Source: a virus
Virus record (IMG/VR): IMGVR_UViG_3300040801_004010
Location: 1-37,244 of that record
DNA length: 37,244 nt
Direction: 5' to 3' (one strand)
The notes under the pieces are model-generated. The model did no database searches. It saw only the letters and a list, made by a program, of their open reading frames with translations, and was not told the origin of the DNA. Shown here piece by piece: positions 1 through 37,244 of the stretch. Position numbers and translations under genes: made by a program. How positions within the stretch are numbered: the first letter of the stretch is position 1; the number at the start of each line of letters is the position of its first letter.

Positions 1-23
1 ATATTTATTAAATTTTTAACTGT

Positions 24-37
24 AAAACGAATTGTAC
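24..37 (-). other. Left transposase end-binding site (L-type)
   Basis: Read on the minus strand this is GTACAATTCGTTTT. It matches two sites at the right end (GTACGATTCGATTT at 37107-37120 and GAACGATTCGTTTT at 37085-37098), giving the consensus GTACRATTCGWTTT. On both ends the motif points the same way relative to the phage interior, as expected for the inverted terminal sites of a MuA-type transposase. At the right end the outermost site lies 12 bp from the inferred terminus. Applying that spacing here puts the left end near position 12, but no matching target duplication supports it. Confidence 0.6.
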
Positions 38-86
38 ACTTTTTTAATTTACCTTAAATCTCTGTTTAATTATCATAACGCAACCG

Positions 87-133
87 TAAGGCCGTTTAAA
101 GTAATGTTTAATCAACATCTTTTAACGGCCTTA
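87..133. repeat. Inverted repeat near the left end
   Basis: The arms taaggccgttta and tttaacggcctta flank an AT-rich loop of about 18-20 bases. The stem is 11 bp without mismatch and can be extended with A/T pairs. It could stop transcription passing between host and phage, or be a protein site. There is no strong T-run, so a classic terminator is only one option. Confidence 0.5.
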
Positions 134-250
134 TTAGTTTAATTACGGGCTTTACAGCACAATATTTGTGTATGCATCCGTTTTATATTCATTGCCATTC
201 TCTTACCCTTTTAATTACCGTGATTTTTTACTGTTTTTTCTAAAAAATAA

Positions 251-285
251 AGTTGGGGAGTAAGTTGGAGATTAGTTGGGGATTA
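251..285. repeat. Three tandem 11-12 bp repeats
   Basis: Three copies of an agttggRGAnta-like unit follow one another without a gap: agttggggagta, agttggagatt, agttggggatta. The units are close to one helical turn long, so a protein could bind all three on one DNA face. They lie between the left transposase site and the repressor gene, where an accessory site for transposase or repressor would be plausible. Function is inferred only. Confidence 0.45.
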
Positions 286-557
286 AAAACACGGTAAAAA
301 CAAGCATGAAAACGTATATATAATGTACAAAAAAGGGCTTTAAACGCCATATTTAAGCACTTAAAAGGGGGGATAAAACCACATTGTAAAATAATAATAT
401 TAATACTAAATATGTAATAATCAGGTATGTATAAATATAACGCATTTTGCAACCCTGCGATAAGTGTGTGTGAAATTATTGGTGTGTACAATTTTAATGA
501 ATAAAAACGGTGGCAGTAAATGGTGTGCCGCCTGGCATTATATTGGGTAAAGCTTAA

Positions 558-950
558 TTACCCGGCCTTTCTTTTTTGGTCATCGGATTTGCTTAAAATT
601 TGAATCTTTTCTTTCAGGACATCTATATATTCATGGAGCGCTTTAATTGTTTTATCTTTTTCTATGCACTTTTCACATTCGCTATTATTGTAATCAGAAA
701 CATACTCCAGCTTATTATTTGTCTCATACTTATTCTTCAACATTTCACCTTCTCCAAGTAATAACCATGCCGGATTTAGATCTTTATAGGCATGTAGAAT
801 TTTTTCTATATTGTCTGAGTGGAGACCTGCCCTTTTTTTTCTTGCATTTCCCAATAAACCATTAGATAGACCAGCCTCCACAGTCACATTATTATTATTC
901 AACTGTTTGAAACTCATGTACTTCTCAAGTCTATCAATTAATTTATTCAT
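558..950 (-). CDS. Phage repressor, XRE-type helix-turn-helix
   Basis: A protein of 130 residues read leftward, divergent from the Ner-like gene and transposase, which is the repressor position in Mu-like phages. Residues about 1-70 look like a helix-turn-helix domain ending in LNPAWLLLGEGEML, a phrase common at the end of the DNA-binding domain in Bacteroidota phage repressors. The rest (about 75-130) is charged and probably a coiled coil for oligomerisation, with a Cys pair (CEKC). There is no LexA/CI-type peptidase domain, so induction would have to work by another route. The gene is probably transcribed from the minus-strand promoter at 1023-1054 and autoregulated through the ATCAAA repeats. 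Confidence 0.85.
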   Translation of the reverse strand: MNKLIDRLEKYMSFKQLNNNNVTVEAGLSNGLLGNARKKRAGLHSDNIEKILHAYKDLNPAWLLLGEGEMLKNKYETNNKLEYVSDYNNSECEKCIEKDKTIKALHEYIDVLKEKIQILSKSDDQKRKAG

Positions 951-1001
951 TATATATAGAAAAAAATGTATTTTTCTTTTTTAAGTATAGAATATTATCT
1001 A

Positions 1002-1009
1002 TATATTTG
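1002..1009 (+). promoter_or_regulatory. Early promoter -7 box (rightward)
   Basis: TATATTTG is a perfect TAnnTTTG box, 28 bp before the ATG of the Ner-like gene. No TTG is seen about 20 bp upstream, only a T-rich run, so the promoter may be intrinsically weak or need an activator. It faces the repressor promoter, and the three ATCAAA repeats start 2 bp downstream of the box. Confidence 0.6.
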
Positions 1010-1010
1010 T

Positions 1011-1036
1011 ATCAAAACATATCAAATATAATCAAA
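1011..1036. promoter_or_regulatory. Operator: three ATCAAA repeats at 10-bp spacing
   Basis: ATCAAA occurs at 1011-1016, 1021-1026 and 1031-1036, exactly one helical turn apart, so all copies face the same side of the DNA. The array starts just after the rightward -7 box and covers the leftward -7 box. This is the natural place for repressor or Ner binding. Which protein binds is not shown by the sequence. Confidence 0.6.
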
Positions 1037-1054
1037 ATGATTAGAGAAAGCAAA
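1023..1054 (-). promoter_or_regulatory. Repressor promoter (leftward)
   Basis: On the minus strand TTTG (1054-1051), a 20-bp spacer and TATATTTG (1030-1023) match the Bacteroidota consensus TTTG-N19-21-TAnnTTTG. Transcription would start near 1017 and give a leader of about 65 bases before the repressor ATG at 950. The promoter lies inside the start of the Ner-like gene, so the two transcripts overlap face to face. Confidence 0.65.
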
Positions 1055-1252
1055 TATTCAGATTTGAGAAAACAGTTGAAGTACGGTGAAATTAAGAAGA
1101 TAGCTGATGTGTTAGGATATAACTCCGTTCATGTTAGTAATATGTTTAGAGGTAATAGGACAATGCAGACTGATGTTTTAGAGATTGCAAATAAAATCAT
1201 TCAGGATAGAAAACAAAAAGTATATGAAAAACTGGAAAAACAATCCATATAA
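1037..1252 (+). CDS. Ner/Cro-like early regulator
   Basis: A small DNA-binding protein of 71 residues. A helix-turn-helix is visible around residues 20-50 (KKIADVLGYNSVHVSNMFRG), followed by a basic tail. The ATG at 1037 is preferred over an upstream TTG at 1007, because the TTG overlaps the -7 box of its own promoter and adds no conserved sequence. It stands first in the rightward early operon, 16 bp before the transposase, exactly like ner of Mu, which turns down early transcription and repressor synthesis. Function is inferred from fold and position. Confidence 0.75.
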   Translation: MIRESKYSDLRKQLKYGEIKKIADVLGYNSVHVSNMFRGNRTMQTDVLEIANKIIQDRKQKVYEKLEKQSI

Positions 1253-1268
1253 ATAGATAATTTTCGAT

Positions 1269-3260
1269 ATGGTAGAGTATTATAATAACATATTATGTAT
1301 AGATGGTGGTTGGCTTTACAAAGATGGTAATATAATGTCTGTATATGATTATAAAAACCATCTCCATGCTAATAAAATGATAAAATTACGACACGGTGGA
1401 AACGGACGCACTGCATTAATCGATTACAATAGTATACCTGATAAATACAAAGAAAAGATAGTTAATAAAATCGGGGATCCTTATCAAAAGGTTAGCCGAC
1501 ACAATTTTGAGGATCAGATTAAACCCGATCCAAAGGCTAAAGAATTCTTTGATTCTTTTATCGACAACAAAGGCCGTCATCTTAAAGAGAAACAACGCAT
1601 TCAGTATTACAATAACACCATTATTATACAGGCTCTTATTGAGGTGGCCAATAGCCGGATAAAATTCAGAAAAGCATTAGGCGGCAGTTACCGTGGTGTA
1701 TGGAAACAACTTGGCGATGTTATAATTAACCTCAATAAAGATGTATTTCCGCACAATTTGCCTACACATTACCGACGTTTAAAATCTTTGGCAGACAAAT
1801 ACCTCCAACAAGGATACAGCGCATTTTTACACGCAGGCCTGGGTAATCCAAATTCACGAAAAGTGAACGATGCAATTGAACGGTTACTGCTTTCCATTTA
1901 TGTAATGGAAAACAGGCCTTTTGCATCGTGGGTGCAGGATTATTATTTACAGTTTCTTGCTGGCGCCATTGAGGTAGTAGATTGTGAGACAGGAGAGATA
2001 TTTGACCGCCAAAAATTCTTTGATAACGATGGCAAACCCATTACAATTAGCGAAAGTACCGCATGGAATTATTTAAGACGGCCCGATAACCAGGCGCTTG
2101 TTAATAAACTTCGAAAAAGCGGCATTAACTACAAAACAAAAGAGACTGCATACAATCATAGGCACCGTCCTAACTTCTCACTTAGTAAAATATCATTCGA
2201 TGACCGTACACTACCGCGCAAATCAGAAGATAAGAGATGGGTGCAGGCTTATTATGCGTACGATCCTATGAGTGAATGCTTCATAGGTACATCTTACAGT
2301 CTTGAAAAGGACATAAACCTTGTGTATGACTGCTTTAGAAACATGTATTCTACACTTGAAATGTTTGATTTGCCGTGGCCCGCTGAATCAGAAGTGGAGC
2401 ATCACCTTATGTCTGGCATAAAACCACAGTTGGATGATATGTTTGCATTTGTACATTTCTGTAACCCGCAAAACTCTCGTGAAAAAAGAGCGGAGCACGG
2501 TATCAGGCTTAAAAAGTATGGAACAGAAAAGGCAGATCAGAATAATATTGGTAGATGGTCAAATGCAAGCGATGCTTACCAGGTAAATCAGGATAAGATT
2601 GAAAAGATATCCATTGAACAGTTAATTGCCGACGATAAGCAGAGTGTTTTAGATCACAATCATAAACTGCATAGCAATCAAAAGCGCTTTCCTAAAAAAA
2701 CCCGATGGGAAGTATTAATGGAGAATGTTAACCCAGAATTATCACGCCCGGTTAAGCGCATTATTTTTAAGCATCTTGGTTTCAGAACCGATACAAGCAT
2801 ACGTAATAATGACTTTGTTCGGTGTCAGTATCACGACTATGCGATATCGGCACATAACATTTTATCGATGTTAAAACCCAATAAGTATGAAGTACAGGCT
2901 TATTATATACCCAATAACGACGGATCGATTCCGGAGGTTTACTTATACCAGGACGATACTTTTTTATGCGTGGCTAAAAAGTACGAATCTTATAATGAGG
3001 CTTTGGCTGAACGCACTGAACGTGATGAAAAGATAAGAAGCGAGCAGGCGGTAAGACAAGCCCGACAACGTAAAGCTGTTAAAGAAGGTCTGGAACGTAA
3101 AATTTCAAAAGTAAATATATCAAAAAATGATTTTGATTACGATTCAATTGAAGCCGAAACCGTTGAATCTGTACCGGAACCAGTTTTATCGAATGATGAT
3201 TTTGACTGGAATGTACAGGAAACTGATATCTATAAAAAACGAGCAATAAACGACTTATAA
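1269..3260 (+). CDS. MuA-type DDE transposase
   Basis: A protein of 663 residues, the length of MuA, which pairs the phage ends and carries out strand transfer. The N-terminal part (about 1-250) would hold the DNA-binding domains. The central catalytic domain begins with the FDDRT motif (D311/D312), the likely first catalytic acid. The likely final glutamate is E405 or E409 in EKRAEH, followed by KKYG. The second Asp of the DDE triad is not obvious: at the expected place the protein has WPAESEVEHHL with E373/E375/E377. The C-terminal region (about 560-663) is basic and then acidic, where MuA contacts MuB. First large gene of the early operon, directly followed by the MuB-like ATPase. Confidence 0.92.
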   Translation: MVEYYNNILCIDGGWLYKDGNIMSVYDYKNHLHANKMIKLRHGGNGRTALIDYNSIPDKYKEKIVNKIGDPYQKVSRHNFEDQIKPDPKAKEFFDSFIDNKGRHLKEKQRIQYYNNTIIIQALIEVANSRIKFRKALGGSYRGVWKQLGDVIINLNKDVFPHNLPTHYRRLKSLADKYLQQGYSAFLHAGLGNPNSRKVNDAIERLLLSIYVMENRPFASWVQDYYLQFLAGAIEVVDCETGEIFDRQKFFDNDGKPITISESTAWNYLRRPDNQALVNKLRKSGINYKTKETAYNHRHRPNFSLSKISFDDRTLPRKSEDKRWVQAYYAYDPMSECFIGTSYSLEKDINLVYDCFRNMYSTLEMFDLPWPAESEVEHHLMSGIKPQLDDMFAFVHFCNPQNSREKRAEHGIRLKKYGTEKADQNNIGRWSNASDAYQVNQDKIEKISIEQLIADDKQSVLDHNHKLHSNQKRFPKKTRWEVLMENVNPELSRPVKRIIFKHLGFRTDTSIRNNDFVRCQYHDYAISAHNILSMLKPNKYEVQAYYIPNNDGSIPEVYLYQDDTFLCVAKKYESYNEALAERTERDEKIRSEQAVRQARQRKAVKEGLERKISKVNISKNDFDYDSIEAETVESVPEPVLSNDDFDWNVQETDIYKKRAINDL

Positions 3261-3281
3261 TACAATTTAAATACTATTATT

Positions 3282-4154
3282 ATGATGAACAATGAATTAA
3301 AATTTAAAATCGTAGCGGCTATAAAGGATCGTCGCAAAAACTTCCCGTCTGATTCTAAAATGGCAATTTACCTTGGCATTAATACTGCTCAGTATTCAAG
3401 GCTTGTTAATAAGGGTGAAATTGATAGTGTGATATCTGACGCTAAGTTTATAACCATTGCCAGAAAACTAGACGTAAGACTGAATGATGTGCCAGAATTG
3501 AAAACGGCAAACACACCCGTATTTCAGTACATAACAACACAGTTAGAAAACTGCCAGCGCAATTCAATAAGCGGTTTGTTTTGCGATATTGCGGATATTG
3601 GAAAAACACATGCAGCTAAATGGTACGTTCGGGAGCATAAAAATGCAATATATGTGGATTGCTCTCAAAACAAGCGAAAAACAAGGCTTATAAGATACAT
3701 TGCAAAAGAGTACGGTTTAAATCATACAGGACGTTACGACGATGTTTATGAAGATCTTGTATTTTATCTCAATAGCATTCCAAATCCTATAGTAATTCTC
3801 GATGAAGCAGGCGACTTAGATTATGCAGGGTTTTTAGAGTTAAAAGCACTATGGAATGCCACAGAACATGCATGCGCATGGTATATGATGGGTGCAGATG
3901 GGTTAAAGGTAAAAATTGAAAATAATCTGGGCCGTAAGAAAGTCGGATATGCAGAAATATTCAGACGATTTGGCGGTCGTTATCAGCGCATATCTCCAAT
4001 GGGAAAAACAGACCTTAATAGTTTTACAAAAACACAGGTCTCGCTTATCGCTAAAGCAAATGGAGTAAAAGATTTGCAAAGATTTTATGAAAAAACAGGT
4101 GGTTCTTTGACCCGAATTTATGTAGAAATTCAGGAATTCAAAAGGATAGCATAA
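3282..4154 (+). CDS. MuB-type target-capture AAA+ ATPase
   Basis: A protein of 290 residues. Residues about 1-70 resemble a helix-turn-helix domain (MAIYLGINTAQYSRLVNKGE), as in MuB. The ATPase core follows, with a P-loop at 102-109 (DIADIGKT) and a Walker B at 170-177 (IVILDEAG). The P-loop lacks the usual first glycine (D102 in its place), while the GKT core is intact. MuB binds target DNA, activates the transposase and gives target immunity. It lies 21 bp behind the transposase and 1 bp before a second ATPase gene. The start codon is one of two adjacent ATGs. Confidence 0.88.
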   Translation: MMNNELKFKIVAAIKDRRKNFPSDSKMAIYLGINTAQYSRLVNKGEIDSVISDAKFITIARKLDVRLNDVPELKTANTPVFQYITTQLENCQRNSISGLFCDIADIGKTHAAKWYVREHKNAIYVDCSQNKRKTRLIRYIAKEYGLNHTGRYDDVYEDLVFYLNSIPNPIVILDEAGDLDYAGFLELKALWNATEHACAWYMMGADGLKVKIENNLGRKKVGYAEIFRRFGGRYQRISPMGKTDLNSFTKTQVSLIAKANGVKDLQRFYEKTGGSLTRIYVEIQEFKRIA

Positions 4155-4155
4155 T

Positions 4156-4788
4156 ATGGCCAAAGGACGAAAAAGAGCAGTATCCGTGAGTGAATTATTA
4201 AATACAAGTTTTAAAGTGATGGATTTCTCACCCGAATGGGAGGAGTACTTTGGAAGACCAGAACGTTCCGGTTGCTGGCTGGTATGGGGGCCACCTCATA
4301 ACGGTAAAACCGGATTTCTATTGAAGCTGGCAAAGTTCTTAACCAATTTTGGGGTTGTTGCTTACAATTCATTAGAGGAAGGTGTGTCAGAGTCGTTAAA
4401 GCGGGCATGCGTGCGTGAGAATATGCTTGTATGTGGCAATAGGTTTCGAATACTTGATAAGGAGCCTATTGAGGATCTGGAGATTAGATTGATGAAAAGA
4501 AGATCACCGGATATTGTAATGATTGATAGTGTACAATATACTGAATTAAACAAACGAACAGCAAAAACCTTCATAGATAAGTTTCCAAATAAGCTATTCA
4601 TTTTTATAAGTCATGCTTCCGGAAAAGTTCCAGACGGACGTACAGCACATGCCCTCAGATTTCATGCCGACGTTAAGATTTGGGTTGAAGGCTACAAGGC
4701 TAATATTGAAAGCAGGTTTGGTGGTGATAAGTCAAAACAATTCACCATATGGAAAGAAGGTGCAGAGTTATATCATGGTAAAAATTAA
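4156..4788 (+). CDS. Second, RecA/DnaB-like ATPase
   Basis: A protein of 210 residues with a clean Walker A (GPPHNGKT, 45-52) and Walker B (DIVMIDS, 119-125), followed by ISHAS, which may be a sensor strand. The overall form is a single RecA-like domain as in RadA/DnaB-type helicases, without recognisable extra domains. It follows the MuB-like gene by one base, so the two are translationally close and probably act together in transposition or replication. Mu itself has only MuB here. The exact role is not known to me. Confidence 0.72.
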   Translation: MAKGRKRAVSVSELLNTSFKVMDFSPEWEEYFGRPERSGCWLVWGPPHNGKTGFLLKLAKFLTNFGVVAYNSLEEGVSESLKRACVRENMLVCGNRFRILDKEPIEDLEIRLMKRRSPDIVMIDSVQYTELNKRTAKTFIDKFPNKLFIFISHASGKVPDGRTAHALRFHADVKIWVEGYKANIESRFGGDKSKQFTIWKEGAELYHGKN

Positions 4789-4798
4789 ATCCAATATA

Positions 4799-5209
4799 AT
4801 GAACAAATCCGCATTAATAAAAAAATTTCACACTGTTTGCTCAGTAAATGGTGTAAAAGACGATCAAAAGAAAATGATCGTGGGATCCTATCACGTTAGC
4901 TCCTCTAAGGATTTAACAGAAGCTCAGTTAAACCAACTTATCAGGCAAATAACCAATGATGGCCAAAATCAATGGCGTAAGCGTGTAATGGCTGCAATAG
5001 GTAATTTTTTGAGGTTGGTTAATAAAACCGAAAACCTTGATGTAATAAAAGCAATTGCTTGCAGGGCATCGGGGTATAACGATTTCAATAAAATTCCTGT
5101 CGGAAGGTTGCGGGATATATATTACGAGTTTGTGCGTAAAAACAAAACTACGCAAAAATCTCAGTATGAAAAAGAATCAATTATTCATGAACTTGAAAAA
5201 TGTAACTAA
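4799..5209 (+). CDS. GemA (Mu gp16)-like regulatory protein
   Basis: A protein of 136 residues. The central and C-terminal stretch with WRKRVMAAIGNFLR, IKAIACRASGY and KIPVGRLRDIYYEF is typical of the GemA/gp16 family, which in Mu affects host gene expression and DNA topology early in infection. The ATG at 4799 is chosen, as it lies just behind the ATPase gene, and the much earlier start at 4613 would overlap that gene by 176 bp. An in-frame ATG at 4775 is possible. The stop codon overlaps the next ATG (TAATG). Confidence 0.8.
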   Translation: MNKSALIKKFHTVCSVNGVKDDQKKMIVGSYHVSSSKDLTEAQLNQLIRQITNDGQNQWRKRVMAAIGNFLRLVNKTENLDVIKAIACRASGYNDFNKIPVGRLRDIYYEFVRKNKTTQKSQYEKESIIHELEKCN

Positions 5210-5418
5210 TGGCAAAGAACGAATTAGCACAAGAAACCCCTTTTAAAAATACACAAATAGTAACCTGTGGTGTTTGCCGTGGTGAAAAAACAATCACTTT
5301 GTTTGATAAAAAAAACGACTGCACAATGTGCGAAGGGTCAGGAATATTAAAGCGAGTAACTGAAGGCACTGTTAAGCTTTATGTGGTTGACAAAAACCTT
5401 GCAGAGCTACTTAGATAA
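5209..5418 (+). CDS. Small zinc-ribbon-like protein
   Basis: A protein of 69 residues with two CxxC knuckles (CGVC and CTMCEGSG) about 15 residues apart, probably binding one zinc ion. The second knuckle with GSG resembles half of a DnaJ-type zinc centre. It starts on the stop codon of the GemA-like gene (overlap of one base), so its translation is probably coupled. Function unknown. Early position suggests a role in early control or in altering host functions. Confidence 0.65.
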   Translation: MAKNELAQETPFKNTQIVTCGVCRGEKTITLFDKKNDCTMCEGSGILKRVTEGTVKLYVVDKNLAELLR

Positions 5419-5447
5419 CACGAATGTTTAACTTAAATTTTTGATAT

Positions 5448-6041
5448 ATGGCAGCAAAAGTATGGAGAGATCATACAGGACAGGAAATACCTTCAAAGTA
5501 TGTTCCTAAAATTGATAAAGACAGGGAACGTATTGTACTCAAATACGCTAACCGAGCTAAGAAGCTTAATGAACAGCTTTCTAAGCTAAAGGATGAGATG
5601 TTAGAGGAGTGTGATACCTTCTTTGAAAATGAACTGATAAAAAATAAAGTGCGTGAATTCGGAAAAGGTAATTATTCACTAACCAGCTTTGACAAAGAGT
5701 TGAAAATCGAAGTTAACGTTCAGGATCGCATTGAGTTTGATGATCAGATTCAAATTGCACATGCTAAAATTAAAGAGTATCTGACAGAGATAACCGAAGG
5801 TGTTAACTCCGATATCCAGCAAATTGTTAATGCGGCTTTTCAAACCAGTAAGGGTAAGATGGATGTTAAAAGAATTCTCAGTCTGTTTGAATTGAACATT
5901 ACCCATAAAAAATGGAAAGAAGCAATGGAGCTTATTAAAGCATCTATAAGCCGTAACAACAGTAAGCGTTATGTTAAGCTTTGGGAAAAAAACACAAATG
6001 GTGAATACCGATCTATTGAACTAAACTTTAGCAGCATATGA
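5448..6041 (+). CDS. DUF3164 family protein
   Basis: A protein of 197 residues recognised as DUF3164 from its start (VWRDHTGQEIPSKYVP), its long charged helix, and the C-terminal part with MDVKRILSLFELNI and ISRNNSKRYVKLWEKN. The family is found in early regions of Mu-like phages; its biochemical role is not established. The middle (about 25-60) probably forms a coiled coil. It overlaps the following membrane protein gene by 4 bp (ATGA). Confidence 0.8.
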   Translation: MAAKVWRDHTGQEIPSKYVPKIDKDRERIVLKYANRAKKLNEQLSKLKDEMLEECDTFFENELIKNKVREFGKGNYSLTSFDKELKIEVNVQDRIEFDDQIQIAHAKIKEYLTEITEGVNSDIQQIVNAAFQTSKGKMDVKRILSLFELNITHKKWKEAMELIKASISRNNSKRYVKLWEKNTNGEYRSIELNFSSI

Positions 6042-6763
6042 TAACAGAGGACATAAAAAGCATTGCCGGCAGAATATTTACAAAGAACAATGTTGTATAC
6101 CTTATTCTGGCGTTAACCATGCTCAATAATCTTGAGCATGTTGCCTGGGTGCATCACAACATTGCAAGAGGATCGTTCCACAACGCATTACTTGATAAGT
6201 CGCATTCAATAATTGTAGTGCTAATTATTGAGCTTGGAATTGTTTACCTGGTTCATAAAGGTGAGCATGTGTTTGCAGGTGTATTTACCTTCCTCTTATT
6301 TTTGTTGCAGTTAATATACTACCCGTTGTACGAGTTTGTAAAAACCGGGCAGTGGGAAAACTTTATTGCATCGATAATTTTTAGCCTGTTGTTTACAATT
6401 TCAATTTACTACTTTTCAATAATTGCAGCAAAGCGGAAGCAAAATGCTTCAATGTTGGAGCAATTTCGTGCAAAGAATAAAGAGCTGTATGACAAAGTGC
6501 ACCACTATATACAACAATTGAAGGCACTAAAGACTGTTGTGGATCAGAGTAAAGCAAAAATGGAGCAAAAGGATAGTGAGTTGCAGCAATTAAGAAAAGA
6601 TTTGCTGGAAAAAGCAAAAAAGTTGCAGGAGCTTGAGAAATATCAGCAGCAAATGAAATTAGCCTGCACCTGCGAGAAGTGTGGGAAGGTATTTGATAGT
6701 GAAGCCAGCAAGCGGAGCCATGCGGGCAGGTGCAAAGGTGCAGCAATTGAAAACGCAGCTTAA
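6038..6763 (+). CDS. Four-TM protein with coiled coil and C-terminal zinc finger
   Basis: A protein of 241 residues with an unusual order of parts. About four hydrophobic segments (roughly 15-34, 58-75, 79-100 and 108-130) are followed by a long, strongly charged coiled coil (about 135-205) and then a C2HC zinc-finger-like element near the end (CEKC, spaced His and Cys in HAGRC). The last part would be in the cytoplasm. This suggests a membrane anchor that reaches to nucleic acid or protein. It sits in the early operon between DUF3164 and a small gene. I do not recognise a family. Confidence 0.75.
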   Translation: MITEDIKSIAGRIFTKNNVVYLILALTMLNNLEHVAWVHHNIARGSFHNALLDKSHSIIVVLIIELGIVYLVHKGEHVFAGVFTFLLFLLQLIYYPLYEFVKTGQWENFIASIIFSLLFTISIYYFSIIAAKRKQNASMLEQFRAKNKELYDKVHHYIQQLKALKTVVDQSKAKMEQKDSELQQLRKDLLEKAKKLQELEKYQQQMKLACTCEKCGKVFDSEASKRSHAGRCKGAAIENAA

Positions 6764-6778
6764 AAACAAAGCATTATA

Positions 6779-6982
6779 ATGGCATATAACAGACGAAACT
6801 TATTAGAGCGTATTTGTATTATTCAGGACATTACCATAGAGCACACCGCTAAAGGGGTGAAGCAAAAATGGGTGTATGATAATGTTATCCGTCCCCAGTT
6901 TTTTATAAGCGAACGCACGTTCAAAAATTACCTGTCTATTAATGCAAAGCACGAGCTAAAAGAACTAGAAAAAGCAACATAA
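6779..6982 (+). CDS. Small early protein, possibly DNA-binding
   Basis: A basic protein of 67 residues with predicted helices. The segment FFISERTFKNYLSINAK looks like the recognition part of a helix-turn-helix. It lies 2 bp before the next gene. I recognise no family. Similar small helical proteins occur in early operons of Bacteroidota Mu-like phages. Confidence 0.6.
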   Translation: MAYNRRNLLERICIIQDITIEHTAKGVKQKWVYDNVIRPQFFISERTFKNYLSINAKHELKELEKAT

Positions 6983-6984
6983 TT

Positions 6985-7392
6985 ATGCAGGAATATATAT
7001 TTACATCAAAAGTCTTTACAGGACATTTAAAGTTTGGATACCGAGAGGGGATCCTTGTACACTTTGAAAACAATGGAGAGCTTAATGCAATACAGATTAA
7101 ATACCTCTCCGAGAACTTCCCGGTTTATATTGATCAGCTTGAACGAATTAAAGGAGAAAGTGGAAAAATTGAAGATGTTACCGATTTATCATTCGAAAAG
7201 TTTTGGGAAGATTATGGATATAAAGTAGATAAAAAACAGGCTGAAGAGTTTTGGAAAAAAATGAGCAAAGCAGACAGGCTGCACGCAATATCTGCAATAC
7301 CTCGGTATAAAACCCAATGCAGAATGAAAAACAGGGATCTTATTTATCCGATAAGATACCTGCGGAACAGACGATACGAGGACGGTAAGTAA
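6985..7392 (+). CDS. Hypothetical early protein with replication-protein-like C-terminus
   Basis: A protein of 135 residues. The C-terminal half (FEKFWEDYGYKVDKKQAEEFWKKM then IPRYKTQCRMKNRD and YPIRYLRNRRYED) resembles the short C-terminal domain found in many phage replication-initiator or DnaD-like proteins. The N-terminal half (about 1-65) is beta-rich and unknown. It lies 2 bp after the previous gene in the same operon. A role in replication or in DNA binding is inferred. Confidence 0.6.
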   Translation: MQEYIFTSKVFTGHLKFGYREGILVHFENNGELNAIQIKYLSENFPVYIDQLERIKGESGKIEDVTDLSFEKFWEDYGYKVDKKQAEEFWKKMSKADRLHAISAIPRYKTQCRMKNRDLIYPIRYLRNRRYEDGK

Positions 7393-7411
7393 TAACCCTA
7401 AAGCAATTAAA

Positions 7412-7678
7412 ATGAATACATATTTTTTAAATCAAATGTTTTCTAAACAAGAGATGATCTCCATACTCGAACCGCTCGGATACAAAGTACACAAAGAGGT
7501 ATTTAAAGAGCCTACCAATCCATATAAAAAGGATGAATTTTTAATATCAGTTGAGTACTACGTTGAAAAGAACGGTGTGAAAAACTGTATGGATTTGGAA
7601 TTTAATAAGGTTTTTTCTGATATGATTCAGAAACTACCCCAGATAATAGAATTACTTAATACTCATACAAAATATTAA
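7412..7678 (+). CDS. Hypothetical early protein
   Basis: A protein of 88 residues, mixed alpha/beta, with no recognised motif. It is placed 19 bp after the previous gene and 4 bp before the next, with the same codon use as the other early genes, so it is most likely real. Confidence 0.55.
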   Translation: MNTYFLNQMFSKQEMISILEPLGYKVHKEVFKEPTNPYKKDEFLISVEYYVEKNGVKNCMDLEFNKVFSDMIQKLPQIIELLNTHTKY

Positions 7679-7682
7679 TACA

Positions 7683-7874
7683 ATGATTACAGCAATTGAA
7701 CTAGCAAAAAAAGTAAGCGAAATGAGAGAAACGCAAAAAAAGTATTTTAAAACACGTGATGTGCATACGCTTGAAAAGTCTAAACGACTAGAAAAACAGG
7801 TCGATAAAATGACTTGCACAGTATTTACACATAATCCTGTCCCGGGATCTTTATTTGACACTCCAAAAGCTTAA
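7683..7874 (+). CDS. Small hypothetical helical protein
   Basis: A protein of 63 residues, mainly one long charged helix followed by a short tail with a Cys. No family recognised. It is tightly packed between neighbours (4 bp and 3 bp), which supports it as a gene. Confidence 0.5.
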   Translation: MITAIELAKKVSEMRETQKKYFKTRDVHTLEKSKRLEKQVDKMTCTVFTHNPVPGSLFDTPKA

Positions 7875-7877
7875 GAT

Positions 7878-8237
7878 ATGCCAAAGGTTTATATATGTGG
7901 TAAGGTAACCGGGTTAATGCGAGACGATGCAGTAACAAATTTTCATATGCGAAAAGAAGCGTTGGAAAAAGAAGGATTTGAAGTAGTTTGCCCGGTTGAT
8001 ATTGTACCCGATGGTACAGATTGGAAAGAAGCAATGAAAATATGTTTGGCTGCACTGATTGATTGTAATGCCATCAGTCCGCTTCCTGATATATGGGACA
8101 GTAAAGGCGCTATGCTTGAGTTTAACATTGCCGCACAATTGGGCTACCCGGTTGTGATGGTAGAATATGAATCTGCCGATGATGTTACCATAAGTGATGT
8201 GAATACTAAGAAGATATTTCAATCAAAATTTAATTAA
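7878..8237 (+). CDS. DUF4406 / nucleoside deoxyribosyltransferase-like protein
   Basis: A protein of 119 residues that begins with VYICGKVTG and later has the pattern CNAISPLPDIWDSKGAMLEFNIA followed by LGYPVVMVE. This is the pattern of DUF4406, related in fold to nucleoside 2-deoxyribosyltransferases, with the acidic residues of DSKGAMLE at the place of the catalytic glutamate. In phages these proteins may act on nucleotides or on nucleotide signals. No substrate can be read from the sequence. It lies 3 bp behind the previous gene. Confidence 0.75.
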   Translation: MPKVYICGKVTGLMRDDAVTNFHMRKEALEKEGFEVVCPVDIVPDGTDWKEAMKICLAALIDCNAISPLPDIWDSKGAMLEFNIAAQLGYPVVMVEYESADDVTISDVNTKKIFQSKFN

Positions 8238-8249
8238 TAGTTAAAAGTC

Positions 8250-8495
8250 ATGAAAACACTATTTAAAAACTACAAAAAAGAGAACGCAGTATTAACAAAC
8301 AGGTTGTTTCATAAGGATCAGGAGTTAAAACAAGTACAGCATGAACTTGCAAAAGTAAAATCAGAGCGAGAACACTTACTTGATAAAATTGCTTTATGGC
8401 GAAAAAAGCTTAACGAGATTGAAATTAAGTCTAAGACTAAGCTTGTAGATATAGAACAGATTGAGTTATTGGAATTAAGTTATTCAGAATGTTAA
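8250..8495 (+). CDS. Small coiled-coil protein
   Basis: A protein of 81 residues, almost entirely a charged coiled coil (LTNRLFHKDQELKQVQHEL and following heptads), with no other motif. Its stop codon shares a base with the ATG of the next small gene (TAATG), which suggests coupled translation. Function unknown. Confidence 0.55.
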   Translation: MKTLFKNYKKENAVLTNRLFHKDQELKQVQHELAKVKSEREHLLDKIALWRKKLNEIEIKSKTKLVDIEQIELLELSYSEC

Positions 8496-8668
8496 TGCCA
8501 TACGAAATATTCAGGATATTTCCTCAAGTTAGGCAATGCCAAAGTATTGAGGAAATAGAATACTGCATTGATACAATCAGCTATTTAGATGATTTAGGTG
8601 CAAGAATTAATATTGAATCAATAATTAATAAAGCAAAGGAGATTCACAATGAAACAACAATCGTATAA
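8495..8668 (+). CDS. Small hypothetical protein, 57 residues
   Basis: A short gene from ATG 8495 to TAA 8668, beginning MPYEIFRIFPQV and ending NETTIV. It starts on the stop codon of the coiled-coil gene and overlaps the next mini-gene by 20 bp, a chain of couplings that supports real translation. Helical, with two cysteines. No family recognised. Confidence 0.5.
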   Translation: MPYEIFRIFPQVRQCQSIEEIEYCIDTISYLDDLGARINIESIINKAKEIHNETTIV

Positions 8669-8756
8669 CGACCGAAAAAGAACCCGACAAATAATAACTG
8701 TAGCCGTTATGATGGCTGTAGCAGTATTAACGCTTGTAATTTGTGAGGTATTATGA
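8649..8756 (+). CDS. Single-TM micropeptide, 35 residues
   Basis: ATG 8649 to TGA 8756. A basic start (KQQSYNDRKRTRQ) is followed by one hydrophobic helix (ITVAVMMAVAVLTLVI). The basic N-terminus suggests N-in orientation in the inner membrane. It overlaps both neighbours, the next by an ATGA junction. Function unknown; small phage membrane peptides often alter host membrane functions. Confidence 0.5.
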   Translation: MKQQSYNDRKRTRQIITVAVMMAVAVLTLVICEVL

Positions 8757-8860
8757 AAACACTTAAAACAATAGGTAATTTTATTTTAGCCATTTTAGGA
8801 TTAACAGCGTATTCAATTATATTTCTATGCTCTGTTATTGCTATTTGGTTTAGAGATTAA
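8753..8860 (+). CDS. Single-TM micropeptide, 35 residues
   Basis: ATG 8753 to TAA 8860, coupled to the preceding micropeptide gene through ATGA. After MKTLKTIGN comes one hydrophobic helix that spans nearly the whole peptide and ends in IWFRD. It is the second single-span peptide in a row, which raises the possibility that the two work as a pair. No family recognised. Confidence 0.5.
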   Translation: MKTLKTIGNFILAILGLTAYSIIFLCSVIAIWFRD

Positions 8861-8866
8861 CGGGAT

Positions 8867-8899
8867 TCGGCTATGAAGCGTTGCCGACTAAAACGCTTC
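8867..8899 (+). promoter_or_regulatory. Possible H-type pseudoknot in a gene leader
   Basis: Two interleaved stems can be drawn: TCGGC (8867-8871) with GCCGA (8883-8887), and GAAGCGTT (8875-8882) with AACGCTTC (8892-8899). The connecting loops are 3, 0 and 4 bases, a workable pseudoknot geometry. It ends 21 bp before the ATG at 8921. The 8-bp hairpin alone may be the real element, and a terminator is less likely because no T-run follows. Confidence 0.35.
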
Positions 8900-8920
8900 T
8901 CACTATCAAATTATAACAAA

Positions 8921-9286
8921 ATGGAATTAAAAGCAGTACCGATTCAATTACCTGACGATTTAGGCAATGATTTATTAGCCGATGTTAGCGTTAGTAATTT
9001 AATGCAGGAAGTAACATCGAAGTTAATAAACGACATACACGAAAAAAGAAACAAAGTAATTACCGAGCGATTAAAAGAAATTGTTGGTATTGACTTAAAC
9101 ATTGAAGAAGAAGCAAAGCGGAGATTTAAGAGATTAGCTATTGAGTATAATGGAAAAGAGGAAACAATTTATTTTAATGATGGCAGCATTGAAGGTAAGC
9201 GAATAGTAACATTTGTACGTGAAGAACAACCGTTGACATTTGAAAAAGATAGATGTGAAATGCGGGCTGGCTATTCCTATTATTAA
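8921..9286 (+). CDS. Hypothetical early protein
   Basis: A protein of 121 residues from ATG 8921 (MELKAVPIQLPDDLG). An in-frame ATG at 8873 would make it 137 residues, but its first codons would run through the hairpin at 8875-8899, so the later start is preferred. The N-terminal half is helical (about 20-60); the C-terminal half is beta-rich (IYFNDGSIEGKRIVTFV). No family recognised. It is followed by an AT-rich hairpin terminator. Confidence 0.55.
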   Translation: MELKAVPIQLPDDLGNDLLADVSVSNLMQEVTSKLINDIHEKRNKVITERLKEIVGIDLNIEEEAKRRFKRLAIEYNGKEETIYFNDGSIEGKRIVTFVREEQPLTFEKDRCEMRAGYSYY

Positions 9287-9301
9287 CGCTAACAATTGTA
9301 T

Positions 9302-9323
9302 AAAAAACGTTTTAATGTTTTTT
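9302..9323 (+). terminator. AT-rich hairpin, possible terminator
   Basis: aaaaaac and gtttttt flank an 8-base loop, giving a 7-bp stem that ends in a T-run. It lies 15 bp after the stop at 9286 and may end or weaken the early operon transcript. Confidence 0.4.
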
Positions 9324-9368
9324 GATACTCTGTTATCATTCATAATTAACCAATAAATAATAAAAATC

Positions 9369-9860
9369 ATGTTACTACCTTTCAAAGAACAATTTCCGGA
9401 CGGATCTAATACACACTTTTTAGTTAAAATATGGACAAGCCTTAGAGTGCAGGAAAAATTTACTTATGAGGAGCATAAGAAATACTACGATGCATATATT
9501 AAAAAGTTTGGAAAAGACTGGGGATGTGATAAAACAGATCTAAACCCAAAAAATCATTCAATAAGACTCGATATACATAACCGTTGGAGTAAAGATGGCA
9601 GAATCATTCACCCTGTTGTTAATAACCGCACAAAAAACGTTTTTCAGTTTGCTCCGGCCTTTCCGGTTGTAAGTACTCAGAAAATTGAAATAAAATACGA
9701 TCGGTATCCGACAGTTTTTATTGACAGTAAAAGAATGCCCAGAACACTATGGCCGGTACTTGCCTCAAACGATGGTTTTAACTCAACTGAAAAATTCTTT
9801 AACTGGTTTAATACCGACTTTAAAGGAACGATAATTCATTGGACTGATTTTAGGTATTAA
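9369..9860 (+). CDS. Hypothetical protein
   Basis: A protein of 163 residues rich in aromatic residues (many W, F and Y), soluble, with no signal peptide. Visible stretches such as FGKDWGCDKTDLNPKNHSI and RTLWPVLASNDGFNSTEKFF recall no family I can name. It has 80-bp and 55-bp gaps on its sides, so it may be transcribed separately from the early operon. Confidence 0.55.
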   Translation: MLLPFKEQFPDGSNTHFLVKIWTSLRVQEKFTYEEHKKYYDAYIKKFGKDWGCDKTDLNPKNHSIRLDIHNRWSKDGRIIHPVVNNRTKNVFQFAPAFPVVSTQKIEIKYDRYPTVFIDSKRMPRTLWPVLASNDGFNSTEKFFNWFNTDFKGTIIHWTDFRY

Positions 9861-9915
9861 TAAAATATTCTAATTATATTCAAACATTATTTACAAACTC
9901 AAAAAATTATTTATT

Positions 9916-10461
9916 ATGAAACTATTGTATGCTATTATCTTAATAATTGTAGGAATAATTCTACTTTTTTCAAAAACTTGGTTAGGTGTTTTTTTGATCA
10001 TCGGAGCAATTATTTTGCCGTTTATTGGTGATACCAAGAATGATGGAAAACCATTATTTAATAAACAAGAGTTTGGAATGTATAATATGAATTTACATGA
10101 ATACTACTATAAGAATAGGCATAATAATGAGCGAAACTTTTTATTGCACATCTTCAATTATGCTATTGCTTTAGCATTTCAGGCAAGAGAGCGAGAGTTT
10201 GATTACTTATTTGAAGACAGTATTAAGCAAACAAATAATAAAAAGTTTATTGAATTTATGGATAGTATAAAGCCTGAGTTAAAAAAAATAATAAAAATTT
10301 CTAATAAAATCGATAATAGTGATGCAAATGACATGAGAGTTGGTGAATCAATAGGTGAGTATTTTGATAGAAAAATAAAAAGGAACAAAAAAGCCATGGA
10401 AATATATAACATATTAAACAGTAAAGAAACAGAAATAAAAGTATCCTCTTTTGCATCTTAA
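9916..10461 (+). CDS. Membrane-anchored hypothetical protein, probable moron
   Basis: A protein of 181 residues with two adjacent hydrophobic helices at the N-terminus (about 3-19 and 22-37) and a charged cytoplasmic or periplasmic domain. The coding DNA is more AT-rich than its neighbours, it has its own upstream gap, and the promoter of the structured RNA overlaps its 3' end. These are signs of a recently gained accessory gene. Superinfection exclusion is one possible role; nothing in the sequence proves it. Confidence 0.55.
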   Translation: MKLLYAIILIIVGIILLFSKTWLGVFLIIGAIILPFIGDTKNDGKPLFNKQEFGMYNMNLHEYYYKNRHNNERNFLLHIFNYAIALAFQAREREFDYLFEDSIKQTNNKKFIEFMDSIKPELKKIIKISNKIDNSDANDMRVGESIGEYFDRKIKRNKKAMEIYNILNSKETEIKVSSFAS

Positions 10462-10479
10462 CAATAATTCATATATTTG
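10450..10479 (+). promoter_or_regulatory. Promoter of the structured leader RNA
   Basis: TTTG (10450-10453), an 18-bp spacer and TATATTTG (10472-10479) fit the Bacteroidota promoter pattern. The start would fall at about 10484, exactly where the first strong RNA stem begins. The -33 element lies in the end of the preceding gene. Confidence 0.65.
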
Positions 10480-10483
10480 CTCC

Positions 10484-10614
10484 TGATCGTCATTTCCAAT
10501 ATCAGGGGCAATAGTCTCGAATTTTACATTAAGGCAATAAAGCCCAGGGTGGTCTGAAGGTAACAACAGACGACTTCATTAGCTCCGCTAGGAAGTGACG
10601 ATCACACCCTGGGT
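10484..10614 (+). ncRNA. Structured leader RNA with pseudoknot topology
   Basis: Helix A: tgatcgtcatttcc (10484-10497) pairs with ggaagtgacgatca (10591-10604), 14 bp with one G-U. Helix B: cccagggtg (10543-10551) pairs with caccctggg (10605-10613), 9 bp perfect. The order A-B-A'-B' is a pseudoknot, and A' and B' touch, so the helices could stack. Inside lie two small hairpins: gtctg/cagac (10552-10571) and tagc/gcta (10580-10590). The region is more GC-rich than its surroundings and has no gene. It sits between a good promoter and the regulator gene at 10640. It may be a leader, an independent small RNA, or both. Confidence 0.65.
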
Positions 10615-10649
10615 GATTTATTAATTAAATTCTTTAAAAATGATCGTCA
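10596..10649 (+). promoter_or_regulatory. Alternative pairing that would cover a start codon
   Basis: The 9-mer tgatcgtca of arm A (10484-10492) recurs at 10641-10649, overlapping the ATG at 10640-10642. The arm tgacgatca (10596-10604) can therefore pair either with the 5' end of the RNA or with the start codon of the next gene, 9 bp perfect in both cases. This is the layout of a translational switch. No Shine-Dalgarno is needed in Bacteroidota, so hiding the AUG itself would be the effective step. Inference from sequence only. Confidence 0.55.
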
Positions 10650-10972
10650 AAAAGAATGAAAAGCAGACTATGAGTTTGCAGGTTACCGAAGATTTGAAGG
10701 TAACAGTACTTCCTAATTCAAATCATGAGTTTTTAATGTCCTCAAATGAGGTTGCTATTGGTTATGGAGTTTCTGAACATTCCATTAGACAACACAAAAA
10801 AAGACAAGCATCAGAATTAACTAACGGTAAACATTTTGTTATGGGTGTGACAATTAGTCACAGCGACCCTCACAATAAAGTGTATTGGACAAAACGAGGG
10901 ATTGTCCGTTTAGGTTTTTTTATAAAGAGCGAGCGGCCAAAATGTTTCGTGACTGGGCAGAGGATTTGGTAA
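10640..10972 (+). CDS. N-terminal part of a phage regulator (frameshifted)
   Basis: A reading frame of 110 codons. Up to about residue 99 it reads like the N-terminal domain of Bacteroidota phage regulator/antirepressor-like proteins (SSNEVAIGYGVSEHSIRQHK, then VYWTKRGIVRLGFFIKSER). The natural continuation AKMFRDWAEDLVI lies in the -1 frame, so the last residues here (PKCFVTGQRIW) are out of frame. A one-base deletion at about 10934-10936 explains this best. A -1 shift at T TTT TTT (10915-10921, correct phase) is the alternative. The gene lies between early and late regions, where Mu keeps Mor and C. Confidence 0.6.
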   Translation: MIVKKNEKQTMSLQVTEDLKVTVLPNSNHEFLMSSNEVAIGYGVSEHSIRQHKKRQASELTNGKHFVMGVTISHSDPHNKVYWTKRGIVRLGFFIKSERPKCFVTGQRIW

Positions 10973-11247
10973 TAAGCAAATCGGAAACTCTAAAAACACT
11001 ACCCAAAACTAACACAGAGACGATTAAAGACTTTAAGGAGTTGCTTGAAATTATTGATTCGGCAGCGGTTATATGTGGCAATCACTCTAAATTATCAAAA
11101 CGTCTGGGGCTTAATCAGGCTATGTTTAGCCACCTGATAAAACGCCCGTGGCTGGTATCAGAAAAAATGCAGCAAGCCATTGAAACCGGTTGCCGCAATA
11201 AGCTTAAAGATATTTTAGGCAAGTATGAAGCCTTATGTGATTTATGA
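10885..11247 (+). CDS. C-terminal part of the same regulator, with HTH
   Basis: The -1 frame continuation of the preceding entry. The real homologous sequence starts at about 10936 (AKMFRDWAEDLVISK); the ATG at 10885 is only the first one in this frame and its early codons (MDKTRDCPFRFF) are shadow sequence. Residues about 55-105 form a Cro/YdaS-like helix-turn-helix (AAVICGNHSKLSKRLGLNQ, then FSHLIKRPWLVSEKM). If the frames are joined, the product would be about 202 residues: a regulator core plus a DNA-binding domain. It ends 4 bp before the bidirectional terminator. Confidence 0.6.
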   Translation: MDKTRDCPFRFFYKERAAKMFRDWAEDLVISKSETLKTLPKTNTETIKDFKELLEIIDSAAVICGNHSKLSKRLGLNQAMFSHLIKRPWLVSEKMQQAIETGCRNKLKDILGKYEALCDL

Positions 11248-11251
11248 TTCC

Positions 11252-11279
11252 AAAAAAGCCCCTAATTCGGGGCTTTTTT
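11252..11279. terminator. Bidirectional terminator
   Basis: aaaaaagcccc and ggggctttttt form an 11-bp perfect stem with a 6-base loop, with T-runs on both strands. It separates the rightward regulator gene from the leftward packaging/tail block and overlaps the stop codon of the latter's last gene. Strong rho-independent form. Confidence 0.9.
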
Positions 11280-11845
11280 TATTTAAAGGTTTCAATAATT
11301 GGCGGATCAGGTTCCGGAGGTATTTCACTCGGTTTATTCTGCTTAACCCTGCCTTGGTTAACGTTAATTTCTTCAATAGTATCCTCTCGGTATTGCGGCC
11401 TGTGTACACTATCGTTATATGCATCTACACTACAGGTATAAGTTAATATATGATATTTGAAGTATGGCGTTATAGCCTGCCTTTCACCCGCCCATTTTAA
11501 CGGGGTGGTATTATTTGCCCGTAAGTAGTTTAAAAGATATTTAACGGCCTCTAACAGCCTCAAATATTCCAATCCGGCATCAAGTTCGCTGCTAAAGTTT
11601 TCCGATCCGGTTCCCGGATCCTGTAATACATGAAAATCGAGTGTTAATATATCGGGTTCGACATCGGGTCCTGGAGTTTTATTCCATCCAATATAAATGG
11701 CAGGTAAAAACATTTCAAACGATTCAGGATCCTCCGGCTGTCCCATATTAATATCAATGGTTCGTACCGGTGGTAATTGCCTATCGGTAAATACTACCTC
11801 ATTTTCGTTAAATACTTCAACGATTCTTTTGTACACTCGCTCCAT
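11279..11845 (-). CDS. Tail terminator / Mu gp37-like protein (putative)
   Basis: A protein of 188 residues, last gene of the leftward block. The pattern of an N-terminal helix, FLPAIYIGWNKT, LTLDFHVLQDPGTGSEN, and a helix rich in leucines recalls the tail-terminator or DUF1834-type proteins that cap the tail tube, and the position next to a virion morphogenesis gene fits. The C-terminus is proline-rich (PSEIPPEPDPP). The start overlaps the previous gene by 29 bp. Family assignment is tentative. Confidence 0.5.
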   Translation of the reverse strand: MERVYKRIVEVFNENEVVFTDRQLPPVRTIDINMGQPEDPESFEMFLPAIYIGWNKTPGPDVEPDILTLDFHVLQDPGTGSENFSSELDAGLEYLRLLEAVKYLLNYLRANNTTPLKWAGERQAITPYFKYHILTYTCSVDAYNDSVHRPQYREDTIEEINVNQGRVKQNKPSEIPPEPDPPIIETFK

Positions 11846-12071
11846 AAACGGGGGTTTTATAAATGGTTAATTCATCGAGCTTTAATGCATCGATATTTAA
11901 TAAACTATGTTCCTTCATTTTTTTAATCTGAAGTGAACTGAACACTCGTATTGCTCCGCCATATTTCATTACTCTGTGCTGTCGCCTGGTAACTTCATAC
12001 AGCTTGTTTGCTTTTTTTGTGGCTCGTTTAATCCGTCTTATTTCCCTGTTAAATCTCCAATTTTTAAACAT
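11817..12071 (-). CDS. Small basic hypothetical protein
   Basis: A protein of 84 residues with a strongly basic N-terminal half (FNREIRRIKRATKKANK) and a short beta-rich end. It sits between the tail-completion protein and the terminator-like gene in the leftward late block. No family recognised. It may be a head-tail joining or minor tail protein by position. Confidence 0.5.
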   Translation of the reverse strand: MFKNWRFNREIRRIKRATKKANKLYEVTRRQHRVMKYGGAIRVFSSLQIKKMKEHSLLNIDALKLDELTIYKTPVYGASVQKNR

Positions 12072-12086
12072 AATTACAATGTGTTT

Positions 12087-12578
12087 TTATTTCAGTTTAA
12101 TAGCTCTGGTAATTTCGGCAGTCATCATACGCTGAATTTGCGTTGTCAGTACGTTTGATTCTCCTAAAAACCTTCTTTTGGGTATATGCAATTTTTTTGT
12201 ATGCGATTGTACTGTTGTGGTTCCGCCACGTTTTGGCCGTTTGCGTGTGTGTGTAGGTACTGTTACAGTACCCCTAAACCCTTCGTTATGAGCTTGAGCG
12301 TATGGAACATCGGTTCCGATAATGGCATAATCGTTTGTTACAATTACTTTTCTTACCGATCTCCTTAACCTTCCCGATTGTATTAACAAACCTCTTCGTT
12401 TCCCCCGCTCCGGCCTTTTACGTTGTGGCCATACCTCTGTACGGTAATCAATCCAGTTTTTGGCTCTAAATCGATCTTTACTAAAATTAACTGCCAATGT
12501 AGCCGCCCGTTGTGGTAGTTTTGCTGTGGCAATACTTACCCGGTTAAGTATATTAAAAAATTCGGCAGTTTCTTTCAT
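12087..12578 (-). CDS. Phage virion morphogenesis protein (Mu gpG-like tail completion)
   Basis: A protein of 163 residues with the features of the phage virion morphogenesis family: a leading helix, IQSGRLRRSVRK, VPYAQAHNEG, and IPKRRFLGES near the end. Proteins of this family help join tail and head. It overlaps the tape measure gene by one base (ATGA-type junction on the minus strand) and is very basic, including a run of R, K and T in the middle (THTRKRPKRGG). Confidence 0.75.
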   Translation of the reverse strand: MKETAEFFNILNRVSIATAKLPQRAATLAVNFSKDRFRAKNWIDYRTEVWPQRKRPERGKRRGLLIQSGRLRRSVRKVIVTNDYAIIGTDVPYAQAHNEGFRGTVTVPTHTRKRPKRGGTTTVQSHTKKLHIPKRRFLGESNVLTTQIQRMMTAEITRAIKLK

Positions 12579-14545
12579 TACTGGTATGAGGTTTCAAGGT
12601 TACGCACTACTCTCATAAATATATTTGAAAAATACTCCTCAAGCTGTTGCTCATTCATATTTTGAATGTTTTCATTATTAACATTCAATCCTCCGCTTAC
12701 AAAGCTCCCTATAGATACCTGAAGGTTTTTTATTTGCTTTGCTGAACCGGTAATATCGTTTATTCCATTGTTAGGGCTAAAATCACCTCCATTTCCCTGA
12801 CCAAAGGCATCACCCGATAACGATGTATCAGAACTGGTTCCAAATGATACATCTTCATCTTCCTGAACCATTGCAGCTCCTTTTTTATATCCTGTCTTAA
12901 AAGCTTCACCGTACGATTTGCCATTTTTAATTACATTGCCTATCCCAACGGTATCTATAAGACCTGAACCATATTGTTTAAAACCACCACCTATTTGTTT
13001 TAAACCTTCTTTTACTCCATCCCAATTACGATTAAAAATACTTTTAATTATATTGCCAAGTCCTCCAAATATGTTAGCTATTCCACCAATCATATTCTTA
13101 ATGCCTTCCCACATATTTTTGAAGAATCCTTTAATAACTTCCCAAACTCCAATAACTACACCTCTAAACCCTTCGAATTTTTGCCATAATAAAGTAACGC
13201 CACCAATTAAAAGAGGTATCAGGCTAATTAAAAAGCCCCACGGATTTTTACTTGATATAATGTTAAATGCTATCATTGCAACTTTAGCAGCTCCAATACC
13301 AATAACTATTCCTTTAATAACACTCCATATTGTATCAAAATTATTCCACACATAGCTTAAAGTATTATTAACTTTTTCAAGCGCACTAACCCATAATGGC
13401 AGGAACTTTTGACCGATTTCAGCCGTTACAATTCCTAAACGGTTTTTAGCAATATCAGCAAGTATTACTGCATCTCCTTTTGCATTCTTTAATGCCTGTG
13501 CGAAATTGAACTGACTCTTATCAAAGCCGTCGAATGTTCTTAGTAAATCGTCTGCACCGGTTTGTACTTTTCCAAGTAATTCTCTTAATCCTTCAGGGCC
13601 ACCAATTTTTGTAATCACTCCTGCAATTTGTTCCTCACTCATGTTTTTAAACTTACCTGCGATATCACTTAGTATATCATCGGCTTGTCTCATTTTACCG
13701 TTTTGGAATACATCAACTCCAAGCTCCTTTTTTAGTTTTCCGGATTCTTGTTTTAATCCCTGAAAGGCTGTTTTTGTCATTGTGGCTGCCACATCGGCAT
13801 TTTTAGCAATACTGGTAAATGCTGCAAATACTTTGTTTGCTGTATCAATACTCTGTCCGGCACTACTTGCTGCACCTGCATACTCGGTCTGTACCTTTGC
13901 CAATTGATCGAATGTTACAATACCCATTTGAACGGTTTTAGCATTCGACATCAACAGGGTGTCAATATCTTTAACCTCCAGTCCAAACGCCCGCATTGCT
14001 TTTACCGTGGCATTCATAGAATCATTTATATTTGCTCCGGTAACAAGGCTATAATTACCAACTTTTTTAAATACATCAATAGCCTCCTTTCCGAATAGCC
14101 CGGTACCCGATTGCAAATCGTACATGGCATTTGTAGAATCTTTTAAATTGGCGCCAACTTCAAAAGCAGCGTTTTTAATCTCTTTTTGGTACCTGTTCAT
14201 TTCAGATACAGGCTTATCCATATTGAGTTGTTTTATTGGTAAAAACTCATGCTGGAATTCAGCAGCTGCTTTGGTTGTTTTTCCTACAACAACTCCAAGA
14301 GCCAACGCCCCGGCCATTACCATTACATACGGATTACCCAACACATTCATAGCCCTGTCAAACATTGGCAACTCTGCACGCATCGCTCTGAATGCATTCA
14401 CATGCGTAGACTTTAGATCATTAAGCCGTCCTTTCATATCCCGGACATTGCTGTTAATCTTTTCCTTTGCTTTGGTAATACCTGTTTTAACTCTGTCTTT
14501 TAACTGAAGTATCAGGTTAATCTTAGCTGTTGACTCTGGTGACAT
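12578..14545 (-). CDS. Tail tape measure protein
   Basis: A protein of 655 residues with the TP901-type tape measure pattern: a charged helical start, a hydrophobic stretch at about 70-90 (MVMAGALALGVVVG), the core with AAFEVGANLKDSTNAMYDL, and hydrophobic segments at about 415-455. It sets tail length and is the largest tail protein here next to the transposase in size. Oddly it lies in the leftward block with packaging genes, far from the sheath and tube genes on the other strand. It is separated from the gene upstream by 113 bp that hold a plus-strand small RNA candidate. Confidence 0.88.
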   Translation of the reverse strand: MSPESTAKINLILQLKDRVKTGITKAKEKINSNVRDMKGRLNDLKSTHVNAFRAMRAELPMFDRAMNVLGNPYVMVMAGALALGVVVGKTTKAAAEFQHEFLPIKQLNMDKPVSEMNRYQKEIKNAAFEVGANLKDSTNAMYDLQSGTGLFGKEAIDVFKKVGNYSLVTGANINDSMNATVKAMRAFGLEVKDIDTLLMSNAKTVQMGIVTFDQLAKVQTEYAGAASSAGQSIDTANKVFAAFTSIAKNADVAATMTKTAFQGLKQESGKLKKELGVDVFQNGKMRQADDILSDIAGKFKNMSEEQIAGVITKIGGPEGLRELLGKVQTGADDLLRTFDGFDKSQFNFAQALKNAKGDAVILADIAKNRLGIVTAEIGQKFLPLWVSALEKVNNTLSYVWNNFDTIWSVIKGIVIGIGAAKVAMIAFNIISSKNPWGFLISLIPLLIGGVTLLWQKFEGFRGVVIGVWEVIKGFFKNMWEGIKNMIGGIANIFGGLGNIIKSIFNRNWDGVKEGLKQIGGGFKQYGSGLIDTVGIGNVIKNGKSYGEAFKTGYKKGAAMVQEDEDVSFGTSSDTSLSGDAFGQGNGGDFSPNNGINDITGSAKQIKNLQVSIGSFVSGGLNVNNENIQNMNEQQLEEYFSNIFMRVVRNLETSYQ

Positions 14546-14559
14546 TTTTCTTGCTTTTA

Positions 14560-14590
14560 TTGATTATTAAAAATCATTGTCCTATATTTG
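14560..14590 (+). promoter_or_regulatory. Plus-strand promoter inside the minus-strand late block
   Basis: TTG (14560-14562), a 20-bp spacer and TATATTTG (14583-14590) match the Bacteroidota promoter form. It points against the surrounding genes and leads straight into a hairpin and a terminator. Confidence 0.6.
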
Positions 14591-14594
14591 TATT

Positions 14595-14660
14595 GGATCG
14601 GGATGCGTCCCGAACCTCCCAAAACGGTTAATCATTTATTTGGTTAGCCGTTTTGCTTTT
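14595..14660 (+). ncRNA. Candidate small RNA, about 65 nt
   Basis: The RNA would start about 5 bases after a TAnnTTTG box. First comes the hairpin tcggga-tgcg-tcccga (14598-14613, with flanking gg/cc), then a terminator: aaaacggttaa (14621-14631) pairs with ttagccgtttt (14644-14654), 11 bp with one G-U, followed by gctttt. Promoter, hairpin and terminator fill the gap between two minus-strand genes almost exactly. As the transcript runs against the operon it could pair with the mRNA between the head morphogenesis and tape measure genes. The second hairpin may also serve the minus-strand transcript. Confidence 0.6.
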
Positions 14661-15969
14661 ATAACCCCAACGATTCACGAGTATAAGGTATTATTTCATT
14701 ATCATTAATTACCCATACTTCCTGAATGTTTTTACTATGTTTGAGCTGACCTTTTACTGCTCGTTTTATTGTTTCTTCATGTAATGGTTCAGAGAGTTGT
14801 AATATTACATTGTTTGCCTGTTTACCTGCTTTACGCAATAGATTATGCATTGATGTAATACTATTACTATTTGACACTTTTAAATCGGTAATAACATTAT
14901 TTACAAGTGCATCTGGGTTTTTCCCTTTTATAAAACTCTTATTTCGGTATACAATCTCTCGTATGTCATCGTCTGCCTGGTTAAATATGGGTAACAATTC
15001 CACTTTATTACCTTTTTCTGCCAATAGCTTCGAAAGCTCAATATTTGCATTCATTTCGTTAATTCCATGCATAATATGAAAATCTACCTTACCGCCCGAT
15101 TCATGTGTAAAAACATTTTTAAATACTGCATCTTTGGGCTGATATAATACAGCTCGTTTAATCTCTGAAATTGGTGTGCCTTCATAATATGGATGATCTT
15201 TCGGAAATATCAATCCTGTACGTGCTAAGTTTGTTTGAAACATTGATGGTATTGGTACCGATGGAATATTCTCGGTTTCTTTTGCCGAGCTGCTTGCCAG
15301 TTGATCTGTATCGCAACGGCATCGCCATCCGTTAGGAGGGAAATGAGTATTCCAAAAAGCGTCAGTTATTTTACGTATAACACCATCTATTGCACGGTGT
15401 GATGATCTTACCCGTTCGTCTCCTGCGGTACTGTATCGCAAATAGGGTTGATCCTCTGCATTTTTTTCAAAATCGTTCCAACGAGCTGCCATTGTAGATG
15501 CTCCAACAGCATTGTCATATTCAGTTTTTAACCATGTATTGTTAAACCGATCGTTAATAATTACCGCATCCTTTTTAAATTCGTTAAATGATTTTAGTTT
15601 ACCATCTTCAGCCACAAGGCTCATGGATATATCACGCATTTGCTGGTAATTTTTAGCGGCACTAAATTGCCAGGCATCACGGGTAAGTTTTGTTAACATT
15701 TCACCATCGGGTGTAGTGTAATCAATTTCATTGAACGACTGACCAAATGAATTAATTACCTGACTTGATATTACTTTACCTACATGCTTAAGTATGGCCT
15801 TATCGGTAACAATGTTCTTACCATCGTATATCTCACGAATAACCCGATCGATCTCTTTATTTACATTGGAAACAAAGTTTGCTGGCAGTTCACTTTCAGC
15901 CGATGGATTAACACCACCACAAAAACTACAAGGCTCGTATAGTTGTTTAGGGATACCCGTTTGAGCCAC
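14659..15969 (-). CDS. Head morphogenesis protein (Mu gp30/SPP1 gp7-like) with C-terminal nuclease-like domain
   Basis: A protein of 436 residues. A Cys pair is near the start (PCSFCGG). Residues about 150-225 are the minor-head domain, with YDNAVGASTMAARW, RVRSSHRAIDGV and PPNGWRCRC. After a linker, residues about 285-436 form an added domain: LLAEKGNKVELLPIF, KNPDALVNN, VITDLK, then a helix and VWVINDNE. The NPD (351-353) and DLK (362-364) spacing resembles the active site of PD-(D/E)xK-type or CdiA-CT-type toxin nucleases, known as C-terminal additions on phage head proteins. It lies 14 bp behind the portal gene. Confidence 0.85.
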   Translation of the reverse strand: MAQTGIPKQLYEPCSFCGGVNPSAESELPANFVSNVNKEIDRVIREIYDGKNIVTDKAILKHVGKVISSQVINSFGQSFNEIDYTTPDGEMLTKLTRDAWQFSAAKNYQQMRDISMSLVAEDGKLKSFNEFKKDAVIINDRFNNTWLKTEYDNAVGASTMAARWNDFEKNAEDQPYLRYSTAGDERVRSSHRAIDGVIRKITDAFWNTHFPPNGWRCRCDTDQLASSSAKETENIPSVPIPSMFQTNLARTGLIFPKDHPYYEGTPISEIKRAVLYQPKDAVFKNVFTHESGGKVDFHIMHGINEMNANIELSKLLAEKGNKVELLPIFNQADDDIREIVYRNKSFIKGKNPDALVNNVITDLKVSNSNSITSMHNLLRKAGKQANNVILQLSEPLHEETIKRAVKGQLKHSKNIQEVWVINDNEIIPYTRESLGL

Positions 15970-15983
15970 GGGGCGGATATCCC

Positions 15984-17219
15984 TTACAGAAAATTTTCTG
16001 AAAACCGTGCCTGTGGGTTTGGGGTTGACACTGTCTGCCTTACCTTTTCACCATCGATAGGAAATTGAAACCTTTTTGATATCCATTCCTGCGGTATATT
16101 GTAATGTTGAAGCGCAGCGCTGATAATTTCCCAGTGTTCTTTTACAGATAGTTCTTCGCTGCTGTCAAATACAAAAGTTTCACCCTCTGCAAATTGAAAT
16201 CCCCACGATGAAAGTAAAGGTAACACAACATCGTTAATAAGGAACTCAATCATTAACCGGTCACTTCCAGCAATTTTATAGTCAAGGGTTCGTTCATGCA
16301 CTTCGCTTTGACTTCGTGATGATCCATCGTCGTTTAACATCGTGCCGCCCAATATCGCTTTGGATACTTCCTCATTATCCATTTTAATCTGTTCGTGAAA
16401 CACCTTGTGCGGATCGCCCTTTGTTGACGCATCGTGAATGGTTATTTTTGTACCTTCGGGTAATACAGCACGGGCAGCCTGCCCCAGTGCAGTTAACATA
16501 GCCTCTATTTTTCCTAGTTTCTTTTTATCGGTTTCGGTAGTTTCGGCAGTAACCAGCGGTATGCCGAATTTTTCTGAAAAGTCCGCCCATGTTTGCCGTG
16601 CATTACGTTTCCATATTAATGTTGGTACAAGGTTATTAAATTCGCCCAGCAAACGAATGTTTTGTAATTCAATTACATTTTTCATGTAATATGGATCCGT
16701 ATATGTAATACCTTTTTCTCCATTGGCTTCAAATAGAATCATCTCTTTTTGTGGCAGGCAGTTTCTGCGCGGAATCAGTTTCCATTTCATCATAACCGGA
16801 TCCACGAGCTCCATGATGGTGTATCCATAAAAGATTGAATCTAACATGTGTTCAATCATTTCAAAAAACCATTTTTTATAAATAAGCTTTGTTTTTTCAG
16901 GTACCTCCTGTCCGTTTTTATCTTGTATGTAAAACCTTACTGATGTAGTGGCTCGTTTACGAATGGTTAATACACTTTGCAGGTGGCCATCGGTCTCAAG
17001 ATCGGTGTAAATATCCTGCAAAAGGGCATTGTTTGGCTCTTCGGGGTTTTCGGCTGCCTGAATTGCCTGTCGCCATTTCTTAATATCCTTACGACTACGG
17101 TCTGTAAACTCCGCAGCTAGCGATGTAATAATCGATTTATCATTTTTTGAGAGTGCTACAGGCTTACTGGTTGAAAAGGCTCCCCAAAAGTAGCTTGTCT
17201 TTATTTTGTCTGTTATCAT
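15984..17219 (-). CDS. Portal protein, DUF935 (Mu gp29-like)
   Basis: A protein of 411 residues recognised as DUF935 by IPRRNCLPQKEMILF, WADFSEKFGIPLV, the AMLTALGQAARAVLP helix, and GGTMLNDDGSSRSQSEVHE. The portal is the dodecameric ring through which terminase packs DNA and to which the tail is joined. It lies between the gp36-like gene (11 bp) and the head morphogenesis gene (14 bp), the usual Mu-like order. Confidence 0.9.
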   Translation of the reverse strand: MITDKIKTSYFWGAFSTSKPVALSKNDKSIITSLAAEFTDRSRKDIKKWRQAIQAAENPEEPNNALLQDIYTDLETDGHLQSVLTIRKRATTSVRFYIQDKNGQEVPEKTKLIYKKWFFEMIEHMLDSIFYGYTIMELVDPVMMKWKLIPRRNCLPQKEMILFEANGEKGITYTDPYYMKNVIELQNIRLLGEFNNLVPTLIWKRNARQTWADFSEKFGIPLVTAETTETDKKKLGKIEAMLTALGQAARAVLPEGTKITIHDASTKGDPHKVFHEQIKMDNEEVSKAILGGTMLNDDGSSRSQSEVHERTLDYKIAGSDRLMIEFLINDVVLPLLSSWGFQFAEGETFVFDSSEELSVKEHWEIISAALQHYNIPQEWISKRFQFPIDGEKVRQTVSTPNPQARFSENFL

Positions 17220-17230
17220 GCCTACTGTTT

Positions 17231-17665
17231 TTAAAAGATGTTATCTTCAGGTTCTCTAATACTCCAAATTCTTATATCGGTTTCGGTTTCACCATTACCG
17301 TTAACGATTTCAGGAAGGTCTGCACTTAACCCTTTTTGAACAGATTTTAACCACTCAAGTGCATCATTGTATCTTAACTCCCGGTGTTTTGGTATTCTTG
17401 ATGCGGCTTCTTTGCTCCATAAATGATACAATGCAATATCAATCGTTAACATAACAATGTATTGGTCTCGTGGATCCTCTCCGGTTTCAGGAGCGGGCGT
17501 AAAAACAGCCTCCATATCGTATCTTCCCGATAGATGGTTCTTAATTTGCGCTATTGCCATTTTTTCGGCAAGCAATAGTTTCGATTTTTCCTGAGTCGAA
17601 TCAATAATGTTTGATATCTCAGAGCGAATCTGTACGTCGTAATCGGTTGTTTTTAAAAATGCCAT
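17231..17665 (-). CDS. DUF1320 / Mu gp36-like protein
   Basis: A protein of 144 residues with the family pattern: LKTTDYDVQIRSEISNII, then MAIAQIKNHLSGRYD and a helical region with ALYHLWSK and YNDALEWLKSVQKG. In Mu-like phages gp36 is a head-tail connector-type protein. Here it lies between large terminase and portal, earlier than in Mu. It starts one base after the terminase stop in the same direction. Confidence 0.78.
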   Translation of the reverse strand: MAFLKTTDYDVQIRSEISNIIDSTQEKSKLLLAEKMAIAQIKNHLSGRYDMEAVFTPAPETGEDPRDQYIVMLTIDIALYHLWSKEAASRIPKHRELRYNDALEWLKSVQKGLSADLPEIVNGNGETETDIRIWSIREPEDNIF

Positions 17666-17666
17666 A

Positions 17667-19187
17667 TTAGTACCTGTTTTTACTTAATGAATGAATTTGA
17701 GAAGCGGAAACTATATGCGGTTCAAATGCTTCCTCACGAATATGATAGCTAAGTATATTCAATGCCTGCTCATCGGCATCGGGTGAATCATCATGTGTTT
17801 TATAACCCGGTTCAATTCCTTTGAGTTGCTGAATACCTACCTGCATATCATTATTAGATTTTTCTTTTTCGTTGTAATAAATGCGACCATTTTGATAATA
17901 TGGATGCATGGTTAATATCCTGTCAAATTTATTTTGGCGGGGTCTCTCAATTACAACAATGTTTAAAGAGCGTTTTTTCTCCTTTTCAACATCCTTTATT
18001 GCATCTCTTACCGGATCGTTCCAAAACTGTTTTTCAACCTTCCAGTGCACAATAACACTATCTGGCAGATCTTCCTCGTAATCGTACATAAAGCGAATAG
18101 CTTCACGCATTTTACATTGACGAACAAAAGCTTTCATCTGCCAAAATTCCCGGCTTTTTGCACCCCATACTTTTACAGCATTATAATCGTTTTTACCCGA
18201 ATAGGCCACATCCCAAAAACCTATCAAAACAGTAAACGAGTCAATACGGGGAGGTTTACCCCACTGAATCATATCATCGGTAAAAACTTTACCTTCGGTA
18301 TGTTTTTCGTGATTGTATTCGGCACGTGCTGCCAGTGATCCAATATCGTCCTCTACTTCTTTGTAGTATGTTTTAGGATATTTTTGATACCATGCAGGCT
18401 CGTATGTAGTTTGGTTGTATGCTTTAACTTCATCAACTCTCCACGATGGATGCCGCTCTTCTAATTGATTTTGAATAGAGCGAGGCCACGGATCATTATT
18501 TGGATGTAAATACCTCCTTATTGGTCCATCCATTGTTGGTATCAGATCACGTTCTATCCATTTTACTACATCGTCCTGTCGTTTCGGATTTCTACTGGTA
18601 TCTTTATCCTCAAGGTCATCGCATACGATTAAATTAGGTCGTTTTTTCCCTTTTCTAAGTCCCCTGGGGCTTTGTCCCATACCTAGTGATTTTCCTAAAA
18701 ATCGATTATCCTTTGTGCAAAAATCACCTTCCTCCCATGATCCTTGTAATTGCTGCTCACCAAAGTCGTGAATAAATAATTGATTGGCTTCAAATTCTGC
18801 CTGAATATCACTTAACAGAATTGTTGCTTTATCGTGGTTATTTCCAACAATGACTAAATAAATATCTTCATCGTTTATATATAACCATAGCGGTATAATA
18901 ATGTCACACCATACTGATTTTGCCAAACCACGTCCCCAGCGAACCAATACCCTGCATGTTTTATTACCCTTAACATTTTTAGCAAGTTTAATCTGAAAGT
19001 CGGCACTTTCTGAATCTGCATAATGTTTGAAATATGTACGAACAAAAAATCCAACATCCTTTTTAGCACGTCCAATGCGTTCGTTTTGCTGCTCCTTAGT
19101 TTCATTGGCAGAAATGATACTACCACTACGGATTAGATTAAGTTTTTCCCGGTAACGTAATAATGCCTGCTTATCCTGTAACTTCAT
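17667..19187 (-). CDS. Terminase large subunit (Mu gp28-like)
   Basis: A protein of 506 residues. The ATPase domain has Walker A WGRGLAKS (84-91) and Walker B LIVCDDLED (186-194). The nuclease domain begins with GFWDVAYSGKNDYNA (D326 likely metal ligand), with further acids near DDSPDADEQ toward the end. It packs phage DNA, cutting it in flanking host DNA after transposition. It follows the small subunit by one base and leads the portal genes. Confidence 0.9.
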   Translation of the reverse strand: MKLQDKQALLRYREKLNLIRSGSIISANETKEQQNERIGRAKKDVGFFVRTYFKHYADSESADFQIKLAKNVKGNKTCRVLVRWGRGLAKSVWCDIIIPLWLYINDEDIYLVIVGNNHDKATILLSDIQAEFEANQLFIHDFGEQQLQGSWEEGDFCTKDNRFLGKSLGMGQSPRGLRKGKKRPNLIVCDDLEDKDTSRNPKRQDDVVKWIERDLIPTMDGPIRRYLHPNNDPWPRSIQNQLEERHPSWRVDEVKAYNQTTYEPAWYQKYPKTYYKEVEDDIGSLAARAEYNHEKHTEGKVFTDDMIQWGKPPRIDSFTVLIGFWDVAYSGKNDYNAVKVWGAKSREFWQMKAFVRQCKMREAIRFMYDYEEDLPDSVIVHWKVEKQFWNDPVRDAIKDVEKEKKRSLNIVVIERPRQNKFDRILTMHPYYQNGRIYYNEKEKSNNDMQVGIQQLKGIEPGYKTHDDSPDADEQALNILSYHIREEAFEPHIVSASQIHSLSKNRY

Positions 19188-19188
19188 A

Positions 19189-19686
19189 TTATTTGAATTT
19201 TACGGATATATCATTAATATGGATCTCCTGAAAATCGAGCGTATTAAAGAACAGTTTTTCATCGTGCACCTTGAGCGCTTCAAATATCTGCTCCATTACA
19301 TTGAGGTAAACCGAAAGCGAAACACGGTTTTCGTTATTGAGGTTTTCAAGTGTTTTATTCCACTTGCTAACGGCATCGTCAACACATGCAATTTGTTTTC
19401 GTAAATCGCTAATAGCGTCAGAATCTTTTACCCGCTCGGCTTCTTTAACTTGCTGACCGAGTTCAATACGCTGTTCACTTAAATCATTAATGAGTTGGCG
19501 AATGTTTTCGAGTCGTACTCCCGGAGAGCTTATACGGGCATTTCGTTGATCTTTCCAACCGAATTTATTAACCCACTTACTAAGAGTTACCTCGGAAACT
19601 CCTGTCATTTGGCTAATTTCCTTCGCTTGTTTGCCCTGTTCAACATACATGATACGGGCTATTTTTTGTTCACGTTCTTTGGCCAT
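19189..19686 (-). CDS. Terminase small subunit (Mu gp27/DUF1804-like)
   Basis: A protein of 165 residues, first gene of the leftward late block. Residues about 5-45 are a helix-turn-helix (IARIMYVEQGKQAKEISQM, then VTLSKWVNKFGW), followed by a long helix for oligomerisation. It probably recognises the phage end for packaging. Divergent from the head protease gene, with 151 bp between. Confidence 0.82.
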   Translation of the reverse strand: MAKEREQKIARIMYVEQGKQAKEISQMTGVSEVTLSKWVNKFGWKDQRNARISSPGVRLENIRQLINDLSEQRIELGQQVKEAERVKDSDAISDLRKQIACVDDAVSKWNKTLENLNNENRVSLSVYLNVMEQIFEALKVHDEKLFFNTLDFQEIHINDISVKFK

Positions 19687-19837
19687 TGAAACTATTTTGA
19701 TAACAAAAATGATGTTTAAAATTGATAAAACCGAATTATCGTGAAACAGTTGCTCTGTAAGGTGTTAGCATTACCCTAATGTTTGTTTTATACATTTTTT
19801 ACAAGTAATGTTGTACTGAAAATAAAACAGAAATTTA
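19687..19837. promoter_or_regulatory. Divergent late promoter region
   Basis: The 151 bp between terminase (leftward) and protease (rightward) must hold both late promoters. No clean TAnnTTTG is seen; the nearest is taatgtttg at about 19777 with one base too many. An imperfect dyad lies at 19758-19779 (taaggtgttag and cattaccctaa). Weak promoters plus a dyad fit activation by a phage late regulator, for which the gene at 10640-11247 is a candidate. Inferred. Confidence 0.45.
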
Positions 19838-20950
19838 ATGTTCAAGCTTCAAAAATTAACAGACAAGGCAGTATTAACAATTTACGGGTATGTAGGCGGA
19901 GCCTATTTGGACTTTAGAGCCGTTCGTGCTGCTTTGGATGATATTACCAATTCGGGCTTTAAAAAACTTGATTTTCATTTTCATACGTACGGTGGTGATG
20001 TTTTCGAAGGAAACCTTATATACAACTTTCTGGCAGGATTTGACGGTGAATTGAATATCATTATTGATGGTATTGCCGCTTCAATGGGTTCTGTTATTAT
20101 GTCTGCCGGAATTAATAAACCAGACATTGTAAAGAATGGTTTCATAATGCTTCATGTGCCAAAAGGTGGTGGTTATGGTAGCGCAAAGGATTTTGTTGCA
20201 CAAGCTAAGTTATTAAGAAACATTGAAAAGAACTTTAAATCGGATTTAATGGAGCTTACCGGAAAATCCGAAAGTGAAATATCGAAATACTTTGATGGTT
20301 CAGACCATTGGTTTAGCGCAGAGGAAGCTTTAAAACTTGGTTTGGTAGGTAAAATAATTGATCCTAAAGTTAAAAATATAACAACCCTGGATAAGAGCGA
20401 GGTTAGTACAATAGGTGCAAAAGCGGCATTCGATAGGTACGCAGCCTCGCTCGTTGCTTTAGTTGAAAAACCAAAAACTTCAGAAATGAATAAAGAATAT
20501 TTAATCAAAAGGTATCAGCTGACCTCAGTAACAGCTGAAAGTACAGACGAACAGGTTCTTGCTGCTGTTGATGCAAAGATAGCTGAAGGCAAGAAAGCGC
20601 AGGAAGACGCAAAGGCTGTATTAAAGAAGTCCATCGAGGCAGCTGTTGATAAAGCCATCGAGGATAAGAAGATTACTAAAGAACAGCGTGACAATTATAT
20701 TGCACGTGGTGAGAAATTAGGTATTGAAGAGCTTAACGCAATTTTCTCAGACATTAAGCCTTACAAACCAGTTGCGGAAAGTCTTGGCGGCAAAGGCGGA
20801 AAGAAAACCGTTGAAGCTGAACGAAAAGACTGGTCGTTTGACGATTACCAAAAGAAGGATCCCGCAGCACTTGAGGCAATGGTAAAGGAAGATCCTGACA
20901 CATTCAAAGCTTTGTATAAAGCTAAGTACGAAATTGAACCTGAAATTTAA
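19838..20950 (+). CDS. Head maturation protease (ClpP/S49-like) with scaffold C-terminus
   Basis: A protein of 370 residues. The N-terminal domain is ClpP-like: TYGGDVFEGNLIYN, the serine motif GIAASMGS (S82 likely nucleophile) and MLHVPKGG (H106). Residues from about 217 to 370 are charged and helical, rich in A, E and K, as expected of a scaffold. An in-frame ATG at 20486 (MNKEYLIKRYQL) sits at the border, so a separate scaffold could be made by internal start, as in Mu gpI/gpZ. It precedes the capsid gene. Confidence 0.88.
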   Translation: MFKLQKLTDKAVLTIYGYVGGAYLDFRAVRAALDDITNSGFKKLDFHFHTYGGDVFEGNLIYNFLAGFDGELNIIIDGIAASMGSVIMSAGINKPDIVKNGFIMLHVPKGGGYGSAKDFVAQAKLLRNIEKNFKSDLMELTGKSESEISKYFDGSDHWFSAEEALKLGLVGKIIDPKVKNITTLDKSEVSTIGAKAAFDRYAASLVALVEKPKTSEMNKEYLIKRYQLTSVTAESTDEQVLAAVDAKIAEGKKAQEDAKAVLKKSIEAAVDKAIEDKKITKEQRDNYIARGEKLGIEELNAIFSDIKPYKPVAESLGGKGGKKTVEAERKDWSFDDYQKKDPAALEAMVKEDPDTFKALYKAKYEIEPEI

Positions 20951-20966
20951 ACCATTTTTTGATATC

Positions 20967-22031
20967 ATGAAAGCACGAAAATTATTTTTGAGCATTTTCT
21001 ACTCACTAATTGTGAGTATGATTGGAGGGGTAACGCTGGGCATGGCCACAGGAATACCCGCACAGTATTTAATTGCCGGTTTGTCGGCTGCATCCTTTAT
21101 TCCAACCGGTTCAGGAGTATGCGCCTTTGCGGGTGTGTATCGTGAGGTATGGACAGGAGCAGTAAAAGAGGAACTGAGCACAGCCGAAAAAGCCACATTT
21201 TTAGAGGGGATTGAGGATTTCTCCCGCTATGTATCAAACGTAGGTGATGAAATGCAGGTAATTCATTTGGTATACATGGGTGTATTGCCCGATGTATTGA
21301 TTAACAATACTACTTACCCAATTGCATTACAACAACTCGGTGAAGAGGATATTCCTATTAGTTTGGATAAATACCAGACAAAAGTAACTCCTGTAACTGA
21401 CGATGAGTTATATGCATTGAGTTATGCAAAGATTCAAACAGTTAAAAACAAGCATGCAAAAGCAATTGCAATCGCTAAGATTAAAAAATCTATTCATGCT
21501 TTGGCTCCCGTAAGCCAAACCGCAGATATGCCAGTATTGGTAACAAGCGGTGCAGACGATGGAACAAGCCGTAAGCGATTGGTATGGGAAGATCTTGTTA
21601 GATTAAAAGCAAAATGCGATGAGCTTGAAGTTCCTGAAACTGGCAGGCGACTTGTATTATGTACCGATCATGAAAATGACCTGTTAATGCTTGATCAAAA
21701 GTTTAAAGATCAGTATTACAATGCATCAAGCGGAAAGCCATACAGTGCATTAGGATTTGACTTTTACAGCTATGTTGCGAATCCATGGTTTACTCCTGGT
21801 ACAAAATCAAAACTTGCTTATGGTGCTATTCCACAGGCAACCGATCGCAGAGCTACAGTTATGTTCTCATTAGAGAGAGCAGCAAAAGCTGAAGGATGGA
21901 CAAAAATGTATTTTAGTGAAGCTAAGGCGGATCCTCAAAACCAACGAAATTTAGTGAATTTCCGTCATAATTACATTGTGTTACCAACACGTGAGGAAGC
22001 TCGTGGAGCAATCGTTTCTGATAATGTATAA
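20967..22031 (+). CDS. Major capsid protein (Mu gpT-like, putative)
   Basis: A protein of 354 residues directly after the protease/scaffold gene, the canonical place. Middle region motifs include EEDIPISLDKYQTKVTPVTDDELYALSYAK, typical of Bacteroidota phage major capsid proteins. The ATG at 20967 is chosen; an upstream TTG at 20934 would overlap the protease gene. Unusually, residues about 5-50 are hydrophobic (LFLSIFYSLIVSMIGGVTLG and PAQYLIAGLSAASF), as in a membrane anchor or a segment removed by the protease during maturation. Confidence 0.78.
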   Translation: MKARKLFLSIFYSLIVSMIGGVTLGMATGIPAQYLIAGLSAASFIPTGSGVCAFAGVYREVWTGAVKEELSTAEKATFLEGIEDFSRYVSNVGDEMQVIHLVYMGVLPDVLINNTTYPIALQQLGEEDIPISLDKYQTKVTPVTDDELYALSYAKIQTVKNKHAKAIAIAKIKKSIHALAPVSQTADMPVLVTSGADDGTSRKRLVWEDLVRLKAKCDELEVPETGRRLVLCTDHENDLLMLDQKFKDQYYNASSGKPYSALGFDFYSYVANPWFTPGTKSKLAYGAIPQATDRRATVMFSLERAAKAEGWTKMYFSEAKADPQNQRNLVNFRHNYIVLPTREEARGAIVSDNV

Positions 22032-22048
22032 CCAAAAACACTGATAAA

Positions 22049-22498
22049 GTGAAAAAACTAATATTTACGCTATTGCTGTCATTTATGGCAGCAATGGCCT
22101 TCGAAACAATTACAGCCCAAACGGCTGATGTGAACTTCAATTCAACCGAGAGTTATCGGTCATGGCCTTACAAAGTTGATACACTTACTGGAACTACCGA
22201 GGTAGGTAGAACCTTTGGTGTGAAAAAGGATTACAAATACAATTATTATGTAGAGGTATCTGCCGATAGTTTAAATGCTGCCGATTCGGCAATGTTTATT
22301 CTAAAGGGATCCAATAACGATATTGTATATTGGCCTATTGATACCGTGGTTTGGCATCTCAGTACACCCGACACTACAGTTTACTTTGATTCGGGAAGTA
22401 CATATGTAAGATGGCGTTATTTAAAACCTACGCTGGTTGGAACTAATGCGGCTACGCAGGGAGTATATGGCCCTGCGAATGTAACCGTCAATAAGTAA
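22049..22498 (+). CDS. Exported protein with signal peptide in the head gene cluster
   Basis: A protein of 149 residues from a GTG start. Residues 1-24 look like a signal peptide (MKKLIFTLLLSFMAAMA, then a likely cut after TAQ). The mature part is beta-rich with many T, D, Y and W and looks like an immunoglobulin-like or sandwich fold. The position, between capsid and tail sheath, is usual for head decoration or connector proteins, which have no signal peptide. It may instead be displayed on the host cell. No family recognised. Confidence 0.6.
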   Translation: MKKLIFTLLLSFMAAMAFETITAQTADVNFNSTESYRSWPYKVDTLTGTTEVGRTFGVKKDYKYNYYVEVSADSLNAADSAMFILKGSNNDIVYWPIDTVVWHLSTPDTTVYFDSGSTYVRWRYLKPTLVGTNAATQGVYGPANVTVNK

Positions 22499-22519
22499 TT
22501 ACAAAACTTTCTAATAGTG

Positions 22520-22765
22520 ATGAGTGATGTTAAGGATATGATTGACAGAAATAAACTTACCGAACGAGAATTATTGATACTTGTATCAGAAAAAGTAGAG
22601 GGTATGTCTTGTCAATTAAATAAGCTGACAGATGATTATGTGCAATTGCATGTAAGGATTGTTAAGCTCGAAACCCGTAATAAAATTGTTAGCGCAATTT
22701 GGGGAATAGGATCCATACTCTTCACAATAATTATTAACCTTCTAAATTATTTGAAGCATGTCTAA
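22520..22765 (+). CDS. XhlA-like coiled-coil and single-TM protein
   Basis: A protein of 81 residues. A helix with heptads (about 15-55) is followed by one membrane span near the C-terminus (IVSAIWGIGSILFTIIINLL). This is the form of XhlA/hemolysin-type accessory holin proteins. The ATG at 22520 is preferred to the GTG at 22517. It overlaps the next gene by 8 bp. A lysis role is possible but it is far from the endolysin gene. Confidence 0.5.
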   Translation: MSDVKDMIDRNKLTERELLILVSEKVEGMSCQLNKLTDDYVQLHVRIVKLETRNKIVSAIWGIGSILFTIIINLLNYLKHV

Positions 22766-23117
22766 CGAATCTAAAGATATTAAAAAGGGGCTTACCGAAG
22801 AGGAAAAAGCCAAAAAAGCAGCCGCCGATAAAGCAGCTAAAGAAAAAGCTGATAAAGAGGCTAAAGAAAAGAGAGAAAAAGAGGAGCAGGAAAAAGCCGA
22901 AAAAGAAGCTACTAAAAAAGATGCCCAAACGGTTAAAAATGCAAAATTGTATTTAGATACTATGGACAGGGTTAAAACCGATAAGCTGTATAAAAACAGT
23001 AAGGGTGAGTTGTTTTCTGTTGAGAACCTTGCAGACTTGTCTGAAGGTGGTAAAAAGGACAAAGTAAAAACTTTGCACCGGGATGTGCTTGAGGCACTCG
23101 TTGCAGCAAAAAAATAA
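22758..23117 (+). CDS. Highly charged coiled-coil protein
   Basis: A protein of 119 residues. Residues about 10-55 are a low-complexity Lys/Glu/Ala coiled coil; residues about 60-119 form a small mixed domain with NSKGELFSVENLADL. It lies directly before the tail sheath gene (3 bp). The compact C-terminal domain resembles head-tail joining proteins in size, but no family is recognised. Confidence 0.5.
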   Translation: MSNESKDIKKGLTEEEKAKKAAADKAAKEKADKEAKEKREKEEQEKAEKEATKKDAQTVKNAKLYLDTMDRVKTDKLYKNSKGELFSVENLADLSEGGKKDKVKTLHRDVLEALVAAKK

Positions 23118-23120
23118 CCC

Positions 23121-24404
23121 ATGAGTTTACGTGGATTTGAATTAACAAAAGGTACTACGGGACCAAATGCCAGCACAACTGATGACAACATTAGTGCGCT
23201 GCTTTTGAATGGTCCCGCAGTGGCCGCAGCTGGTGAAATTACCGGGATTGTACACGGTCAGGCTTACGAGATTACAAAGCCTGAAGATGCAGAGGTAATG
23301 GGTATCGATGCTGCATACGACACGGATAATGATGTTCGTGTATACCGCCATATAAAAGAGTTTTATCGCATGGCGGGTAAAGGTACTAAGCTTTGGATTA
23401 TGATCGTTCCTGAAGCTACAACAATGAAAACAGCGATTGAAACATATGGTGAATCATTAATTGTTGCTGCTGATGGTGCAATACGAGGTATTGCGGTGGG
23501 TTATAACCCTGAAGCAGGATATACGCCCGTTGCACTTGACGGAATGGAAACTGTCGTTCGTGAGGCAATTGCCCCGGCACAGCTATTACACGAGTGGAGT
23601 TGGAATACTGACCGACCTGTATACATTCTGCTTGAGGGTCGTGGTGTATCTGCTACTGTAGCAGGTGCCGCAGATTTAAGAGCATTAACCGAAGGTGCCG
23701 CATCACTTGAGGCTACGCATGTAGGTTTGGTAATTGGTCAGGATTGGGATTATGCTGATGCATTAGTAGGCGAAGCGCAAAAGTATGCCGACATTGGAAC
23801 CGCCTTAGGATCTAAGGCATTCTTACCTGTAAACAGATCAATTGCAGAGGTTGAAACAATGAATATCAGCTCTGCGCTGTTGTCTAAATGGTTAACTGCC
23901 GGGTTAAGTAATCACTTAACTATAAAAGAGCTTGATGCCGACTTAGCCGATTGGGATTCCAAAGGATATATATTCGGACTAAAGTATACAGGTGAACCTG
24001 GAATTCGTTGGAATAACGATCATGTTTGTTCGCCAGAAGGTGTGGACGATGAAGGGTATATAAAAATATCAACACTCGCTCATGCAGCTACAATTAACAA
24101 GGCAGCTCGTGAATTGCGTAAGCGATTACTGCCACGGGTAAAGTCGACAGTTCCTGTTGATGTTGAAACCGGATTATTACCTATTGCTATTGTTAAGGAG
24201 TTTGAAGGTATTGGAAACAAAGCCATCGGTAACCAAGGGCAAATGGTGAAAGATGGTGAGATATCAGGAGGAAAAACAATTGTTGATCCTGCCTCAAATC
24301 TTCAAACCGGTGAGAAAGCCCTTGATACTGATTTTTGGGTAGTACCAACTTCTACAATCGGTAAGATAAAAGGAACTATTAACCTTAAAACCTCATTATC
24401 ATGA
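23121..24404 (+). CDS. Tail sheath protein, DUF2586-like (Mu gpL-like)
   Basis: A protein of 427 residues. It starts with a GFELTKGTTGPN segment, has VYRHIKEFYRMAGKGTKLWIM, and a conserved end with VDVETGLLPIAIVKEFEG and DFWVVPTSTIGKIKGTI. This matches the DUF2586 type of contractile sheath in Bacteroidota phages. It shows that the phage is a myovirus. It overlaps the tube gene by 4 bp. Confidence 0.85.
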   Translation: MSLRGFELTKGTTGPNASTTDDNISALLLNGPAVAAAGEITGIVHGQAYEITKPEDAEVMGIDAAYDTDNDVRVYRHIKEFYRMAGKGTKLWIMIVPEATTMKTAIETYGESLIVAADGAIRGIAVGYNPEAGYTPVALDGMETVVREAIAPAQLLHEWSWNTDRPVYILLEGRGVSATVAGAADLRALTEGAASLEATHVGLVIGQDWDYADALVGEAQKYADIGTALGSKAFLPVNRSIAEVETMNISSALLSKWLTAGLSNHLTIKELDADLADWDSKGYIFGLKYTGEPGIRWNNDHVCSPEGVDDEGYIKISTLAHAATINKAARELRKRLLPRVKSTVPVDVETGLLPIAIVKEFEGIGNKAIGNQGQMVKDGEISGGKTIVDPASNLQTGEKALDTDFWVVPTSTIGKIKGTINLKTSLS

Positions 24405-24820
24405 GCGTAATTTATAGAAACGGAAAAGCATATGATTCCGGTGACGTGAAAATCGCCTTATTTGGCCGTATTGATTATGAAATCACTGAGATTACATACA
24501 ATACAGAACAGGAGCATCAAAAAAACCATTCTCTAGGATCCAATAAACAGACATCATATAGTATGGGTAAAATTGATGACACCTGTACAATGACTTTCCG
24601 CTTGCAATCTATTTCTGCAATTGAGAAAGCGGTAGGTGGTAATCTATTAGCCATTAAACCTTTTGAGGTAAATGTGGCATTCGTCAATGAGGATAACGAT
24701 ATCATTAATGATACTCTTCTTGTTAAGTTTACCAACCAGGGTCGAGACGTTGGTGGAGATATGGACTTAAAGAAACAACACACAATGTTTGTATTAGACA
24801 TTAATTACAACAACGCATAA
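24401..24820 (+). CDS. Tail tube protein (Mu gpM-like, putative)
   Basis: A protein of 139 residues following the sheath gene with an ATGA overlap, the normal sheath-tube order. It is beta-rich with charged turns (ALFGRIDYEITEITYNTEQ, and FTNQGRDVGGDMDLKK near the end), as in tube proteins. Family membership is inferred mainly from order and size. Confidence 0.75.
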   Translation: MSVIYRNGKAYDSGDVKIALFGRIDYEITEITYNTEQEHQKNHSLGSNKQTSYSMGKIDDTCTMTFRLQSISAIEKAVGGNLLAIKPFEVNVAFVNEDNDIINDTLLVKFTNQGRDVGGDMDLKKQHTMFVLDINYNNA

Positions 24821-24832
24821 AACGTAAATTAA

Positions 24833-25192
24833 ATGGAAGAAAAAGCAATAAAAAAGAATGCTTCGAACTTACCCGAAGGTGTAACCTCAGAACAGGTAAA
24901 AGCCTGGAAAGAAAGATATGGAGAAAACAAGATACATGCGTGCACTTTGTTGGATCCGGATACCGGTGATGAAATGGTAACTATTGTTGCCAGAACACCC
25001 GGAAGAAAAGAGGTAGGTGAGTTTGAAAAGTGGGTCGATAAAAACCCGGACAAATCAAAGGAGATACTTGTTAACTCATGCGTTCTTTCACATAAAGATG
25101 AAGTCAAAAATGATGAAAAAAAGTTTATGGCTGCATTTGATGCAATCATGCAGGTTTATCCTATAGGGAGAGCACAAGTAAAAAACTTATAG
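24833..25192 (+). CDS. Tail assembly chaperone, short form (gpG-type)
   Basis: A protein of 119 residues, 12 bp after the tube gene and upstream of DUF6046 and baseplate genes. The first half is basic and helical (NLPEGVTSEQVKAWKERYG), then a domain with DPDTGDEMVTIVARTPGRKEV. Its last codons contain the slippery heptamer A AAA AAC in the right phase, followed by leucine and TAG. The short form ends here; a fraction of ribosomes should continue in the -1 frame to 25401. This matches the two-product tail chaperones, of which Mu gp41/gp42 are an example. Confidence 0.8.
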   Translation: MEEKAIKKNASNLPEGVTSEQVKAWKERYGENKIHACTLLDPDTGDEMVTIVARTPGRKEVGEFEKWVDKNPDKSKEILVNSCVLSHKDEVKNDEKKFMAAFDAIMQVYPIGRAQVKNL

Positions 25193-25235
25193 AAGACTAC
25201 CCGTTCATTGACATTGTTGATGACTCGGATAGTCT
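25180..25235 (+). promoter_or_regulatory. Programmed -1 ribosomal frameshift signal
   Basis: Heptamer A AAA AAC at 25180-25186 is read as gtA AAA AAC tta tag. After 7 bases, agactacccg (25194-25203) can pair with cggatagtct (25226-25235), a 10-bp stem with one mismatch and a 22-base loop. Heptamer, spacer and stem fit a -1 frameshift site. The stop codon is 3 bases after the heptamer. Confidence 0.85.
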
Positions 25236-25401
25236 TACCCGAGACTTATCAAATTTTTTCAGGAGGGCAAATGCCCTCATGAGCTTTTATTTTCATATAC
25301 CATTTCCTGAAGAGCTGGACGATCAAACATGGATGGAAAAGTACCGCCAAATCGAATGGCTTGCAAAAAAGGGAATATTAGGAGTAAAGACAGATGAGTA
25401 G
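25186..25401 (+). CDS. Tail assembly chaperone, frameshift extension (gpT-type part)
   Basis: The frame of 71 codons opened by the -1 shift, without its own good start codon. It begins LIEDYPFIDIVDDSDSL and has FFRRANALMSFYFHIPFPEE, and TWMEKYRQIEWLAKKG near the end. Together with the upstream frame the fusion would be about 189 residues (24833-25401). The extension binds the tape measure in known systems. It overlaps the next gene by 8 bp. It would be lost in an annotation that asks for ATG starts. Confidence 0.82.
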   Translation, partial: LIEDYPFIDIVDDSDSLTRDLSNFFRRANALMSFYFHIPFPEELDDQTWMEKYRQIEWLAKKGILGVKTDE

Positions 25402-26017
25402 TATATCAATTACACAAGTTATCGAACGTTATAAAGCAGGTTTTGGTTACGTAGCAGCTAATATTGCCGTTGCGGGTGCCAATCGTGTCTGGTCGAATCT
25501 TGTGGATATACCAGTCTATACCGATACAGACACCCGATTTGCTAACATCCTGTTAATTAACAGTCAAACAAACAAAGGCTTTGGTTTTGGTGACCAGGGA
25601 GTTTTAAAGGAGCTGGGTGAAAATCAAAAGATTACCGATTACACATACATGGGTACCCCGCCAATGATTTCATTTGGCTGGGGTAAACATGTTGTAAAAA
25701 CCGACATTGATCGCAGTGACATAACTGTTATTGAAAACTTTGGTTTAAAACCAAAACAGATATCATTTAGAGGTATTCTTATTGATACTGAAGAGCATCA
25801 ATATCCAAATTTATTGATGCAGGCACTTAACGAAATGTTAAGCAGTGGAGGCACATACAAAGTTGTAAGCGATATTTTCTCCGACCTTGATATAACAGAG
25901 GTGTTTTTTGAGGATGATTTTAAAGTAGATTTTGTAGAAGGGTTTGTGGATACTGTAAAATTTACCGCCCGTGGTATTAGTACAGAACCTGCCGAATTTA
26001 AAGTAATAGGAGGGTAA
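25394..26017 (+). CDS. DUF6046 tail/baseplate protein
   Basis: A protein of 207 residues with FANILLINSQTNKGFGFGD, PPMISFGWGKHVVKTDIDR and FRGILIDTEEHQYPNLLMQ, which I take as DUF6046, found in tail modules of Bacteroidota phages. It lies between the tail chaperone pair and the hub gene, where Mu has its DNA circularisation/tail gene. Probably part of the baseplate or tail tip. Start overlaps the frameshift extension. Confidence 0.65.
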   Translation: MSSISITQVIERYKAGFGYVAANIAVAGANRVWSNLVDIPVYTDTDTRFANILLINSQTNKGFGFGDQGVLKELGENQKITDYTYMGTPPMISFGWGKHVVKTDIDRSDITVIENFGLKPKQISFRGILIDTEEHQYPNLLMQALNEMLSSGGTYKVVSDIFSDLDITEVFFEDDFKVDFVEGFVDTVKFTARGISTEPAEFKVIGG

Positions 26018-26020
26018 TGT

Positions 26021-26989
26021 ATGTACAGGGAGCCATTATCACGCATAGTCATCGGATCGGGAAACAAATTCTTAGAGTTTAACAACGTTAATCGTGTAGA
26101 AATAATCGAGAGTGTTAAGGAACTGGGCAATAAAGCCACAATTACATTACCTCGAAATTATCGTAAGTTTGAAAACAAAAGTATCCTTGAATTAATAAAA
26201 AGTGGGGATCCGGTTAAAATTTTCTTAGGTTATGATGGTGAACTACGTGAAGAGTTCAACGGATACCTGCAATTTCCAGAAAGTAATGCACCATTAATTA
26301 TTCATGTTGACGATGAGTTTTATCCTTTAAAACGTAATAACTTTAAAAAGACTTTTCCAGATGGAACTACATTACGTGAGATACTTGAATATGTTGCATC
26401 GGGTTATGAAATTATTTGCCCGGATGTCACGCTTTCATCATTTCAAATTCCAAACATAAGCACTTATCAGGTACTTAATACATTAAAAGATCAGTATGGT
26501 TTTTACACCCGCCTTAACGGCAATGTATTAACCTGCATGTGGCCTTACGAAATTGAAGGTGATATTCACACATACACATTTTATACCCCAACGGTAAAAA
26601 AGAATGACCTTAAGTATCAGCGAACAGAAGATGTAAAAATAAAAATTCGTGCCATAGCTAATCAACGAACAGGTAAAAAATTAACATTCAACTATCCTCC
26701 GGGGCCAGATAATAATGAGGTAAGTATACGCACATTAAACTTTGGACCAATTACACAAAAACAACTCGAACAGGTTGCAAAAAAAGAATATGAAAGAATT
26801 GCCTTTGACGGATATAGAGGGAATATCACAGGATTTGGAACGCCCAGAACTCATGCGGGAGACACATTAAAAATTGTTGACAGGTACGAGCCAGATCGTG
26901 AAGGTAATTACCTGATAGATTCAGTAAAAATAATCTACGATTTAAACCAGGGATTTGAACGAATTAATACATTGAGTTTTAAAGTATGA
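26021..26989 (+). CDS. Baseplate hub protein (Mu gpP / gp44-like)
   Basis: A protein of 322 residues. An early beta domain (FLEFNNVNRVEIIESVKEL, ITLPRNYRKFEN) is followed by FPDGTTLREILEYVASG and a region with RTHAGDTLKIVDRYEPDREGNYLID. This is the late-control-D/hub-type fold order that connects tail tube and spike. It overlaps the spike gene by 4 bp. The family assignment rests on pattern and order. Confidence 0.72.
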   Translation: MYREPLSRIVIGSGNKFLEFNNVNRVEIIESVKELGNKATITLPRNYRKFENKSILELIKSGDPVKIFLGYDGELREEFNGYLQFPESNAPLIIHVDDEFYPLKRNNFKKTFPDGTTLREILEYVASGYEIICPDVTLSSFQIPNISTYQVLNTLKDQYGFYTRLNGNVLTCMWPYEIEGDIHTYTFYTPTVKKNDLKYQRTEDVKIKIRAIANQRTGKKLTFNYPPGPDNNEVSIRTLNFGPITQKQLEQVAKKEYERIAFDGYRGNITGFGTPRTHAGDTLKIVDRYEPDREGNYLIDSVKIIYDLNQGFERINTLSFKV

Positions 26990-27555
26990 ACTTAGAAAAG
27001 CAAATAGAAAAAGCTCTAAAAGCGGCTATTAATAATATGGTTCCAGTTGTGGTTACTGAAGGGAAAGTTACAGCTGTGAATAAGGCTGAACGTACTTGCA
27101 ATGTGGATAGAGGAGAAATGCCCGATTTGCTTAATGTAAGACTCAATTCAATTATTGAAGCGGGTAATGATCTTCTCACAATATATCCTAAAGCTGAGAG
27201 TAATGTGCTTTGCATTATGATTGAAAAAAATCCTGCTGATGCCTTTTTATTATCAACAAATAATATTGAGGAGATATCAGGAGAGATTGGCGGACAAAAG
27301 TTTTTATGGAATAAAAATGGGTTTGTATTTAACGATGGTCAGATTGGCGGAATGGTAAAGGCCAGTGAGTTAAAAACACAATCCGAAAAGGATAAGGATG
27401 TTATTGATGCAATATTGCAGGTAATTAATAGCAGTGTAATTCCAACGGCTTCACCTGGTAGCCCTGATGCATTTCAGGCGGCTTTAAAGTTGGCCCTTAC
27501 CGGGAAGAGTACAGGCGTATATACAGAACTGGAGAATGATAAAGTAAAACACTAA
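26986..27555 (+). CDS. Baseplate spike protein (gpV / Mu gp45-like)
   Basis: A protein of 189 residues. After a short helix, an OB-like domain with VTEGKVTAVNKAERTCNVDR and a later stretch with FVFNDGQIGGMVKASEL would form the membrane-piercing spike. In Mu the product of 45 is the central spike. It lies between hub and gp46-like genes and shares the last base with the next start. Confidence 0.75.
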   Translation: MNLEKQIEKALKAAINNMVPVVVTEGKVTAVNKAERTCNVDRGEMPDLLNVRLNSIIEAGNDLLTIYPKAESNVLCIMIEKNPADAFLLSTNNIEEISGEIGGQKFLWNKNGFVFNDGQIGGMVKASELKTQSEKDKDVIDAILQVINSSVIPTASPGSPDAFQAALKLALTGKSTGVYTELENDKVKH

Positions 27556-27863
27556 TGGCAAGACAGGATATATTACTTGATAGTGAAGGAAATTGGGCTG
27601 TTGAAAATGGTGATTTTGTGGTGGGTAACAGTGATGATCAGCATGTGGAGCAATTACTTTTAACACGTAAGGGGATGATTCGTGAGGCTGCTTCTGTTGG
27701 TGTGGGTATACTTGGATATCTAAAAAAACAAAACACGCAAATAAGCGACTTAAAACGTGAGATTAAGATAAACCTTCAATCTGACGGATATAAAGTAAGA
27801 AAGCTCACGATTGATGATAAAGGTGAGTTTACACTAGATTATGAAACTACATACAATGAATAA
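27555..27863 (+). CDS. Baseplate wedge protein (Mu gp46 / T4 gp25-like)
   Basis: A protein of 102 residues with NGDFVVGNSDDQHVEQLLLTRKGMIRE near the start, the usual form of gp46/gp25 proteins, and a repeat-like strand end. It nucleates the sheath at the baseplate. It overlaps the endolysin gene by 8-23 bp, depending on which start is used there. Confidence 0.8.
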   Translation: MARQDILLDSEGNWAVENGDFVVGNSDDQHVEQLLLTRKGMIREAASVGVGILGYLKKQNTQISDLKREIKINLQSDGYKVRKLTIDDKGEFTLDYETTYNE

Positions 27864-28326
27864 AATAAAGCAACATACCAGAGAATTTTATAATACCTAT
27901 GGAGATCCGGGTGAACATAACCTTGTTATTGTTTCTGTACCGTACAAATTGCGCTTATCGTGGGATATAACAACCCGTATAGATAGAATTCGTGTACACA
28001 GATTGGTAAGTGACGAAGTGCCGGAAGTTCTCGAAAAAGTTTACGGCTATTATGGCAAAGAGGTATTTAATCTGGGCATTGACACTTTTGGAGGATCATA
28101 TAATTTTCGTAAAACCCGCAGGGGAAATGACTTAAGTATGCATGCCTGGGGTTTAGCTCTCGACTTCGATCCGCTTAATAATCGTTTGCAATGGGGAGAG
28201 CCAAGGGCACGTTTCTCTGAAGATGTATATCAATATTGGTGGGAACAATGGGAGGCTGTCGGATGGACTTCGTTGGGACGTGAGTTAAATTATGATTGGA
28301 TGCATATACAAAAACCCTCAATTTAA
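27841..28326 (+). CDS. Endolysin, M15-type peptidase
   Basis: A protein of 161 residues. The zinc site of the M15 family (D-Ala-D-Ala carboxypeptidase or L-Ala-D-Glu endopeptidase) is visible: SMHAWGLALDFD (S99, H101, D108) and DWMHIQ (H155), with W and Y residues between. It would cut peptide bridges of peptidoglycan for lysis. An ATG at 27856 (MNKIKQHTREFYN) is an equally good start. It is followed by a holin-like gene and a spanin. It lies within baseplate genes, so a tail role in entry is possible too. Confidence 0.88.
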   Translation: MKLHTMNKIKQHTREFYNTYGDPGEHNLVIVSVPYKLRLSWDITTRIDRIRVHRLVSDEVPEVLEKVYGYYGKEVFNLGIDTFGGSYNFRKTRRGNDLSMHAWGLALDFDPLNNRLQWGEPRARFSEDVYQYWWEQWEAVGWTSLGRELNYDWMHIQKPSI

Positions 28327-28332
28327 ATAGTT

Positions 28333-28542
28333 ATGAAAGCATTTTTAAAAGCTCTTTTATCGGATAACAATACAGTAAGTCATAAGCGGTTTATTTCGCT
28401 GGTATCGTTTGTTATTATAATAATTATGGGAATGTTAAGTCTTATAGGTGCAGAAATTAATGATACTGTATTCTACACATTTGCAGCCTTGACAGTTGGA
28501 CAGACTGCTTTATCATTACCCGAAAAATTTAAAAAACAATGA
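28333..28542 (+). CDS. Holin-like small membrane protein
   Basis: A protein of 69 residues with two hydrophobic helices (about 21-40 and 46-62) and a charged tail (LPEKFKKQ). It stands between the endolysin and the spanin, overlapping the spanin gene by 4 bp, the typical position of a holin. Confidence 0.7.
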   Translation: MKAFLKALLSDNNTVSHKRFISLVSFVIIIIMGMLSLIGAEINDTVFYTFAALTVGQTALSLPEKFKKQ

Positions 28543-28991
28543 AAATCCTGTTAGTGTACATATCAGTTGTGTTATTTAGTGGGTGCGTTACATACGAAAA
28601 GTGTCAGGATAAATATGGGTCAAAAGTTGATACGGTTTATTTTGAGATTGAAAGGGAGGTTCCTGTTCAGGTAATTGCTCCCGCTGATAGCACACAAATT
28701 GCAATTGATGCCGATACCATTGTTCCTGGTAAAGTATACGAAACTAAAAGTGATAGTTCTGAAATAAAGTTAAAGTACTGGAAAGATAATTATACTAGGT
28801 TACTTTATGTAAGTGCTAACATTCCAAAAAGAATAATAAGAGATACTCTTATTATAAGAGATACTATACCGTGTATTGAAGTTAATAATTTTGAACCAAC
28901 CCCTGAGAAAAAAAGTATTTGGGATAAGGTTGCAACGTGGTTGCTTTGTGTAACGGTGCTAATTTTAATAATAAAAGTAAAATCAAATTAA
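28539..28991 (+). CDS. One-piece spanin (u-spanin) lipoprotein
   Basis: A protein of 150 residues. The N-terminus has a lipoprotein signal with lipobox LFSGC (lipidated C16). The middle is charged and beta-rich. Residues about 131-146 (VATWLLCVTVLILIIK) form a membrane span at the C-terminus, followed by a short basic tail. A lipid anchor in the outer membrane plus a span in the inner membrane is the definition of a u-spanin, which fuses the two membranes at lysis. It follows holin and endolysin genes. Its stop shares a base with the next ATG. Confidence 0.75.
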   Translation: MKILLVYISVVLFSGCVTYEKCQDKYGSKVDTVYFEIEREVPVQVIAPADSTQIAIDADTIVPGKVYETKSDSSEIKLKYWKDNYTRLLYVSANIPKRIIRDTLIIRDTIPCIEVNNFEPTPEKKSIWDKVATWLLCVTVLILIIKVKSN

Positions 28992-29560
28992 TGTCATACA
29001 CCATCAACATAGAGCCCGGACAAAATATATTAGATATATGCCTGCAAGAGCTTGGCAGCTTATCTGATATTGTGTTGTTACATGATGTTAATGGATTTGA
29101 TCAACTTCCTGCGGATCTGTCACCGGGTGATTCTATAATCATTCCTGATGCAACCGTTAATAAAGAGTTAGTATCCTCGCTTCAAAAAAATAAACCAGCA
29201 ACCGAATCAGACGAAAACGAACAGATTGGAATGCTCGACTATACGAAGCTAAATATAGTTACAGAGAACAAAACAATTGTACTGGTAGAACCCGGACAAA
29301 ATATATTTGATATTTGTTTGCAGGAAACCGGATCGCTTGATAATCTTTTAGAGTTACATAGAATAAATGGTTTAGAACAATTGCCAGCCGATATAAAAGC
29401 AGGCGATGAATTAATAATACCTGAAGTCGAAAAAAACATTAACATAGTTGGTATCCTGTCACGCAAAAAACCTGCAACTGTTGACGATGTTGTAATCGAA
29501 AATATTACACAGGGAGGTATTGGTTACATGGGTATTGAAATTGATTTTGTAGTAAGTTAA
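28991..29560 (+). CDS. Tandem LysM-like tail protein
   Basis: A protein of 189 residues made of two similar halves. Each has a VEPGQNI-DICLQE-GSL element, a helix with LH-NGL-QLPAD, and a GD-IIIP end, which is a LysM-like fold. The ATG at 28991 is preferred, since a start at 28937 would overlap the spanin gene and adds nothing conserved. LysM proteins occur in baseplates (T4 gp53 type, gpX type), where they bind peptidoglycan or join baseplate parts. Confidence 0.7.
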   Translation: MSYTINIEPGQNILDICLQELGSLSDIVLLHDVNGFDQLPADLSPGDSIIIPDATVNKELVSSLQKNKPATESDENEQIGMLDYTKLNIVTENKTIVLVEPGQNIFDICLQETGSLDNLLELHRINGLEQLPADIKAGDELIIPEVEKNINIVGILSRKKPATVDDVVIENITQGGIGYMGIEIDFVVS

Positions 29561-29562
29561 TT

Positions 29563-30402
29563 ATGGCACGTACAGAAACTGAAATAGAAAACGAAATTTT
29601 GACCTATAAAGCGTCAAGAACTGAACTTAATATACTTAGTAGTTTAAGTAATACAGCAATTTGGCGGGCATGGGTCAATGTATGTAAACGAATATTGCAT
29701 ACAATAGAAACTCTATTCGATGATCATAAATCGAAAGTTGATATTGCAATAAAAGATCTAAAGCCACATAGTGCTAACTGGTACGCAAATAAAGTTCTTA
29801 GCTTTCAATATGGTCGTGCGCTTGTGGTAGATACAGACTACTATGATAATACAGGGTTAAACGATACAGATATTGAATCCGAACAGGTTGTAAAGTATGC
29901 AACTGCCCGTGAATTTGGGTCTGTTGTTCTTATTAAAGTTGCAGGAGAGTCCAATGGAGAAAAAGAACCATTACCATCAGCACAAGAGGCAGCACTAGAA
30001 TCATATATTAGTGAGATTAAAGATGCAGGGGTAGTTTTCACGCTAGTTAATCGTGATCCTGATTATTACCGTGCGACGATTCAAATTTATTATGATCCAA
30101 TGATTCTGGACTCAGATGGAAACCGACTCGATGGAAGCGTACCAGAACCAGTTCAAACAGAAATTAAAGAATATATATCAAACCTTCCTTTCAATGGTGA
30201 ATATACCAATATGGCACTGGTTGATAAATTACAGGCCGTTGAAGGCGTTGTTATTCCTGAGTTAATTCTTGCTGAAACAAAATTCGGTCAAAACGACTGG
30301 GCACCTGTTACAGCAAAAGTAACCCCAGACTCAGGATACATGAGAGTTTATGATGATAATGATCTAACGTTAGAATTTATTCCTTATGGCAATACAAATT
30401 GA
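29563..30402 (+). CDS. Baseplate J-like protein (Mu gp47-like)
   Basis: A protein of 279 residues, between LysM and wedge genes. It carries the J-like region with VKYATAREFGSVVLIKVAGE, a two-strand domain with VFTLVNRDPDYYRATIQIYY, and a last part with NMALVDKLQAVEGVVIPEL. Proteins of this family form the wedge of the baseplate in contractile tails. Overlaps the next gene by 17 bp. Confidence 0.78.
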   Translation: MARTETEIENEILTYKASRTELNILSSLSNTAIWRAWVNVCKRILHTIETLFDDHKSKVDIAIKDLKPHSANWYANKVLSFQYGRALVVDTDYYDNTGLNDTDIESEQVVKYATAREFGSVVLIKVAGESNGEKEPLPSAQEAALESYISEIKDAGVVFTLVNRDPDYYRATIQIYYDPMILDSDGNRLDGSVPEPVQTEIKEYISNLPFNGEYTNMALVDKLQAVEGVVIPELILAETKFGQNDWAPVTAKVTPDSGYMRVYDDNDLTLEFIPYGNTN

Positions 30403-30856
30403 TGTAACAAAATATATTAAGCAAGCTATACACCCAAATCAACTCACAGTATTTAATGTGCAGTGGTTGGAGGCTTTGTTATATCCTCTAAGGAATTTAT
30501 TATTTAGATTTTATAAACAACGAACAGATGATCTATACAGGATTGAACACAATGGCCAGGTGTGTTATTTGAGGGCTGTATTAAATGACATATTTGATAG
30601 TCAGGAACGACGAATTACTATAACAGATGCATTCAGATATAATTTTGTTTACTTCTACCCGGAGTTAGACGAAAAGGCAGTTTTACACAATACAGTACTA
30701 TATCCGAGGGCTGAGTTTGTTGGAGGTGAGGCGGTTGATTTTAATGTCATTATTCCTACTGCTCTTGGTTTAACGCCTGATCAGGAAACCCGAATGCGGT
30801 CGATTTTAGATGAATATAAATTAGTTTCAAAAAAATATGCCATAGTTTATGAATAG
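30386..30856 (+). CDS. Tail/baseplate protein (Mu gp48 position)
   Basis: A protein of 156 residues that follows the J-like gene, the place of gp48/gpI. It has a first helix, VQWLEALLYPLRNLL, then YRIEHNGQVCYLRAVLNDIFD and a C-terminal helix. No firm family is seen. It overlaps both neighbours (17 bp and 8 bp), consistent with a tight structural operon. Confidence 0.6.
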   Translation: MAIQIDVTKYIKQAIHPNQLTVFNVQWLEALLYPLRNLLFRFYKQRTDDLYRIEHNGQVCYLRAVLNDIFDSQERRITITDAFRYNFVYFYPELDEKAVLHNTVLYPRAEFVGGEAVDFNVIIPTALGLTPDQETRMRSILDEYKLVSKKYAIVYE

Positions 30857-32345
30857 AATTAATGCACTTAATAACGTAGAGTTTCCCGCATCCTCTGATA
30901 GCTGGGAATTTATTATGACAATGTTTGAGAATTTACAAAACATTGCAAGAATCCGTGAAGGTAATTATATTTTAACAGGTTGTGTTGAAACTGGAGGTAA
31001 TGTATCAGATGGTTATGTAGTGGTAGATGGCGAAATTCTTCCGTTTCAGGGAGGCACTAAAACTTCTTTTGTGATAATTGAAGAGACGAATCAAAATGTA
31101 TTAGATCAGGGAGTAACATATAATAATGTATATACAACACGAAAAGTACGATTTGGTACGGGTGCAGGACAAATTGCTTGGTCAACTTTTGAGCGTGGTA
31201 TTGACAGGAACTATACAAAGCAGGAAATTACTGCACACAATACATACAATATTGCAAAAACAGTTGGTATAATTGATATTAATGTTAGTGCAGATGGAAC
31301 TACAACGCTTAATCTTCCGGTTGCTGGGCTTAACAACAGGGGTAATACAATTACTGTTAAGTATTATATAAATCCCACTTATGGATGTTCGTTAATTATA
31401 AATCATTCAGGAAACGAATTGTATAATCACTCACTTGGTGATACTATTGAAGGCTATCTTAAATTGAAATCGAACGGCACAACATGGGTTATTATGCCTT
31501 CAAATATTAAGGCATCAACAAATTTTTTAGGTTTATCTCAAAGATCATCACAAAGTCAGTTTGATGCTGGATCTGCTGATCCTGAATTCTTTGTTCATCC
31601 AAGTACATTGAAATCACGTAAGCCGTTTAGGAATTATACAGTAAAAACACAAGATGGTAATGCATATACAATTCCTGACACGACCGATGTATTGCATATT
31701 AATTATGTGGACGATTATCAATACATTAATTTTCCTGATGCAACATTACATAAAAACAGAAAGATAGCAGTTTATGGGCTGCATGAAATGAATCCATTAC
31801 CTGCAACTAATTTTGTGTATCAATCTGACGAATGGAATATACAAAGTTTTCCTTTAACATTTCAATTCTCATGTTGGCAATCAACAGGACAGGCATGGGT
31901 TCCTGTAGCAGTTAGAACCGCTCTGGCTTGTCCTTACATTTACATCAACGGAATAAAATCAGGTGAGGTATTACGGAACCTATTGGGTGAACACTCAAAA
32001 ATACAAGAGGTTACAGACATAACTGAATTCCTTAGAATTGGAATGAATCGCATTAGCATAAAAGAGCTAAAGGATGAGATATCCTATTTTGAATCATTGG
32101 CATACTCAATTAACGGTGAAGTGCATCAAATTGAGGTACCAGAAAGCCTGAATGAAGGTGAAACAATAGATTTTACTATTGATGTAAAAGACGTTAATGA
32201 TAAAGTGAAAATTATTGCCAATGGTTATTATCAGTTAAGCGATAAAAAGATCCAATCATTACAATTTGGAGAGCCCGGAACCTACGACGATAATAAAAAC
32301 AAAATAGCTGACGAAAACGGCAAACCTATTAAAAAAGATAATTAA
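30849..32345 (+). CDS. Tail fibre / baseplate-attached fibre protein
   Basis: A protein of 498 residues with a start typical of fibre-base proteins (INALNNVEFPASSDSWEFIM) and a domain GYVVVDGEILPFQGG found in phage fibres of Bacteroidota. The later part is beta-rich with repeated strands, and the C-terminal region has a helix, then DFTIDVKDVNDKVKI. It probably starts the fibre series. The stop shares a base with the next start. Confidence 0.65.
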   Translation: MNRINALNNVEFPASSDSWEFIMTMFENLQNIARIREGNYILTGCVETGGNVSDGYVVVDGEILPFQGGTKTSFVIIEETNQNVLDQGVTYNNVYTTRKVRFGTGAGQIAWSTFERGIDRNYTKQEITAHNTYNIAKTVGIIDINVSADGTTTLNLPVAGLNNRGNTITVKYYINPTYGCSLIINHSGNELYNHSLGDTIEGYLKLKSNGTTWVIMPSNIKASTNFLGLSQRSSQSQFDAGSADPEFFVHPSTLKSRKPFRNYTVKTQDGNAYTIPDTTDVLHINYVDDYQYINFPDATLHKNRKIAVYGLHEMNPLPATNFVYQSDEWNIQSFPLTFQFSCWQSTGQAWVPVAVRTALACPYIYINGIKSGEVLRNLLGEHSKIQEVTDITEFLRIGMNRISIKELKDEISYFESLAYSINGEVHQIEVPESLNEGETIDFTIDVKDVNDKVKIIANGYYQLSDKKIQSLQFGEPGTYDDNKNKIADENGKPIKKDN

Positions 32346-33598
32346 TGTCAGCAAGAGACAGAAATACATTAAAGGGATGGTTTGAAACCAATGATTATCC
32401 AAATCAAAACCAGTTTTGGGATTGGCTAGATTCATTTTGGAACAAATTTGAAACTATATCCATGAGTGCAATAGAAGGTTTAACATCCGCACTTGGACTC
32501 AAAGCCGATCAGGAATATGTTGACAATGCGTTAGCGCAAAAGGCTGATCAAACAGACCTCGAAACCAATCAACAGGCTATTACTACATTGCAAGGTGATT
32601 CTCATACGCACGATAACAAAGTTGAAGTATTGGATAGTCTATCAAAACAAGGAGGTTTATTATACTTAGATGGTGAGCCTGTTGGAATGTCAGGAGTTGC
32701 TGCTACTATGTTTCTTCATGAAGAAAATTCGGATATAACAAATTATGAAAAGCTATTAACAATACCTGCTAATTCTCCTGAAGAATCTGACAGTGTACAG
32801 GTGTCTCAGGCAGATGGTGAGGTTTTAATTGATCAATATGTGACAGAACCCGGATTCCCAGGAGTTACTTTGTTACAGGGGGGCGTATGGAACTTCATAA
32901 CATTCCTGTCCGTCGATTCAAATGTAGGAGTGACACAAGGGCGCATTCGGGTATTCATTAGAGAACAGGACGGAACTGAAACCGAAATTTTTAACATTAT
33001 CACAAAGGAAATAAACCTTACAACTCCTGAAGAGTGTGTAAATACATACGTTACAGGAGACATAATATTAAATGAAACCGATAGATTGGTTATTAAGTAC
33101 TTTGCACTAACAACATCAGCAAACCTCAGAACAGTTACTCTTTATTACGAGGGTACAACCAACTATTCACGCTTACAGGTACCGTTTAGTATTGCGGACT
33201 TTCATTCTAACCAGGCTACGTTGGATAAGTTTATTGATAGCAATGGAGACATCCGGGCAAACGATAACTTCGAAGTCCAAGGTCAGGCAAATAGCAACGG
33301 AATAAACTATGCGTTCAATGCACTGCCTACATTTAATGCTAACAGTGGTAACGTTCAGGAAATGCCTGTAACAGGTAATTGCACATGCTCAATATCTAAC
33401 TTGAAGAATGGATCCACAATGATTATTGTATTGATTCAGGATGCCACAGGTGGACATACCATTACACTGGGTGCATCCTTTGGAACAAAAGCAAATCAAA
33501 GTGCAGATTTAAGTGCAGTGGCAGGCGATGAAAACCATATTACCGTATGGAAAACAAACGGTAAAACACGATATACAATTACAACAGTAACACCATAA
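32345..33598 (+). CDS. Tail fibre protein
   Basis: A protein of 417 residues beginning with a region often found in fibre proteins of Bacteroidota phages (DRNTLKGWFETNDYPNQNQF, then WDWLDSFW). A helical trimer-like segment with repeats of ALGLKADQ, ALAQKADQ and TDLETNQ (about 45-80) follows, then beta-rich domains, ending with a domain of the ITLGASFGTKANQ type, as in many phage tail tips. It probably forms the shaft and tip of a fibre. Confidence 0.68.
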   Translation: MSARDRNTLKGWFETNDYPNQNQFWDWLDSFWNKFETISMSAIEGLTSALGLKADQEYVDNALAQKADQTDLETNQQAITTLQGDSHTHDNKVEVLDSLSKQGGLLYLDGEPVGMSGVAATMFLHEENSDITNYEKLLTIPANSPEESDSVQVSQADGEVLIDQYVTEPGFPGVTLLQGGVWNFITFLSVDSNVGVTQGRIRVFIREQDGTETEIFNIITKEINLTTPEECVNTYVTGDIILNETDRLVIKYFALTTSANLRTVTLYYEGTTNYSRLQVPFSIADFHSNQATLDKFIDSNGDIRANDNFEVQGQANSNGINYAFNALPTFNANSGNVQEMPVTGNCTCSISNLKNGSTMIIVLIQDATGGHTITLGASFGTKANQSADLSAVAGDENHITVWKTNGKTRYTITTVTP

Positions 33599-33609
33599 AA
33601 AATAAAGAT

Positions 33610-34122
33610 ATGACAAAAGTATTATTACCTAAAGCAAAAATTCTTGTCGGACAATCACTTCATGATATAGCAATAAACTTGCAGATGATTGCCAATATTG
33701 AAAAATCGTTCGAAAATGGATTCGTTGTTTACAGCAATCCCGATCAGTCATTTTTCGAAGATGTACTTACAGAAGCAACCATTCGCACAATCGTTTCCGA
33801 AGGTGGTGAAGTTGAAGGATACATTATGTATGCAGCACTTCCATTTGATGTATATAGCCAGCAGGTACCGGTAGGCATGCCCAAAAGTTCCATGAAGGTA
33901 ACCACCGGAAGCGAAATAGTGTCGGCACAAAAAACATTTGCACAATGGGCTAATGCAGACCTGGCACAAACATTCTCACAAGATTTTCAAACCATCTACG
34001 TTACCACAACGCCACTGGGATATGCAATGAAAGGATCACATATTATTCAAATTGCCGATGCCCTTAACGGGACCTTCATCACAAAGCAACAATACGAAAG
34101 TCTAACTGTAATAACAGAGTAA
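33610..34122 (+). CDS. Putative fibre-associated protein
   Basis: A protein of 170 residues between two fibre genes. Features: VLVGQSLHDIAINLQMIANIEKS, similar in form to a LysM-like start, and a long beta-rich rest. No family recognised. One base separates its stop from the next gene's start. It may be a fibre connector or chaperone. Confidence 0.5.
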   Translation: MTKVLLPKAKILVGQSLHDIAINLQMIANIEKSFENGFVVYSNPDQSFFEDVLTEATIRTIVSEGGEVEGYIMYAALPFDVYSQQVPVGMPKSSMKVTTGSEIVSAQKTFAQWANADLAQTFSQDFQTIYVTTTPLGYAMKGSHIIQIADALNGTFITKQQYESLTVITE

Positions 34123-34123
34123 T

Positions 34124-35386
34124 ATGTTTACACATCCGGTTGGTAATTTTGGGAAGTTGGCACAGCAGCCTATCATGGAGTTTCAAACTAATAAGAATGG
34201 AACTTTCAATCCCATTATTACACCAACATCAGGAACGCTTATTTGGGAAATAGATGGAACGCTTTATACTACTAATTCACCATCGGTAGCATTAACAGGG
34301 GATACAGTTGATGTTAGAGTTTTTGCTAATAATGTAGTATTAGAAGAAGATGTAGCTGTTGATATGTCAAGTCAATACATCATTGGCGAGCTTGATTTTT
34401 CTCACTTTACAATTAATGGAGTATTTCATGCATATTTAAACCCAAATCTTACTTCAATATTATTCAGTTCGTCTGGAAATAGTAGTGATATATTTAATGT
34501 GAGTTATTGCAACTTATCAACTCTTGATGTTAGTTCGTTTACTTTTACTGATCATTTTCAGGCGAATGACAATAATAACTTATCTTCTATATCATTTAGT
34601 GCATCTGGTAATAGCACTAGTAACTTCCGAGTTAAATCATGTAATTTATCATCTCTTGATGTTAGTTCTTTTACTCTTAGTGGAATATTTTGGACCTATT
34701 CTAATTCAAATCTTACTTCATTATTATTCAGTTCATCTGTAAATTCTAGTTCAGATTTTTTATTATATAACTGTAATTTAAGTAGTTTAGATTTAAGTAG
34801 TTTTACCTTCTCAGGAAACGTATATGTGTATGCGAATCCAAATCTTACCTCAATATCATTTTCATCTAATTCAAGTTCGGTTACAAATATTAATATCGGT
34901 GATTGTGATATTAATGGAACTTTAGATCTAAGTTCGTTTACAATAAATGGAGGTATAGTTCAGTTGCGTAATAATACGAGCATGACTAATGTATTATTCA
35001 GTTCTTCTGGAAACAGCAGTAATAACTTTAGAATAAATAATTGCAACTTAATTTCATTAGATTTAAGTGGTTTTCAATTTGATGGGTTGGTGTGGTTACA
35101 AGATAATGAAAATCTAAATCAAGTTACTTGGAATTCAACAACTCCATTTCTACAAAATATATCTTCAATTTTATTTTCACGAGATGCTCTATCGCAGTCA
35201 GAAGTTGATGAGATATTTTCAATTATTGAAGATTATTTTTCTGTAAATACTCCTTTAAATGATTTACAGGTTAATACAGATTTAGGAACAAACGCAGCAC
35301 CAAGCACAGCAGGATTAGCTGATATAGCAACTATAGAAGGGTATTTCACAACAGCAGGCTTCACCTTTACAGCGAATACTAATTAA
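34124..35386 (+). CDS. Repeat-rich tail tip protein (LRR-like)
   Basis: A protein of 420 residues. After a start with an immunoglobulin-like domain (about 15-95), five repeats of about 44 residues follow: NLTSI-FSSSGNSS, then a turn ending in CNLSSLDVSSFTFSG. The LxxL pattern and the CNL step resemble a leucine-rich repeat or a BspA-like solenoid. The end has a Ser/Asn-rich part and a helix. It is the last fibre-type gene and more AT-rich than its neighbours, so it is a good candidate for the receptor-binding tip. Confidence 0.62.
   Translation: MFTHPVGNFGKLAQQPIMEFQTNKNGTFNPIITPTSGTLIWEIDGTLYTTNSPSVALTGDTVDVRVFANNVVLEEDVAVDMSSQYIIGELDFSHFTINGVFHAYLNPNLTSILFSSSGNSSDIFNVSYCNLSTLDVSSFTFTDHFQANDNNNLSSISFSASGNSTSNFRVKSCNLSSLDVSSFTLSGIFWTYSNSNLTSLLFSSSVNSSSDFLLYNCNLSSLDLSSFTFSGNVYVYANPNLTSISFSSNSSSVTNINIGDCDINGTLDLSSFTINGGIVQLRNNTSMTNVLFSSSGNSSNNFRINNCNLISLDLSGFQFDGLVWLQDNENLNQVTWNSTTPFLQNISSILFSRDALSQSEVDEIFSIIEDYFSVNTPLNDLQVNTDLGTNAAPSTAGLADIATIEGYFTTAGFTFTANTN
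34438..35107 (+). repeat. Five imperfect 132-bp coding repeats
   Basis: DNA of the solenoid repeats of the tail tip gene. Shared words such as tcttacttc, ttattcagttc and tgtaatttat recur with a period of about 132 bp. Such repeats can change number by recombination, which would change host range. Confidence 0.55.
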
Positions 35387-35387
35387 T

Positions 35388-35807
35388 ATGTATATAAGTT
35401 TATCAATATTCACCATATACACAATCTACGCATTAAGCATAAACGCAAAGAGCTATTCAGATACGTATTACAGCTTAAAGCGTAAGGTAATATTCATCGT
35501 ATTTACCTGGGGAATATCTCTATCCTTAATATATGCAATTACAGATATCAAATTAATCCTTGCCTGTTTTGGTTTGATATTAGTAGGTGCAGCATCAGCA
35601 ACAAAAGAAAGTAAAACAACTAAAATTGCTCACTGGGTAGGTGTAGTAATCGCTGTTATATTCTCACAGCTCTTTATTGCAGACTTAAGATATACGGCCC
35701 TAGTAGTCATAGGTTGCTTATTGTCGTTATTTACAAAGCGTCCATTGTTATGGTCAGAGTTTTCTTTATTCAGCGTACTATTTTTAAAAATATTTTATCA
35801 TGCATAA
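35388..35807 (+). CDS. Multi-span membrane protein
   Basis: A protein of 139 residues with about five hydrophobic segments (roughly 3-19, 31-51, 54-70, 80-100 and 103-120). It begins 1 bp after the tail tip gene. Number and spacing differ from a simple holin. Possible roles are a second holin, a superinfection exclusion protein or a moron; the sequence does not decide. Confidence 0.55.
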   Translation: MYISLSIFTIYTIYALSINAKSYSDTYYSLKRKVIFIVFTWGISLSLIYAITDIKLILACFGLILVGAASATKESKTTKIAHWVGVVIAVIFSQLFIADLRYTALVVIGCLLSLFTKRPLLWSEFSLFSVLFLKIFYHA

Positions 35808-35859
35808 ATTCGGAACAAACATACAACAAAACAATGTAAAATGATATCCTTCATATGAA

Positions 35860-36066
35860 ATGGGAACTTATAGAAAATCATGTTTTGAGTGCAAAAATAG
35901 AGTTGTTTGTAAAGGATCTAAGCGGATTGAATCAGTTTTATCGAAATTAATGAAGGAATATAATATAAGCATAAGAATTATGGATTGTGATAAATTTGAA
36001 CTAAGAGACGAATATAAAATAGCAGAAAATGAGAGGTATACATTTAAGGTAACAAGAAATAAATAA
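35860..36066 (+). CDS. Small Cys protein, possible Com-like zinc protein
   Basis: A protein of 68 residues with cysteines at 8, 11, 17 and 43 (CFEC, VVC, MDC), a likely zinc site, and a charged rest. It sits directly upstream of a long hairpin and a DNA methyltransferase. In Mu, Com is a zinc-finger protein of 62 residues that lies before mom and switches on its translation by binding a hairpin. The similarity here is in size, Cys content and order, not in clear sequence, so the link is inference. Confidence 0.5.
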   Translation: MGTYRKSCFECKNRVVCKGSKRIESVLSKLMKEYNISIRIMDCDKFELRDEYKIAENERYTFKVTRNK

Positions 36067-36070
36067 AATT

Positions 36071-36096
36071 CCGGGGTTTAAAAAGCCCCCGGCTTT
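36071..36096. terminator. Bidirectional terminator
   Basis: ccgggg pairs with ccccgg (36071-36076 and 36087-36092) for plus-strand transcripts of the late block. On the minus strand aaagcc-ggg-ggcttt followed by a run of T would end the small RNA from 36190. Confidence 0.6.
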
Positions 36097-36190
36097 CGTT
36101 CATTTTCTCCTACAAAAACAAACGTGCGCATCACACACAGCCGAGGGCAGTACCTTCGTGTGTATGATGCGCACGTTTTTTTGTAGGAGA
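36080..36190 (-). ncRNA. Candidate hairpin RNA, about 110 nt
   Basis: On the minus strand, a TATATTTG box at 36201-36194 lies 4 bases before the first arm of a 33-nt inverted repeat (36190-36158). The loop is 19 bases, the second arm runs to 36106, and a terminator follows at 36096-36080. The loop sequence gccctcggc can pair with gccgggggc of the terminator, which again gives a pseudoknot order. The RNA would be antisense to the leader of the methyltransferase gene. The same stem would form in a plus-strand mRNA. Confidence 0.5.
36106..36190. repeat. Long inverted repeat, 33-nt arms
   Basis: Left arm 36106-36138 and right arm 36158-36190 match over nearly their whole length, with only a 2-base bulge and a 1-base change near the loop; the cores are tctcctacaaaaa and acgtgcgcatca. 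The loop is 36139-36157. It ends 24 bp before the ATG of the methyltransferase. Confidence 0.85.
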
Positions 36191-36193
36191 TTA

Positions 36194-36201
36194 CAAATAT
36201 A
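36194..36201 (-). promoter_or_regulatory. Minus-strand -7 box of the hairpin RNA
   Basis: TATATTTG read on the minus strand. The -33 match (TTTCG near 36220-36224) is imperfect. Start predicted at about 36190-36188, the edge of the inverted repeat. Confidence 0.45.
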
Positions 36202-36214
36202 AACATTTTTTAAG

Positions 36215-37021
36215 ATGAGCGAAAAATTAGGATTAAAAACTCCCGTAACGTATTATGGCGGAAAACAACTATTAGCTAAAAAAATAATAAAGCTAATACC
36301 AGTGCATAACCTTTATTGCGAGCCTTTTGCTGGAGGTGCAGCGGTGTTTTTTACAAAACCGAGGTCAAACGTTGAAGTATTAAACGACACAAACAGAGAG
36401 TTAATTAACTTTTACAGGGTTGTTCAAAATGACTTTGTGAGCCTTGAGAATGAAGTTAAAATAACCTTGCACAGTCGAGATTTGCACCGTAAAGCATCGG
36501 TAATTTATAATAACCCTGATATGTTTAACGACATAAAACGAGCATGGGCATTATGGGTATTATCCTCTCAATGTTTTTCAGGTCAGTTAGACAGCTCGTG
36601 GGGTTACGATATATCAAAAAATTCCATGCCAAAAAGGTTAGGTAATAAAAAAGATGCATTCACTTATGAGTATGCCATTAGGCTACAGGATGTTCAATTG
36701 GAATGTGCAGATGCATTGTATATCATTAGAAGCCGGGATAAGGAGCAATCATTCTTTTATTGCGATCCACCATACTATAACTCAGATATGGGTCATTATG
36801 ATGGATATAGCATAGAAGACTTTGAGGCGTTGTTAAAATTACTCTCACATATCAAAGGAAAGTTCTTGTTAAGCTCATACCCTTCAGATATACTAAAGCA
36901 ATACACGAATGAATTTGGATGGCACACTCAACAATTTAATTGTAATGTATCTGTAAATGCTAAAGCAGGTAAGCAAAAGAAGAAAATTGAGGTAATGACA
37001 GCTAACTACCCCATTATTTAA
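36215..37021 (+). CDS. DNA adenine methyltransferase, D12/Dam class
   Basis: A protein of 268 residues. S-adenosylmethionine motif EPFAGGAAVFF (36-46) and catalytic motif DPPY (184-187) are in the D12-class order; the N-terminal VTYYGGKQLLAKKI is also typical. It methylates adenine in DNA, probably to protect phage DNA against host restriction. It has its own leader with the long hairpin and lies at the right end of the phage, the place of the DNA modification gene mom in Mu. The target sequence cannot be read; GATC is common for this class. Confidence 0.9.
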   Translation: MSEKLGLKTPVTYYGGKQLLAKKIIKLIPVHNLYCEPFAGGAAVFFTKPRSNVEVLNDTNRELINFYRVVQNDFVSLENEVKITLHSRDLHRKASVIYNNPDMFNDIKRAWALWVLSSQCFSGQLDSSWGYDISKNSMPKRLGNKKDAFTYEYAIRLQDVQLECADALYIIRSRDKEQSFFYCDPPYYNSDMGHYDGYSIEDFEALLKLLSHIKGKFLLSSYPSDILKQYTNEFGWHTQQFNCNVSVNAKAGKQKKKIEVMTANYPII

Positions 37022-37030
37022 ATTTCATTG

Positions 37031-37063
37031 TAATAGCCTTTAAAAAAAGATTAAAGGCTATTA
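37031..37063. terminator. Hairpin terminator after the methyltransferase
   Basis: taatagccttta (37031-37042) and taaaggctatta (37052-37063) form a perfect 12-bp stem with a 9-base loop, just past the last phage gene. It would stop late transcripts from running into host DNA. A TACCTTTG box overlaps its end (37062-37069), but no -33 element is found. Confidence 0.65.
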
Positions 37064-37084
37064 CCTTTGTGTGTGAAAAAAAAG

Positions 37085-37120
37085 GAACGATTCGTTTTAA
37101 ATTTTTGTACGATTCGATTT
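37085..37120 (+). other. Right-end transposase binding sites (two direct copies)
   Basis: GAACGATTCGTTTT (37085-37098) and GTACGATTCGATTT (37107-37120) are repeated at a 22-bp step. This is the spacing of adjacent 22-bp MuA sites at the right end of Mu. Site orientation is opposite to the left site at 24-37. The phage would end at the CA of 37131-37132, 12 bp beyond the outer site. Confidence 0.72.
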
Positions 37121-37133
37121 GACGATTATACAC

Positions 37134-37244
37134 CTAAAAAAACCAATTATTGCCTACGGTATTTTTCTTTACCTCATACCTCTGGCAATTGTATCTAATC
37201 TGATTTTCCCTGTCGGGACGTTTATGAGTGAACGCTTTATATTC
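37134..37244 (+). CDS. Interrupted host membrane protein, partial
   Basis: From just beyond the inferred phage end the frame reads LKKPIIAYGIFLYLIPLAIV, then FPVGTFMSERFIF, and runs off the window without a stop. This is a membrane span followed by a motif like that in TMTC-type (tetratricopeptide, mannosyltransferase-like) membrane proteins, where GT-MAERF-Y-PS is common. The gene would be broken by phage insertion; the other part is not in the window. Confidence 0.5.

Follow-up and report, generated by a model that had tools for sequence, protein, structure and literature searches.

The leader locus of a Mu-like phage

The window (the whole stretch of DNA analysed, 37,244 nucleotides of an IMG/VR virus record) is a 37.2-kb record of a Mu-like phage. 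Profile matches cover the transposition genes of the MuA/MuB type as well as head genes of the Mu type: a MuA-like transposase (1269-3260, phrog_310) and a MuB-like protein (3282-4154) are present, phrog_296 is among the matches, and the Portal_Mu and Phage_Mu_F proteins are encoded on the minus strand. A BLAST search of the window DNA against phage records gave no match. We infer Bacteroidota as the host phylum because of a TAnnTTTG promoter (see below) and two of the relatives, namely L041, a Prolixibacteraceae MAG whose DNA is identical to that of phage L010 across the leader region, and Peternella_1, a cultured Mu-like phage of Winogradskyella that carries the same leader. Elsewhere in the genome, a Phage Mu F-like head protein (14659-15969) has a C-terminal CdiA_C domain (Pfam match), possibly a MuF-type effector fusion, and a D12-class adenine-specific DNA methyltransferase is found at the right end of the phage (36215-37021).

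At the end of the rightward genes, directly ahead of the converging tail and head genes, lies an antirepressor-like gene, ant (10640-11247, plus strand), preceded by the leader studied here. In this record the gene is split over two frames, 10640-10972 and an open frame at 10885-11247 (overlap 10885-10972); relatives have one intact frame. Its product matches the anti-repressor profiles phrog_63, 373, 2127 and 2379, and is predicted to be an antirepressor involved in the switch to the lytic cycle, in agreement with the earlier expectation of a regulatory gene behind the leader. An AlphaFold model of the Ant protein was poor (mean pLDDT 62.6) with weak fold matches (best E 0.023) and was not used.

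All elements of the leader are on the plus strand. A promoter of the Bacteroidota sigma-A consensus (TTTG at 10450-10453, an 18-nt spacer and TATATTTG at 10472-10479) stands before arm A (TGATCGTCATTTCC, 10484-10497), a sense copy at the predicted 5' end of the RNA. After arm A there is a small hairpin (GGGGC-AATA-GTCTC, 10505-10518), found by folding and with its counterpart in the relatives recognized by eye. Then comes B (10542-10551), the 5' strand of the closing stem of a C4-like domain, followed by hairpin P3 (10552-10571, pairing 10552-10556 with 10567-10571), which has a GNRA-type loop, GTAA, and hairpin P4 (10573-10596, pairing 10573-10577 and 10579-10583 with 10587-10596), which has a 3-nt loop. 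The antisense strand A' (GGAAGTGACGATCA, 10591-10604) can pair with A at 14 positions, one of which is G.U, and ends with an 8-nt seed, GACGATCA (10597-10604), delimited by the R2 model described below without the use of A''. The closing stem is completed by B' (10605-10614). P3, P4 and B' are supported by both folding and covariation. Finally, A'' (TGATCGTCA, 10641-10649) is the target copy over the antirepressor start codon (ATG at 10640), and the seed is the exact complement of 10641-10648. Each element named in the original prediction (A, A', A'', B, B' and the TTTG-N18-TATATTTG promoter) is thus present in the sequence, and the pairing positions do place A-B-A'-B' in the order of a formal pseudoknot; the B:B' pairing also stands, but it covers 10 bp and not the 9 bp originally given.

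The 9-nt triple (two direct copies and one reverse complement) arose in 0.2% of dinucleotide shuffles of a 199-nt region, which in a single sequence is moderate and by itself limited evidence, so that the relatives decide. TGATCGTC is present twice more in the window, at 4859-4866 and 25318-25325 on the minus strand, and neither site is close to the start of a listed long ORF. Two other features are worth recording. A hairpin in the first ant codons (GCAGAC-TATGA-GTTTGC, 10663-10679, seen by eye) has an ATG in its loop and is kept at the DNA level in relatives, L004 rebuilding it with GCAGG/CCTGC; it possibly belongs to the cassette. An inverted repeat, TTGCTCCTGAT/ATCAGGGGCAA (10477-10487 and 10501-10511), spans the -7 box and arm A; its arms are re-encoded in some relatives, e.g., TTTGCCATCG/CGATGGCAAA, with a variable spacer, and it is a candidate operator or hairpin of a read-through RNA.

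The flavobacterial TAnnTTTG box occupies positions -12 to -5 of the transcription start (PMC9723704). With this spacing, +1 in the window is predicted at 10484, where arm A begins, and the transcript is therefore expected to open with the sense copy of the target. Among the 39 phages with the A/A'/A'' triple, TTTG lies 3 to 5 nt ahead of arm A in 38, the complete TAnnTTTG in 34, and a TTG is found near -33 in 33, i.e., the claimed start of the leader RNA at arm A is also what promoter spacing predicts for 38 of these phages.

Covariation and seed rewriting among relatives

A search with the downstream protein recovered many IMG/VR contigs with Ant-type genes. R1, a covariance model built on the B to B' domain of six relatives, detected the same RNA directly upstream of Ant-type genes in further phages, and a second model (R2) was built from 26 matches. 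About 40 related phages have the leader ahead of a gene of the antirepressor type; 39 have a readable A/A'/A'' triple, and 28 have distinct 9-nt seeds. Three relatives with Ant-type genes (L078, L080 and L105) lack a clear triple. When 395 Bacteroidota genomes were scanned with R2, one alone matched, G001, which L041 had already revealed. L004, L059 and L114 have a second type of leader (CCTAACCCCGT...ACGGGAAGTGGGC) ahead of Ant and KilA-N genes; its sense repeats precede the ATG, and R2 does not match it.

Covariation in homologues had been set beforehand as a test of the structure, and it was found. In the four B/P3/P4 stems, 89.8% of the cells are paired and both partners have changed in 20 of 25 pairs, with 7 of 9 in B:B' (helix 1), 5 of 5 in P3 (helix 3) and 8 of 10 in P4 (helix 4). 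Double-change cells numbered 167, compared with 64 expected from shuffles, and the covariation score was reached by 0 of 500 shuffles, with some bias in favour of the structure since the alignment was fitted by the model to the structure tested. Shifting the stem partners by 1 to 3 columns abolished the signal. The A:A' and B:B' pairings are each conserved separately, which is compatible with a joint pseudoknot or with alternation between the two.

The seed was defined as the 8 unpaired positions between P4 and B' in the R2 alignment, leaving A'' aside; it supersedes a first seed test in which A' had been located through its match to A'', which was partly circular. Out of 16 distinct seeds, 11 match their own target at all 8 positions when the target is fixed at one position after the ATG, and 12 do so within the start region when the register can move. 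Among the 240 non-cognate pairings, no 8/8 match appeared. The summed match of seeds to their own targets was 108 against a permutation maximum of 95, so that none of 50,000 permutations reached it. In L054, the target matches at only 6 of the 8 positions. Arm A follows the same code, with a mean of 13.4 of 14 pairs to the cognate A' versus 9.8 to non-cognate ones. In other words, A, A' and A'' are rewritten together in the relatives each time, and the start-codon copy anticipated from the window is retained, re-encoded with the seed. The register of the target varies (-10 to -1 relative to the ATG in L008 and L049, -2 to +6 in L025 and L027, and +1 to +9 in most), yet it always covers the translation initiation region. 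Residues 2 and 3 of the protein vary with the RNA code, and later codons are conserved. The leader is genuine and under selection.

The same leader also stands ahead of other proteins: a Bro-N protein in L122, a KilA-N protein (Peternella_1, L113) and, in L005, an unclassified protein with only the first ~15 codons in common. L114 has a KilA-N protein behind the different leader type, without an R2 match. N-terminal domains are swapped behind one leader, which suggests that the RNA cassette is modular. The proteins of L122, L113, L114 and L026 have a C-terminal domain in common (HNRLTxxRLVxILADVxxIxxxxLR), attached to an N-terminal domain of the Bro-N, KilA-N or ORF6N/Ant-like type.

Folding, proposed mode of action and rival readings

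The 181-nt leader RNA has a folding z of -4.0. Without arm A, the trimmed RNA (10541-10622) folds into B:B', P3 and P4 with an open 8-nt seed. In nested-fold predictions, in which the pseudoknot is not representable, the probability that the seed is unpaired in the window is 0.90 for the trimmed RNA and 0.04 for the full transcript, and the mean over 27 phages is 0.80 for trimmed versus 0.43 for full-length RNAs. Pairing of A' with A is about 10 kcal/mol stronger than with A'' in the window (-22.6 versus -12.8 kcal/mol). The same order of strength holds in 26 of the 28 phages, and A:A' can form ahead of the transcription of A''; the intact transcript should therefore leave the start codon free. 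Arm A often has a U where the target has a C. Inside the 8-nt seed of 27 phages there are 13 G.U pairs for arm A and 2 for A'' (more in A in 11 phages, fewer in none and equal in 16). This excess would ease the release of the seed, but it is concentrated at seed position 8 and may therefore represent one inherited pattern and not independent events.

With the start expected to be free on the intact transcript, repression requires an RNA in which arm A is not available. The leader is, in our judgement, likely to be a single-seed C4-type antisense RNA that represses the antirepressor mainly in trans, probably after the loss of its 5' arm. Transcription would begin at arm A, and the RNA would form a tRNA-sized domain made of B:B', the GNRA hairpin, the second hairpin and the single-stranded seed A' on the junction's 3' side. 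In a prophage, RNase P or some other nuclease would cut the 5' arm away at the base of B, as in P1 C4. The copies lacking it would display the seed, pair with A'' where it overlaps the start codon of ant and so block ant translation, in trans on ant mRNA. With the antirepressor kept off, the lysogen would resist phages of the same seed type. In an untrimmed transcript, A would cover A', and a new mRNA would not be immediately self-repressed. Several observations weigh against this reading: the window matches neither Rfam C4 nor c4-2, it has one seed in place of two, no intrinsic terminator that could end a separate small RNA was found after B', its ant frame is broken, and L078, L080, L105 and L054 depart from the pattern.

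The original prediction gave A' two alternative partners, A and the start-codon copy, and both complementarities are indeed present and kept in the relatives. In its purely cis form, this would be a switch contained in one RNA, with ant on while A:A' is formed and off while A':A'' is formed, under the control of a ligand, a protein or 5'-end processing and with no RNA acting in trans. Such an arrangement agrees with the fact that A, A' and A'' covary within one transcript, and the seed G.U pairs look as if A:A' had been tuned to be weaker. However, the greater strength of A:A' in nearly all the phages, together with its ability to form ahead of A'' synthesis, means that the intact transcript should be on, and a self-contained switch in cis thus finds only partial support. 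Besides, the seed varies freely in a frame that is kept, a pattern resembling an address and not a ligand pocket, and P1 has the same layout working in trans. We regard a switch acting in cis alone as unlikely. Even less probable is a transcription attenuator, in which B:B' and a U-rich stretch would form a terminator and A:A' or translation would set the read-through into ant: there are T runs after B' in L008, L009 and L010, but no intrinsic terminator could be found 3' of B' in the window, where the tail is T-poor (as it is in L003 and L005), and an attenuator gives no account of why A'' matches exactly at the start codon. Although the inverted repeat over the -7 box and arm A, with its re-encoded arms, and the C1 operator at the c4 promoter of P1 would fit repeats that act as repressor half-sites or transposition sites in the DNA, with incidental RNA folds, we give this almost no credence, given that GNRA loops, G.U pairs, compensated stems and seeds matched to start codons require RNA and that the spacer of the inverted repeat varies from ~12 to 24 nt where its arms are long.

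Returning to the C4-type antisense RNA, a broader version can be offered tentatively, and we rate it as somewhat doubtful. The RNA would be self-capped, with arm A holding the seed until trimming, to give a timed immunity switch coded by the seed. A free-standing cassette with a rewritable seed would move among antirepressor types (ORF6N/Ant-like, Bro-N, KilA-N and the unclassified one of L005) across Mu-like phages of Bacteroidota and define their immunity groups, and the chromosomal c4-2 RNAs (see below) would be related RNAs of this kind, their seed being in two parts. The lysogeny control of Bacteroidota Mu-like phages is little known. If our reading is true, superinfection immunity by RNAs of the P1 c4 type extends beyond Proteobacteria and is common in these phages, and the seed is a readable immunity code by which phages of equal seed would be mutually immune whatever their other genes. 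The presence of the leader in Peternella_1, which is cultured, makes the system testable.

Comparison with C4, c4-2 and sar

Judging from the sequence, the best reading of the window RNA is a C4-type device that has no match in the window to public RNA models. The closest plan is that of C4 (RF01695; c4-a1b1, RF03163) of phages P1 and P7. RNase P trims the C4 RNA, which works in trans (PMC5320573, PMC8546580). The P1 locus comprises the c4 promoters, a1/b1, C4 RNA, a2/b2, icd and ant, in the order a1 (48255-48261), c4 (48343-48419), a2 (48423-48429), icd and ant. In the Rfam alignment, the closing stem of P1 C4 encloses a UUCG hairpin and a second hairpin, and the stretch UCUGUCA, ahead of the closing strand, is unpaired. 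The window shares with C4 the 5' sense copy, the closing stem, the two hairpins and the unpaired seed on the 3' side. As in P1 immI, sense copies are found upstream and downstream of the RNA, the second at the translation start of the operon, and an antirepressor gene follows, according to the profile matches. The differences are also clear. C4 has two seeds (a' and b'), whereas the window has one and the loop of its second hairpin has 3 nt; this P4 loop is short across the whole alignment of relatives, and there is no b' seed in it. The target in P1 is the icd ribosome-binding site, while in the window it is the start codon of ant; mRNAs of Bacteroidota have no Shine-Dalgarno sequences (PMC7366714). 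Unlike in P1/P7, the sense copy is at the predicted +1 and the promoter is of the Bacteroidota type. A gathering-threshold scan of the window with Rfam gave no family match, and the Rfam C4 model did not match it at gathering or at E values up to 10, although the P1 control scored 68.8 bits.

The c4-2 family (RF02944, C4 clan) did not match the window either, but the relative L087 did at 44.6 bits, above the cut-off of 41, and L058, L063, L079 and L074 matched below the cut-off. We therefore use the term C4-type and c4-2-related for the window RNA and do not call it a member of Rfam C4. The signatures AUGGUGG, GAAAC and ACACCUAAG are held in common with c4-2, and R2 aligns to c4-2 copies in register, albeit weakly. 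In Bacteroidota chromosomes, Rfam c4-2 was present in 10 of 395 genomes, mostly with 2 to 6 copies each. Different from our leader, these chromosomal copies carry a seed in two parts and lie ahead of a small conserved protein of ~77 amino acids, not an antirepressor. At their loci (L139-L167), a TCCTAAA-N repeat is often found near the predicted 5' end or promoter of the RNA and again before the ATG, a plan recognized by visual reading and a simple search for repeats, with no statistical control. The halves of the repeat are complementary to the junction UAGGA and to the loop of the second hairpin, like the a/b seeds of P1. Our reading, if true, also supplies a concrete target hypothesis for Rfam c4-2.

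The C4-like sRNAs of Acinetobacter baumannii are processed RNAs of C4 fold with a variable target-specific region (PMC5320573). They differ from the window RNA in being proteobacterial, with many per genome, Rfam C4 matches and unknown targets. The sar RNA of phage P22 is transcribed from the strand opposite its target region. It is an antisense RNA that blocks the translation of the antirepressor (PMC12197685), and antirepressor translation is also the antisense target predicted here. Unlike sar, the window RNA is upstream of ant, on the same strand and within the same transcript.
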